In this document: piece after piece, positions 1 through 51,237 of the stretch
How positions within the stretch are numbered: position 1 is the stretch's first letter
Layout of the letters: every line of letters begins with the position of its first letter
Assembly: GCA_013178015.1 (NCBI GenBank)
Contig: JABLXR010000030.1
Span: 1 to 51,237 of the forward strand
Length of the DNA: 51,237 bases
Direction: 5' to 3'
Origin: Anaerolineae bacterium
GTDB lineage: Bacteria; Chloroflexota; Anaerolineae; DRVO01
The notes under the pieces: generated by a model
The model's input: the letters and a program-made list of their open reading frames with translations, nothing else
Told to the model about the DNA's origin: nothing
Database searches by the model: none
Translations under genes and position numbers: made by a program

Positions 1-100
1 TTGGACTCCGGCCGACGAGCAGTGGTGGTGGTCCATCAACAATCCCGACGTGGGCTCGCCCCGGGCGGCCTACATCGAGTTGCAGCGGATGGAGAAGTGA
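1..100 (+). CDS. C-terminal end of an unidentified protein (5' truncated by window edge)
   Basis: Reading frame 2 is open from the first base and ends at a TGA at 98-100, giving 32 residues that end in ...AAYIELQRMEK. It contains a tryptophan triplet (EQWWWSINN). The tail is too short and too undistinctive to assign a family. The ending of a secreted or sugar-active enzyme is possible but not supported. It is followed directly by a GCTGAT-word repeat element and then by the convergent phosphatase gene. The frame could be fortuitous, although the amino-acid composition looks protein-like. Confidence 0.4.
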   Translation, partial: WTPADEQWWWSINNPDVGSPRAAYIELQRMEK

Positions 101-103
101 GGG

Positions 104-198
104 CATAGAACGCTGATGACGCTGATACGGCGCTGATCCTCGCTGATGAAGGAAGACAATGGGGGATCCGCGTAGATCAGCGTCTCATCGGCAATACT
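104..198. repeat. GCTGAT-word inverted-repeat element, copy 1
   Basis: The left arm repeats the word GCTGAT four times with short linkers (starting AACGCTGATGACGCTGATAC). A spacer of about 35 bases follows, and the right arm carries the reverse complement (GTAGATCAGCGT, then CTCATCGG). Related elements lie at about 13149-13240 and 22917-23019, also between genes. It fills the gap between two convergent genes, so it may form a transcribed hairpin there. No coding capacity is seen. Confidence 0.75.
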
Positions 199-204
199 GG
201 TGTT

Positions 205-2115
205 CTACTGCTCCAGAGCCTGATAGATGATAGCGCCTTGGCAATCTCTCGGCACCGGAGTGTCCAGCAAGGCACAGATGGTGGGCACGATGTCAGTGAG
301 CCAGACGGTGCGCTCTAGCTCCACCCCGCGGCGGATGCCAGCCCCCCGCATCACTAGCAGGCAAGTGTTCGACCCCAGGCCCCAGGCGGCAGTGGACAGC
401 TGCTCGCCGTGGTTGCCGCCGAAGCGCTCCTTCAGAGTGAAGAGGATGTCGCCGATCTTCTGATTGGTCGGGTCGCCGTACAGGCCCACGTAGCGCATAT
501 CCTTCTTGCGCAGGACCAGGTTGTAGGGGTGCAGCCCCGTCCGCGGGTCCACGTAGGCGTGCAACGCTGCCATGATCTCGTCCAGGGTGCGTTCGTAGTC
601 CTTCTGCGGGACTATGCCGTGGGGCTCCCGCCCCTCCAAGTTGACGTTGACGAACAGCCCGTTGGTGAGGTAGGCGCGGCTGCGGCTCCAGTCTGTCTCT
701 CCGTCCGGCCCTCGCACTAATAGCCCCGAGTCCTCCAGCACCCGGCGATGGTCCACGCGGATGTCGCCCGGCAACCCACCGTGATCTGAGACCAGGAATA
801 CGGTGGTCTCTTCATCGGCCAGGTCCAGGATGCGGCCCAGCATCCCGTCCAGGCTGTCCATCAGGCGCTTGATGAAGTTCAGGTGGCGGTTGCCCTCTTC
901 GCGGTTGTCCGGGTTGGCGTAGGGGTCGGCCACGTTGAGGCCGTGGTGGTTGGCGCAGTCTATGGCGTGGGCCTGCATCATCAGCAGCGACCAGTCGCGA
1001 GTGCGGGTCAGGTACTCGATGGCCCGGACGAACCAGTCGTGTTGGTAGTCGGCCAGGTCCACCATGACCGACTCGTCGAACCAGGAGTTGGCGCCGTAGT
1101 GGCCCAGCCCTTCCCAGGCGATGTCAGTGATGAAAGGGCCAATGTTGTCCACTAGTTCCCGCCCTACCTCAGGAGGGGTGGTGTAGTGGTCCACGTCCAT
1201 CACTTGGGTAGCGTACAACCGCACCGACCGCCCGTCTGGCGAAAGCTGCTGCAGCTTGAAGCGGAAGGTACCTTCGCGCTCTCCGTCCATGGTGCGGAAG
1301 GTGTCGCGTATCCACTGTGACCACTGGCCCGGGCCGATCTCGGCCACTCTCTGACGGGCTCTCTCGTCTTTGGCGATGACGACGCGATCGTAGCCATTGC
1401 CGTCGTGGGAGAGGAGGAAGAGATGGTAACGGTGGCCGGGCGGAAGGATCTTGCACACCGGGGTGGCCAGGCTGACCCCGGCGGGTTTGTGCTCGTCGCC
1501 GTCAGGGACGCCGTAGAGGGTGCTGCGCTCATCCATACCTTCGCCCACCGACTCGCCGCCGATGCCACGGGCCTCAAAGACGAGCTCGCCGGCCAGGACG
1601 GGCAGGCGGCTGGGGAGGTCTGCGCCATTTAGCGCCGGCTGCAGGCAGAGGGGGGCGTTTCGCGGTTCCTCGGTGGCGAACATATGGGCGCCATCGATCT
1701 GATGGGCGCAGGGCTTGACGTGACAGCCGCACACTTGCACCCCGGTGCGCATGGTCGGGGGGTGGGAGGCGGGGTATTTGAGCAGGATGGTCTGCTTGCC
1801 GGCACGCTCCAGAGCGTCCCAGATGAACTCGGCTCGCGTCTCGGCTGAGGTGTAGCCAGCCATCCAGCGGCCGCGAAGCTCCGGTGGGCGGAAGACCTGG
1901 AAGGACATGACCTGGTGGGTACCGTTCCAGGCTCCAGTAGAGATAGTGGTCCAGTTCTCGGGAGTGGAGGTGGGGACGGAAGAGAGACAGTGAGGTGCGA
2001 AGGTGCCTTCCTCGATCATGCGCCTGAAGTTCGGCAGCCGGCCCTCGGCCATGAGGTACTGGACGAAGTGGGGGCTGACGCCGTCCATCCCAACGACGAT
2101 GCACTTCCGGGTCAT
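205..2115 (-). CDS. Alkaline phosphatase family protein (type I phosphodiesterase/nucleotide pyrophosphatase-like)
   Basis: This 636-residue protein starts VVGMDGVSP, the usual first metal-binding Asp segment of the alkaline phosphatase/phosphodiesterase superfamily. It is followed by STPENWTTISTGAW, which holds the likely nucleophile region. Further metal-site segments are HAIDCANHHGLN and LVSDHGG in the middle, and GGNHGEQ near the C-terminus. The C-terminal ...TVWLTDIVPTICALLDTPVPRD is the typical closing helix of the family. The likely reaction is hydrolysis of a phosphate mono- or diester; the substrate cannot be read from sequence. No signal peptide is visible, so it is probably cytosolic. 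The ATG at 2115 has an AGGAGA ribosome site 8 bases upstream. It lies 81 bases downstream of the solute-binding protein on the same strand, so co-transcription is possible. Confidence 0.85.
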   Translation of the reverse strand: MTRKCIVVGMDGVSPHFVQYLMAEGRLPNFRRMIEEGTFAPHCLSSVPTSTPENWTTISTGAWNGTHQVMSFQVFRPPELRGRWMAGYTSAETRAEFIWDALERAGKQTILLKYPASHPPTMRTGVQVCGCHVKPCAHQIDGAHMFATEEPRNAPLCLQPALNGADLPSRLPVLAGELVFEARGIGGESVGEGMDERSTLYGVPDGDEHKPAGVSLATPVCKILPPGHRYHLFLLSHDGNGYDRVVIAKDERARQRVAEIGPGQWSQWIRDTFRTMDGEREGTFRFKLQQLSPDGRSVRLYATQVMDVDHYTTPPEVGRELVDNIGPFITDIAWEGLGHYGANSWFDESVMVDLADYQHDWFVRAIEYLTRTRDWSLLMMQAHAIDCANHHGLNVADPYANPDNREEGNRHLNFIKRLMDSLDGMLGRILDLADEETTVFLVSDHGGLPGDIRVDHRRVLEDSGLLVRGPDGETDWSRSRAYLTNGLFVNVNLEGREPHGIVPQKDYERTLDEIMAALHAYVDPRTGLHPYNLVLRKKDMRYVGLYGDPTNQKIGDILFTLKERFGGNHGEQLSTAAWGLGSNTCLLVMRGAGIRRGVELERTVWLTDIVPTICALLDTPVPRDCQGAIIYQALEQ

Positions 2116-2152
2116 ATTGAAGGTCTCCTGTAGTGAGGCTGCTGTAACCCCG

Positions 2153-2179
2153 CCCCCCTTCCCTCTCCGGGAAGGGGGG
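2153..2179. repeat. G/C hairpin of the CCCTCTCC/GGGAGAGG type
   Basis: An 11-bp perfect stem (CCCCCCTTCCC / GGGAAGGGGGG) closes a five-base loop. It sits in the 81-base gap between the solute-binding protein and the phosphatase. There is no T tract on either strand, so a Rho-independent terminator is not well supported. A related purine/pyrimidine-word hairpin lies at 21014-21058. Confidence 0.55.
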
Positions 2180-2196
2180 TCGAGGAGAGGTCCAGC

Positions 2197-4188
2197 TCAT
2201 GCACTCCTGATGAAGTACTGCTCGATGTTGGTGCAGCCGGGCGTCTTGGCCCGGTCGTCGGATAGGGCCACCTCGGGCACGTTGCGGAAGTTGTTCTTCA
2301 CGATGACCAGCACCGGCAGCAGGCCGACCACGCCCACGAACCAGATGTTGTCGGAATGGTTGTCTACGAACTGCTGAGCCACGGCGTCCAGCTCGTCAGG
2401 TGGGGCGGCCTTGATCCTCTCGTACAGCTCGTACTGAAGCTTGACCTCCGGCGGGGGTTCCTCTCCCCGCTCGCCCTTGGTGTCCCGCCAGCGGAGCCAC
2501 TCATTGGCGGCGTAGGTGCCGGGGAGCCACCAGGTGGGGCCCAGGAGAGGGTTGTAGGCGCCGCCCATAGTCCACACGGACATGTCGAATTCGCTGCCAT
2601 CCATGTGCTGTTGCCAGAGGCTGCGGTCCTCCTCCTTGGTAATGATGCGAATGCCGATCTCCTTCCACTGGTCGGCGATCAGGCTGACGCAATCGCGCCA
2701 GGGGCCGAAGACGGGGGCGTACTCGACCGTGATGGTCAGGGGATCGCCGCTGGGAAGAGTGCGGAAGCCCTCGTCGTCGCGCTGGCTGAGGCCCATCTCG
2801 TCCAGCATGGCATTGGCGGTGTCGGGGTCATGCTCGATCCAGCGGTTGAGGTACTCCTCTTTGCTGTACGGGCACTCGGGAGTGGCCGTGGCCTGCACCG
2901 GCCTGCCCATGCCCTGATAGGCCAGCTCGTTGATGTCGGAACGCTGGATGCCCAAGGACAGGGCGATGCGGAAGTCGCGGTTGTTGAAGATCTCTCGCAA
3001 GGCTTCGTTCTTGTGATTGAAGCAGAAGTAGAGCATGGAGTTGGGGCCAGTGCCATCTACCCACTGAAGCACCCGGTAGTCGCCCTGCTCGGCGCTCTCG
3101 ATGAACAGCGGGTAGTTGCTCCACAGGATGTGGCGGAACTGCATGCTAATCTCGCCGGCCAGGGCCTTGAGGTTCAATAGATCGGAGTTCTCTACCACGT
3201 CCCACTGGATGCGGTCTATATAGGGTAACTGGTTGCCCTCTGGATCCACCTTCCAGTAGTAGGGGTTGCGCTCCCAGACGATGGGGACGTCGGGCGGGAC
3301 CCGGGTGGGCACGAAGGGCCATACGACGGGGCACTCGGGATTGGTCCAGTCGCGGCGGTTGGTGAACAGCTCCCACCAGTTGTCGAAGCCAGCGTCCTTG
3401 ACTTTCGCGGCCAGCTCGTCGGCGTCGGCGTAGTTGGGGTGGAACTGCTGCAGGTAGTGCTTAGGCCAGCGGAACATGTCGGTACCGGTGTAACTGGCCA
3501 GGGTCCTGATGAAGAGCCAGTAGGGGCTCTGGAAGGTGATCTTGATGGTGTAGTCATCCACCTTCTCCAGAGTCATGGGCTCGCCGTGCACCGGGTCCCG
3601 CAGGTCGGAGGGGAAGGTGGGATAAAGGTCCTTGTTGAGGAGGCCGTCCTCGTAGTAGAAGACGAAGTCATCGGCGGTGAAGGGCTCGCCATCGGACCAG
3701 CGCATGCCCTCGCGCAGGTAGAAGGTGAACTCGGTGCCGTCTTCATTGGCCTCGTAGCTCTTGGCCAGGTTGTTGATGATGGTGTTGCCGTCCTTGGCGT
3801 AGCGCAGCAAGTTCTCATACGCCAGGCGACCGGCGGCCCAGGCGTCCCCGGGACCCACGGCGGCGCGGTACCAGGTGCCGCCGTACTGGCCGATTTCCTC
3901 CTCGACCGGGACCACCATCGGTTCTTTAGGCAGGCGCTCCTCCACCGGGGGCAGCTCACCGGCGGCTACCTTCTGGGCCAGCGCTGGCGCCTCCTTGTAC
4001 TTGGCTGCCGGGGGCGCGGTCGGTGCCTCAGCTGCAGCTGCGGCGGGAGTGGCAGTGGGTTCTTCGGCAGCCGGCGCAGTGGTGGGAGCCGGAGTGGGAG
4101 CGGCTGCGCAGGCTGCGGCGACCGCCGCAGTAGCTGCCAGTCCCGTGACCTTGAGAAATGTCCGTCGGTTCAACTCGGTCGGATCCAT
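2197..4188 (-). CDS. ABC transporter substrate-binding lipoprotein, family 5 (peptide/nickel type)
   Basis: This 663-residue protein starts at an ATG with a GGGAGGAG ribosome site. The N-terminus has a twin-arginine motif (RRTFLK, residues 8-13), a hydrophobic stretch and a lipobox ending in Cys27. A Pro/Ala/Thr/Glu-rich linker follows (to about residue 65). This predicts Tat export and lipid anchoring. The mature part carries SBP family 5 features: LAKSYEANEDGTEFTFYLREGMRWSDG in two contiguous pieces, FTADDFVFYYED and a long oligopeptide-binding fold. Members bind oligopeptides or other solutes for an ABC importer, but no permease or ATPase gene of that system lies in this window. An upstream in-frame extension to 4359 was rejected because it has no ribosome site and would bury the signal peptide. 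Confidence 0.88.
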   Translation of the reverse strand: MDPTELNRRTFLKVTGLAATAAVAAACAAAPTPAPTTAPAAEEPTATPAAAAAEAPTAPPAAKYKEAPALAQKVAAGELPPVEERLPKEPMVVPVEEEIGQYGGTWYRAAVGPGDAWAAGRLAYENLLRYAKDGNTIINNLAKSYEANEDGTEFTFYLREGMRWSDGEPFTADDFVFYYEDGLLNKDLYPTFPSDLRDPVHGEPMTLEKVDDYTIKITFQSPYWLFIRTLASYTGTDMFRWPKHYLQQFHPNYADADELAAKVKDAGFDNWWELFTNRRDWTNPECPVVWPFVPTRVPPDVPIVWERNPYYWKVDPEGNQLPYIDRIQWDVVENSDLLNLKALAGEISMQFRHILWSNYPLFIESAEQGDYRVLQWVDGTGPNSMLYFCFNHKNEALREIFNNRDFRIALSLGIQRSDINELAYQGMGRPVQATATPECPYSKEEYLNRWIEHDPDTANAMLDEMGLSQRDDEGFRTLPSGDPLTITVEYAPVFGPWRDCVSLIADQWKEIGIRIITKEEDRSLWQQHMDGSEFDMSVWTMGGAYNPLLGPTWWLPGTYAANEWLRWRDTKGERGEEPPPEVKLQYELYERIKAAPPDELDAVAQQFVDNHSDNIWFVGVVGLLPVLVIVKNNFRNVPEVALSDDRAKTPGCTNIEQYFIRSA

Positions 4189-4906
4189 CGTCTCCTCCCT
4201 CAGCCCACATAGCTCAGATGAACGGACACGCGCATGGGCAGGTCGCGAACCTGACGGCGGGGCCAATAGGTCCCGCCAACGAACGCTGTCAAGCCTCCTC
4301 TCCGATCGGGAGCCGGCGTGCCAGCAGGGCGCGCCCAGTCGGCGATGCTGCGGGCGCACCGGGAGCGATGGCCGTCGGCTTCACCCATGGTGAGCGCATT
4401 CTAGCTCAAGCGACGTACCATTTCCATAGGGACATCTCCGGTAGGAGCTCAGGATCGGGGGTGAGTGTGTTCAGCCGGCAGTCGCGCGCAGGTGGTTTCC
4501 TCACCGGCTTTGGCGGCAGGCTCTTCGGCCGGCTAGAAGGGCAAGGCGCTAGCATCCGGGCAGGTCCCAGCCTCCCCCTGAGGAGTCCGCGCTCCCAAGC
4601 GCAGTAGGCACTTGGGGGCGCGGCGCGCGTGGGCGCGTGCACCCCTCGAAGGAAGGTGTTCCCGCGGTGCCGCCAAGGCTGGCTCGCCTAGCGCGAGCGC
4701 AGGGAAGGCCCTGAGCGACAGCGCTGGTCGGCATGTCTCCCCCGATCCTGAGCTGCTACATCCCGAGGCCCGGCCACGGTGGGAGGAGAGCCTCCGGGGC
4801 TGGCCCTCTGTGCACCAGCCTGGCACGAGCCGGACATCCATAGCCGTCCAGGTGCATGGGCGCCTTTCCTCTGAGGGCGGCATTGGCCCCTGCCCTTGGC
4901 CGGGTG
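4189..4906. other. 718-base intergenic region without a recognisable gene
   Basis: No supported coding region is seen. The part next to 4189 should hold the promoter of the solute-binding protein, but no clear box was found. Positions 4560-4760 hold a dispersed repeat that matches, in the same order, blocks at about 11790-12180: the 69-bp element, then a GCTCGCC...GCGAGCGC hairpin and a GGCCCTGAGCGAC segment. The long overlapping frames here are GC-rich artefacts. Confidence 0.6.
4580..4648. repeat. 69-bp GAGGAGT/CTCCTC-ended hairpin element, copy 1
   Basis: The element begins GAGGAGT and ends ACCCCTCG, an imperfect terminal inverted repeat, and has a GCGCG-TGGG-CGCG hairpin just inside the right end. 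The copy at 11811-11879 is also exactly 69 bp and aligns without gaps. The left end overlaps a small CCTGAGG palindrome. Size, terminal repeats and lack of coding capacity fit a REP/MITE-like non-autonomous element; the mobilising enzyme is not in the window. Confidence 0.65.
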
Positions 4907-7738
4907 TTACTCCTGGTCGCCCAGCCGCAAAGCCTGGGCCAATTGCCGCCGGGCTACGCCGTAGAGAAGGGCGGCCACGGCGGAGCCCAGCAGCGCCGCG
5001 AAGACTAGCGAGAACATGCCAATCTCCCGCCAGGCGATCTCGGCGACGAACGGGGGCACGGGTAGGCTGGGGTCCTCGGTGAGCTGGAAGTAGGGCACGA
5101 ACAGCTCGGACGCGAGCACTCCCAGGAATGACCCTCCACCGACGCCATAGACGATGACGGTGACGAATTCCAGGGTCACCACCGTCATGAGCTGGTTCAG
5201 GCTGAAGCCAATGGCGCGCAGAACGGCGAACCGCTGCAGGCGCGACGACAGCGAGGCGGAGATGTACATGAGCAGCCCCAGGATGGAGAGGCCGGCGGAG
5301 GCGAGGAAGCCGATAGACAGCATGCCGAACACGCCCACTCGTTCCAGGCGGGAAGTGTCGTCGCTGACCATGCCCCGCAGGTCCTTGATCTGGGTGATGA
5401 TAACGCCCAGCCCACCGCAGGCGTCATACAGCCGCTTGGCGTCCATGCCCGGAGCGGTGCGGAGCCAGACGCCGTGGGTAAGGGTCATCCCGGCGCGTTC
5501 GAAAATGTATTCCAAGTTGGCGATGACGGCCGGCTGAACCTCGGGATAGACGGTGGGGAAGTAGTCGTAGACGCCGGCGATGGTGAACTCCATGCTGCGC
5601 CGCTCGTAGTCCACCGACACGTCCAGCCGGATCTTGTCCCCTGCTTGCAGGCCCGTCTGGCCCAGCGCCTGGCGAGGGACGATGAGGCCATCGGGCACCA
5701 GCGCCAGCCGATTCATCAGCTCCCCCAGTGACTCGGGAGCGTAGTCCCGGCGCCAGTAGGCGACCCGCTGGAAGTCGACCCGGTCCACGCCCAGAAGGCG
5801 GATCTTCTGGGAGCGAGAGGCGTTGGGGGCCTTGAACTCGGCGGGGTACTCTCCCATGCGAGCAGCGTCCTCCACGCCGCGGATCTGCAGGTAGTCGGTT
5901 ACGGGCAGGAGGCGAGCGCCGAAGGACTCCTCTTCCACCAGCTTGAAGCTGAAGTCGGCGCCTACGCGGTACTGCAGCCGCTCCACGAACCAGCGGTTGG
6001 CGCTCTGGGCCATTGAAGCCTGGAAGGCGCCCACCGCCAGGCACAGCACCACTAGGAAGAGGGCGTTGGCGTACTGACCACCCTCCCGCCCCAAGTTGCG
6101 AAAGCCCAGGTACCCGGGTACGGCCAGCAAGCGGGCCGCCAGGAAGTCCAGCAGGCGCATGAGCAGAGGGAAGACGCTGGCTACCAGAAGGGCGGCGGCG
6201 AAGAAGAACAAGGTGGGCGCCAGGAAGATGAGCGGATCCTGTAGAGGGCTACCCGAGGGCTCCCAGGAGAGCATCCCCAGGGTACCCCGGATCTGCAATT
6301 GCCGATAGGCGTACCCGGTGGAGATCACCAGGGGTACGACCAGGGTCAAGCGCAGCCACGGGGGCGAGATGCGGGGGCGGGACCTTTCGCGTTCGTACTG
6401 GACTACGCTCTGGCGCGCGGCTCCCACGGCAGGGATTAGGCGGGTAAGGACACTCAGGCCGATGGCGGCCAGGAAGAAGCGGACGTCCATACCCATCAGC
6501 CCCGTCTGAGGCAGGTCCCGAGAACCGAAAGAGAGGAAGTCGTGGGCCTGCCCCGCCAAGCGGGAGAGCGCGTAGCCGGTAAGTAGGCTAAGCGGGATGC
6601 CCACCGCGCCCAAGATGAGCGCCTCCGCCAGGCTGATGCCCAGGATATGGAAGCCGGTGGCCCCACGGCTAGAGAGAAGGGCGGCTTCGCCCTTCTGGTA
6701 CCGTACGGCGATAGATGAGATAAGCCCGAGGAAGAAGAAGAGCAGCCCCAGAACCGGCAAGCTCATGCCATAGAGCATGGTGGAGAGCATGTCTTTGCGC
6801 TTAGCTGCCTGGCGCAGAGGCTCGATGGGAGACAGGTCGAGTCCGGGCCGGGGGAGCTTCTCGCCCGAGAGGCGCCGCACCTGCTCCAGGCCTCGGGCGT
6901 AGTGCTCCACCCGGTCGAGCATCATCCTGTTGTCATCGAGGACGAAGTACCAGAAGTTGAAGCCGGTCCTCTCGTAGACACGGGGCTCGACGAAACGCAC
7001 GTAGGCGTCGCGGGTGGTGAGGAAGTGGTCTTGCAGCGCCTTGGTGGGGTCCCCATACCAGAAGCCTTCCGAGCCCTCGCGTGGCTGCCACACGCCGGCG
7101 ATGTGGATGGGGATGGGGTCTTGCTGCCCGGCGGCGAAGTAGGCCAGGCGGTGCACGTCGCCTACGTTGAGGCCGAGCTTTGCGGCCAGGGGGGGCTGGA
7201 CCCAGACCTCAAGGTAGGGAGAGTCCTCGGCGGTGGCGAAGGGGGCGCCGCTGGTTACCTCAAGGTTCTGCTCTGCCCCCTCAATGAAGGCCACGCTGAA
7301 GAAGGTCACCGCCCCGCCGCTGCCTCTGGTGGTGCCCCCGTCGCTCTCGCTCTCGCCCGTGCCCGGCCGGAACAGGAGCCCAGGGCTCTCCACTTGAGTG
7401 TAGCTGGAGACGATGGGCAGGCCGATCTCGCGGCGAGTGATATCGGCCAACCAGAGACCGTTCAAGTCCACGTCGCTTACCTTCATGGGCCAGCCGGTGC
7501 TGGGTAGCGAGTAGTAGCGCAGGGTGAACAGGGGCCGCTGGTTCACCGATGCGAAGTCCGTCAGTTCCTGCCGGAGCACCAAACGGCTGACGAGCTCGGA
7601 GAAGACGGGAATGGACACCACCAGCCCCACGGACAGGCTTATGCCCACCAGGCTGAGAAGCGTGAGACCCATGCGGTTGCGCAGACGGCTGGCGGCCAGC
7701 TTGAAGGTGAGCGAGAGATAGGCCAGATAGCGAGACAA
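4907..7738 (-). CDS. FtsX-like/MacB-type ABC transporter permease
   Basis: This is a large permease of about 943 residues. An N-terminal membrane helix (LTLLSLVGISLSVGLVVSIP) is followed by an extracytoplasmic domain and a set of helices near residue 330-440. A second extracytoplasmic region and a final set of helices close the protein (LASAGLSILGLLMYISASLS... and MFSLVFAALLGSAVAALLYG). This duplicated FtsX layout is typical of MacB/LolC-like permeases, which act in mechanotransmission or lipoprotein/peptide export with a separate ATPase. No ATP-binding partner is adjacent. The chosen start is TTG at 7738, with GGAGGG six bases upstream; longer starts reach into non-coding-like sequence. The gene diverges from rarA across a repeat-filled gap. 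Confidence 0.8.
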   Translation of the reverse strand: MSRYLAYLSLTFKLAASRLRNRMGLTLLSLVGISLSVGLVVSIPVFSELVSRLVLRQELTDFASVNQRPLFTLRYYSLPSTGWPMKVSDVDLNGLWLADITRREIGLPIVSSYTQVESPGLLFRPGTGESESDGGTTRGSGGAVTFFSVAFIEGAEQNLEVTSGAPFATAEDSPYLEVWVQPPLAAKLGLNVGDVHRLAYFAAGQQDPIPIHIAGVWQPREGSEGFWYGDPTKALQDHFLTTRDAYVRFVEPRVYERTGFNFWYFVLDDNRMMLDRVEHYARGLEQVRRLSGEKLPRPGLDLSPIEPLRQAAKRKDMLSTMLYGMSLPVLGLLFFFLGLISSIAVRYQKGEAALLSSRGATGFHILGISLAEALILGAVGIPLSLLTGYALSRLAGQAHDFLSFGSRDLPQTGLMGMDVRFFLAAIGLSVLTRLIPAVGAARQSVVQYERERSRPRISPPWLRLTLVVPLVISTGYAYRQLQIRGTLGMLSWEPSGSPLQDPLIFLAPTLFFFAAALLVASVFPLLMRLLDFLAARLLAVPGYLGFRNLGREGGQYANALFLVVLCLAVGAFQASMAQSANRWFVERLQYRVGADFSFKLVEEESFGARLLPVTDYLQIRGVEDAARMGEYPAEFKAPNASRSQKIRLLGVDRVDFQRVAYWRRDYAPESLGELMNRLALVPDGLIVPRQALGQTGLQAGDKIRLDVSVDYERRSMEFTIAGVYDYFPTVYPEVQPAVIANLEYIFERAGMTLTHGVWLRTAPGMDAKRLYDACGGLGVIITQIKDLRGMVSDDTSRLERVGVFGMLSIGFLASAGLSILGLLMYISASLSSRLQRFAVLRAIGFSLNQLMTVVTLEFVTVIVYGVGGGSFLGVLASELFVPYFQLTEDPSLPVPPFVAEIAWREIGMFSLVFAALLGSAVAALLYGVARRQLAQALRLGDQE

Positions 7739-8087
7739 GAGCTTCCCTCCGGGCTGCAGAGCGCCGGGTCGAGCCGGCGACCGGACGCATTCGACGGCGG
7801 GGGCAGGAACGCCCCCACTAGGCCGAGCCGGCTGACGAGATGAAGCGAGACATGTGGCGCCGACCCGGTGCAATCGCCATCAGTCTACTACAGTGTTGTT
7901 TCGTTGGGCAAAGGACCGCCTGCTGCCTGCCCTGCTTCGGCGCACGCAGGGCCGGTGTCTTGCCGGTGGACGGGCCCAGGATAGCCATGGAGCAGGCACC
8001 GGCGAGAGCTCACGGTCGGGGGGATGCTCGTCGGCCGCGATCCCGCTCAGGCGGAACGCCGCCGGCTGGCGAGCTGGGGCCTCTTCT

Positions 8088-8386
8088 GAGGAGTGCCCCG
8101 AGGCGCGGGGGCACTCGGAGGGGATCGTGTGTCGCTGGGGATGTTTCGCGCGTGGGCGCGCGAACTCCTCGGGGGTGGTTGGTCGTCGGTGAGATGTGTG
8201 CCCCGAGGCGCGGGGGCACTCGGAGGGGATCGTGTGTCGCTGGGACCCTGTCGCGCGTGGGCGCGCGAACTCCTCGGGGGTGGTTGGTCGCCGGTGAGAT
8301 GTGTGTGCCGAGGCGCGGGGGCACTCGGAGGGGATCGTGTGTCGCTGGGGATGTTTCGCGCGTGGGCGCGCGAACTCCTCGGGGGT
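8088..8386. repeat. 105-bp tandem array with TCGCGCG-TGGG-CGCGCGA hairpin units (3 copies)
   Basis: The marker AGGCGCGGGGGCACTCGGAG recurs at 8101, 8206 and 8311, giving an exact 105-base period. Each unit contains a perfect 7-bp stem hairpin (TCGCGCG/CGCGCGA, loop TGGG) followed by ACTCCTCGGGGG. The array opens with GAGGAGT at 8088. The hairpin-plus-ACTCCTCG core is the same as in the 69-bp elements at 4580 and 11811 and resembles the units at 44.4-44.8 kb. Both unit and flanks are conserved between copies, so it is not a CRISPR array. Confidence 0.8.
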
Positions 8387-8466
8387 TACTGCAGCCCAGA
8401 GCTGACCCGTGCAGGCCGGCTCTTCTCCGAGCTTCACATCACTCGCGCGGGTTCTTGCAGGCGCTC

Positions 8467-8494
8467 TTGCACCCGTGCGGGCCGAGGCTACACT
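8467..8494 (+). promoter_or_regulatory. Sigma-70-type promoter for rarA
   Basis: TTGCAC at 8467-8472 and TACACT at 8489-8494 are 16 bases apart, immediately upstream of rarA. Transcription would begin near 8501, giving a very short leader that still contains the GGAGGAG ribosome site at 8502-8508. Confidence 0.55.
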
Positions 8495-8512
8495 GGAGCC
8501 TGGAGGAGCGCC

Positions 8513-9874
8513 ATGCAAACCAGGATGTTCCGGCAGCCGCAGCCCCAGCCATCCAGCCGGCAGCCGCTGGCGGCGCGGATGCGCCCCCAGACGCTGGAGG
8601 AGTTCGTAGGGCAGGAGGACATTCTGGGCCCGGGCCGCATCTTGAGGCAGGCCATCGAGAGGGATCAGGTGTCTTCCATCATCCTTTGGGGCCCTCCGGG
8701 CGTGGGCAAGACCACCCTAGCGGTCATCATTGCCAACGCCACCAAGTCCCAGTTCACCTCCCTGAGCGCGGTGACCAGCGGTGTGGCCGACATCCGCCGG
8801 GTGGTGCAGGAGGCGCGGCGCGCCTTACAGTCCTCCGGCGTGCGCACCATCCTGTTGGTGGACGAGATCCACCGGTTCAACAAGGCTCAGCAGGATGCTC
8901 TGCTTCCCTACGTGGAGGATGGCACGGTGATCCTGATCGGGGCGACCACTGAGAACCCCTACTTCGAGGTGATCGGGCCGCTGGTGTCCCGCAGCCGGGT
9001 ATTCCAGCTTCGGCCGCTCTCCGAGGAGCATCTGTTGACCATAATGCGGCGGGCGCTGGCGGATGAAGAGCGGGGGTTGGGGCGAATCCCCCTCGAGGTG
9101 GAGGAGGAAGCGCTGAGACACATCGCCAAGCTGGCCGGTGGCGACGCACGGGTGGCGCTGAACGCGCTGGAATCGGCGGCCACGGCCACTCCAGCGGACC
9201 GTGACGGCGTGGTGCGAATCACCCTGGCGGTGGCGGAGCAGGCCATGCAGCGGCGAGCCATCCTCTACGACAAAGATGGCGACGCTCACTACGACACCAT
9301 CAGCGCCTTCATTAAGAGCATGCGTGGTTCCGACCCGGATGCGGCCCTGTACTGGCTGGCTAAGATGATCTACGCCGGGGAAGACCCCCGCTTCATCGTC
9401 CGGCGGATGATCATCTTTGCCTCGGAGGACGTGGGCATGGCTGACCCTCAGGCGCTGCAGGTGGCGGTGGCGGCGGCTCGGGCCCTGGAATGGGTGGGCC
9501 TGCCGGAGGCGCAGTACAACCTGGCCCACGCTGCCATCTACTTGGCCACGGCACCCAAGTCTAACTCGGCCGGTGGTTACTTCGCCGCTCTGGCGGACGT
9601 GGAGCGGGAGGGTCAGGTGCAGGTTCCTCGCCACTTGCAGGATGCCAGCCGCGACGGAGCGGCGCTGGGCCATGGGGAGGGTTACCTGTACCCCCATGAC
9701 TTCCCGGGGCATTGGGTGGAGCAGCAGTACCTGCCAGACGCTCTCCGGGGCCGGGCCTACTACCGCCCCGGGCGCCTGGGGTACGAGCGACGGGTGTCCG
9801 AGCGCCTCGCACGCCTGCGAGGAGGGGAGGGACCCGAGCGGCAGGCCGAGGACCGGGAAGGAGGCGGTGGCTGA
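8513..9874 (+). CDS. rarA: Replication-associated recombination protein A (RarA/MgsA/WRNIP1 family AAA+ ATPase)
   Basis: The 453-residue product has the full RarA plan. An N-terminal RPQTLEEFVGQEDILGPG box is followed by Walker A (GPPGVGKTT, near residue 60), Walker B/DEIH (VDEIHRFNKAQQD), sensor 1 (GATTENP) and a sensor 2/lid. The C-terminal clamp-loader-like domain contains FIKSMRGSDPDAALYWLAKM and SEDVGMADP. It is a DNA-dependent ATPase acting at stalled forks and ssDNA gaps. The ATG at 8513 was chosen over 8525 because GGAGGAG is 4 bases upstream of it. The long upstream frame to 8093 comes from the tandem repeat and is not counted. It is followed after 29 bases by the pyruvate-kinase-domain gene, likely co-transcribed. 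Confidence 0.95.
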   Translation: MQTRMFRQPQPQPSSRQPLAARMRPQTLEEFVGQEDILGPGRILRQAIERDQVSSIILWGPPGVGKTTLAVIIANATKSQFTSLSAVTSGVADIRRVVQEARRALQSSGVRTILLVDEIHRFNKAQQDALLPYVEDGTVILIGATTENPYFEVIGPLVSRSRVFQLRPLSEEHLLTIMRRALADEERGLGRIPLEVEEEALRHIAKLAGGDARVALNALESAATATPADRDGVVRITLAVAEQAMQRRAILYDKDGDAHYDTISAFIKSMRGSDPDAALYWLAKMIYAGEDPRFIVRRMIIFASEDVGMADPQALQVAVAAARALEWVGLPEAQYNLAHAAIYLATAPKSNSAGGYFAALADVEREGQVQVPRHLQDASRDGAALGHGEGYLYPHDFPGHWVEQQYLPDALRGRAYYRPGRLGYERRVSERLARLRGGEGPERQAEDREGGGG

Positions 9875-9903
9875 ATCAGAGCGGACGGAGCCGAGGAGGA
9901 ACG

Positions 9904-10467
9904 ATGGTACAGGTCGGCGAGATCCACTACTACGAGCGGCCGGGGCCGCGAAACACCGATGACGTCATCAACGCCGCCGCCCGGCGGGCCCGCCACCTGG
10001 GCATCCGCCAGGTAGTGGTAGCCACCAGCCACGGGCGCAGCGCCCTCACCGCTCGGGCCGCTTTCGACCCCGAGGTGCGGGTGATCGCCGTGACCCACTC
10101 CGCTTCCTACTACCGGGAGGGCTGGACGCCCACCGAGGAGGAGAGGCGGCGGATGCTGGACGCAGGGCTGGAGATAGTGACGACCACGCACGCCCTAGCC
10201 AACGACGTGAGCGAGGCTATGGGAGGGGGTGGGCTGGCGCCCAACCGCATAGCCTGCGACATGCTCTGCTGCTTCTCTCAGGGGATGAAGGTGGCGGTGG
10301 AGGTCTCCGTCATGGCGGCGGAAGCAGGGCGCTTGGACATGGGGAGCGACGCCATCGCCATTGGAGGGACGGGCGCTGGGGCCGACACGGCCATCGTGGT
10401 GCGACCAGCGTACGCCCGGGAGTTCGCCCGGCTCAAGATCCGGGAGGTGATCGGCATGCCTCGCTGA
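9904..10467 (+). CDS. Stand-alone pyruvate kinase C-terminal (alpha/beta) domain protein
   Basis: The 187-residue protein resembles the pyruvate kinase C-terminal domain without the catalytic barrel. Visible features are NAAARRARHLGIRQVVVATSHG, VRVIAVTHSASY, a CDMLCCFSQGMKVAVE segment and a closing GGTGAGADTAIVVRPA. In pyruvate kinase this domain binds allosteric effectors. The stand-alone versions have no established role that I can name. It starts at an ATG with GAGGAGGA just upstream, 29 bases after rarA. A strong hairpin at 10596-10629 ends the unit. Confidence 0.75.
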   Translation: MVQVGEIHYYERPGPRNTDDVINAAARRARHLGIRQVVVATSHGRSALTARAAFDPEVRVIAVTHSASYYREGWTPTEEERRRMLDAGLEIVTTTHALANDVSEAMGGGGLAPNRIACDMLCCFSQGMKVAVEVSVMAAEAGRLDMGSDAIAIGGTGAGADTAIVVRPAYAREFARLKIREVIGMPR

Positions 10468-10538
10468 GGGCGTTAACCTCACTATTGCGAGACCGTGCCC
10501 TTTCCGTATGCGTTCCGTCAAGCGGCCCGGGGAGAGTG

Positions 10539-10569
10539 GTGACACAATGAGAGTTGCGTCGGCTACACT
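10539..10569 (+). promoter_or_regulatory. Possible promoter in the rarA-unit/small-membrane-protein gap
   Basis: GTGACA (10539-10544) and GGCTACACT (-10 box 10564-10569) are 19 bases apart. The -10 box is identical to that of rarA. No gene follows on the plus strand before the hairpin at 10596-10629, so it would yield only a transcript of about 60 bases. It may be fortuitous. Confidence 0.25.
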
Positions 10570-10595
10570 CGAGTAGCTTTCTTCTCCTCCTTTCG

Positions 10596-10629
10596 GGGTG
10601 AGGGGTCCGGAAACCCGGACCCCTCACCC
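10596..10629. terminator. Bidirectional hairpin terminator between convergent genes
   Basis: A 15-bp perfect stem (GGGTGAGGGGTCCGG with its complement) closes a four-base AAAC loop. It lies between the plus-strand unit ending at 10467 and the minus-strand gene ending at 10659. The plus-strand tail is TCTTCTG; neither tail is a strong T tract, but position and stability suit a terminator for both directions. Confidence 0.6.
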
Positions 10630-10658
10630 TCTTCTGAGGAGGGCCTCGCGGCACAAGT

Positions 10659-10847
10659 TCAGCGCGGGCGCCAGATGGCTCCGGGGACGATGACCACGAA
10701 CCACACCGCGCCGCCCCCGAGAATGGCTAGCATGGTGGAGAGCTGGGGCGACTCGGCCAGGACCGCGGCCGTGGCGATGATGATGGCTACCCACACGATC
10801 ACGGCGCCGATCAGATACGCCATCCTCTGCCTGCTGGTGTCGTTCAC
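10659..10847 (-). CDS. Small two-helix membrane protein of unknown function
   Basis: The 62-residue protein has two hydrophobic helices: MAYLIGAVIVWVAIIIATAA and MLAILGGGAVWFVVIVPGA. The ends are short and polar, with a basic C-terminus (WRPR). The start is GTG at 10847 with a good GGAGGTGA ribosome site, which is the main reason to believe the gene. No family was recognised. It lies downstream of the hemerythrin-like gene on the same strand, with an 87-base gap. Confidence 0.65.
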   Translation of the reverse strand: MNDTSRQRMAYLIGAVIVWVAIIIATAAVLAESPQLSTMLAILGGGAVWFVVIVPGAIWRPR

Positions 10848-10934
10848 GCGCTCACCTCCCAGGGTGCGGCTGAGCCGATGGTAGAAGGTTGGCTCTCACT
10901 CGGCAAGGGGTACAGCACTCGCTTGTGCAGCCAC

Positions 10935-11456
10935 TCACGACCGGGAGTGCTTCGCCCATTGGGGCGCTCGCGCCTCCCAGGCACCAACCGCCGCCTTGCA
11001 TTTCTCATGGATCATACGGCGATCGAACTCCCGGAACTGGTCGAGCACCTGAGCCTGCTCCTCTGGAGTGAGGTAGGTCATGGCGGGAAGGAAGAACTGC
11101 TTGTCTTCCTTGGCAATGTGGGCTCGGTAGAGCTGGGGTAGCACCTGCAGGCCTGCCCATCCCTCGCCACGTGGGCCCGCGTGAGCCAGACTGGCCACGA
11201 ATCGCCGCATCCGTACGTGTTCCTCGATCAGATCCTCCATGGTGCGCCTGTGCTCGGTCGAGAGTGCCTTCTCTGAGAGGAAATGGAACAGGATGTCCTC
11301 TTCCTTGCCGTGGTGGATGCGATCAGCATAGGTCTGCAGGAAGTCAACAGAGGCAATGAGGAACTCCGCTTCCATCTGCTGGCCCTGTGGCTCTAGCAGG
11401 GTCACCCAACGCTCGATGAGACGGTGCTCAACCATGAGAGGACCTACTGGCATCAT
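10935..11456 (-). CDS. Hemerythrin HHE-domain protein
   Basis: The 173-residue four-helix protein has the hemerythrin/HHE pattern of iron ligands: an early EHRLIERW, DRIHHGKEEDILFHFL, EEHVRMRRFV and YRAHIAKEDKQFFLPA. Such proteins bind a di-iron centre and serve in oxygen, NO or redox sensing, or in iron-cluster repair. The N-terminus is MMPVGPLMVEHRLIE, with GGGAG upstream of the ATG at 11456. No signal peptide is visible, so it is probably cytosolic. With superoxide dismutase it is one of two oxygen- or stress-related genes here. Confidence 0.85.
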   Translation of the reverse strand: MMPVGPLMVEHRLIERWVTLLEPQGQQMEAEFLIASVDFLQTYADRIHHGKEEDILFHFLSEKALSTEHRRTMEDLIEEHVRMRRFVASLAHAGPRGEGWAGLQVLPQLYRAHIAKEDKQFFLPAMTYLTPEEQAQVLDQFREFDRRMIHEKCKAAVGAWEARAPQWAKHSRS

Positions 11457-11810
11457 AGCTAACTCCCAGACAGCACACTGTAGGTGGGTAGCTTAGGGCC
11501 CCCTGTCAGCGAGTCAAGCCAGCCAGCAGGATCCCGCCGACGGAGGTACTGCCCGAGCGGCGCGGCGTCTGGGCACACGGATTCCTCAAGAGGGTGACCT
11601 AATCCCCCGAAGGAGCTGAGAAGGGTCGCGCGCGATGACTCGGCCCCCGGTGTCGAGGGCACTTGCTGCTGGCGCGAAGGAGCTGAGGATAGAGGGGCCG
11701 AGCATGTTGGGCGGACGGGCGCAAGTGGTTTGCTCACCGCTCTTGGGACTGACTCTTGAGTCGGCTAGGGGGCGGGGCGGTAGCGCTTCTGCAGGTCTCG
11801 GACTTCTCCT

Positions 11811-12170
11811 GAGGAGTGGGCGCCCCTGGCTGCGGCAGGCACCCGGGGGGACAGCGCCCGTGGGCGCGCGCACTCCTCGTATGATAGGTGGTAGGGATGG
11901 CCGAGCGAGACTGGCTTTGACAGACGAGGAATCCCTGGCATGCTCGACGGAAGGTGCCCCAGATGCGGTAGCCACCTGGGGAGAGAGCGCGCGAGCGCCG
12001 GCAGTCCTCGACGGAAGGTCCGCCAAGCACGGTAGACACTTCCGGACAGGGTGCGCGCAATCCTCGACGGAAGGCGCACCGGTGGTGCAGTCGGGGCGGG
12101 CTCGCCTGGTGCGAGCGCGGCGTAGGCCCTGAGCGACGGCAATCGGCATCTGTGCTCCCGACCCTGAGCG
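11811..12170. repeat. 69-bp GAGGAGT/ACTCCTC element (copy 2) with degenerate tandem subunits
   Basis: Positions 11811-11879 form a 69-bp element with perfect GAGGAGT...ACTCCTC ends and an internal GCCCGTGGGC hairpin. To its right, a degenerate unit of about 70 bases containing TCCTCGACGGAAGG is repeated (near 11945, 12003 and 12060). The segment ends with GCTCGCCTGGTGCGAGCGC and GGCCCTGAGCGAC, as in the repeat at 4560-4760. That copy seems to lack the internal subunits, as if they had been deleted there or amplified here. Confidence 0.65.
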
Positions 12171-12186
12171 GCGACGCTGGCGCCGG

Positions 12187-12315
12187 TTGCCTAAAGGTGA
12201 CCGATGTGGTAGTATATTACCGAGCAAGTCAGGATCGCTCCTGCAGTGCTCTATCCCTCCTGTGGACAGGGGTGGGGGGTTTCCCGCAGAGTTCCCCCCA
12301 CCCCTTTCTCTCTTC
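12187..12315 (+). promoter_or_regulatory. SDR promoter and leader with terminator-like hairpin
   Basis: A weak promoter is proposed: TTGCCT (12187-12192) and TATATT (12213-12218), spaced 20 bases. Downstream, a 12-bp perfect stem (AGGGGTGGGGGG at 12268-12279 with CCCCCCACCCCT at 12294-12305) is followed by TTTCTCTCTT. It ends about 80 bases before the SDR start, with no plus-strand gene upstream to terminate. It could be an attenuator or riboregulator; it could also simply block read-through. No known riboswitch was recognised. Confidence 0.4.
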
Positions 12316-12386
12316 CCGGCGGCGGTTGTGGCAACTCGCCGCGCGCCGTATCATGGTCCGGCATCAGCGCACGCAGGAGACCGGAC

Positions 12387-13148
12387 ATGAAGCTTGACGG
12401 GCGGGTGGCCATCATCACCGGGGCAGGCCGGGGGATAGGACGGGCCACAGCGTTGCTCTTTGCTCGGGAGGGAGCGCGAGTGGCCCTGGCGGCCCGGAGC
12501 TCTGGTGAACTCGAGGCAGTGGTAGCCCAGATCGAGGCCCAGGGTGGGCAGGCATTGGGGGTTCCCACCGATGTGCGCGACAAGGGTCAGGTGCAGCGTC
12601 TGGTCGCGGCTACGCTGGATCGCTTTGGGGGTGTGGACATCCTCATCAACAACGCCGGCGTGGCCCGCCACGGGTACGTGCTCGACACTACCGAGGAGGA
12701 CTGGGATCTGACCTTTGACGTGAACGTCAAGGGGGTCTTTCTCTGCACCCAGGCAGTACTCCCCCACATGATCTCTCGACGGTCTGGCAAGATCATCCAC
12801 GTGTCGTCGGGCGCGGGCCTGAGGGGCTCGGCCTGGAAGGCGGCTTACAGCGCCTCCAAGTTCGCCGTGATCGGTTTCGCCGAGTCGCTGGCACAAGAGG
12901 TGGGGCGGTACGGAATCAACGTGAATACCATCTGCCCCGGGCCCGTGGCTACGGAGATGCGAGCCCAGAACTACCCCTTCGAGAGGCCCGAACTGCTGCC
13001 CCAGCCGGAAGAGGTGGCGAAGTTGGCCCTGTTCCTGGCCTCCGACGATGCCCGTACCATCCACAACGCGGTCATACGAGTTGCCGTGGGCCCGGAGCCC
13101 ATCCCAACCGACGAACGGCAGACTGAGGATGGAGAGCCGCCGCGATAG
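12387..13148 (+). CDS. Short-chain dehydrogenase/reductase (SDR), copy 1
   Basis: The 253-residue protein is a classical SDR: TGAGRGIG nucleotide-binding motif near residue 12, NNAG near residue 88, and the YSASK active site near residue 154, with an upstream Ser in HVSSGAGLRG. It oxidises or reduces an alcohol/ketone substrate with NAD(P). It ends with an unusual RVAVGPEPIP segment that recurs in the SDR at 39949-40698, to which it is about two-thirds identical by eye. The ATG at 12387 has CAGGAG upstream; the longer frame to 12246 crosses the leader hairpin and is rejected. A repeat element and the mannose-6-phosphate isomerase gene follow. Confidence 0.9.
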   Translation: MKLDGRVAIITGAGRGIGRATALLFAREGARVALAARSSGELEAVVAQIEAQGGQALGVPTDVRDKGQVQRLVAATLDRFGGVDILINNAGVARHGYVLDTTEEDWDLTFDVNVKGVFLCTQAVLPHMISRRSGKIIHVSSGAGLRGSAWKAAYSASKFAVIGFAESLAQEVGRYGINVNTICPGPVATEMRAQNYPFERPELLPQPEEVAKLALFLASDDARTIHNAVIRVAVGPEPIPTDERQTEDGEPPR

Positions 13149-13240
13149 GGGGATAGAACGCTAATGGCGCTGATACTACGCTGATTCACGCTGGTCTTCT
13201 GAAACTCTTTCCTCTTGATCAGCGTAGATCAGGGTTCTGT
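13149..13240. repeat. GCTGAT-word inverted-repeat element, copy 2
   Basis: The left arm reads AACGCTAATGGCGCTGATAC followed by further CGCTGAT/CGCTGGT words. The spacer is about 25 bases, and the right arm is TTGATCAGCGTAGATCAGGG. It matches the elements at 104-198 and 22917-23019 in word and layout but not in spacer. It lies directly after the SDR stop codon. Confidence 0.75.
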
Positions 13241-13276
13241 TCCTCACCTTCGTGGGGCGGGGAAGGAGGATACCGG

Positions 13277-14377
13277 ATGGATGTGAGCGTCTCTCAGGCA
13301 CGAACGCTGGCCGAGGCGCCGCTGAAGCTGAGCTACAACCGGGTGTGGCGCATCTATCGCGGCGGGCGTCTCATAGACGAACTGCGCGGAGCGGCCAACC
13401 CGGCGGATGGGCAGTTCCCCGAGGACTGGATCGCCTCCGACACCCGCGCTCTGAATGAGGGCCGGGAGCAGCTGGTCGAGGGTTTGAGCCAGGTGGTGCT
13501 GGAGGATGGGAGCGTGGTCTACCTGCGCCGTCTCCTGGAGCTGGCGCCGGAGGCCTTCCTGGGCGCGGAGCATGTCCGTCGGTTCGGCAGTGGTCTAGCT
13601 CTGCTGGTGAAGCTGCTGGACTCGGCCGAGAGGCTGCAGATCCAGGCGCACCCCAGCCCGGAATTTTCCCGGCAGCACCTCAACGATCGCTTTGGAAAGA
13701 CGGAGTCATGGCTTGTCCTTGGCACCCGCTGCGTCGGTGGCCAGGAGCCCTACATCCTCCTCGGCTTCGCGGAGCGCATGGACAAAGCCGGGTTCAGGGA
13801 CTTGGTGATACGGCAGGACAGCGCCGGCATGGAGCAGGCCCTCAACCGGATAGCTGTCGAGCCGGGGGACATGTACATCGTACGGGCCGGGGTCCCCCAC
13901 GCCATCGGGCCGGGTGTCTTCATGGTCGAGGTGCAAGAGCCGACCGACTGGGTAGTGAGTGCCGAGTTCCAGGTGGGCCAGGTGCACCTGAGCGAACGGG
14001 CCGCTCTGATGGGACTGGACGTGGACTTGGCTCTGGACGTGTTCGACTTCGATGGCCCAACCGGAATGGACGCCGTGGCTGCCGCCACCCTTCGCCGCCG
14101 TCCGGGGGATAGCGGGGCGGAGATAACGCTCATCGGGGCGGAGGACACAGACCTCTTCTCCGCCTGCGAACTGCATATTGTGGGTGACCTCCCGGATCCT
14201 CACCGGGGGAGGGCCTACTCTGGCATAGTGGTGCAGGGTGAGGGAGAGCTGGTGACAGCGCAGGGGGCGGTGCCCCTCAACCAGGGCGACTCTTTCTTCG
14301 TGCCTGCCTCCTCCCGCCACGAAGGTTACCGATCCTCACATGGGATGACGGTCATCGCCAGCTTCCCTCCGGGGTGA
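13277..14377 (+). CDS. Class I mannose-6-phosphate isomerase (cupin)
   Basis: The 366-residue protein shows the type I phosphomannose isomerase zinc site: LQIQAHPSP (Gln and His ligands), FGKTESWLVLG (Glu ligand) and AGVPHAIGPGVFMVEVQEPTD (His ligand and family signature). The C-terminal cupin ends LNQGDSFFVPASSRHEGY. It interconverts mannose-6-P and fructose-6-P, or acts on a related sugar; some homologues in catabolic clusters use other substrates. It starts at an ATG with GGAAGGAGG seven bases upstream. It may supply activated mannose for the glycosyltransferases downstream, which is an inference from proximity. Confidence 0.85.
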   Translation: MDVSVSQARTLAEAPLKLSYNRVWRIYRGGRLIDELRGAANPADGQFPEDWIASDTRALNEGREQLVEGLSQVVLEDGSVVYLRRLLELAPEAFLGAEHVRRFGSGLALLVKLLDSAERLQIQAHPSPEFSRQHLNDRFGKTESWLVLGTRCVGGQEPYILLGFAERMDKAGFRDLVIRQDSAGMEQALNRIAVEPGDMYIVRAGVPHAIGPGVFMVEVQEPTDWVVSAEFQVGQVHLSERAALMGLDVDLALDVFDFDGPTGMDAVAAATLRRRPGDSGAEITLIGAEDTDLFSACELHIVGDLPDPHRGRAYSGIVVQGEGELVTAQGAVPLNQGDSFFVPASSRHEGYRSSHGMTVIASFPPG

Positions 14378-14435
14378 AGCGCGGGTTGCAGGCGGTGATA
14401 GCCGCCGGTTTTCGCAGAGGAAAGGAACGTAGAGC

Positions 14436-14978
14436 GTGAGTGAGAGATCGAGCGAAGAGCGCCGCCGGGCGTTCGAGCTGAGTAACAGAGGGGCCTCGTA
14501 CCTGCAAGAGGGCAAGCCGGAGAAGGCCCTGCCTCTCCTTCGAGAGGCGCTCTCCAGCCTGCCGGACGATCCGAGCATCATGCTGAACCTGGGAGGGGCC
14601 TACGTGGTGCTAGGGCGGTACATCGAGGCCGAGGCCGTCCTCAGCCGGGCGGCGGAAGTGGCACCCAACGATCCTCTCGTGTGGTCCAACCTGGGCGCTG
14701 CGCTGCTGCGGTTGCGGCTGGGGGACGAGGGCGAATGCCAACGAAGGGCCATTGCTGCCTTTCGGCGAGCTCTGGAGCTGGACCCGAAGGCCCCCAACGT
14801 GGCCTACAACCTGGCCCTGGTACACAGGGAGCGGGGGGAATGGGAACAAGCGGCGCGCTTCTTCCAGCTGGCCATGGAGGCTGATCCGAACGATCCGGAT
14901 GCTCGCAGTCTGTACGAGAAGATGAGGAACCGGGCCGCCGGCCAGGGCCCGAACGAGAAGGCCACGCCGCCCGACTAG
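14436..14978 (+). CDS. Tetratricopeptide-repeat protein
   Basis: The 180-residue protein has at least three clear TPR units. Each shows the canonical Gly/Ala/Pro pattern (SNRGASYLQEGKPEKALPLL, MLNLGGAYVVLGRYIEAEAV, VAYNLALVHRERGEWEQAAR), with a longer variant unit between. It is a protein-interaction scaffold with no catalytic motif and no signal peptide. It starts at GTG 14436 with AGGAAAGGA upstream at a long spacing, so the start is less certain than the frame. It follows the isomerase by 58 bases. Confidence 0.8.
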   Translation: MSERSSEERRRAFELSNRGASYLQEGKPEKALPLLREALSSLPDDPSIMLNLGGAYVVLGRYIEAEAVLSRAAEVAPNDPLVWSNLGAALLRLRLGDEGECQRRAIAAFRRALELDPKAPNVAYNLALVHRERGEWEQAARFFQLAMEADPNDPDARSLYEKMRNRAAGQGPNEKATPPD

Positions 14979-14994
14979 TGAAGGCGATGGCGGA

Positions 14995-15028
14995 ACCGGC
15001 GAATGCTGCACTGGCGGTGCTCGCCGGT
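14995..15028. terminator. Hairpin between convergent genes
   Basis: An 8-bp outer stem (ACCGGCGA/TCGCCGGT) encloses a smaller GCAC/GTGC stem. It lies between the TPR gene (plus, ends 14978) and the glycosyltransferase gene (minus, ends 15083). No T tract is present, so termination is inferred from position only. Confidence 0.4.
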
Positions 15029-15082
15029 AGGCCGCTTCCCTCAGGGGTGCAGGGTGCCACCAGCAGGGGCCCGGCTCCTGCC

Positions 15083-17830
15083 TCAGTCTCCTACTGCTAC
15101 GGCCCTCGGAGCGGGGGGTAGCAGGGCACTGGTGGGCACCACCTCCTCCAGTCCATCCGGCCGCAGCCAGCGGAGCTTCACCCTGGTGTGGCCCGTCTCG
15201 TCCCAGAAACGGACCTCGATGGGTACCGCCCACGCTAGCTCCACCGCCAGGAGCGCTGGGACCTCCGGCTCCGCCGTGTCTAGCACCGGCTCCCCGTCCA
15301 GCCACAGCTGGGCGCGATCTCGGGCCGAGAGGGACAGCACGTACTGCCCCGGCATGGGCGGCACCAGCCAGCCATGCCACCGCACCCGGTAGGGTCGCTC
15401 CAGCGGCAGCTTGTGCACGAACATGTCCACCCAGGGATCCACCCGGCTGAAGCCTTGGCTCGACCCGGCGGGAGCAAGAGCCGACGGCGACCAGTCGTCG
15501 CCGGCACCGGGCAGATAGTCTCCCTGGAGGCCGCCGGGCTCGACGGGGAAGTGATAGAAGTACTGCTCGGACACCGCGACATACTCCGTCGCGTCGGGAA
15601 GGCGCCACAGGAACTGCAGCCGCCCGGCGCGATCGGGCAGGAGCTGGGCCCACAGGTCGTGCCGGCCGCGCGCCAGGTGCACTTCGGCCGTGCGGACCTC
15701 CGGCGCCCGAACTACGGTGGCCCCATCCAGCATCACGGCCGCCTGTCCCGGCGCCTCGAGCCGGAAGCGGTAGGTCCCGGACTGGGGCGCAACCAGGACG
15801 CCACGCCAGGTCACTGCCTGAGGCAGGGGCATCCCTTCTGCCAGTTCCAGTTCCAGCCGAGGTGACGGCAGAGGGCCGCCGGACTCACCCGGCCATGCGG
15901 TCTCCATCTCCAGCCCGCGCGGCTGCTCGATGTCGGCCGGGCTGAGGATGAACTCGTACATGGAAGCATGACCATCGGCGGGATTGGCGTGCTCCACCAG
16001 TTCAGCGGTGGGATACCAGCGAGCCAGGAGCTGGGCCAGCGAGCGGTGCTGCTCCCACACGAACACCAGAGCCCCTTCAGGGCCGCTTTCGCGCAGGGGC
16101 AGAACTTCCTGAGGCACGTAGGGGTCCGGTTCCGCGTACTCGGGGAGGAGGAAACGAACGGTGGGCTGGCCGTGCAAGACCGGGTCTACGTATATGGTCC
16201 TCCCTTGGCCGCGAGCTCGGATGGACAGAGCCATATGCGTCTCGGGGGTGGAGAAGCCGTTCCACACGGCAAAGTCGCTAGCCTGACGGAGGAAGAAGGT
16301 GTGATAAGACCCGGCAAGGAGCCACACCAGTCCGGCGGCTAGTGCGGGTGCCAGGAGTCGCCAGCGACGAGCACCGAAGGTATCGCACCAGCGACTCCAG
16401 AGATCGGCCAGAGGTACGGCGGCGATGAGGTAGACGGCCGGGACCAGCCCGATAGTGCGCAGAGCCTGGGGCGCCTCGAAGAGGACGCTGAGCACGCCCG
16501 CCGGCAGCATCACCAGAATCCACACCAGCAGCATCCACGACTGTGGGGCTCGGAGGAGTGCCAGACAGCCGAAGGCCCCTAGAACGAAGAGGGAACCCGT
16601 GAGGGGATGAAGCTGAGGGGCACCGGGCAGGTTGTGGCGGCCGTTGCGGTCGCCGGCCAAGTTGAACATCCCCAAGTGCCTTTTGAGGCTCTCCAGCACG
16701 TCCTCGCGGGCTTCCCACAGGCTTCGGTCTCCCTGGATGGACACCCGGCGGGTGCGCTCGGAGAAGGACTCGGGGTCGCTCAGGTAGTGGTGTATTTCGG
16801 GGGTAGCGGCCACCGCAGTGGCGGCGATCAGCAGAGCCAGGCCGAGGGCGGCTTCCTTCAGGGGAAGCTGGCGCAGGAGCACGTATAGGGTAACCGCCGC
16901 CAGTAGTAGGAGGGGTGCCAACCGGAAGGCGGTATAGGTCATGAGCCCCAGGCCCAGGCAGATCCCTGCTAGCAGGTAGCCACTGCGTTGGCTGCGGTGA
17001 ATGCCCCGCACCAGAAACAGCAGGGCCGCCAGCAGCAAGGTGGGCACCAGGATGGCATCGAAGGCGATGCGACTGAAGTTGGCGTGCCAGCGGCTGGTGG
17101 CCAGCATCAGGGTAGCCGCCAGAGCCACCGGCCGGTCGAAGAGCTCCCGCGCGAGAAGGTAGAAGAGAGGCAAGGCCAGCAGGCCGGGGAACACGGCAGT
17201 CAGGCGCAGGGCCAACTCATTACTGCCCCAGAAGGAGAGCGCCGCCCCCACCCAGTACTCGTACAGAGCTCCGAAGCGGCCGTAGAAGCCTAACTCCCCG
17301 GCGAAGAAGGGGGGGAAGTAGCCCTCAGCCAGGGCGCGCAGGCCCTCCATGGCGTTGACGGCCTCGTCGTAGTAGATGCCTGCCGGGAAGGAATCCAGCC
17401 GGTGCAGTCGCATGAAGGCGCCCCAGCTCAGTATGGCGGCCAGAAAGGCCCACTCGCGCCCCAGAGGACGAGGGGCGCGTTCCTCGTGACGGCGGAGTAC
17501 TTGGGCCGCAGCCACCAGGCACAGCAGCGAAGCCAGGTAGGGCGCCCAAGCGATGAGCTCGCCGCCGTGCGAGGCAAAGAGCAACAGGCCCAACGACCCC
17601 AGGATGACGGCCCCGGCTAGCCACATCAGCGCCACATCGCGCGACTGCCGCGGCAGGGCGGGGAAGCGGACGGAGAGCGGCCTGAACGTGTACGAAGGAC
17701 GGGAATAGAGGTAGACGACCGCGGCCAGCATGAAGATGGCGGTGGCGTTGCCCGGCCGTCCCTCCCAGGCCTCCATCTGGGCCACTAGAGCGAGCGCCAG
17801 CCCCAGAAAGGCCCACGCCAGGCCGCTCAT
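15083..17830 (-). CDS. GT-C/family 39-type membrane glycosyltransferase with C-terminal PA14-like domains
   Basis: About 915 residues. The N-terminal two-thirds is a multi-spanning GT-C protein: IYYDEAVNAMEGLRALAEGY carries the acidic loop of PMT-like enzymes, followed by LPLFYLLARELFDRPVALAA and many helices. Such enzymes transfer sugars from polyprenyl-phosphate donors on the outer side of the membrane. From about residue 660 the protein becomes soluble and has two beta-rich segments with the PA14 look (VLVAPQSGTYRFRLEAPGQA...MLDG; LVPPMPGQYVLSLSARDRAQ...LDG). PA14 domains often bind carbohydrate. The ATG at 17830 begins 35 bases after the preceding gene's stop; the longer frame would overlap that gene. 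Confidence 0.8.
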   Translation of the reverse strand: MSGLAWAFLGLALALVAQMEAWEGRPGNATAIFMLAAVVYLYSRPSYTFRPLSVRFPALPRQSRDVALMWLAGAVILGSLGLLLFASHGGELIAWAPYLASLLCLVAAAQVLRRHEERAPRPLGREWAFLAAILSWGAFMRLHRLDSFPAGIYYDEAVNAMEGLRALAEGYFPPFFAGELGFYGRFGALYEYWVGAALSFWGSNELALRLTAVFPGLLALPLFYLLARELFDRPVALAATLMLATSRWHANFSRIAFDAILVPTLLLAALLFLVRGIHRSQRSGYLLAGICLGLGLMTYTAFRLAPLLLLAAVTLYVLLRQLPLKEAALGLALLIAATAVAATPEIHHYLSDPESFSERTRRVSIQGDRSLWEAREDVLESLKRHLGMFNLAGDRNGRHNLPGAPQLHPLTGSLFVLGAFGCLALLRAPQSWMLLVWILVMLPAGVLSVLFEAPQALRTIGLVPAVYLIAAVPLADLWSRWCDTFGARRWRLLAPALAAGLVWLLAGSYHTFFLRQASDFAVWNGFSTPETHMALSIRARGQGRTIYVDPVLHGQPTVRFLLPEYAEPDPYVPQEVLPLRESGPEGALVFVWEQHRSLAQLLARWYPTAELVEHANPADGHASMYEFILSPADIEQPRGLEMETAWPGESGGPLPSPRLELELAEGMPLPQAVTWRGVLVAPQSGTYRFRLEAPGQAAVMLDGATVVRAPEVRTAEVHLARGRHDLWAQLLPDRAGRLQFLWRLPDATEYVAVSEQYFYHFPVEPGGLQGDYLPGAGDDWSPSALAPAGSSQGFSRVDPWVDMFVHKLPLERPYRVRWHGWLVPPMPGQYVLSLSARDRAQLWLDGEPVLDTAEPEVPALLAVELAWAVPIEVRFWDETGHTRVKLRWLRPDGLEEVVPTSALLPPAPRAVAVGD

Positions 17831-17865
17831 GCCCCGGCCGGCGGTGGCTCTCTGGCGCCAGCGGC

Positions 17866-20800
17866 CTAGGGTCGGGGGTCGCTGAACCGTAGCAGCCGGT
17901 GGTTCGCCGAGTCGGTCACCCACAACCGCCCCTCGCGGTCCAGCGCCAGCCCGGTGGGCAGGTTCATCCCAGCGGCGTCGGTGCCGTAGCGGCCGAAGCT
18001 GAGGACGATCTCACCCTCGTGGTCGAACACGAGAATGCGATACGCCTCCGGGTCGGCGGCGTAGATGTACTGGCTGTCAGCAGCCAGGTAGGGCTTGTTC
18101 ATGACGCTCTCGCCTTCCCAGGACTCCACGGGCCAGTCGTCCACGAAGCGGAAGGACCGGTCGAGGCGCACTATTCGGCGGTTCCAAGTGTCGGCGACGA
18201 AGTAGTTGCCCGCCCCGTCCTCGGCCAGGCCGACCGGCTCGTCGAACCCGGGGCCGGCAACATCGCCTGATCCGTAGACGGCCACGAACTCACCCTGGGC
18301 GGTGAACTTCTGGATGCGCTTGTTGCCGGTATCGGTCACGTACACATAACCCTCGGAGTCCACCACCAGGTCTCTGGGTCCCCAGAAGCCGCCTGGACTG
18401 GCCTGGAGATTGCCGCCAGCATCGGCGAAGTAGCCCCACATGCCCTGGAAATCGCCGCGGGCGCTGAACCACTGCACCCGGTGATTCCAGGTGTCGGCCA
18501 CGTAGACATCGCCGTTGGGGGCCACGGCGATGCCCCAGGGCTCGGTGAACTGGCCCGGGCCGTTGCCGGGGCCGCCCCAGGAATGGAGGAACTGGCCCTG
18601 AGGGGTGAAGACCTGCACCCGGTGGTTGCCGCTGTCCACCACGTACACGTTGCCGTCGGGGGCCACGGCTACACCCCGCGGCTGGGTGAATCTGCCCTCT
18701 TCCTGGCCCTGGGAACCTACCACCAGAGAGGCGGGCATCTCCCGCCACACTTCCTGGTAGGGGTCGGGCGGCATCTCTGCCGGTATGGCCAGGGTGACGC
18801 CCAGGTCCCACATCTGGTTGAGCACATCTTTGCGGATGTAGAGGGCGAAGCGGTTCTGGTAAGGCCAGTCGGAGAAGGGCGTCGGGTGGCGCCGGTACAG
18901 CCATATGGTGAGCCAGGTGTCCAGGCGATCACGGTCGCGGAGGACGTCCAGAATGCGCGCCGGGGTCAGGTTCTTGTAGCTCTCTACCGGCCACCACACC
19001 ACCCGGTGCTGGAAGCGGAAGTAGCGATCGCCCAGGAGAGGCTTAGCCTTGGCCTCGTTGTCGCTGTTAACGATCACGACAGGGGCCTCCATGGCCGTCT
19101 TGGTGGGCTCGTTGCCATAGAAGATGCGGTTGGGGTAGTCCTTGACGTACCACTCCAGGGGCCAGACATCCTCCTGGTCGTAGGAGAAAGCCAGTTCATT
19201 CCCCCCAGTGATGCGGCGGGAGATCTCCTCGATCTGGCTCATGACTAGCTTGATGTCGGGCGTGCCGTGGGCATAGACGAGGAACTCGTTGACCAGGTCG
19301 TAGTTGATGTAGCTCGCCATCCAGGCGAAACGCACGGTCAGGGCCAGGATCAGGCTCAGCCCCAGTACCTTAGCGGAGTTGGCCACTCCCGTTGTCCCCA
19401 GCTGCCGGGCACGGCCAAAGGACAGCCACCCGAGCACGGCCAAGACAGCGAGTGCCCCCAGCCACTGGCCGGTGGCGTTGAGCTGGCTCAAGGAGAACCC
19501 TTGCAGAGGCCGCACCCGGATCATCACCAGCAGCGCGGCACCCATCAGCACCAAAAGGCCGCTAAGGGTGAGCCCTCCTCGGCGGAGCCAGGACTGCCAG
19601 TCCTGCGCGCTCAGCCAGCGGCCCACTACCTGGGCCGCGATGAAGAGCAGGGGTAGCACTGGGTGGACGACCAACCAGGGCATCTTCTCCCCGGCCCAGG
19701 AGTAGATCACTAGGGAAGTGATAGCCCAGTAGGCCAGAAAGGAGAGCCAGTAGCCATCTCCCAGGTCGGCAGCCAGCCGCCGCCTGGCCGCCTTGGCCAT
19801 CAGGTAACCCAGCGCGGGCAGGCCGACGAAGAAAGGGGCCAAGTCGTAGAAGGGCATGAGGAAGAAGTAGTAGTACCAGGGCTGGCTGCCCCGCTGAACT
19901 GGCTGCTGCGCCAGCCAGTACCCAATGGCACCCACCGAGCCGGTCACGATACCGCGAGGGTTGGTGAAGAAGGTAGTGAACAGCACTACGTAGACAGCCA
20001 CGAAGACGATCAGCGGCAAGCGCAGGCGCTCCCAGTTGAGTAAGCGCAGGGCCTCGGTGAACTGGCGCCGGTCGCGGGGGAAGAACAGGGTGGCTGCCAG
20101 GGCAGCGGCCAGGAGAAGGCTAACGAACATCAGGTTGGGAGTGAGCCGGACCGCCAGTGAGGGGGCGCCAGTAGGATCAGGTCGGGTGGCTAAGTGAAGG
20201 GCCACCACCAGGGCCACCAGCCCCAGAGCTGCCCCGCCTGAGCCCAGCTGCAGAACCGAGCGGGCCCGCTCCGAAGCTCGCTCCCAGACCAGCACCAGAG
20301 CCACGAAGGTGAGGCCGATGAAGGCGGTGATGAAGGCCACTTCCTTGGTGGCGATGGACAGGATGAGCACCAGCGAAGCCAAAGTAAGCCAGCGAGGCCG
20401 GTGGTCGCGCACGTAGGAGAAGAGCGAGAACGCCAGCAGCAGGGTCCAGACGGTGATGTAGATGTCGTTGCGAATGTAGCGGGAGTAGTAGAGCAGCGAC
20501 GGGCTCACCAGGATGAGCACGGCTGCCATCAGCGCTCCGGCGCGGCCCATCCAGCGCCGGAAGAGGTAGGGAAGGCCCACCATGGCCACCCCGAACAAGG
20601 CGGGAACGATGCGGGCCGTGTAGTCGCTCACCCCGAACAGGAAGTAGATCAGAGCGTTGGCGTGGAAGAGGAAGGGGCCGTGCATCATGGGGTCGTGAGC
20701 GTAGCCCTCGCCCCGGTACAGCTTCCAGGAGAAGAGGGCATGTAGGCTCTCGTCGTGGCTCATAGCCCGGGCGCCCAGGTCCCAGAAGCGAGTGGCGACC

Positions 20801-20961
20801 GCCAGTAGCAGGAGCACCAGGTAGACGCCCTGCTCCAGATTCAAGCTGAACGCCTCTACCAGGGGCCGGTCAAGCCAACTCGCGCCCGGGAGAGGCTTCT
20901 CCTCGCGCTCGGGGGCTGCCGGTTCCGCTTCTACTTTGACTTGCCGTGCGTCGTCATTCAT
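17866..20961 (-). CDS. Agl23-like (TIGR03663) membrane protein fused to an NHL-repeat propeller
   Basis: About 1,031 residues. The membrane part has the GT-C acidic loop ARAMSHDESLHALFSWKLYR, then DPMMHGPFLFHANALIYFLF and many helices, and matches my recollection of the TIGR03663/'Agl23' family linked to lipid-linked sugar transfer. From about residue 755 to the end it has NHL-type blades: RGVAVAPDGNVYVVDSGNHR, WGIAVAPNGDVYVADTWNHR, RDLVVDSEGYVYVTDTGNKR and two or three more, ending GLALDREGRLWVTDSANHRL. The propeller should face outside and may bind glycan or protein. The ATG at 20961 was chosen because the residues before it lie in a G/C hairpin repeat; its ribosome site is weak. Confidence 0.85.
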   Translation of the reverse strand: MNDDARQVKVEAEPAAPEREEKPLPGASWLDRPLVEAFSLNLEQGVYLVLLLLAVATRFWDLGARAMSHDESLHALFSWKLYRGEGYAHDPMMHGPFLFHANALIYFLFGVSDYTARIVPALFGVAMVGLPYLFRRWMGRAGALMAAVLILVSPSLLYYSRYIRNDIYITVWTLLLAFSLFSYVRDHRPRWLTLASLVLILSIATKEVAFITAFIGLTFVALVLVWERASERARSVLQLGSGGAALGLVALVVALHLATRPDPTGAPSLAVRLTPNLMFVSLLLAAALAATLFFPRDRRQFTEALRLLNWERLRLPLIVFVAVYVVLFTTFFTNPRGIVTGSVGAIGYWLAQQPVQRGSQPWYYYFFLMPFYDLAPFFVGLPALGYLMAKAARRRLAADLGDGYWLSFLAYWAITSLVIYSWAGEKMPWLVVHPVLPLLFIAAQVVGRWLSAQDWQSWLRRGGLTLSGLLVLMGAALLVMIRVRPLQGFSLSQLNATGQWLGALAVLAVLGWLSFGRARQLGTTGVANSAKVLGLSLILALTVRFAWMASYINYDLVNEFLVYAHGTPDIKLVMSQIEEISRRITGGNELAFSYDQEDVWPLEWYVKDYPNRIFYGNEPTKTAMEAPVVIVNSDNEAKAKPLLGDRYFRFQHRVVWWPVESYKNLTPARILDVLRDRDRLDTWLTIWLYRRHPTPFSDWPYQNRFALYIRKDVLNQMWDLGVTLAIPAEMPPDPYQEVWREMPASLVVGSQGQEEGRFTQPRGVAVAPDGNVYVVDSGNHRVQVFTPQGQFLHSWGGPGNGPGQFTEPWGIAVAPNGDVYVADTWNHRVQWFSARGDFQGMWGYFADAGGNLQASPGGFWGPRDLVVDSEGYVYVTDTGNKRIQKFTAQGEFVAVYGSGDVAGPGFDEPVGLAEDGAGNYFVADTWNRRIVRLDRSFRFVDDWPVESWEGESVMNKPYLAADSQYIYAADPEAYRILVFDHEGEIVLSFGRYGTDAAGMNLPTGLALDREGRLWVTDSANHRLLRFSDPRP

Positions 20962-21013
20962 GCGATCTACGGTCCCAGATGAGCCTGTATGCGTCGTCAC
21001 TAGGAGGGACTCA

Positions 21014-21058
21014 GCCCCCGGCCCTCTTCCACACGGGGGAGAGGGGGTTGGGCACCCG
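21014..21058. repeat. CCCTCTTCC/GGGGGAGAGGG word hairpin
   Basis: Pyrimidine-rich (CCCCCGGCCCTCTTCC) and purine-rich (GGGGGAGAGGGGG) words face each other across a short CACAC loop in the 98-base gap between two glycosyltransferase genes. This is the type that gives spurious translations such as PSPPCGRGPG. It is related in style to the hairpin at 2153-2179. Confidence 0.5.
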
Positions 21059-21059
21059 G

Positions 21060-22748
21060 CTACCCGCCATCGGAGCGCACCCAAAGGCTGACTCGCTCCC
21101 ATTCGACGTCCACGGTGGGCACCTCGCGGTACAGGAGCCAGCTTAGAAAGGCACCGACATCGGCGAACCGGGGCCGCCAGTTGCCAGCCACCGCGTACTC
21201 CTGACCCACGTAGTTGCCCCCGGTCAACAGCAAGTCGGTGCCTTCGGTGAGCAGGGCGGGGGCATCGGCCTCGCCTGCTACCACCTCCACCCAGGTGAGG
21301 TCCCGCATGTGGCGCAGGTACCAGGCCACGGCGGGGCCCACGCTGCGCTCGGCCACCAAGGCCAGCTCGTCGCCGTGGCCCGTCCGAGACCAGGAGAGGT
21401 CGGTCACATCTCGCACCAGGTCCCCTAGGCCAGCGGCGCTCACGGTTGGCAGCGTGACCTCCTGAGGCAGCCTATGCCTCAGAGTGGCTCCTTGGGTGGA
21501 ATTGGCCAAAGACCAGAGGAAGAGCACCACAAGCAGCGCGCTGGCGCCTACCGCACCTGCCGTCTGCGGCCCCTGTCGCAGCCAGAGGAGACCCAGAAGG
21601 GCAAGGCCGATCCCGGCCGCGGTGATCAGGAGCAGCAGGAACACGGTGTCTTCGCGCTTCGCCAGCCCGGTGAGGGCCACCGCGGCGTACCCTCCCAGAA
21701 CCGTGGCCACCGCAGCCGCCTCCGGCAGCAGCCGACCATCCAGCGAAGCCAGCCGGCGCCCGATGCCCTCGACGGCCGGCGCGGCCAGCACGGCCAGCGC
21801 CGGCAGAGCCAGCACCAGCCCCAAGCCGGGTGCGCCTGCCACCAGGATCAAGAGCAGGCTGGTGCCCGTCCAGAGATAGAGCGCCCGGCCGACAGGGTCC
21901 TGAGGTGGGATGAGTAGTATGACTCCCAGGGCGGGGACCAGAAGCAAGGGCTCGTAGGCGAGGAGCACCAGCACCTGACGGGCGAAGACACCCGGTTCGC
22001 GCTGAAGAAGGCCGTGCGCCAGGGACCCGCCCAGGTCCAGCATGCTCTGGAACCCGGCCGGGTGGAGGAAGCCCGCGGTAGAAATCACCAGGGCGCCGGC
22101 ACCCAGCCCGAGCCCGAATCCCGCCCAAGTGGTGTGCCGTGGCCGGGGCAGGTCCCGCCGTACCGCCAACCACACGATCAAGCCCAGCACCAGGGCGGCC
22201 CAGGCATCGGCCGAGCTGCCCAGAGCCACCGCCAGGCCCACGCCGGTGGCCACCGCCCAGTTCCGGCCCCCTCCCAGGGCGCGCTTGGCTCCAAACCCGA
22301 GGGCAAACAGGAGGGCGGCGCCCGCCAGGCCCCGGCCCAGGCCCATAGACCCGCTCGCGGTCCAGAAGGGCGACAGGGACAACAACAGGGCGGCGAGGAG
22401 GGAGCGGTTCCGGCCCAGCACCGGCCTGAGGAGCCAGAAGGCGAGGGGGGAGAACGCCGTCAGGACCGCTACCGGCAGACGAGCGGTCGAGTCGCCGGCG
22501 CCGAAGAGGAAGAACACTAGCGCCTGCAGGGTCAAGAGCGCCGGCGCCGTCGGGCCCGTTTCACCAACCTCCGCCGGACTCCCCAGAGCCAGGCGGTGAG
22601 CGGCCAGCGCCTGGGCCGCCTCATTTGGGGACAGGGGAGCAGAACCCAGCGCCGCCAGGCGCAGCCCCAGGCCCAGCAGGCACACGGCCGCGTAGGCGGC
22701 GGCCTCGACGGTGAGACCGGTCTCTCGGCAGAGGCTCTCTCGCCTCAC
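21060..22748 (-). CDS. Polytopic membrane protein, GT-C glycosyltransferase-like
   Basis: About 562 residues with roughly a dozen hydrophobic helices and a short soluble C-terminal domain. The first extracytoplasmic loop, PLSPNEAAQALAAHRLAL, lines up with the acidic loop of GT-C enzymes, but Asp is replaced by Asn, so activity may be altered. The last 100 residues (VERSVGPAVAWYLRHMRDLT reads VAERSVGPAVAWYLRHMRDL in the protein) resemble the C-terminal region of its neighbours. The start is set at GTG 22748: a TGCTATCCT extended -10 box ends eight bases upstream, suggesting a leaderless mRNA. An ATG at 22766 is the alternative, but it overlaps that box and has no ribosome site. It heads a three-gene minus-strand cluster. 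Confidence 0.7.
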   Translation of the reverse strand: MRRESLCRETGLTVEAAAYAAVCLLGLGLRLAALGSAPLSPNEAAQALAAHRLALGSPAEVGETGPTAPALLTLQALVFFLFGAGDSTARLPVAVLTAFSPLAFWLLRPVLGRNRSLLAALLLSLSPFWTASGSMGLGRGLAGAALLFALGFGAKRALGGGRNWAVATGVGLAVALGSSADAWAALVLGLIVWLAVRRDLPRPRHTTWAGFGLGLGAGALVISTAGFLHPAGFQSMLDLGGSLAHGLLQREPGVFARQVLVLLAYEPLLLVPALGVILLIPPQDPVGRALYLWTGTSLLLILVAGAPGLGLVLALPALAVLAAPAVEGIGRRLASLDGRLLPEAAAVATVLGGYAAVALTGLAKREDTVFLLLLITAAGIGLALLGLLWLRQGPQTAGAVGASALLVVLFLWSLANSTQGATLRHRLPQEVTLPTVSAAGLGDLVRDVTDLSWSRTGHGDELALVAERSVGPAVAWYLRHMRDLTWVEVVAGEADAPALLTEGTDLLLTGGNYVGQEYAVAGNWRPRFADVGAFLSWLLYREVPTVDVEWERVSLWVRSDGG

Positions 22749-22756
22749 GATGGCTG

Positions 22757-22765
22757 AGGATAGCA
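22757..22765 (-). promoter_or_regulatory. Extended -10 promoter of the glycosyltransferase cluster
   Basis: On the minus strand TGCTATCCT (TGn plus -10 box) ends eight bases before GTG at 22748. Transcription should begin at or next to that GTG. No -35 box is clear, as is common for extended -10 promoters. Confidence 0.4.
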
Positions 22766-22916
22766 TGGCCAGCGCGGCTCACTCCGCTGCCCGCCGGGTC
22801 GGGCCTCGGCATGGCGGACCGCACGAGCAGGTGCCTTCGAGGGCCGGCGGGCTGGCTTCAGGTACGCCCAAGGATTATACGGAGTGGCCAATGAGCCCGC
22901 CAACGAGCCGGAGAAT

Positions 22917-23019
22917 GGTACGCTGATGACACTGAAACTAGCAGATTCGCCCTGATCCTTCTTGGTTCTTTCTCTGATCAGCGTAGATCCGCGGCCTATC
23001 AGCGGCATCCGCGTTTCAT
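22917..23019. repeat. GCTGAT-word inverted-repeat element, copy 3
   Basis: The left arm is TACGCTGATGACACTGAAAC with degenerate GCAGAT/CCTGAT words. The right arm is CTGATCAGCGTAGATCCGCG followed by CTATCAGCGGCATCCGCG. It ends at the stop codon of the PD-(D/E)XK nuclease gene. Words match the elements at 104-198 and 13149-13240, while the spacers differ. Confidence 0.75.
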
Positions 23020-23844
23020 CTAGAACGCGATCTCGGCCACTTGCTCGAAGTCGAGGATGATCTCTTCAGAGGAGTCGTCCTCGTCCGGCGGCCGCCATCC
23101 CGCTTGCTGGCCCCGGGCGCACAGGGAGCGATAGGAGCAGAAGGCGCAGCGGCGGGGGTCGTCCGCCTGGGGCAGGCCCTCCTCTTCCCGGGAGGCGATC
23201 TCCCCCACCAGACGCTCCAGGTAGCGGGCATCGGCGGCGTGGCGATGGGAGTCGTACGGCAACGTGGCAGGGTCGGTCGGGTGCTCCGGGAACCAGTACA
23301 CCATGCGCACCCCATCGGGCTCCGGGGGAACGCCATCGGTGAGGCTGCCGCCGGCCTCCACCAGCAGGTAACGGTAGACGACGGTCTGCAGTCGCCCCTC
23401 CAGCCACCGGTCGGACGGACGCGTGGGGCCCGTCTTCCAGTCCACTATGACTGCCTGGCCGCCGGGCTCTAGGGCCAGCAGGTCGTACCTGGCTACCAGC
23501 CGGAAGCCGCCCACGCTGCCCGACAGGACGGCTTCCGGGTAGAGACGGCCGGGCAGCCGCGTCGGGGAATGCTCCTGGTAGGTGCTCCACCAGCGCGCCA
23601 GATCGGGCTCGAGGGCGGTGGCGGAGAGCGCGCCCAGATCCAGCCCGGAAAGGTGCTGCCACACCAGGCGGTGGAAGGCGGCGCCCTGCCGGAGGTGCCG
23701 TTCGTGCTCCAGGAAGGGCTCTGACTCCACCGCCGGCCAGGCCAGGCGGCGCAGGTGCCGCAGCTGGAAGCGCCGCGGGCAGTCCACGTAGTCCTGGAGC
23801 AGGCTCTGGCTGAACTGGAAGTCAGGCGGTAGGGCCACGGCCAT
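23020..23844 (-). CDS. PD-(D/E)XK nuclease, RecB/AddB/Cas4-like, with probable Fe-S site
   Basis: The 274-residue protein has SQSLLQDYVDCPRRFQLRHL at the start, FHRLVWQHL, ARYDLLAL, the nuclease core VIVDWKTG, and a QTVVYRYLL motif. These form the RecB-type nuclease site. One Cys in DCPRRF plus three in CAFCSYRSLC form the four-Cys pattern of the AddB/Cas4 [4Fe-4S] cluster. It should cut single-stranded ends delivered by a helicase. The start overlaps the end of the upstream UvrD gene by 23 bases, implying translational coupling. No cas genes are nearby, so a Cas4 role is unlikely. Confidence 0.85.
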   Translation of the reverse strand: MAVALPPDFQFSQSLLQDYVDCPRRFQLRHLRRLAWPAVESEPFLEHERHLRQGAAFHRLVWQHLSGLDLGALSATALEPDLARWWSTYQEHSPTRLPGRLYPEAVLSGSVGGFRLVARYDLLALEPGGQAVIVDWKTGPTRPSDRWLEGRLQTVVYRYLLVEAGGSLTDGVPPEPDGVRMVYWFPEHPTDPATLPYDSHRHAADARYLERLVGEIASREEEGLPQADDPRRCAFCSYRSLCARGQQAGWRPPDEDDSSEEIILDFEQVAEIAF

Positions 23845-26191
23845 TCTCCTCCCACCAGGTGTGTAGGGCGACGAGGGGGGCGGCGGGGCGCATGTTGCCG
23901 TTACGGCCGCTGTTGCAGGTCACCACCAACTCCTTCCGGGCCCGGGTGATGCCCACGTAGAGCAGCCGCAGTCGCTCGGCGCAATACCGGATGCGGGCCG
24001 CCCGGCTGGCTTCGCCCTCTACGTAGGTTGCAGGGGATAGGTTACAGGTTACAGGGGATAGGTTACAGGTTACAGGGGACAGGTTGTTGGTGACGGAGGG
24101 ATCCCCCTCGCCCGGCGACCACTGTTCCCCGACCTTTACTCCCTGCGCCTCACACCCTGTAACCTGTCCCCTGTAACCTGTAACCTGTTCTAGCTGCGCT
24201 TCGGCCTCGGCTTGCAGGTTGAGGTGGTGGCGCACGAACTGCCTCTCGGACTTGTAGGAGTCGTGCACCTGGGCGGAGGGAAAGTCGTAGTTGTTGACAG
24301 AGAGCAGGTAGACGCGGTCCCACTCCAGGCCCTTGGCCTTGTGGACGGTAGTCACCACCACCTTGCCCCGGTGGCGCTCCGGGTCGAAGCCGGTGTCGTC
24401 CTCGCTGAGGCCGAGGAGTTTCCGTTGGTTGGCGGCGATGGCACTCAGCTCGCGACAGAGATCGGGAAGGTGCCGGCCCGGGGTGGCCTGATCCATCCGG
24501 CGCAAGTGCACCGCCAGCTTGTGCGCCATCGCCAGGTCGGCCGGATCGTGGAACAGGTCCTGCGCCAGGGTGAGTATCAGTTGGTCGGGGGGCAGGACCA
24601 CGGCCTCCTGCCAGCTTGCCACCATGGCCCGGAACTCCTCCAGCCGCTCTCGGACGGCCCCCTCCAGGCCAAGGAGAGCCTGGTCTAGCCAGTCCGTCCC
24701 CGGGCGGCCATGCAGGAAGTCCTCCGGCCTAGGACAGCGGCCGATCATCCGGGCTGGGCGGTCGGCGTCTCCATCATCGTCTGCGTGGATACGCTCATGC
24801 CAGGCGCGGTAGAGGCCAGCCAGCTTGGGCGGGGAGAGCGGGTCGGCCAGGTGAGCGACGGCGGCGGCCAGCAGGCGAGCCGCGTCGCGAGTGGCGGTGG
24901 TGCTGGTGAGGAGCTCGACGCAGGGCACCTGGAGGCGGCGGAGCTCCGCCACCAGTCGGGCGCCGTACTCGTTGGTGCACACCAGGGCGGCCACGGTGGC
25001 GTTGGGCTCCTCGGCCAGGAATCGGGCCAGGTTCCGGGCCACCATCTGCCGTTCCTCCCTCGGCGTCCTCAACTGGGTTGAAAGGAAGATCCGCTCGGGA
25101 GCGTCCGGGGGGTTGGGCTGGGAGTCTCCGGGGGGCGTGGGCTCGATGTGCGGAGGAGCCAGCGCCGCCCGGAGCTCCTGCACCGGGTGCTGGTGGCGGC
25201 ACCAGTCCATGAGGTAGTTGGCCAGCCTGATGATGCTCGGAGTGGAGCGACCGGAGTTGGGGAGCTCACGGCGCTGCACGCCCGGCTCCTGCAAGAACTC
25301 CCGCAGGTAGCGCGGGTCGGCGGTGGTGAAGGTGTCGTAGATGGCCTGGTTGGGGTCGCCCACCCGGACCCAGTTGCCTACGGGCCCCACCAGCAGGCGC
25401 AGGAGGACCTCCTGGAGGCGGGTGCTGTCCTGCGCCTCGTCTTCCAGTACGTAGGGCCAGCGGTGACGCAGGCGGGCCAGGAGGTCTGCGTCCAGTTGCA
25501 GGGCGTCCAGGGCCAGGCGCACCAGGTCGTCGAAGTCCACCGCACCCCGGTAGGCCAGGGATCGCTGGTAGTCGGAGTAGATATCGCTGGCGGCCTGCAG
25601 GAGAGGCAGAGGCTGCCCATAGGCCTCGATCAAGTCGCGCAACTGCTCCGGCCCGAGTTGCAGGTCCTTGGCCCGCCTGATCGTGGCTCCGGCGACCTCC
25701 TCCATCAGGCGGGGCCAGTGCTCCCGCTGGATGGCCTTGCGCTGCGGTTCGGTCAGATCGGGTGCCAGGTAGTCATCGGCCAGGAAGGGATGGGTGCGGA
25801 GCCAGCTCGCCACCACATCGCGGATGAGGCGCTCAGCCTCGGGCTCGTCCACGATGGCGAAGTCTTCGGCCAGCCCCACCAGCCCGGGACGCTCGCGGAC
25901 GATGTCGTGGGCCAGGGAGTGGAGGGTGCAAACGCGGTAGCCCAGGTTGGGCAGCAGGCCCCCGGCCCGCACGAAGCCGGCCACCTGGCGGGCGAAGTGA
26001 TCCACGGCCGAGTTGACCAGGGTGACGATGAGCACTTCCTGGTCGTCCTCGAGGCCGCCCTCGGCCACCAGCTTGGCCGCCAGGCAGGAGAGGGTCACCG
26101 TCTTGCCGCTGCCGGGCACGGCGGCGATGCCCATCTTTCCCCCGCGGTAGGCGAGCACCTCCTCTTGCTTGGGCCTGGGCCTGAAAGTCAC
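23822..26191 (-). CDS. UvrD/Rep-family SF1A DNA helicase with an in-frame repeat insertion
   Basis: About 789 residues. SF1 motifs in order: Q motif RPKQEEVLAY, Walker A AVPGSGKT (about 24-31), VNSAVDHFARQVAGF, motif II EDEAQDSTRLQE, motif III GDPNQAIY, motif V VTTVHKAKGLEWDRVYLLSV, and motif VI LYVGITRARKELV. It should be a 3'-to-5' ATP-driven translocase. The start is GTG 26191 with GGTGAG upstream; residues before it come from a CCGCAGAG repeat and are excluded. Between about residues 667 and 722, just before motif VI, the frame crosses a TTACAGG-word element, encoding VTGYRGQVTG and SPVTCNLSPVTCNLSP. No stop or frameshift results. It lies between the second helicase and the nuclease in one transcription unit. 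Confidence 0.88.
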   Translation of the reverse strand: MTFRPRPKQEEVLAYRGGKMGIAAVPGSGKTVTLSCLAAKLVAEGGLEDDQEVLIVTLVNSAVDHFARQVAGFVRAGGLLPNLGYRVCTLHSLAHDIVRERPGLVGLAEDFAIVDEPEAERLIRDVVASWLRTHPFLADDYLAPDLTEPQRKAIQREHWPRLMEEVAGATIRRAKDLQLGPEQLRDLIEAYGQPLPLLQAASDIYSDYQRSLAYRGAVDFDDLVRLALDALQLDADLLARLRHRWPYVLEDEAQDSTRLQEVLLRLLVGPVGNWVRVGDPNQAIYDTFTTADPRYLREFLQEPGVQRRELPNSGRSTPSIIRLANYLMDWCRHQHPVQELRAALAPPHIEPTPPGDSQPNPPDAPERIFLSTQLRTPREERQMVARNLARFLAEEPNATVAALVCTNEYGARLVAELRRLQVPCVELLTSTTATRDAARLLAAAVAHLADPLSPPKLAGLYRAWHERIHADDDGDADRPARMIGRCPRPEDFLHGRPGTDWLDQALLGLEGAVRERLEEFRAMVASWQEAVVLPPDQLILTLAQDLFHDPADLAMAHKLAVHLRRMDQATPGRHLPDLCRELSAIAANQRKLLGLSEDDTGFDPERHRGKVVVTTVHKAKGLEWDRVYLLSVNNYDFPSAQVHDSYKSERQFVRHHLNLQAEAEAQLEQVTGYRGQVTGCEAQGVKVGEQWSPGEGDPSVTNNLSPVTCNLSPVTCNLSPATYVEGEASRAARIRYCAERLRLLYVGITRARKELVVTCNSGRNGNMRPAAPLVALHTWWEENGRGPTA
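24027..24189. repeat. TTACAGG-word inverted-repeat element inside the helicase gene
   Basis: The left arm (24027-24084) repeats GGTTACAGG and GGGGATAGG/GGGGACAGG words. A unique spacer of about 70 bases follows. The right arm (24153-24189) has the complements CCTGTAACCTG and CCTGTCCCCTG. It lies wholly within the UvrD gene and is translated in frame. Layout matches the other word-inverted-repeat elements in the window. Confidence 0.9.
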
Positions 26192-26197
26192 GGGGAT

Positions 26198-26389
26198 CTC
26201 ACCGCAGAGACCGCAGAGAACGCAGAGAAGAGAAGGAGGGAACCGACCGCCGAGACTGCTGCGACCGCAGAGGAGAGCAGAACAGCAAAGAAAGACAAGC
26301 GCACACAGCGTGCGAGAGGGAGTGCACCACAGACACAAGACCATTCATCTTTTCTCTGCGGTCTCTGCGATCTCTGCGGTGAGCTCCCC
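26198..26389. repeat. CCGCAGAG-word inverted-repeat element, copy 1
   Basis: The left arm is TCACCGCAGAGACCGCAGAG with two further words, and the right arm is CTCTGCGGTCTCTGCGATC ending CTGCGGTGAG. About 130 bases of unique spacer lie between. It joins the two helicase genes: the upstream gene's last residues (TAEIAETAEKR) are encoded by one arm, and the downstream gene's ribosome site (GGTGAG) by the other. Confidence 0.9.
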
Positions 26390-28489
26390 CCGGGCGCGGA
26401 GCAGGCGCTGCACCGCCTGCAGGAGGGGGCCGCGGCCCTCGAAGCCGTCCTCGGCGTACTGGCTGAGGCCCAGGTAGACTCGATGCCGGCAGCGGCGCAG
26501 CAGCCCCTGCAGCAGTGTCTGCAGCCCCTCCTGCCGAACGCGGAACTCGTCCGCATCGGTCCAGGGTCGGCCGGAGGGCCAGGGCCGGCTGAGCACGTAC
26601 GGGTGGGTGAGGGGCTGGTGGAGCCGTTCCCACCAGCCCCGGCTTCCTACGTCGAGCCAGAACTGGTAGTCCACGGGCCGGTTGGCCAGCAGGAAGGTGT
26701 AGGCGGGGGCCAATAGTACGGCGTCATCGGGGCCCTGGCGCCAGGCGCTCACATACTGGGCCGCCACCACGCCCTCGTGCACCATCTCCACGTACTCCTG
26801 AGCGGCGGTCTTGCCGTCGGGCGGGTCGTCTCCCGCCACCCACCGGAACTTGCGGGCCGACTCGATGAGATTGGCGGCGGCTTCGCCCCGGTCGTAGTGG
26901 CGGTGAAAGCCGAAGCCCTGCTGGGACAGCACTTCGCCGAATAGGCGGCTGAGGAAGTGATCCAGCTCCAGGGGCGACCCGGCGGCGTAGTCCTCCAGCC
27001 AGCCGCGCAGCCGGTCGTACCGCTGGCCCAGCAGGTAAGTGATCCTCTCCTGCGCCTCCCGGGGGATCGCCTCGAAGGGCAGGAGGGGGAGGCCTTCGGC
27101 GTGGGGCCGGTGCACCTGTCGGGCCAGCAGATGGGCGCGGACCAGGTCCAGCCCGTCTAGGGCCTGAGCCAGGGCGCAGATGAGGTCGTCGCGGGACGGG
27201 GTTATGCCCCAGGCGGGATGGGCCAGGGCGGCCAGGGTCAGCAGGCAGCGCGAGGCGGGCTCGTCTCGGAGGGCACGGGAGGGACGATGCGAGCGCCAGG
27301 GCACCTGGCGCCGTTCCAGCCGGGTGGCGAGGGAGAAGCGCAGGGAGTCGCTGAGGAAGGGGGCCAGGATGACGACCTCGCCGGGGGCCTCGCTCTGCTC
27401 GTGCACCAGCTCCGCCACCCGGTCCGCCACCCAGTCCAGCATCTGGGGCTGGTAGCGGTGGTGCTCGAAGGCCAGGGCGGGGCCGATCTCGAGGTCGGGA
27501 GGGACCGGCCTGCGGTCGAGGGCGTGGCCGAGGCCCTGAGCCAGGGCCTCGACGGGCGGCGAGGTCACCAGTGACTTCTCGAAGGTCACCTGGACCTGGC
27601 ATACGCTCCGGAGAGAGTAGGCGCCGTCGGGATCGGCACCCAGGAAGCGGCGATAGCCGGCGTCGCTGTCGGCCACCAGCAGGGCCGACTGGCAGTGGGG
27701 CAGCCACTGGCGCAGGAGGTCGTGGGCCACGGGGGTGTCCTCCTCCAGGTTGTCCCAGATCAGGTGCCGGTGGCGGTGGAGCAGGTGGCGGCGGCAGAGG
27801 TCGCGCGGCCACACGTGGTGCAGGAAGGTCTCCACCTGGAGGGAGAAGTCGAGCAGGTTGTGCTCCAGGCAGTAGCGGCGGAAACGCTGGGCGCAATCCT
27901 GAGCCTCGTCGTAGATGCGGGCCTGGGCGGCCTCGCCCACCCAGGCGGACTTGAGCCGGGCGGCGATCTCGGTGTGGGGGAAGCCTACCACGGCAGCCTT
28001 GCTAAGGTTGTCCAGGACCTGGCTGTAGAGGCGGCTGCGCTGGACGTGGGCGGTCTGCAGGTAGCCGGCGTCCAGCAGGGGCCTGACCAGCCGGGCCATG
28101 TAGTACTGGGCCGTCTCCAGGGTGAGGAAGACGGGCGGCAGTTCGGGGTGGGCGAATCCGGCCTCTGCGGCCACCAGGGGCCAGAAGAGCTCCACCGACT
28201 GGCGGGCCAGACCGCCCAGGGTGGACACGGTGACCATGCCGCCGGGGGGCAGGTCGGGGTGGCGGAGGCAACGGTGGTAGGGCTCGGCCAGGGTGCGCTG
28301 GGGGGTTAGCACCAGGATGGTGTCGGCGCGGACGCCGGAGTGGAGCAGGTGGCAGAGGCGGGCCACAGCGGCGGTGGTCTTGCCCGAGCCGGCGGGCCCT
28401 TGGAGGAAGAGGGCGCCGCGGGCCTCGGCGATGGCGGCCTGGTCCTCGGTGAGGGTGATGGGGGCGAGGACGGTGTCGAGGGCTGCCAG
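26345..28489 (-). CDS. UvrD-like helicase-domain protein (AddA/AddB/RecC-like partner), probable CTG start
   Basis: About 714 residues from a proposed CTG at 28489, which has CGGAGGT four bases upstream. The first in-frame GTG (28366) comes only after Walker A (GPAGSGKTT, residues 31-39), preceded by the Q-like motif LTEDQAAIAE, so starting there would remove the ATP site. An in-frame TAA lies shortly upstream. Further features: ILVLTPQRTLAEPYHRCL (motif Ia-like), LIWDNLEEDTPVAHDLL in the Walker B position, and VVILAPFLSDSLRFSLATRL. A canonical motif VI is not obvious, so it may be a structural or weak motor. The last residues lie in a CCGCAGAG repeat, so the natural C-terminus may have been replaced. 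It heads the helicase-helicase-nuclease unit. Confidence 0.72.
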   Translation of the reverse strand: MAALDTVLAPITLTEDQAAIAEARGALFLQGPAGSGKTTAAVARLCHLLHSGVRADTILVLTPQRTLAEPYHRCLRHPDLPPGGMVTVSTLGGLARQSVELFWPLVAAEAGFAHPELPPVFLTLETAQYYMARLVRPLLDAGYLQTAHVQRSRLYSQVLDNLSKAAVVGFPHTEIAARLKSAWVGEAAQARIYDEAQDCAQRFRRYCLEHNLLDFSLQVETFLHHVWPRDLCRRHLLHRHRHLIWDNLEEDTPVAHDLLRQWLPHCQSALLVADSDAGYRRFLGADPDGAYSLRSVCQVQVTFEKSLVTSPPVEALAQGLGHALDRRPVPPDLEIGPALAFEHHRYQPQMLDWVADRVAELVHEQSEAPGEVVILAPFLSDSLRFSLATRLERRQVPWRSHRPSRALRDEPASRCLLTLAALAHPAWGITPSRDDLICALAQALDGLDLVRAHLLARQVHRPHAEGLPLLPFEAIPREAQERITYLLGQRYDRLRGWLEDYAAGSPLELDHFLSRLFGEVLSQQGFGFHRHYDRGEAAANLIESARKFRWVAGDDPPDGKTAAQEYVEMVHEGVVAAQYVSAWRQGPDDAVLLAPAYTFLLANRPVDYQFWLDVGSRGWWERLHQPLTHPYVLSRPWPSGRPWTDADEFRVRQEGLQTLLQGLLRRCRHRVYLGLSQYAEDGFEGRGPLLQAVQRLLRARGELTAEIAETAEKR

Positions 28490-28559
28490 GGCGACCTCCG
28501 TGAGTGAGATGAGTGCTTACGTGAGGAGAGGTGCAGGTATGGTGCCGGGAGGGCTTCAC

Positions 28560-29120
28560 CGGCCGGCCGCCCCGCCATGAATGGCCGGGCTAGGGCTGCC
28601 AAGCCCGCCTGCGCGGGCTGCGCTGTCTGCATGATCCTTCTCTTGCTTGTGCCCGATTCTGACGCCCCCGGGAGATATGAGCCGGCCGGCCGCCCCGCCA
28701 TGAATGGCCGGGCTAGGGTTGCCAAGCCCACCTGCGCGGGTGCTCTGTCTGCATGATCCTTCTCTTGCTTGTGCCCGATTCTGACGCCCCCGGGAGATAT
28801 GAGCCGGCCGCCCGCCCCGCCATGAATGGCCGGGCTAGGGTTGCCAAGCCCGCCTGCGCGGGCTGCGCTGTCTGCATGATCCTTCTCTTGCTTGTGCCCG
28901 ATTCTGACGCCCCCGGGAGATATGAGCCGGCCGCCCGCCCCGCCATTCATGGCGGGGCTAGGGCTGCCAAGCCCGCCTACGCGGGCTCCCCTAGGTAGGT
29001 GCGATCGTTCCCTGCTTTCGCCCGGTTCTGACGCCCTCGGGAGAGATGAGCCAGCCGGACGCCCCGCCATGAATGGCCGGGCTAGGGTTGCCAAGCCCGC
29101 CTACGCGGGCTGTCCCTACG
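28560..29120. repeat. 123-bp tandem array (5 copies) with paired palindromes
   Basis: The marker CCCGCCATGA (CCCGCCATTC in copy four) begins at 28571, 28694, 28816, 28939 and 29063, a period of 122-124 bases. Each unit has a GCCAT-GA-ATGGC palindrome, a GCCCGC-CTGC-GCGGGC hairpin and a conserved CCCGATTCTGACGCCC tail. The last two copies are more diverged. Units are conserved end to end, which rules out a CRISPR array. Confidence 0.85.
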
Positions 29121-29229
29121 TAGTTGCGATCCTTCCCTAGCCGGCCGGAGGGCCGGCTTCGCAATCTCTAGCACGTGGCTTCAGCCCGTGCGCTCCCCGC
29201 CTGTGCATCCCCGTGGCCACCCCCTCCCT

Positions 29230-29258
29230 TTGTCCTCGCCGGCGGCAGACGCTACAAT
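29230..29258 (+). promoter_or_regulatory. Sigma-70-type promoter for the SIMPL-domain gene
   Basis: TTGTCC (29230-29235) and TACAAT (29253-29258) are 17 bases apart. The start site would be near 29265, giving a 46-base leader with GAGGAGA before the ATG at 29311. It is the best-matched promoter in the window. Confidence 0.6.
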
Positions 29259-29310
29259 CCCCCACTGTCAGGCGCGTTACCTGATAGTCAGTAGACCGAG
29301 GAGATACCGT

Positions 29311-30609
29311 ATGAAGAGTCGAGTGTTGATCGCATCCGCCCTGCTGGCCGTTGCCATGATGGCCGCGAGCGTCTTCCCCACCCTGGCTCAGGACCCCGCT
29401 GTTCCCCAGGCAGGGGAAGTGCTTAGGCACATCACCGTGGTGGGCCGGGGCACAGTCAACGTCAGCCCCGACGTCGCCACCATCAACGTGGGGGCCGAGA
29501 CTCAGGCCGAGGACGTCGCGGAGGCCGTGGCCCAGAACGCCGAGACGATGGACCGCATCCTTGCCGCCCTGGAAGAGGCCGGAGTGGCAGAGGAGGACAT
29601 CCAGACCTCGGAGTACAGCATCTTCTTCGACGAGGGCTTCCGCGGTGCCGACGTGCCGCCCCAGCCCACCTTTCGCGTGTTCAACATGGTGCGGGTGATC
29701 ATCCGCGACCTGGACCGGTTGGGCGAGTTCATCGGCGTAGCGGTAGACGCTGGGGCCAACCGCCTCTTCGGCGTGAGCTTCGCCCTGTCCGACACGGCCG
29801 AGGCCGAGGCAACGGCGCGCGAAGAGGCCGTCGCCGACGCCCGGCAGAGGGCCGAGCACCTGGCGTCGCTGGTGGGCGCCTCGGTAGGGGAGGTAATCAG
29901 CGTGAGCGAGGTGGTGATGGGGGCCGTTCCCTTCCCCAGTGCGTCCGCGTTCGACATGGGCGCCGGAGGGCCGGGCATTGTGCCGGGACAGCTCGAGTTC
30001 ACCACCAACATCCAGGTCATCTACGCCCTGGGGCCGGCAGAGGCGAAGGCAGTCGCTCCGGTGGCCCAGGCCACCATTACCCCGGGCGAGGGGACGGACA
30101 CCTACTCCCTCAGCCTCATCCCCGTACCCAGCCCCAGCATGACCGAAGAGGGGCGTACCCTGGCCGCCACGGTGGAGGTGAGGGCAGAGGGAGAGGACGA
30201 GCCAGCGCAAACGCTGGAGGTGCTCTTCCGCACTCCGTTCGAGACCGCCGAGCAAGTAGACCTGTGGGCGGAGGAGATGGACCTGATCGTGGAGGACATC
30301 AACTTCGACGGCTTCCAGGACTTCGCCGTGACGGAGCCGGGCGGGGCCAACTGGCAAGTGTCCCACTGGTACCTGTACGACGAAGAGGCGGGCGAGTTCA
30401 TTACCAACGAGTTCACCGAGCAGCTCAGCCTGCTCCCCTGGGCCTCCTATAGCCTCGATCCCGTGGACCAGACCATCACCGTGACCAACCGGCTGGGCGC
30501 TACTGGCTCGGTGGAGACGGTGTACCTGGTCCACGAAGGAGAGCTGGTGCTTGTAAGCGCCGACCCCGATGCGCCCACCATCGAGAGCGGACCCTTCTCG
30601 GGCCGGTAA
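29311..30609 (+). CDS. Exported SIMPL-domain (DUF541) protein with C-terminal XAC2610-like domain
   Basis: The 432-residue protein starts MKSRVLIASALLAVAMMAAS and ends its signal peptide near LAQDP. Residues about 40-245 are the SIMPL/DUF541 domain: ITVVGRGTVNVSPDVATINV, then FRVFNMVRVIIRDLDRLGEF and ARQRAEHLASLVGASVGEVI. The domain's role is unclear; relatives include the periplasmic oxidative-stress protein YggE. The C-terminal part has VEDINFDGFQDFAV, followed by aromatic YLYDEEAGEFITNEF, like XAC2610-type domains with a calcium-loop-style acidic motif. It is predicted to be extracytoplasmic. A clear promoter and a ribosome site support the start. Confidence 0.82.
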   Translation: MKSRVLIASALLAVAMMAASVFPTLAQDPAVPQAGEVLRHITVVGRGTVNVSPDVATINVGAETQAEDVAEAVAQNAETMDRILAALEEAGVAEEDIQTSEYSIFFDEGFRGADVPPQPTFRVFNMVRVIIRDLDRLGEFIGVAVDAGANRLFGVSFALSDTAEAEATAREEAVADARQRAEHLASLVGASVGEVISVSEVVMGAVPFPSASAFDMGAGGPGIVPGQLEFTTNIQVIYALGPAEAKAVAPVAQATITPGEGTDTYSLSLIPVPSPSMTEEGRTLAATVEVRAEGEDEPAQTLEVLFRTPFETAEQVDLWAEEMDLIVEDINFDGFQDFAVTEPGGANWQVSHWYLYDEEAGEFITNEFTEQLSLLPWASYSLDPVDQTITVTNRLGATGSVETVYLVHEGELVLVSADPDAPTIESGPFSGR

Positions 30610-30668
30610 CGAGGTCGGGACGGCGCCAGAACCTCACTTCCCATCCGCTCTCCCGACAGGAGAGCGTA

Positions 30669-30706
30669 GCTCGGCTCCTCCTGCCCTGAGCCGGGAGGAG
30701 CCGAGC
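30669..30706. terminator. 13-bp hairpin after the SIMPL-domain gene
   Basis: A perfect 13-bp stem (GCTCGGCTCCTCC/GGAGGAGCCGAGC) encloses a 12-base loop. It starts 60 bases after the stop codon and ends 14 bases before the next gene. No T tract follows. It could end transcription or act as a processing or stability element for the following mRNA. Confidence 0.5.
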
Positions 30707-30720
30707 CGGCGAGTGGGTCT

Positions 30721-31080
30721 GTGAGCGCACATCCGGCCAACCTGGCCCTGCGCTTCCTGCTGGAGCTGGCCGCCTGGACGGCCATGGGCTACTGGGGCTG
30801 GACTCAGGGGCGGGGGCTGGTACGGTTCGTCCTTGGGCTGAGCCTGCCCCTGGCGGCTATGGCCGTGTGGGGCATCTTCGGGGTGCCCGGCGACCCGGGG
30901 GATGCGCCGGTGGCCGTGCCCGGCGTAGTGAGACTGGCGATCGAGCTGCTCCAGTTCGGCCTGGCCTCGGTACTGCTTGTCGCCGCCGGGAGGGCCGGGC
31001 TGGGCACGGCACTGGCAATCATCGTCCTGCTGCACTACGCCGTCTCGTACGATAGAGTGCGGTGGCTGCTGCGGCAGTGA
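30721..31080 (+). CDS. YrdB-like (DUF2568) small membrane protein
   Basis: The 119-residue protein has four hydrophobic helices: LALRFLLELAAWTAMGYWGW, FVLGLSLPLAAMAVWGIFGV, IELLQFGLASVLLVAAGRAG and GTALAIIVLLHYAVSYDRV. The pattern LRFLLELAA...GWTQG...WGIFGVPGD...LE..QF matches YrdB/DUF2568 proteins, of unknown function. The start is a GTG at 30721 with only a weak GAGTGGG upstream, so the start is provisional. It is followed 60 bases later by the ZIP transporter gene. Confidence 0.75.
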   Translation: MSAHPANLALRFLLELAAWTAMGYWGWTQGRGLVRFVLGLSLPLAAMAVWGIFGVPGDPGDAPVAVPGVVRLAIELLQFGLASVLLVAAGRAGLGTALAIIVLLHYAVSYDRVRWLLRQ

Positions 31081-31140
31081 GCCACCCAGGAGCCGCCAGT
31101 CGGCGGCGCCACTACGTCGGACCCACGGAGGGGGATGCCC

Positions 31141-31905
31141 ATGCCCGAGGGAGTGGCCTTCGCGCTCGTGCTTTCCACCCTGGCCGGCCTCTCTACGTCG
31201 CTGGGCGGGTTGCTTGGCCTGCTCGTCCGCCAGCCCGGACCGCGCTTCATGGCCCTCACGCTCGGGTTCTCCGCCGGGGTGATGGTGCTGGTGTCGTTCG
31301 TGGAGCTGCTTCCGGGGGCCATCGAGAGCATCGGGTTCACCGCTGCCCACGTCGCCTTCTTCGGGGGCGTCGGGGCCATGTTCCTCATAGACGTCTTCAT
31401 CCCTCACGACTACCTGGGCGAGACTCATGAAGGGGAGGCCGGCTCTCAGGAGGCGAACCTGGAGAAGACCGGCCTCTTCGTGGCTCTGGGCATAGGCATA
31501 CACAACTTCCCCGAAGGGATGGCGTCGTTCGTTGGGGCGCTGGAGGACCCGTCGCTGGGCATCGCCATAGCGGTGGCGGTGGCCATCCACAACATACCCG
31601 AGGGTCTGGCGGTGGCGGCGCCGATCTACGCTGCCACCGGAAGCCGCCGCAAGGCCTTCCTTTGGTCCTTCCTCTCTGGCCTGGCGGAGCCGGTGGGCGC
31701 GGGGCTGGCGGCTCTGGTCCTGCTGCCCTTCCTCAGCCCGGCCGTGCTGGGCGTAGTCCTGGCGGCGGTGGCCGGGATCATGGTGTTCATCTCGATGGAC
31801 GAACTGGTGCCGGTGGCCAGTTCCTTCGGGCAGGAGCACCTGCCCATCGTCGGCGTCTCGTTGGGGATGGTGGTCATGGCCGTGAGCCTTGGGATCCTGC
31901 GCTGA
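31141..31905 (+). CDS. ZIP-family divalent metal transporter (ZupT-like)
   Basis: The 254-residue protein has about eight helices and the two ZIP metal-site motifs: GIGIHNFPEGMASF (helix 4) and AVAIHNIPEGLAVA (helix 5). It should take up zinc or other divalent metals, including iron or manganese. A short loop (HDYLGETHEGEAGSQEAN) between helices 3 and 4 holds His and acidic residues but is not the long His-rich loop of some members. The ATG at 31141 is preferred over 31135 because GGAGGGGG is too close to the latter. The supply of Fe/Mn to the superoxide dismutase is a guess only. Confidence 0.9.
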   Translation: MPEGVAFALVLSTLAGLSTSLGGLLGLLVRQPGPRFMALTLGFSAGVMVLVSFVELLPGAIESIGFTAAHVAFFGGVGAMFLIDVFIPHDYLGETHEGEAGSQEANLEKTGLFVALGIGIHNFPEGMASFVGALEDPSLGIAIAVAVAIHNIPEGLAVAAPIYAATGSRRKAFLWSFLSGLAEPVGAGLAALVLLPFLSPAVLGVVLAAVAGIMVFISMDELVPVASSFGQEHLPIVGVSLGMVVMAVSLGILR

Positions 31906-31962
31906 AGGGGTCCGACCGGCGGAACCGGTGCTGCGATGGCGACGGAGGCCGGCCGCCAGCAA

Positions 31963-32011
31963 GAGGAGACTCAGCGGCCGTAGGACGGACCTACGGCCGC
32001 TGAGTCTCCTC
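31963..32011. terminator. Perfect 22-bp hairpin between convergent genes
   Basis: Two 22-base arms (31963-31984 and 31990-32011) are perfectly complementary across an ACGGA loop. It lies midway between the ZIP transporter (plus, ends 31905) and the amphi-Trp gene (minus, ends 32033). Bidirectional termination is likely from position, though T tracts are absent. The perfection of the stem is unusual. Confidence 0.65.
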
Positions 32012-32032
32012 CGAATGCCCCGAGGAGAGGTT

Positions 32033-32302
32033 CTATCCCAGCGTCACGCCGCCGGGTTCCTCTCCCTCCACCCACTCGATCTCGATCTCCAGGCTCCGCT
32101 TGGGCTTGCCCCTCTCCGCCTCCTCCTCGACCTTGATCTCGAGGACGACGCTTCCTGGTAGCCGGAGCGAGATCTGCTCGCTGCCCCGGTGGAGCGCGAC
32201 CTCACCCTGGGCGATCTTGTCCGCCAACTGGTGAAGGAATGCGGCCAAGCTCTGCCGCTCCTTCCGCTCCTCGCTCTTGAACAACACCACTTCCTTGGAC
32301 AA
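32033..32302 (-). CDS. Amphi-Trp domain protein
   Basis: The 89-residue protein matches the amphi-Trp domain: a basic-acidic start (KSEERKERQSLAAFLHQLADKIAQGEVAL), then alternating strands SLRLPGSVVLEIKVEEE and RSLEIEIEWVEGE. Function is unknown; the family name refers to an amphipathic strand ending in Trp. The TTG start at 32302 has GGAGGT at good spacing, and an extended -10 box lies upstream. It is a small, acidic, soluble protein. Confidence 0.8.
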   Translation of the reverse strand: MSKEVVLFKSEERKERQSLAAFLHQLADKIAQGEVALHRGSEQISLRLPGSVVLEIKVEEEAERGKPKRSLEIEIEWVEGEEPGGVTLG

Positions 32303-32343
32303 ATGCTACCTCCTCGTCACTGACACTCACCGCTCATAACGCC

Positions 32344-32352
32344 AGGATAGCA
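32344..32352 (-). promoter_or_regulatory. Extended -10 promoter for the amphi-Trp gene
   Basis: On the minus strand TGCTATCCT lies 41 bases before the TTG start. It is identical to the box before the glycosyltransferase cluster at 22757-22765. Confidence 0.4.
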
Positions 32353-32434
32353 TCGAAACACATGGCAGCGTAGTCGGCCTCAAGCGCCGGCATCCCGGCT
32401 CGTCGCCCGGTGGGCGACGGTCGTCCACGCGCGG

Positions 32435-33499
32435 CTACACGCCGTCTACCCCCTGGTCCAGCGCGGCGCAGAAGGCCTCCAGCGTGGGCCCGCCCATGTC
32501 CCGCATCTGAGGCACGGTGCGACCCGGCCAGCGGTAACTCACTGCCAGGGGCCGGCTGCCGTACTCCCGGTGGGCGCGGGCGCGGATGCTCCCCGGGGCT
32601 CGGTCGTCAGACAGGCTGGCCTTCCACTTGTTCCCGATGAAGAGGGGGTGCCCATCCAGGCGGGCGGCGAACCGCTCGCCCAGACCCTCGTCCAGGTAGT
32701 GCAGGCCATCTTCTTCCATGTACATCCAGCCGTGGATATCCAGGAATCCCTGGGGCCGCGTCGAGTCTATGACGCCCAGAAGGGTACGGGTAGTGACGTC
32801 GCCCCCGTAGGCCCCCTCGTGCGACAGGTCCACGCCGCCGATGCCGGTGCGCTTGCACAGCCCACGGTACACTCCGTCCGGGTTGGGCATGGGCACGAAG
32901 GTGAAGGTGTGGCGCGCCAGCAGCTTCTGCTGGACCTCGCGCGGCTGGGCCAGCCAGGCCATCATCCCCTCCACGCAGTAGGAGCTGGAGGTCTCGTAGG
33001 GGTGATAGCGGGCGGTGACCAGGATAGGGCGGTCGCCCTCGCCCAGCTCGTAGGCGTGAATGTCTCGCCCCTCGTTGCTCGAGCCGGCCACGCGGCAGCG
33101 GTATCCCAGCTTGGGTAGCCTCTCGGCGAAAGCCAGGTAGTCGCCCAGGGAATAGGCGGGACTGAGCCCGGCGTAGCTGATCCCCGGCGGCACGGGATGG
33201 GTGACTGTGGCGACGGTGCCGGAGACCGTGGCCGGGACGAACTGCCAGTCATCGCCGCTGCCCAGGTAGAGGAAGCGCCGGGCATCCATGTACTCGGGGT
33301 CGGCCCAATCAACTTCCAGCGCCAGAGCGCGGGGCCTGTCACTGTCGTTCACCAGGCGGACGCAGAGGGCGAACTTGTAGTTGCCGTCGCCGTCCTCGCT
33401 GTATGGGAAGACCCGGTAGTGGCCTTCTGCCAGCCTCTGTATGGCGGCGGCTTGCTGGGGGTTGCCGCCGTCTTCTACGGGTTCCACTCTCACTGACAT
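32435..33499 (-). CDS. M14-type zinc carboxypeptidase-like protein
   Basis: The 354-residue protein has an N-terminal beta domain (about 1-115) and a C-terminal peptidase-like domain. The latter shows SSNEGRDIHAYELGEGDRPI, RYHPYETSSSYCVEGMM (HxxE zinc ligands), FVPMPNPDGVYRG and GFLDIHGWMY (third His ligand). These are the M14 signatures; the catalytic Glu near the C-terminus is not assigned with certainty. No signal peptide is seen. The ATG at 33499 has GGAGGG four bases upstream; a GTG at 33517 has none. It is 72 bases downstream of the amidohydrolase and may be the last gene of that operon. Confidence 0.78.
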   Translation of the reverse strand: MSVRVEPVEDGGNPQQAAAIQRLAEGHYRVFPYSEDGDGNYKFALCVRLVNDSDRPRALALEVDWADPEYMDARRFLYLGSGDDWQFVPATVSGTVATVTHPVPPGISYAGLSPAYSLGDYLAFAERLPKLGYRCRVAGSSNEGRDIHAYELGEGDRPILVTARYHPYETSSSYCVEGMMAWLAQPREVQQKLLARHTFTFVPMPNPDGVYRGLCKRTGIGGVDLSHEGAYGGDVTTRTLLGVIDSTRPQGFLDIHGWMYMEEDGLHYLDEGLGERFAARLDGHPLFIGNKWKASLSDDRAPGSIRARAHREYGSRPLAVSYRWPGRTVPQMRDMGGPTLEAFCAALDQGVDGV

Positions 33500-33571
33500 G
33501 TTCCCTCCGTTGGTCACGTTCGAGGCGGAAGCGATGGAGCTAGGCCCGTGCGGGTCGCCTCAGAAGCCTGG

Positions 33572-34480
33572 TCACGCGGGACGCAGCACTCGCAGCAGGT
33601 TCCCACCCAGTACGGCCTCTTCCTGCTCCCTGGTCAAACCTTGCGCCCGCACCAGGTCCAGGTGCGTCCGGTCCATGCCGAAGGCCTGGCCGGTGGCTCC
33701 GTTGCGCCCTGGGTAGTCGGTGCCCAACATGAGGCGGTCCCAATGCCGCCGGAAGAAGCCCCGGGCGAAGTCGGGGTCTCGGCTGAGGGCGCGCAGGCCG
33801 GAGCCGGCGGAGATGTCGGCATAGAGGTTGGGGTAGCGCTCCAGCATCCGATCTACACGGCCCGGTCCCTCGATGGGTCCAGTGGGATAGGACGTGCCCT
33901 GGGGCACGTGCGAAGATATCTCAGCCCACCAGGTCGGTCCGTGGGCAATGAAGATAGTGCCGGGGAAGGCGGCCACCACTTGCTCGAAGCCATCCATGTC
34001 CCGGTTCAGATGCTGGTCCATGTGCAGCAGCACGGGAAGCCTGGCCTCGCCGCAGAGCCCGTATATCTCCTGCGCGCGAGGGTCGTCCACCCGCAGTGAG
34101 TCTTCGGGCGGGTTGGGCTTCCACTCCCCGAAGCCGCGGCAACCCATGTCTACCAGGGCCTCTACCTGCCTGGCGTAGGAGGGACCAGGCCGGCGGGGGT
34201 CGAAGGTGCCGAAGGGAATGAAGCGGTCGGGGTGAGCCGAGGCTACCTGTAGCACCGATTCCAGCGTCATCGTTGGGGGCACCAGCACCCCAGGAGGCAC
34301 CGGTAGGGGCAACAGCACGCTCTGGTCTATCCCCACCTGGTCCATGTACTCCAGGTTCACCAGTGAGTTGACCAGGTCCATGGACCCGTAGGCGAGGGTG
34401 GGAAAGGGGACTTCCTCGGGGCGCAGCAGTTGGATGTGCAGCGTCCTGGCCGTCAGGTGCGTGTGTACGTCAATGATCAT
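33572..34480 (-). CDS. Amidohydrolase-family metal-dependent hydrolase
   Basis: The 302-residue protein has a complete amidohydrolase_2 (ACMSD-like) metal set: DVHTH near residue 4, LLHMDQHLN, IFIAHGPTWW and the catalytic Asp in MLGTDYPGRNG. It hydrolyses or decarboxylates a small cyclic or ester substrate that cannot be named from sequence. The start ATG at 34480 overlaps the stop of the MBL gene (ATGA), so the two are translationally coupled. An earlier in-frame extension lies inside the MBL gene and is rejected. Confidence 0.85.
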   Translation of the reverse strand: MIIDVHTHLTARTLHIQLLRPEEVPFPTLAYGSMDLVNSLVNLEYMDQVGIDQSVLLPLPVPPGVLVPPTMTLESVLQVASAHPDRFIPFGTFDPRRPGPSYARQVEALVDMGCRGFGEWKPNPPEDSLRVDDPRAQEIYGLCGEARLPVLLHMDQHLNRDMDGFEQVVAAFPGTIFIAHGPTWWAEISSHVPQGTSYPTGPIEGPGRVDRMLERYPNLYADISAGSGLRALSRDPDFARGFFRRHWDRLMLGTDYPGRNGATGQAFGMDRTHLDLVRAQGLTREQEEAVLGGNLLRVLRPA

Positions 34481-35256
34481 GTGCTTCTGATCCCTCCAGG
34501 GTACCTCTCGAACACGAGCGGGTCGTGGCCGGGCATGAGTATGTCGCCATCCTCTCGGGCGATCTGCAGGGCACGGCGGCACTGCTCCTCGTCCTCGTGG
34601 ATGTGAATGATGTCGTCGTGCTCGACGTTGCCGTAGAGCTGCACGGCGTCGCCGGTGAAGAGGGCCACGCCCTGGGCGGTATTGACGTAGATGAAAGTGG
34701 AGCAGATGGTGTGCCCGCCCACCCACTTCACCCCTATCCCCGGCACCACCAAGCCCTCGTCCAGCACCACCAGACGACCCTGAGACTCCAGTCTGATGAG
34801 GTACTGGAACAGGCCCTCAGGCAGGTAGCGCCGCTGGGGTTGGTCGCAGCGCCAAGCCTCCCAGGCCCGGGCGGGCACGGTCACCTTGGCCCGGGTGAAG
34901 AGGGGGAGGTTGGAGCAGTGGTCGTAGTGGAAGTGAGTGAGGAGGACGTAGTCAACGTCCTCGGGCGCCAGGCCCGCCTGCCGCAGGATGCCGATGGCGT
35001 CCTGGCCGGGCTCCTGGGTGATCAGTTCGCTCATGAGGAAGCCGGCGCCCCGGTTCATCTCCGGCATGCTCGCCATGCCGGTGTCTATCAGGGCTGAGAT
35101 GCCATTGCCAGTGATCACTGCCAGGTAGATGTCGTAACGGTGGTCCCGGTCCTTCATGACGCTGTGGTAGGCGTACCGTCCCAGGATGCGGCAGGTGCCG
35201 TGGCGGTACAGGTCTACCTCGTATGCGGGACCAGCGGCGACGTCGGCCTTGTTCAC
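34477..35256 (-). CDS. MBL-fold hydrolase, AHL-lactonase-like
   Basis: The 259-residue protein has the metallo-beta-lactamase set: LLTHFHYDHCSN (HxHxDH), WVGGHTICSTF, FTGDAVQLYG and MPGHDPLVF. These provide two metal sites. The layout (ALIDTG, then HFHYDH near residue 113) fits the N-acyl-homoserine lactonase-like subgroup, but many members act on other lactones or esters. With the amidohydrolase and the glycosidase-like gene, lactone opening in sugar-acid catabolism is at least as likely as quorum quenching. The GTG start overlaps the upstream stop by four bases (GTGA). Confidence 0.85.
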   Translation of the reverse strand: MNKADVAAGPAYEVDLYRHGTCRILGRYAYHSVMKDRDHRYDIYLAVITGNGISALIDTGMASMPEMNRGAGFLMSELITQEPGQDAIGILRQAGLAPEDVDYVLLTHFHYDHCSNLPLFTRAKVTVPARAWEAWRCDQPQRRYLPEGLFQYLIRLESQGRLVVLDEGLVVPGIGVKWVGGHTICSTFIYVNTAQGVALFTGDAVQLYGNVEHDDIIHIHEDEEQCRRALQIAREDGDILMPGHDPLVFERYPGGIRST

Positions 35257-37418
35257 TTCGCTGCCTCCACCACGATGACCTCATACAGCGTCAGCCGGGG
35301 CAGCCGGACCTCGATGCCGCTGCCCTTTCGCGCCGCGGTCAGGGTTTCCTTCTCCCGCAGTGAGTACACCTCCACCGGACCGCCTACCTCTTTAAGCCGA
35401 AGGACCAGATCGTGAGCGGGCAGGAACTCGCTGACCGGCCGGGCGTCGTGGCCGTTGTTGACGAGGTGGATGAGCAGCCGCTGGTGCTGTGGCTGACGAA
35501 AGACGTTCATGGTCACCGAGCGGGGCGCGTCCAGTTGGATGTAGCTGTCGCCCAGCAGGTGGGCCAAGGCGGCCTGGAAGCGCTGCTCCGTGGTGGACAT
35601 GTAGGTCTCGCTGAAGAAAGCGCCCACGGCCTCGGCGAAGTACACCACCTTGCCCTGCCCGTGGCGGCTCAGCAGCACCGCCGGATGGGGCGAGGGCCCC
35701 TTGAGGGCCACGTATGGCCGGTCCACGGCTTGGTGGAGCACTGCTGGGGTCTCGGTGCCTTCCCGCGGCCGGACCTGGAGGGCGTAGGGGCCGCGCTCGA
35801 TCAGGGCTCCTCGGTGGAAGCCCCAGTGGTCGCGCACGGCCTCGCTGTAGTTGTCCACCCGGGCCACGGGGAAGGCTCCCTCGACGGCCTCGATGCCCAG
35901 CAGGTCGAGCATGCTGTCGCTGGGGCTGCCAGCACCGTCGTACATGCCGGCCTCGAAGGAGCTCAGCAAGGATCCGCCCCGCTCGACGAAGCGGCGGATG
36001 GCGGCCACCGCGTCGCATGTGAGGCAGGCGGCGTCGGGCAGGATGAGCACCTTGTATCGGTCGAGCTTTCCGGAAACGAGGTCCTGGTCCAGGATAACAT
36101 CGAAGGGGACGTGGGAGCGGGCGAGGAGGTGGAAGTAGCCCTCGCAGGCGGCGGTGAGCATGGTCTCGCACTGCCGCTTTCGAGCCGACAGCTCCTCGAC
36201 CGAGCGCTGCTCGATGTCCACCACCAGGTTCTCCTCGCGGGCGGACCCCGAGGCGCGGTAGAGGTTGTCGTGGACTGAGAGGTAGTGGCGGCCGGTGCGG
36301 CTGGAGAAGAGGACAGCGACCTGAGCGGCACTCTCGAGGTCGGTGTAGTACTGCTCGTGGTCATCCAGGAAGGCGAACAGCTCCCGTGGCGGTTGATTGC
36401 CTTCTGGCTGCGACTGCAGGGCGGAGCGGATTAGGGCCAGCCAGGGGTTGGCGCCGCCGGCTACCGTCTGGGCGATGCCCAGTTGCACCTCCTTGGGGTC
36501 GATGAGGCGGTAGTGCCAGGAGCCGTTCATGTAGTGCATGAAGACGACGGCCGGCTTGCCGCCCGCGCTCAGGTACTTGGCCGCCATCATATACTCGTAG
36601 TCGTTTTGGCGCCGGCCGTGGTGGAAGAAAGCCTCGGCGCCGTTGAAGTCCTCGTAGGGCCCCAGCTTCTGTATGTCCCGGGCCACCCGCCAGGAGCTGG
36701 GCGGCCAGTTGCCTCCGTTGAGGAAGATGACGCCGTCGGCGTTGACGTTCTTCACTGCCTGACGGGCGTCGGCCAGGAAGCGGGCCATGGAGTCCTCGCG
36801 GAACTCGATGAACTCGCGCCAGAGGGGATCTCTCCAGTCCTCGTGGGGGATGTCGGCGCCGTGCAGTTGGCGGAACAATGTCTGGCACGACTGGCAGTAG
36901 CAGGAGTCGGGGTAGATCACGGGCCCGTCCAGGAAGACGCCGTCAATGCCGGTCTTCATGGCCTCCCGGATCATGGTGAAGGCCCAGTCGCGCCAAGGGG
37001 AGTTGACGCAGAAGGTGGTGCCGTTGCCGTAGAGGGGGTGCAGGCGGCCGTAAGCCTCGCCGGTGGAAGTGATCTGCTCCCAGCCCGGGTGCTGATCGGC
37101 GAACTCGTAGGCGAACCAGTGCATGTTGAGGTAGGAGAGCACGCGGATGCCATACCTGTGGGCGTGGGGCACGTAGGAGCGCAGGTAGTCGAAGTCGCCG
37201 AAGCGAGGCCAGGTTTCGAACTTGGGGCTCTGGAAGCTGGTAAGGTAACCGCGGCCTTGCCAGCCAAAGGAGCCCACGACCCACTCGCAGTTGATGCGCC
37301 AGTCGTCACGCCGGCTGCGGGCCATGGCCTCGAGGTCGGCGTGTTTGAGGGAGTCGAAGTCGGGGGCGTTGTCCACCCGGAGCATGCGCACCGGTCTCTG
37401 CCACCAATTGCCGGACAT
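35253..37418 (-). CDS. Glycosidase-like TIM-barrel protein with beta-galactosidase trimerisation-type domain
   Basis: About 721 residues. Residues 1-370 look like the hypothetical glycosyl hydrolase (GHL) barrel: RINCEWVVGSFGWQGRG, YGIRVLSYLNMHW, GIDGVFLDGPVIYPDSCYC (probable catalytic Asp region, with a CYCQSCQ cysteine cluster) and NGAEAFFHHGRR. Residues about 400-620 resemble the beta-galactosidase trimerisation (glutamine-amidotransferase-like) domain: HVPFDVILDQDLVSGKLDRY, VLILPDAACLT and AAIRRFVERGGSLL. A small beta domain closes the protein. No signal peptide is visible. The ATG at 37418 has GGAGAGG upstream. It heads an operon with the MBL, amidohydrolase and perhaps M14 genes. Confidence 0.75.
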   Translation of the reverse strand: MSGNWWQRPVRMLRVDNAPDFDSLKHADLEAMARSRRDDWRINCEWVVGSFGWQGRGYLTSFQSPKFETWPRFGDFDYLRSYVPHAHRYGIRVLSYLNMHWFAYEFADQHPGWEQITSTGEAYGRLHPLYGNGTTFCVNSPWRDWAFTMIREAMKTGIDGVFLDGPVIYPDSCYCQSCQTLFRQLHGADIPHEDWRDPLWREFIEFREDSMARFLADARQAVKNVNADGVIFLNGGNWPPSSWRVARDIQKLGPYEDFNGAEAFFHHGRRQNDYEYMMAAKYLSAGGKPAVVFMHYMNGSWHYRLIDPKEVQLGIAQTVAGGANPWLALIRSALQSQPEGNQPPRELFAFLDDHEQYYTDLESAAQVAVLFSSRTGRHYLSVHDNLYRASGSAREENLVVDIEQRSVEELSARKRQCETMLTAACEGYFHLLARSHVPFDVILDQDLVSGKLDRYKVLILPDAACLTCDAVAAIRRFVERGGSLLSSFEAGMYDGAGSPSDSMLDLLGIEAVEGAFPVARVDNYSEAVRDHWGFHRGALIERGPYALQVRPREGTETPAVLHQAVDRPYVALKGPSPHPAVLLSRHGQGKVVYFAEAVGAFFSETYMSTTEQRFQAALAHLLGDSYIQLDAPRSVTMNVFRQPQHQRLLIHLVNNGHDARPVSEFLPAHDLVLRLKEVGGPVEVYSLREKETLTAARKGSGIEVRLPRLTLYEVIVVEAAK

Positions 37419-37454
37419 AGAGCCTCTCCTTGGGGGTGTCACAGGGGGATTCTC

Positions 37455-37622
37455 AGGCAAAGACGCGAAGGCGCAAAGGAAGAACAGGAAGAGGCATAGC
37501 GGTCAAAGCATGGTCGGCTTGATAAACATGCACATCGTCACTCTGGTTCGCTCCCGCGCCGCCGGTCGCACCCGCTCGTCGGTTGCCTTCTCTTCTCTGC
37601 GCCTTTGCGTCTTTGCGTGAGC
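37455..37622. repeat. GCGCAAAG-word inverted-repeat element
   Basis: The left arm is AAAGACGCGAAGGCGCAAAG and the right arm is TGCGCCTTTGCGTCTTTGCG, with about 120 bases of unique spacer. This is the same design as the CCGCAGAG elements with a different word. It lies between the alpha/beta hydrolase and the glycosidase-like gene. Spurious frames across it read SLRLCVFA. Confidence 0.9.
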
Positions 37623-37632
37623 CTCCCTCTTC

Positions 37633-38688
37633 TCAGATCGTCCACGGCTCCGTGGGCAGGCCGAACTGCTGGCACAGCCACTGGTACGCTGCCACCATGG
37701 CTTCCTCAGTGGGCTGGTGGCCCGTGCCGTGGTCGAAGCAGCCGATATTCCTGTCCTTGCCGTAGACGGCGTACGCTGCCCTGGCGGCGTTGAGGTACTG
37801 CCAGCTGGCCGGCCCATCATACTGGCCTGCGATCAGCAGGTAGGGGCGGGGGGCGTGCAAGGCCAACAGGTGGTGGTGGGCCAGGCCGCCCATTCCCTGG
37901 GCCAGCTTCCGTCCCAGGTACCAGGGATCCTGCCAGTTGGTGAAGCTGTAGCCGATGCCGAGATCCGAGGCGATGGTGGCCTTGATACGCTCATCCAGGC
38001 AGCCGTTGTACGTGGCCATCTTGCCGCCCAGGGAGTGCCCGATGATGAGCACGCGCTCGGGGTCCACCTTGGGCTGGGCCAGGAGCAGGTCGGTGGCCAG
38101 GCGGGTGTCGTGGACCAGCTTCCCCATGCCCGTCCAGTTAGGGTTCTCGCCCAGTACCTTGGCCGCCCCGGCGTGCCACCAGGCGAAAGAGGCGTCGGAC
38201 CGCGGATCGGGGACGGTGTTGTAGGGGAAAGCCTCCACGCAGGCCACGATGAATCCGTGCTCGACCAGGTGCCGTCCGAACTGAGTGGTGCGCCGGTCGG
38301 GCAGGGGCTGGCGGGTCTTCAGGTCGTAGCCCGCCATCCGGTCCGGATCGTAGAAGGGAACCACGGCGCCCGGCAGCGGCGACGGCCCGGCGCTCTCGGG
38401 CTCCATGATGAGCACCTGCTGGCGCGTCTCGGGGCTGTTGGGCTGCCGGTAGAGGGTGGCCCGGCAGCGGGGCAGGTCGAATCGGTCTATCGTTTCCGGG
38501 GTGGTATCGAACGGCGGGTAGGAATGCGAGCCGAGCACTGCCTCCCAACGGGCTCGGAGGTCTCGGCGTCGCCTTTCCCATAACGCCAGCGACGGTGTCT
38601 CCTCGGGGCCGAAGAGGGGCTCGAGGCCCTGGTCGGGGCCCAGGTCGGTATAGGGCGGGGCGCTTAGGCGGGTCACCATGTCGGTCAT
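37633..38688 (-). CDS. Alpha/beta hydrolase (acetyl-esterase/dienelactone hydrolase-like)
   Basis: The 351-residue protein has the nucleophile elbow RVLIIGHSLGGKMATYNG, a strand/oxyanion region GAVVPFYDPDRMAGYDLK, a probable acid in LLIAGQYDGPASWQY and a catalytic His in CFDHGTGHQPTEEA. The N-terminal third is an extra segment typical of acetyl-xylan-esterase-like or 7TM-associated hydrolases. It is likely a carboxylesterase acting on acylated sugars, given the glycosidase operon next to it; that is inference. The ATG at 38688 has TAGGAGA upstream. No signal peptide is seen. Confidence 0.82.
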   Translation of the reverse strand: MTDMVTRLSAPPYTDLGPDQGLEPLFGPEETPSLALWERRRRDLRARWEAVLGSHSYPPFDTTPETIDRFDLPRCRATLYRQPNSPETRQQVLIMEPESAGPSPLPGAVVPFYDPDRMAGYDLKTRQPLPDRRTTQFGRHLVEHGFIVACVEAFPYNTVPDPRSDASFAWWHAGAAKVLGENPNWTGMGKLVHDTRLATDLLLAQPKVDPERVLIIGHSLGGKMATYNGCLDERIKATIASDLGIGYSFTNWQDPWYLGRKLAQGMGGLAHHHLLALHAPRPYLLIAGQYDGPASWQYLNAARAAYAVYGKDRNIGCFDHGTGHQPTEEAMVAAYQWLCQQFGLPTEPWTI

Positions 38689-38866
38689 GTAAGTCTCCTA
38701 GCCGGGCGATCGCTCGCCGGGGGAATGCCGAAGCGGAGGCTTCCTCGGCGGCGCCAAGCACGGCTGAGTTGGGTGTTGTCGCCAGGCGGGGCCTTCTTCA
38801 GCGGTAGTCGTGCGCGTCTACGTTCCTCCTGCCCGTGCGGGTGCCTTTCTGCTGGCCGAAGCAGGG

Positions 38867-39574
38867 CTACATCCCCAGGGGAACATCGCCCGAGCTCGGG
38901 CGCTCGGCCAGCACGTCGATGCGCACCAGCCACTTCACCCACTTGCCCCCTACCTGGTTGGGAAACACCGCCCGCACCGGGAAGCCGTGCAGCACCGGCA
39001 GTGGCTGGCGCTCCCACTCGTAGGCCAGGAAGCCTCCCTTCTCCTCCACATCGGCCAGGGTCACGTAGGCGTAGTAGCCATCGGCGCTCACCAGCCGGAG
39101 AGTGGAGGCGGAATGCTGCACGCTGGCCAGGGCCAACACCTCCAGGATGGGCACGCCGCCCCAACTGGCCTCGTCCACGAAGAAGCCGGGGCAGACCAGC
39201 TCCGGCCCCGCCTCCACCTTGGGCAGGCAGCGAAGCTGATCGTAGCTGAGGCTCAACGGGTTGTCCACCAGCCCTGTCACCTCCAGACGGTAGGACTCCA
39301 GGTCCACCACCTGCACCTTGCCCGTTACGTGGAGCCCGGTGGCCGGGTCCAGCTCAGTGTAGCCGGGGATCTCGGCCGGCAGGGTGGGCACCGCGATCGG
39401 TTCCAGGTCGCACGCGGGCAGGTCGGGAACTGGGACCGGTTCCGACACGGCGGTGGGGGTCAATGTCGGCAGCGAGGCTTGGCTGGCGACCTCAGGCGCA
39501 ACCGCGGCGCAGGCCACCACGGCGGCGACAGCCAGGGTCAGGATCGCGAAGTACCATGCGCTCTTGAGTCTCAC
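38867..39574 (-). CDS. Lipoprotein with a sulfite-oxidase-type molybdopterin domain
   Basis: The 235-residue protein starts at GTG 39574 with AAGGTGAG upstream. It has a lipoprotein signal (LTLAVAAVVACAA, Cys22) and a Thr/Pro-rich linker. The domain resembles the oxidoreductase molybdopterin-binding fold: RLEVTGLVDNPLSLSYDQLR, then LVCPGFFVDEASWGGVPILE, RLVSADGYYAYVTLADVE and LPVLHGFPVRAVFPNQVGGKWVKWL as contiguous short signatures. The Cys in LVCPG occupies the usual molybdenum-ligand position. It may be an electron-transfer oxidoreductase on the outer face of the membrane. No partner cytochrome gene is adjacent. Confidence 0.8.
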   Translation of the reverse strand: MRLKSAWYFAILTLAVAAVVACAAVAPEVASQASLPTLTPTAVSEPVPVPDLPACDLEPIAVPTLPAEIPGYTELDPATGLHVTGKVQVVDLESYRLEVTGLVDNPLSLSYDQLRCLPKVEAGPELVCPGFFVDEASWGGVPILEVLALASVQHSASTLRLVSADGYYAYVTLADVEEKGGFLAYEWERQPLPVLHGFPVRAVFPNQVGGKWVKWLVRIDVLAERPSSGDVPLGM

Positions 39575-39861
39575 ACCATCTCACCTTTCTGTGATATGCG
39601 AAGCCACCGACCGCTCTCGGACGACCAGCGGCGCAGCGGTCACGATAGCCTCAATTATACACCGAAGCGGTGAGATATGTCGGGCGGCGGACGCGAGCGT
39701 GTGACCTGTGCCTGGGGAGGGGATGCGGCTGCATCAGACTCAGTCTGGCGCAAGAGCTGGGACGAGGACGGCCGCGTCTGGTCGAGGGCACGAGCCGGGT
39801 GCTCGGGGGCAAGCTCCCAGCGGATGGGGGGTTGACGCCTGGACGGGTACCTGCCGTGACA

Positions 39862-39870
39862 TGCTATGAT
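39862..39870 (+). promoter_or_regulatory. Extended -10 promoter for the second SDR
   Basis: TGCTATGAT lies 78 bases before the SDR start at 39949. The leader that follows can fold: GGGGGCAG (39888-39895) pairs with CTGCCCCC (39920-39927), enclosing a small GTGCG/CGCAC hairpin just upstream of the ribosome site GGGAGG. Confidence 0.45.
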
Positions 39871-39948
39871 GGTTTCCACACAACCCCGGGGGCAGCCGAT
39901 GGTGGTGTGCGTTCGCACTCTGCCCCCACGTGGCATCAGGGAGGTTTC

Positions 39949-40698
39949 ATGAAGCTGGAAGGGCGGGTGGCCATAGTGACTGGGGCCAGCCGGGGCATTG
40001 GCCTGGCAACTGCCAGGCTCTTCGCTCAGGAGGGCGCCAAGGTGGTGCTGGCGGCGCGCAGCAGAGACGACCTGGAGGCAGCTGCTGCCGATCTGAGACA
40101 GGGGGGCGCTGAAGCCCTGGCCGTGCCAACTGACGTGACCAAGAAGGAGGACACGGTCCGCCTGGCCCAGGTGACGCAGGACCACTTCGGCCAAATAGAC
40201 GTGTTGGTCAACAACGCGGGGGTGACGCGGCACAAGCTCGTGCTCGACATAACTGAGGAAGACTGGGACCTGACTTTCGACGTCAACATCAAGGGGGTAT
40301 TCCTCTGCACTCAGGCCGTCCTGCCGATGATGATCGCCCGCCGCAGCGGCCGCATCATCAACGTCGCCTCCATGTCGGCTCTCCGCGGTTCGGTACGCCG
40401 ATCCGCGTACAGCGCGGCCAAGCATGCTGTCATCGGCTTCGCCGACTCGGTGGCCCAGGAGGTGGGCCCCTATGGCATCTCGGTGAATACCATCGCCCCG
40501 GGCCCGGTAGCCACGGTCCTGCGGGCCCGCCGGTATCCTCTCGAGGACCCGGCCCTCTTGCCCCAGCCCATCGAGGTCGCCCGGCTGGCCCTGTTTCTGG
40601 CCTCGGATGACGCCCGCACCATCCATGGGGCGGTGGTGCGGGTCGCCGTTGGCCCTGAGCCCATACCGGTCAACGAGAGCGTGACCATCGACGACTGA
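39949..40698 (+). CDS. Short-chain dehydrogenase/reductase (SDR), copy 2
   Basis: The 249-residue protein has TGASRGIG, NNAGVTRH and YSAAK, with Ser in NVASMSALRG. It is a paralogue of the SDR at 12387: shared stretches include ITEEDWDLTFDVN versus TTEEDWDLTFDVN, KGVFLCTQAVLP, LALFLASDDARTIH and the tail RVAVGPEPIP. It is probably an NAD(P)-dependent sugar or alcohol dehydrogenase. The ATG at 39949 has GGGAGG at five-base spacing; the frame from 39670 includes the leader and is rejected. It is followed by a Gfo/Idh/MocA dehydrogenase on the same strand. Confidence 0.9.
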   Translation: MKLEGRVAIVTGASRGIGLATARLFAQEGAKVVLAARSRDDLEAAAADLRQGGAEALAVPTDVTKKEDTVRLAQVTQDHFGQIDVLVNNAGVTRHKLVLDITEEDWDLTFDVNIKGVFLCTQAVLPMMIARRSGRIINVASMSALRGSVRRSAYSAAKHAVIGFADSVAQEVGPYGISVNTIAPGPVATVLRARRYPLEDPALLPQPIEVARLALFLASDDARTIHGAVVRVAVGPEPIPVNESVTIDD

Positions 40699-40856
40699 AG
40701 CGAAGGCCTCCGCATCCGACGGGGGCCTGACGAACGACACTTGAGGAGAGAAGGCGGCGCTGACGCACTGGGGGGGCAACAGGGGGCTGCTTCCTGTCGC
40801 CTTCGCATAGCAGGGCCTGGCGATTCACGATGGGCTGCCCGCTGAGGAGGACACCT

Positions 40857-41867
40857 GTGTTACGTATGGGACTGATCGGCGCCGGGACCATGGGCCGGTG
40901 GTACGCCCGCACCTTCGCCGAGTACGAGCGCTCACGGCTGGTGGCCGTATGCGACATGGACCGGGCCAGGGCCCAGGCGCTGGCGGAGCAGTGGGGAGCG
41001 GCTGCACACACTGACTATCGAGCCATGCTGGCAGAAGAGCAGCTAGACGCCGTGGCCGTGGCCACGCCGGACCGCTTCCACCGGGCTCCGGCTGTGGCCT
41101 GTCTGGAGGCGGGTAAGCACGTGCTCTGCGAGAAGCCTCTGGCCACCACCATGGAGGATGCACTGGCCATCGAGGAAGCGGCCAGTCGAACCGGCCGAGA
41201 GGTCATGGTGAACTTCGGCAACCGTCGGCGCGACCGCGTCCAGGCAGCTCGCCGGGCGGTCCTCGAGGAGGGTGCGATCGGGGAGATCGCCGATGCCTAT
41301 GTCGAGCTCAACGAGCGCATCGGCAAGACGAACACGCTTTCCTGGGCCGCGGAGACCTCGCCTGTTTGGTTCTTGCTCAGCCACTGCGTGGACACGCTTC
41401 GTTACGTAACCGGCCTGGAGATAGTGGAGGTGAGGGGCTACGAGACGCGGAAGCTGTTGGCCGCACGAGGTCTGCCCACCAGCGACACGGCGCTCTTCGT
41501 GGCGGAGCTGAGCAACGGCGGCCACGCCTTCCTGGGATCGAGCTGGGCCTTTCCCGAGGCCTACGGTCCAGACATTGACTTCCGGCTGCGCCTCCTGGGC
41601 GTGCGAGGGCTGCTCGAGGTGCAGATGCACCCGCACGACATGTGGCTGCACACCGGCAGAAGCCGCACCCTTAACTACACTTACGGCTACCTGGATCACC
41701 GCGGCCACATGAGCCACTGGTGGACCGACTCGACCTGCTACTTCGTGGACTGCATCCTGGACCGTGTGCACCCAACTCCAGACCTCGCCGACGGCCTGGC
41801 CTGTCTGCGGGTGCTTCTGGCCATGGAGGAGGCGGCGGCAACAGGCCGCTCGTGCCGGGTGGGGTAG
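40857..41867 (+). CDS. Gfo/Idh/MocA-family oxidoreductase, copy 1
   Basis: The 336-residue protein starts at GTG 40857 with GAGGAGG six bases upstream. It has the Rossmann motif LIGAGTMGRWYARTF, VAVATPDRFH and the family signature LCEKPLATTMEDA. The C-terminal half holds the usual HCVDTLRYVTG helix with the catalytic-region His. It oxidises a sugar, cyclitol or related polyol with NAD(P). An NTDYRAMLAEEQLDAV-type linker region (HTDYRAMLAEEQLDAV) is standard. A role in the same pathway as the SDR upstream is likely but unproven. Confidence 0.88.
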   Translation: MLRMGLIGAGTMGRWYARTFAEYERSRLVAVCDMDRARAQALAEQWGAAAHTDYRAMLAEEQLDAVAVATPDRFHRAPAVACLEAGKHVLCEKPLATTMEDALAIEEAASRTGREVMVNFGNRRRDRVQAARRAVLEEGAIGEIADAYVELNERIGKTNTLSWAAETSPVWFLLSHCVDTLRYVTGLEIVEVRGYETRKLLAARGLPTSDTALFVAELSNGGHAFLGSSWAFPEAYGPDIDFRLRLLGVRGLLEVQMHPHDMWLHTGRSRTLNYTYGYLDHRGHMSHWWTDSTCYFVDCILDRVHPTPDLADGLACLRVLLAMEEAAATGRSCRVG

Positions 41868-41951
41868 CGCCTTGCCACCCGTAGGGTCGGCCCGGGCGGG
41901 AGCACGAACCTGTGCCCGAGGGTACCCCCCAGCTGTGCCGACCCCGGTCGC

Positions 41952-42866
41952 CTATGCCTTCTCCCAGTCGAGCCCGTACAGCTCGGCGGCGTTGCGCCAG
42001 CCGATCCGCTCAATCTGGGCAGCGGTAGCTCCTGCTTCCTCTAGGAAGCCCACCAGCGCCGCCACGCTGGGCGTGTAGGGCACGTCCTCCACCGAGCGGA
42101 TCTGCCGCCTGCCCATGGGAGAGGTGTTGTCCGGCACGTCGAAGAGCACGCCGTAGGGCAAGTATGGTGGCCCCACTCGGTTGGTCCAGTCGGTGCCGGC
42201 CACTAGCCGCTCCGATCCGATCTCCCGCAGCGCCCGGGAGAGGGCAGCGATGTTGTTGAAATCGCGGATCTCTACCCAGAAGTTCTCTCCTCGGGCCAGA
42301 CGGGGAGCCAACTGGTCGATGTAGTAGTCGGACATGCGGCCGCCGATGGCGTGGGCCACCAGGTAGCGGGCGTGGGGAAGGGCCTGGGCCAGGGCGAGGA
42401 GCTGGGCCATGTGACCTATGCCGGTCTCGTAGTTGGTGGAGACGTGGACGTGGATGGGCAGGCCGTAGCCGGTGGCCTGTTCGACGGAGGTCATCACCTC
42501 GGGCCGGGTCAGACCGGCCTCGACCACGTCCACCAGCACCTCGCCGTACTGGACGAACCCCCACTCCTCGGCCGCCAGCCGGAGGACCCGCTGCGATTCC
42601 TCGGGGAACTGGGGGCTCACCAGGCAGGCGCCGTAGAGGCGACCACCAGAGCGGGTGCACAGGTCGTGCAGGAAGCGGTTGCCCCGCTCCAGCCAGTCCG
42701 CATCGGTGCGCATCCGTCCCACTGCGGGTGAGTCGCAACTGACGACAAAGCGGAGGTCGGCCTCGTCGCGGTCCAGAACGGCCAGCAGGTCGGGGAGAAT
42801 GTCTCCCCTGGAGCTGCCGTCTGGGGCGGTATCACTGACGTGAACGTGGGTGTCCAGCCATCTCAT
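41952..42866 (-). CDS. Amidohydrolase-family protein
   Basis: The 304-residue protein has an amidohydrolase metal set: LDTHVHVSD at the start, PIHVHVSTNYE in the middle, YLVAHAIGGR and the Asp in VAGTDWTNRVG. It resembles TIM-barrel lactonases/hydrolases (amidohydrolase_2 group). Its ATG at 42866 overlaps the stop of the AAC(3)-like gene by four bases, with GGGAGGTGG upstream, so the two proteins are produced together. It is distinct from the amidohydrolase at 33572-34480 and not closely similar by eye. Confidence 0.82.
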   Translation of the reverse strand: MRWLDTHVHVSDTAPDGSSRGDILPDLLAVLDRDEADLRFVVSCDSPAVGRMRTDADWLERGNRFLHDLCTRSGGRLYGACLVSPQFPEESQRVLRLAAEEWGFVQYGEVLVDVVEAGLTRPEVMTSVEQATGYGLPIHVHVSTNYETGIGHMAQLLALAQALPHARYLVAHAIGGRMSDYYIDQLAPRLARGENFWVEIRDFNNIAALSRALREIGSERLVAGTDWTNRVGPPYLPYGVLFDVPDNTSPMGRRQIRSVEDVPYTPSVAALVGFLEEAGATAAQIERIGWRNAAELYGLDWEKA

Positions 42867-43696
42867 TCCGGTCCACCTCCCAGGGCCGCTGCATACCAGC
42901 CCAGGAATGCCGAGTCGAACCACTCCTCAGGACGAGCCTCGAGCACGGACAGGGCGTGATCCACCACAGGACGGGCATGGATGCACCTCAGGGTAGCCGA
43001 GCCCAACTTGCCGTAGGCGATCAGGCCGGCCTCTCGCCGCAGCGGCTCCATCAGGGCGTCCTTGTAGTAGGGCCAGACGCCCGGCTTGCGCCAGCCCTGC
43101 ACCTGAGCGAGGAGGCTCGCCCGCTTGCCCTCGGGCAGTGGGCGCACCGCCCGCTCCACGACGAGGCTCTGGACGTAGTGCATCATGGTGTTGACTCTGA
43201 AGTCCACCCCAATGAACAGGATCAGGGCATCCCAAAGGTAGAGCTTGTCCCAGGGGCTCCCGGAGGCGAAGGCAGCCTCTCCCCACGGACTCGGGCGTCC
43301 GCGGGTCCGGGCGTGGTCGCGGGTGAGCTCGACGGCTCTAGCCCCGATAGCGGCTACGGAGTGGGTGGGGTGGTCGCTGCGGACGGCGTCGGGCCGAAGG
43401 CGGAGGGTTTCGGTGATCAGGCCCACATCCGAGGGCGAGCGGCGGATGTCCCACGTCTCGAACCGCCGGTCCCCGTCGCGCTGGGAGAGGGTAGGGACGG
43501 CCACGGTCCCGCCGGGAGCGACCGCATCGAGGAAGCCAGCGACCACGGTATCCGGGCCGCCGATCACGGTTCCCATGCTGCGGAGGGAGCTGTGAAAGAA
43601 CACGGTATCCCCCGGGCTCACTCCCACGGCTCGTAGAGCGCGGATCACGTCCCCGCGCCGAACCTCAACAGCGGGATCTCCTGGCTCAGGTTGCAC
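42863..43696 (-). CDS. AAC(3)-family (antibiotic N-acetyltransferase-like) protein
   Basis: The 277-residue protein has the aminoglycoside 3-N-acetyltransferase family motifs: VFFHSSLRSMGTVIGGPDTV near residue 35, GGTVAVPTLS, and SDHPTHSVAAIG. Members acetylate amino groups using acetyl-CoA, and many chromosomal homologues have no role in resistance. Coupling to an amidohydrolase suggests a metabolic substrate such as an amino sugar. The GTG at 43696 is chosen for its GGAGAGG ribosome site; GTG at 43744 would add 16 residues without a site. Confidence 0.8.
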   Translation of the reverse strand: MQPEPGDPAVEVRRGDVIRALRAVGVSPGDTVFFHSSLRSMGTVIGGPDTVVAGFLDAVAPGGTVAVPTLSQRDGDRRFETWDIRRSPSDVGLITETLRLRPDAVRSDHPTHSVAAIGARAVELTRDHARTRGRPSPWGEAAFASGSPWDKLYLWDALILFIGVDFRVNTMMHYVQSLVVERAVRPLPEGKRASLLAQVQGWRKPGVWPYYKDALMEPLRREAGLIAYGKLGSATLRCIHARPVVDHALSVLEARPEEWFDSAFLGWYAAALGGGPE

Positions 43697-43877
43697 CAGC
43701 CCCTCTCCTGCGGAACAGGACGCTGCTGGCGGCGATACTACCACTCATCGAGGCCGATTGGTAGGACGAGATGGTCCAGTCCCCCAGGCCCAATGCCGTG
43801 CCCGGGCGCCGTGCTCCGGCGATCGGGGGGAACCGCCACGGCCTCAACGCCATCTCGGCGCTGGCTTCGGGAACGGG

Positions 43878-43914
43878 GACAAAGGGAAACCCCCGGCTCA
43901 TCGCGAACCGGGGG
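43878..43914 (-). terminator. Rho-independent terminator of the cold-shock gene
   Basis: Read on the minus strand, a CCCCCGG/CCGGGGG stem with an 11-base loop is followed by TTTCCCTTTGT. It lies 26 bases after the stop codon of the cold-shock gene. It is the clearest T-rich terminator in the window. Confidence 0.7.
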
Positions 43915-43939
43915 TGGGTGCTCGACCTGGAACAGGCCT

Positions 43940-44155
43940 TTAGCGGACTATGCTGACGCGCGCCGCCTGCGGGCCCTTGGGCGAGGATTCTACGTCGAAC
44001 TCTACCGAATCACCCTCGTCCAGGTTCCTAATGCCCTGGCCCTGGATAGCGGAGTAATGGACGAAGACGTCCTTCTCCCCATCCTCGCGGGTGATGAAGC
44101 CGTAGCCCTTGTCCCGATTGAACCACTTGACTGTACCCTTGACTCGATCTGCCAT
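43940..44155 (-). CDS. Cold-shock protein (CspA family)
   Basis: The 71-residue protein is a complete cold-shock domain: [19 protein letters not shown] carries RNP-1 (KGYGFI), and [11 protein letters not shown] carries RNP-2 (VFVHY). It binds single-stranded RNA and DNA and melts RNA structure. The ATG at 44155 has GGGAGG upstream. A long leader (44156 to about 44280) and a T-tailed terminator delimit a single-gene transcript. It is convergent with nothing and unlinked in function to its neighbours. Confidence 0.95.
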
Positions 44156-44288
44156 CCTTATGGCCTCCCTTTGAGCTGTGCCCCTGTACTTTCCTGGCCT
44201 TTCGGATGTCAGTCCGGAAGATCGCTGGTCGTGCAGTGGACAACTGTCTGATAGGCTCTGCCCTCGTTGGCGGCAGAGCCCAGTTATA
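44156..44288 (-). promoter_or_regulatory. Promoter and long structured leader of the cold-shock gene
   Basis: On the minus strand TATAAC (44288-44283) is a plausible -10 box, giving a leader of about 120 bases. A 9-bp stem (GGCTCTGCC/GGCAGAGCC, 44254-44280) sits at its 5' end. Long structured leaders are typical of temperature-regulated csp mRNAs, so post-transcriptional control is plausible. No clear -35 box was found. Confidence 0.4.
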
Positions 44289-44912
44289 GTAACACATCAT
44301 CGTCCATAGGGAAAGAACGGCGCTTTCGGTGTATGTTGCCACGAGGGTGGGTGTGCGACGCGGATGGCCGCAGGAGCGGTGCGCAAGACCCTACAGCCCT
44401 CGGTCCCGAGGTGAGGTGCACCTCCGCTCGGGATGGCTCCGCGTCTGGGGACGCGGACTCCTCGAGTGAGGTCTGGGCGGGACGACGTGGCTCTACAGCC
44501 CTGGGTCCCGAGGTGAGGTGCACCGCGGCTCGGGGAGGTGCCGCGTCTGGGGACGCGGACTCCTCGAGGGAGGTTTGGGCGGGACGACGTGGCTCTACAG
44601 CCCTGGGTCCCGAGGTGAGATGCACCCCGGCTCGGGGTGGCTCCGCGTCTGCGGACGCGGACTCCTCGAGTGAGGCCTGGGCGGGATGGCGTGGCTCTAC
44701 AGCCCTGGGTCCCGAGGTGAGGTGCACCGCGGCTCGGGGTGGCTCCGCGTCTGGGGACGCGGACCCCTCGAGGGAGGTCTGGGCGGCATGGCGTGGCCCT
44801 GGGTGCTGGTTCGTGTCTTGCTCCTAGATGGAGATCTCCCCTTGGGCGGCCCGACGCCGGAGCCCAGGTTGCGGCCAGGGGGCTGAGAAGCGGGGCGGCG
44901 AGCCGCCAGGCG
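44281..44912. other. 632-base intergenic region, mainly a tandem array
   Basis: The region separates the csp promoter from the end of the aminotransferase gene, both on the minus strand. It contains the 102-bp array and about 100 bases of G/C-rich sequence after it. The plus-strand frame through it (repeating GPEVRCT and RGGSASGDADSS) and the minus-strand frames are artefacts of a unit length divisible by three. Confidence 0.55.
44389..44810. repeat. 102-bp tandem array (4 copies) with CGCGT/ACGCG hairpin and ACTCCTCGAG
   Basis: The marker GTCCCGAGGTGAG begins at 44403, 44505, 44607 and 44709, an exact 102-base period. Each unit has a CCGCGT-CTGGGG-ACGCGG hairpin followed by ACTCCTCGAG (ACCCCTCGAG in the last copy). 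This hairpin-then-ACTCCTCG order is the same as in the elements at 4580, 8088 and 11811. Confidence 0.85.
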
Positions 44913-46292
44913 CTATCGTCCCAGTTCGTCGATTGCTTCGGCAAAGGCCTCGTTCAAAGCCACGAAGGCGTCGTCCAGCATGTCGTTCGAGATCACCAGC
45001 GGCGGGGCGATCTTCACCGTGGCCGCGCCGTAGCCCACAGGGGCGAAGAACAGCAGGCCCTTCTGGTACGACTTCTCCACGATCTTGTGGGCCAGGTCGG
45101 TGTCGGGGTCTTTGGTGCCTGGCCTGACGATCTGGATGCCGGCCACCAGTCCCTTGCCGTGGATGACCCCGATGACGCGGTCGAACTTCGCTTGCAGCGC
45201 CTCCAGGTGCCGGAACAGGGTCTCGCCTCGTTGGGCGGCTCGCTCGGTGAGCTTGAGGTCCAGCAAGCGCTTGATGTTGGCGATGGCAGCCATGCAGGCC
45301 ACCGGGTTGCCAGTGTGGGTGCTGGTCATGGACCCCGGGGGGTACTGATCCAGAATCTCGGGACGGCCGATGACGGCCGCCAGGGGCAGCGAGCTGGAGA
45401 TGCCTTTGCCGCAGACGATTAGATCGGGGACGATGCCGTAGTGCTCGAAGGCCCAGAACTTGCCGCTGCGCCCAAACCCGGCCTGTACCTCGTCGGCGAT
45501 GAGAAGGATGTGGTGCTCATCGCACCAGTGACGCAGAGCCTGCATGTACTCCACCGGGGCGAAGTCGGCTCCACCACCCTGGAAGCTCTCGGTTATGACG
45601 GCGGCCACTTTGTCTGGGGTAGCGCCCTGGCGCTCGAGGGTGTTCAGAAACAGCTCGAAGCTAGTGTCTTCGGTGCGGAAGCCGTCAGGGAAAGGCACCT
45701 GGTAGAAGCCCGGGTCCAGGTTGACGATCCACTCCTTGAGCGAAGGGATGCCACCGGCCTGCTGGGCGCCCAGAGTGCGCCCGTGAAAGGCGCGCTCGAA
45801 GCTCACGATGCCGACTTTGGCCTCGCCCTGCCGTCGGCCCCAGGTGCGGGCCAATTTGAGGGAGTTCTCTATGGCCTCTGAGCCGGTGGTGAGCAGGAAG
45901 ACCTTGTCCAGCCCGGCGGGGGCCAGGCCCGCGAGGGTCTTGGCCAGAAGGGCCCGCTGCTCGCTGGGGAAACAGTAATTATGGAGGAGGCTGGCGTTCG
46001 CCTGGTCAATGATAGCTTGCCTGATCTCGGGAGCACCGTGACCGGCGTTGGTGACCAGTACGCCGCTGCTGAGGTCCAGCCACATGTTGCCGTAGGGATC
46101 GTAGACCTGGCAGCCTTCGGCCCGATGCCAGACGATGGGCGGCTGGCCGGTCATGGCCACGGGCTCGTAGCGTCGCAGTGTCTCCAGCGTCTCGAGGGAC
46201 TCGGGAACAGGGATCTTGGTGCCGATGCGTCGGTAGGGCGTGTTCACCCGCGGCACTTCCCGCGGGGTGAGGTCGAAGGCCGAACCTGCCAT
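44913..46292 (-). CDS. Class III pyridoxal-phosphate aminotransferase
   Basis: The 459-residue protein has the class III fold: VYDPYGNMWLDLSSGVLVTN, LTTGSEAIENSLKLAR (PLP phosphate site), SFERAFHGRTLGAQ, and LLIADEVQAGFGRSGKFWAF with the cofactor-binding Asp. The Schiff-base Lys is in LIVCGKGISSSLPLAAVIG. It transfers an amino group from an omega-amino donor; 4-aminobutyrate-type or other substrates are possible and cannot be separated here. The ATG at 46292 has AAGGAG at nine-base spacing. Residues further upstream in frame come from a CCGCAGAG repeat and are excluded. It follows a Gfo/Idh/MocA gene, and the two may form a sugar-amination pair. Confidence 0.88.
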   Translation of the reverse strand: MAGSAFDLTPREVPRVNTPYRRIGTKIPVPESLETLETLRRYEPVAMTGQPPIVWHRAEGCQVYDPYGNMWLDLSSGVLVTNAGHGAPEIRQAIIDQANASLLHNYCFPSEQRALLAKTLAGLAPAGLDKVFLLTTGSEAIENSLKLARTWGRRQGEAKVGIVSFERAFHGRTLGAQQAGGIPSLKEWIVNLDPGFYQVPFPDGFRTEDTSFELFLNTLERQGATPDKVAAVITESFQGGGADFAPVEYMQALRHWCDEHHILLIADEVQAGFGRSGKFWAFEHYGIVPDLIVCGKGISSSLPLAAVIGRPEILDQYPPGSMTSTHTGNPVACMAAIANIKRLLDLKLTERAAQRGETLFRHLEALQAKFDRVIGVIHGKGLVAGIQIVRPGTKDPDTDLAHKIVEKSYQKGLLFFAPVGYGAATVKIAPPLVISNDMLDDAFVALNEAFAEAIDELGR

Positions 46293-46319
46293 GCTCTCTC
46301 GCTCCTTGGGGACGGTAGA

Positions 46320-46468
46320 TCTCACCGCAGAGGCCGCAGAGAGCACAGAGAACAACTGAATGGGATTGTCCCCACGATACGCTGGTGCTGCTCTCGTGCC
46401 CTGGGCGCAACAGCCGCCCCCCGTTCGTTTTCATCTGTTCTCTGCGGTCTCCGCAATCCTGGCGGTGA
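46320..46468. repeat. CCGCAGAG-word inverted-repeat element, copy 2
   Basis: The left arm is TCACCGCAGAGGCCGCAGAG and the right arm is CTCTGCGGTCTCCGCAATCC ending GGCGGTGAA. The spacer of about 85 bases is unlike that of copy 1 (26198-26389). It fills the gap between two minus-strand genes. Confidence 0.88.
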
Positions 46469-46476
46469 ATTGCCCT

Positions 46477-47691
46477 CTATAGTAGCACTGGGTAGAGGCG
46501 GTCGTCGAAGCCCACATAGGCGCTGCCGTTGGCTATGCTGAGGCGGACGGCCTCATTGACGGCTGTGCCGATGAGGGCTTGCTCTGGGAGTGGCCGGCTT
46601 TCCGCCAGCGCGGCAATCAGCTGGCGTCTGCGGGCCAGCCTCTCCTCGCCTTGCAGACCCTCGGAGGCCAGGTACAGGCGGCGGATGTCGTTGAGCCCTT
46701 GGACGATGCTCTCGTAGCCATAGCCAACCCAGTCCACATCTCCCGGGTGGTCCCAGGAGTCGTAGGCCTTGAAGAAGTTGGGGTTATAGTCCTCGTAGCC
46801 GCCCCGCTCGGTGGCAAAGTGAAGGTTACGGTCCTTGTGGTCGGCCCAGTACTCGCCCTCGGTCCCCAGCACCTGCAGGCCCTGGTTGGTAAGGGCGCTG
46901 TTCTTCTGGGTGTTGACCCAGGCTGTCTGCACCCAAAGGACGGAGCCATCTTCCCACTCGATGGTGGCCTGCACGGCATCGAATGCATCGCTGCCGTGCT
47001 GGGGGAGGAATTTCTTCTGGCCGAAGGCAACCAGCCTCTTGGGCTTGAGCCCGGTGACGAAGTAATAGACGTCCACGTAGTGCACTCCCACGTACTCGAA
47101 GGGAGAGCTGTTGTGGGCCCAGAGGCGGAAGTGATCTAGCGGGATCTCCCGGCGCTCCTCGATCCAGGCGTGCCCATGGAGCATCTCGCCCAACCAGCCC
47201 TGGCGGTAGCGGTAGCGAAGGGCCCGCACGGCCCGGTCGTGGCGCTTGTGGTAGTCGGTGTAGACGTAGGCACCCTTCTGGTAAGCTAGTTCCTGGATCT
47301 GCCAGGCTTCGTCCACCTTGAGGCACAGGGGCTTCTCTACCACCACGTCGAAGCCGGCCTCGATGGCCGCCACGATCATGGGCGTGTGAAGGTGATCGGG
47401 AGTGGCCACGATGACGGCGGCCGGCTGCTGGAGCTGAGACAAGGCCTCTCGGAAAGCCTCTGGGCGGCTTTCCTCCAGAGGCGCGGTGTCCGGGTCAGGA
47501 TAGCCGCTGAAGGTGCGGCCAGCGAAGACCTGACGAAGGTGTTGGATGGTGGCCGCCCGCCGACTGGCGACGAGCACGTTCGCCACTCTGCCCTCTCGTT
47601 GCTCCTGAAAGACGGTGGGAAGCACCACTTCCTCGGAGATCATGCCCCCGCCTATCAGGAGCACATTGAGCTTCGCGTCCGTCTGGCCCAT
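46477..47691 (-). CDS. Gfo/Idh/MocA-family oxidoreductase, copy 2
   Basis: The 404-residue protein has LLIGGGMISEEVVLPTVF as the nucleotide-binding start, VIVATPDHLHTPMIV and VVVEKPLCLKVDEA as family signature, and a GVHYVDVYYFVTG helix with the active-region His. It is longer than the copy at 40857 by a C-terminal extension. It is an NAD(P)-dependent dehydrogenase for a sugar or cyclitol. The ATG at 47691 has GAGGAGGA upstream. It precedes an aminotransferase on the same strand, a pairing seen in amino-sugar or aminocyclitol pathways; the assignment here is inference. Confidence 0.87.
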   Translation of the reverse strand: MGQTDAKLNVLLIGGGMISEEVVLPTVFQEQREGRVANVLVASRRAATIQHLRQVFAGRTFSGYPDPDTAPLEESRPEAFREALSQLQQPAAVIVATPDHLHTPMIVAAIEAGFDVVVEKPLCLKVDEAWQIQELAYQKGAYVYTDYHKRHDRAVRALRYRYRQGWLGEMLHGHAWIEERREIPLDHFRLWAHNSSPFEYVGVHYVDVYYFVTGLKPKRLVAFGQKKFLPQHGSDAFDAVQATIEWEDGSVLWVQTAWVNTQKNSALTNQGLQVLGTEGEYWADHKDRNLHFATERGGYEDYNPNFFKAYDSWDHPGDVDWVGYGYESIVQGLNDIRRLYLASEGLQGEERLARRRQLIAALAESRPLPEQALIGTAVNEAVRLSIANGSAYVGFDDRLYPVLL

Positions 47692-47770
47692 CGTCGTTCC
47701 TCCTCGATGCGTGTCCGAGAGGGCCGGTCGCCCGGCCCCACTTCCGTACACCAGTTCATTAATGACAAAG

Positions 47771-47793
47771 CGGGGCGACTCAGGGTCGCCCCG
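47771..47793. other. 9-bp perfect hairpin upstream of the dehydrogenase
   Basis: CGGGGCGAC and GTCGCCCCG pair across a TCAGG loop, 80 bases upstream of the start at 47691. It may be a leader structure, an operator-like palindrome or a relic of a G/C repeat. No T tract is seen on either side. Confidence 0.35.
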
Positions 47794-48080
47794 TTGCACG
47801 CGAAACCACGTCGTCTGGAGGCAGAGACTCGCCCGTAGAGCCGCGCCTCTTTAGGTCGGGTGAGCCGAGTATACGGCTGCGGGTGAGGGCTGGCAAGTGC
47901 ACGCCCTAGGGGGCACGTCTGCGGCCTCGGGATGCCTACGTTGTTCGGATCTCCACGCCCCTGGCTGAATGTGGCGTGGGGCCATCGCGGCGTCCTGCCT
48001 CAGTTGCGGACCATCGCATCCTGCCTGGGCATCTAGGTGGCCTGGCCCAGCAGGCGACTAGACGATGCAACCTAGGTCTA

Positions 48081-48300
48081 GGGCTTTCTCAAAGTCCTGG
48101 GGCAGGCCACCGGAGATGACTATCGGCGAATACTGCGGACGAACACGAGGTTCGCCCCTACGGCTAGGGCGTTGCCAGAGTCTTGTGGCAAGCCACCAGA
48201 GATGACTAGCGGAGAATACTGCGGGCGAACACAAGGTTCGCCCCTACGGCTAGGGCGTGGTCGAAGTGCTGCGGCGGGCCACCACAGATGACTGCCGGAG
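48081..48300. repeat. 86-bp tandem array with GGGCGAAC/GTTCGCCC hairpin (2.6 copies)
   Basis: Units begin at 48081, 48167 and 48253 (third one partial). Each full unit contains the hairpin GGGCGAACACAAGGTTCGCC, then CCTACGGCTAGGGC, and a conserved CCACCAGAGATGACT. The hairpin matches in style the GTAGGGGCGA-type repeats I recall from many environmental genomes. Confidence 0.8.
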
Positions 48301-48538
48301 CCAGGCTGGGCGCTATCGGGCGCTGCATCGCTTCTGTTCCCTGCCTGCTGGCTGGCAGTGGTTCCTGGCCCGCGCCAGATGGCAGCTCGCCCAACGCTGG
48401 CTCGACTGTGAGAAACCGCTAACCGAGGTGGGACTGGGCTTTACACGTCTGCGTTGGGCGTCTAGACTTTGGCGGTTAGCTGGCGCGGATGCGGCGGACG
48501 CCCACCGCGCCAGGGTCAGCACATTCCTTGGAGGTTAG
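48257..48538 (+). CDS. Doubtful 93-residue frame before superoxide dismutase
   Basis: The frame starts in the last copy of the 86-bp array and ends four bases before the superoxide dismutase start. The product is Trp- and Arg-rich (GWQWFLARARWQLAQRWLDC) and has no recognised family. The region after 48300 is not repeated elsewhere and has a mild helical look, but no ribosome site was found. It may equally be non-coding leader. Confidence 0.22.
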   Translation: MVEVLRRATTDDCRSQAGRYRALHRFCSLPAGWQWFLARARWQLAQRWLDCEKPLTEVGLGFTRLRWASRLWRLAGADAADAHRARVSTFLGG

Positions 48539-48542
48539 TGAG

Positions 48543-49148
48543 ATGCCGCACGAATTGCCGCCCCTGCCCTATGACTACAATGCCCTGGAGCCAGTGATTG
48601 ACGAGGAGACTCTTCGTCTGCATCACGACAAGCATCACCAGGCGTACGTCTCCGGCCTGAACAAGGCGGAAGAGGAGTTGGCCAAGGCCCGCCAGTCCGG
48701 TGATTACTCGCTCATCAAGTACTGGGAGAAGAACGCCGCCTTCCACGGCTCGGGCCACATTCTGCACACGCTGTTCTGGGAGAACCTGACCCCGAAGGAT
48801 CAGGCCAAGGGTCAGCCCTCCGGGCACCTAGCGGAAGCGATTGAGCGCGACTTTGGCAGCTTCGATGCTTTCAAGGCTCAGCTGACCGCCGCCACCATAG
48901 AGGTGGAGGCCAGCGGCTGGGGTATCCTCGCCTACCGGCCCATGGACGGTAAGCTGGTCGTCTTGCAGGCGGAGAAGCATCAGAACCTGACCCAGTGGGG
49001 TGCCCAGCCGCTGCTGGTGTTCGATGCCTGGGAGCACGCCTACTATCTCAAGTACAGGAACGCCCGCGCCGATTTCGTGAAGGCGCTGTGGGATATCGTG
49101 AACTGGGACGCGGTGGGGGAGCGTTACTGCCGCGTGGCCGGCTGCTGA
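48543..49148 (+). CDS. Superoxide dismutase (Fe/Mn family)
   Basis: The 201-residue protein has the Fe/Mn-SOD ligands: His27 in LRLHHDKHHQAYV, His75 in GSGHILHTLFWENL, and Asp and His in LVFDAWEHAYYLKYRN. GWGILAY and the closing ALWDIVNWDAVGERY are standard. It converts superoxide to oxygen and peroxide. Which metal it uses cannot be decided from sequence by eye. The ATG at 48543 has GGAGG eight bases upstream. No signal peptide is present, so it is cytosolic. Confidence 0.95.
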   Translation: MPHELPPLPYDYNALEPVIDEETLRLHHDKHHQAYVSGLNKAEEELAKARQSGDYSLIKYWEKNAAFHGSGHILHTLFWENLTPKDQAKGQPSGHLAEAIERDFGSFDAFKAQLTAATIEVEASGWGILAYRPMDGKLVVLQAEKHQNLTQWGAQPLLVFDAWEHAYYLKYRNARADFVKALWDIVNWDAVGERYCRVAGC

Positions 49149-49157
49149 AGCGCGGGA

Positions 49158-49328
49158 GGGGGAGAGGGGGAGACGCGGAGACGGGGAGACGGGGAGACGG
49201 GGAGACGCGGAGACGGGGAGAAGGGGAGACGCGGAGACGTTACTTCAGTATTCGCCTCTACCATCTCCCCGTCTCTCCCTCACCCCGTCTCCGTGTCTCC
49301 CCTTCACCCTGTCTCCCCCTCTCCCCTC
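49158..49328. repeat. GGGGAGAC-word inverted-repeat element
   Basis: The left arm (to about 49238) is a run of GGGGAGACG and GCGGAGACG words. A short spacer (TTACTTCAGTATTCGCCTCT) follows, and the right arm repeats CGTCTCCCC and related words. The arms of about 65-80 bases could pair almost fully. It lies between superoxide dismutase and the GH3 gene and may end dismutase transcription. Confidence 0.9.
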
Positions 49329-49333
49329 TGCCG

Positions 49334-49342
49334 TGCTATACT
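49334..49342 (+). promoter_or_regulatory. Extended -10 promoter for the GH3 gene, leaderless
   Basis: TGCTATACT is followed after six bases by GTG at 49349. Transcription is expected at or next to the start codon. No ribosome site precedes the GTG. Confidence 0.5.
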
Positions 49343-49348
49343 GGGTCC

Positions 49349-51237
49349 GTGGCGAAGCGACTGTGTCTGCCGGGGCTGTTCCTGGTGGTGGCCCTTATCC
49401 TCTCCCCGCTCGCAACGATGCCTGCCGGCGCTGAGGAGGACCCCGTCCTCGAGTTCATCGCTGGCCTCTCGACCAGGGAGAAGGTAGGCCAGCTCTTCCT
49501 CGTCGCCTTCCACGGATCGAACGTAGACAAGTCCACCGCAATAGCTGAACTCATCCAGCGCTATCGCATCGGCGGCGTGGTTCTATCTGCCGAGCGGGGC
49601 AACATAGACAACGGCGGCAACGCCGCTGCCCAGGTCCGGGATTTGGCCAGGCAGCTTCAGTCGCTGGCCTTGGAGGGGCCGGGCCGCACCCCGACGCCCA
49701 CCGTTCGACCCAACATCCAGCGGGAGGCAGAGCAATCGGTCCCTCGGCCCACTGCCACGCCGGTGCCGATGTACCCCGCCAACGTGCATCCCATCCCCCT
49801 GTTCATCGCTGTGGAACAGGACGGCGATGGCTATCCTCACACTGACATCCGCAGCGGGCTGACGGAGCTGCCCAGTGCCATGTCGGTCGGCGCCACGTGG
49901 CGGGTGGAGAACGCCTACAGAGTGGGCAGCATCGTTGGGTCAGAGTTAGCGGCGCTCGGGGTGAACTTTCTCCTGGGGCCGAGCGCGGACGTGCTGCAGC
50001 GCACGCGGCCCGGCATGCCGGGCGACATCGGAGTGCGCTCCTTCGGAGGCGATCCTTTCTGGGTGGCCGAGATGGGGAGGGCCTACGTCCGCGGTGTGCA
50101 CGAGGGGTCGGGTGGCATGGTGCTGACGGTGGCCAAGCACTTCCCCGGCCTGGGAAGCAGTGACCGGAAGGCCACAGAGGAAGTGGCCACAGTGCACAAG
50201 AGCCTGCAGGAGTTGCGGCACATGGAGCTGGCTCCCTTCTTCGCCCTCACCGCCGCCGAGGAGGGGGATGCCGGGGCCGTGGTTGACGGGATGATGACCA
50301 GTCCTCTCATACGTTACCGCGGCTTCCAGGGCAACATACGTCAGCTCACCCGGCCCATCGGCCTTGATGCCGACGGGTTGTCGGCGCTGATGGCGCTTCC
50401 CGAGTTCCAGTCCTGGCGGCGGGAGGGCCTGCTAGTGAGTGGACCGCTGGGCCTGCCGGCCGTGCGCAAGTTCTACGACGCCCAGGGTAGGTCCTTCCCT
50501 CACAGGAGCATCGCCCAGGAAGCCTTGATGGCTGGGAATGACCTCATCTTCGTGGCTGATTTCGCCCTGGAGGACGACTGGGAGATCCAGGCAGCCAACA
50601 TCAGGGATACCCTCCAGTACTTCGCCGAGAAGTACGAGACCGATCCTGCCTTCCGCGCTCGGGTAGACGATTCCCTGCAGCGGATCATGCGGCTGAAGTT
50701 CCGGCTGTACGACGAATTCTCGCTGCAGGCTGTCGTGCGTTTCCCCGAGCTGCCGCCGGCTCGGACGGCCGAGGTAGCCGAGATCGCCCGCGAGGCTATC
50801 ACCCTGATATACCCGGGTGCCGATGAGCTGGCCGATCGCCTGTCGGGCCCGCCGCTGCGGGATGAGAGCATGCTCATTTTCACTGACGTTCGGCCGGTCT
50901 CCGAGTGCGTCGGGTGTGCTGCCTTCCAGGACGTGAGCCAGGAAGCCTTCGAGAGCACCATCGTGCGCCTATATGGTCCAAGCGGAAGCGGTCAAGTCTT
51001 GGGCGTGAATATCCGCAGTTTCACCTTCCAGGCCCTCAAGGAACTCCTGGAAGCCGAGGAGGCGGGGAAGGAGCTAAGCCCGGCCCAGGCTGCACTGAGC
51101 GGCTGGTTGCAGGACTCCCAGTGGATCATCTTCCTCATGCGAGAGGTGGACGTGGCCGAGCACCCCAGCTCGGACGCGATCCGGCAGTTCCTCAAGCAGC
51201 GGTCGGACTGGATGCGCAACAAGCGGCTAGTCGTCTT
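49349..51237 (+). CDS. Glycoside hydrolase family 3-like exported protein (3' end beyond window)
   Basis: The frame is open from GTG 49349 to the window end (over 629 residues). It starts with a signal peptide (basic MAKR, then LPGLFLVVALILSPLATMPA). GH3 N-domain features follow: STREKVGQLFLVAFHG, a RYRIGGVVL strand, PLFIAVEQDGDG, LGVNFLLGPSADVL and VAKHFPGLGSSDRKATEE. NagZ-type enzymes use a His/Asp pair within KHFPGHG...; here the last motif residue differs (KHFPGLG), so catalysis may be altered or of another type. A Pro/Thr-rich insert (RTPTPTVRPN and following) interrupts the domain. Likely beta-N-acetylhexosaminidase or beta-glucosidase-like on the cell surface. The GTG has a -10 box seven bases upstream, suggesting a leaderless mRNA. 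Confidence 0.8.
   Translation, partial: MAKRLCLPGLFLVVALILSPLATMPAGAEEDPVLEFIAGLSTREKVGQLFLVAFHGSNVDKSTAIAELIQRYRIGGVVLSAERGNIDNGGNAAAQVRDLARQLQSLALEGPGRTPTPTVRPNIQREAEQSVPRPTATPVPMYPANVHPIPLFIAVEQDGDGYPHTDIRSGLTELPSAMSVGATWRVENAYRVGSIVGSELAALGVNFLLGPSADVLQRTRPGMPGDIGVRSFGGDPFWVAEMGRAYVRGVHEGSGGMVLTVAKHFPGLGSSDRKATEEVATVHKSLQELRHMELAPFFALTAAEEGDAGAVVDGMMTSPLIRYRGFQGNIRQLTRPIGLDADGLSALMALPEFQSWRREGLLVSGPLGLPAVRKFYDAQGRSFPHRSIAQEALMAGNDLIFVADFALEDDWEIQAANIRDTLQYFAEKYETDPAFRARVDDSLQRIMRLKFRLYDEFSLQAVVRFPELPPARTAEVAEIAREAITLIYPGADELADRLSGPPLRDESMLIFTDVRPVSECVGCAAFQDVSQEAFESTIVRLYGPSGSGQVLGVNIRSFTFQALKELLEAEEAGKELSPAQAALSGWLQDSQWIIFLMREVDVAEHPSSDAIRQFLKQRSDWMRNKRLVV

Follow-up and report, generated by a model that had tools for sequence, protein, structure and literature searches.

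One question raised by this locus is how a repeat built of short words can lie in frame within a helicase gene, and whether it is an intergenic element tolerated there as a surface loop or one kept under selection to stay translatable, as the original prediction had alternatively proposed. The positions of the element, its host gene and the neighbouring features within the window (the whole stretch of 51,237 nucleotides that was analysed) are collected in Table 1.

Table 1. Positions of the word element, the helicase gene, its neighbours and the other word repeats of the window.
Feature	Positions	Strand	Remarks
PD-(D/E)XK nuclease gene	23020-23844		Flanks the helicase gene on one side
UvrD/PcrA-type helicase gene	23822-26200	minus	Contains the word element; 792 residues counted from 26200
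Helicase motif VI, LLYVGITRA	23939-23965	minus	Residues 746-754; conserved alignment columns
Whole word element	24025-24190		In frame, helicase residues ~671-725; lacking in 80 other entries
Forward arm	24025-24083	plus	Partial word AGG, then TTGCAGG GGATAGG TTACAGG TTACAGG GGATAGG TTACAGG TTACAGG GGACAGG
Predicted disordered stretch	24035-24154	minus	Residues 683-722; AlphaFold2 pLDDT <50
Loop between arms (72 nt)	24084-24155		Single full match in the genome; other loops unrelated beyond short matches
Reverse arm	24156-24190	minus	GAACAGG TTACAGG TTACAGG GGACAGG TTACAGG; found as inverted repeat
Helicase motif V, HKAKGLEW	24320-24343	minus	Residues 620-627; invariant alignment columns
Second word family	26192-26389		9-bp words around CCGCAGAGA, inverted arms; lies between the start of the helicase gene and the upstream gene and encodes the latter's last residues (GELTAEIAETAEKR)
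Gene for a 673-residue protein	26345-28366		No Pfam match; flanks the helicase gene on the other side
Half-copies of the 9-bp word family	near 46318-46475		
Third word family	49148-49326		8-bp words around GACGGGGA, inverted arms

The N- and C-terminal UvrD domains were both present in the host protein (Pfam matches to UvrD-helicase, PF00580, and UvrD_C, PF13361), and its relatives in the PDB were UvrD1, PcrA, UvrD and Rep. In an alignment of 43 sequences it shared 48-61% identity with its homologues, which, where named, were Anaerolineae or Chloroflexi records with few exceptions. Motifs V and VI were intact on both sides of the element in this alignment, as had been predicted. Between them, the element consists of 7-bp words arranged as an inverted repeat, with eight forward words, a unique loop and five reverse words, and the forward arm contains 21-nt direct repeats at 24025, 24046 and 24067. 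Translated on the minus strand the forward arm gives SPVTCNLSPVTCNLSPA and the reverse arm gives EQVTGYRGQVTG; SPVTCNLSPVTCNLSP is a peptide region encoded within the insert. Read in the frame of the host ORF on the minus strand, the element has no stop codon, which bears out the claim that an element of TTACAGG words is read through inside a UvrD-type gene. As RNA, the element would fold into a hairpin of -87.9 kcal/mol (z -5.8), and a stable hairpin of this kind in the mRNA, which the ribosome would need to melt, might hinder translation. At the locus L105:5001-8270 a second copy of the 3' end of the helicase gene follows ~1 kb downstream, past stop codons.

The stretch that runs from motif V to VI comprised 135 residues here, versus 87-99 (most commonly 91) in 80 other entries, which include some duplicates. 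Homologues of equal length without the word repeats, named beforehand as evidence against an insertion, were looked for among these 80 entries and none was found. About 54 residues are encoded by the insert, close to the ~55 expected; the net lengthening amounts to 36-48 residues (44 relative to the most common length), so that the expected figure holds for what is encoded and not for what is gained. The net gain is smaller because most of the native variable loop is missing: a homologue reads LAQLDALVHGRPYVEGEASRAAR where the helicase studied here reads EAQLEQVTGYRG...CNLSPATYVEGEASRAAR. Among the homologues this segment, which lies between two helices, is variable in length and sequence. An AlphaFold2 model built from the 43-sequence alignment was confident overall (mean pLDDT 86, pTM 0.77), and pLDDT fell below 50 within the insert; elsewhere such values occurred at the termini and in one short stretch (residues 596-603). 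The variable segment, the homologues without the insert and the disorder predicted exactly at this place support the proposal that the element is tolerated as a loop, and the predicted disorder suggests that it lies at the protein surface. The exact ends and the insertion event itself were not seen, because there is no near strain with an empty site in the helicase. In another Anaerolineae helicase (L067:7026 and nearby) this loop was longer by ~8 residues; their coding sequence, CCCTTCGACAAGGCTCAGGGCAGG, has a repeat-like look. A second repeat insertion in this loop (L067, CTTCGACAAGGCTCAGG) is not claimed, since only six similar sites occurred in that genome.

The words of the element belong to a family dispersed over this genome. 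The three-word pattern KDAYAGGx3 gave 174 matches, versus two for a reversed-pattern control; it gave none in the same-genus and same-family genomes and one to four in each of eight others among the 119 relatives searched. Regions fetched around the matches yielded 45 word clusters, 30 of them complete, by a procedure that collects copies by the pattern and its surroundings and misses those with fewer than about three clear words. In all 30 complete copies the forward words came first and the reverse words second. The vocabulary consists of six words, {TTA,GGA,GAA}+{C,T}+AGG, the commonest being TTACAGG, and the arms are 3-17 words long; a pattern requiring H before three words found only six arms because most arms start with the partial word AGG. 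The two arms of one element have word order in common more often than expected (P=6e-4). The loops (13-117 nt) are mutually unrelated beyond short matches and each is unique in the genome, with the exception of one pair arising from a tandem gene duplication. In that pair (L021:3905-4992) each gene copy is followed by an element, and the loops and coding flank are alike while the words and their number have changed; the words therefore turn over faster than their surroundings. The family is genome-specific and conserves a vocabulary rather than a sequence. The interpretation of the loops as captured pieces of the genome was rejected, no second copy being found except for the one gene duplication, as was that of a conserved core or hairpin, since their similarity and fold energy were close to shuffled values. 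Searches of Rfam and of a plasmid collection with the element gave no match. Two viral contigs (L233 and L234) contained arrays of TTACAGG-type words. The purine-rich arm comes first in all three word families of the window (7-, 9- and 8-bp).

For the copies outside genes, 26 of 28 facing stop codons were located at most 20 nt from the element edge, the overlap side of this distance being bounded because the elements supply their own stops, and two of 26 copies lay between divergent genes. The description of the element as intergenic is thus right for most copies, which adjoin gene 3' ends, and does not hold for four of the 30 complete ones, which are in frame and stop-free inside genes. These are the copies in the helicase, in a GNAT acetyltransferase (L183), in a protein that we take to be terminase-like from its sequence features, without a Pfam match (L012), and in a further protein without a Pfam match (L010). 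Besides the helicase, two of the other three have homologues without the insert. The cleanest case is the GNAT protein, which reads VA-RQ-(43 residues)-GYIVG here and VA-VEAGEVV-GYVLG in the same-genus genome, that is, 45 residues versus 7 at the site of the insert; in the terminase-like protein ~26 residues occupy the place of ~12-14 in the homologues. The peptides encoded by all four copies resemble one another, one arm giving a VTGDRLQ-like sequence and the other a SPVTCNLSP-like one.

One important question is how these copies remain open. Successive 7-bp words fall in the three codon phases in turn, so that only every third one can make a stop. The four in-gene copies together have 18 stop-prone word positions, and every one was occupied by a safe word. 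When the words were redrawn from those used outside genes, the helicase frame was open in 4.5% of the trials and the frames of the other three copies in 4.6-9.1%; outside genes, 17 of 156 element frames were open. The words TTATAGG and GAATAGG made up 1 of 51 words in genes versus 84 of 407 outside (P=4e-4, the words within one element not being independent). Openness of the in-gene copies is circular if taken alone, since there are only four and they were recognised by being open; the period in the word order provides an independent test. Matches between words three positions apart reached 41% in the in-gene arms versus 21% in shuffles (P=0.003), which corresponds to a period of 21 bp, and 17% versus 13% in the arms outside genes, a weak difference (P=0.047). 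In-gene copies seem to persist only where their 7-base words avoid stop codons. In our reading this avoidance reflects survivorship, a filter that the gene imposes, and is no property of the element itself; as survivorship, the proposed selection to stay translatable is supported.

We consider it probable that a family of heptamer words has spread in this genome and that its helicase copy is passively tolerated as a disordered linker and filtered by purifying selection. Genome-specific inverted repeats of heptamer words would have spread in the Anaerolineae genome, mostly to gene 3' ends, and one copy would have landed in the helicase loop between motifs V and VI, replacing most of it. Transcription and translation would turn this copy into a disordered linker of ~54 residues. 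Purifying selection on the gene would keep only copies of frame-fitting length whose words avoid stop codons, and the stop filter on every third word would leave a 21-bp (7-codon) rhythm in the in-gene arms. This account presumes translation of the insert, a helicase that is still active, a family that spreads as a mobile element, and words that turn over through slippage or through template switching in the hairpin. The target duplication that the original prediction had suggested looking for was absent when the flanks of the copies were compared (flank repeats averaged 3.7 bases versus 3.5 between unrelated copies). There was no open frame between the element arms, and a search of the genome for Y1_Tnp linked no mobilising enzyme to the family. 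A Y1 transposase (RAYT) was rejected as the mobiliser: there is a single Y1_Tnp gene, its 3.3-kb locus contains no word element, and other palindromes flank it. This sole Y1 transposase (L230, G000:C21:22580-22912) is a 148-aa open frame flanked by repeated REP-like palindromes, and it resembles a RAYT that has repeats of its own, unrelated to the words. A more radical and rather unlikely version would be a writing process of the genome that emits the six-word vocabulary as convergent arrays round throw-away loops, with the in-gene copies shaped by codon-level selection on word order.

The rapid change in word number elsewhere in the genome, the fact that 7 is not a multiple of 3, and the identical adjacent words (TTACAGG TTACAGG) in both arms would also suit a contingency switch, in which the helicase is switched off or on (phase variation) by frame shifts, each caused by the addition or removal of a single 7-bp word, so that the element would be a regulator and not ballast. 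The arms, however, are short and mixed, with no long pure tracts, and the 21-bp period favoured in the in-gene arms keeps the frame; we regard a switch as quite unlikely. It is similarly hard to credit, and a little more so, that the gene is a recent pseudogene or its product inactive, with the element itself not yet disrupted. The insert does lie near motif VI and there is no near strain in which selection could be measured, but the gene has 792 open codons, 48-61% identity to its homologues and intact motifs, and its stop-prone words are all safe.

The kept frame and the VTGDRLQ and SPVTCNLSP peptides common to four proteins could alternatively point to an insert recruited for a function, such as binding of a partner or of DNA, and maintained by positive use rather than tolerance. 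We find this very unlikely: the likeness of the peptides follows from the likeness of the words, the segment is predicted to be disordered, homologues manage without it, and the host proteins are unrelated. Although the genome is in 97 contigs and repeats are a usual cause of misjoins, a repeat misjoined into the gene during assembly is the least credible explanation and highly improbable. The arms are short (35-59 bp, below 65 bp) and differ in word order, and the loop has no second copy in the genome; the reading frame and the conserved flanks, moreover, run on to either side, and the same accident, in frame each time, would have had to happen in four genes.

Passive tolerance of a spreading word repeat, the reading preferred here, can be set beside several known systems. 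Cyanobacterial STRR sequences are short tandem heptamer repeats scattered over the genome. They have been used for strain fingerprinting (PMC5088731), and the family described here is like them in its scattered tandem heptamers, a likeness drawn at the level of description. Bacterial MITEs, REP and ERIC are small, dispersed and palindromic and are sometimes translated in frame (PMC10969869), whereas the element studied here lacks a target duplication, a shared body and a linked transposase. The TAACTGA heptamers of marine Beggiatoaceae are intergenic, with some inside genes, and their orientation decides whether they can be translated; unlike the present words, they are almost all direct repeats (one inverted) of one fixed word, mostly upstream of genes (PMC4679880).

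Closer in architecture are the heptameric G-rich repeats of Xanthomonas (GGGAATC) and Nostoc (GGGGA(C/T)T), which, according to PMC4692102, have 7-bp units with degenerate positions, often form two convergent arrays, lie near stop codons, are few between divergent genes and change rapidly in length, 7-11% of those of Xanthomonas overlapping genes. The family described here also has tandem 7-bp units in convergent arrays, near stop codons and rarely between divergent genes. It differs in its words and in that pairing of the arms is the rule, and it does not have the tracts of at least three G associated with quadruplexes in the Xanthomonas and Nostoc repeats, TTACAGG having two G, with longer tracts confined to certain junctions between words. 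For the Xanthomonas and Nostoc repeats, the accessible text of that article does not describe copies residing in frame with a word order that avoids stops.

In effect, the nearest parallel is found in the Rickettsia palindromic elements (RPE; Ogata et al. 2000), palindromes of ~150 bp. According to the review PMC10969869, many unrelated genes carry them in frame and they are translated as part of the gene products. As with RPEs, the element described here is inserted in frame in protein genes (helicase, GNAT, terminase-like) whose homologues lack it. RPE families have a recognisable sequence and are very often located in genes, whereas here only words are common, the loops are unique, there is no consensus among copies and four of the 30 complete copies are in genes, the RPEs being compared by description. 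The element parallels the Rickettsia palindromic elements in its effect and resembles the Xanthomonas and Nostoc heptameric repeats in its architecture.

Rickettsia is the best-known source of palindromic inserts that are read in frame, and a similar outcome is found here in Chloroflexota, with a vocabulary kept instead of a sequence. The helicase, the acetyltransferase and the terminase-like protein form a natural set of tolerances to loop insertion. Since every third word is stop-prone, an in-gene copy records selection in a form that can be measured from one genome.
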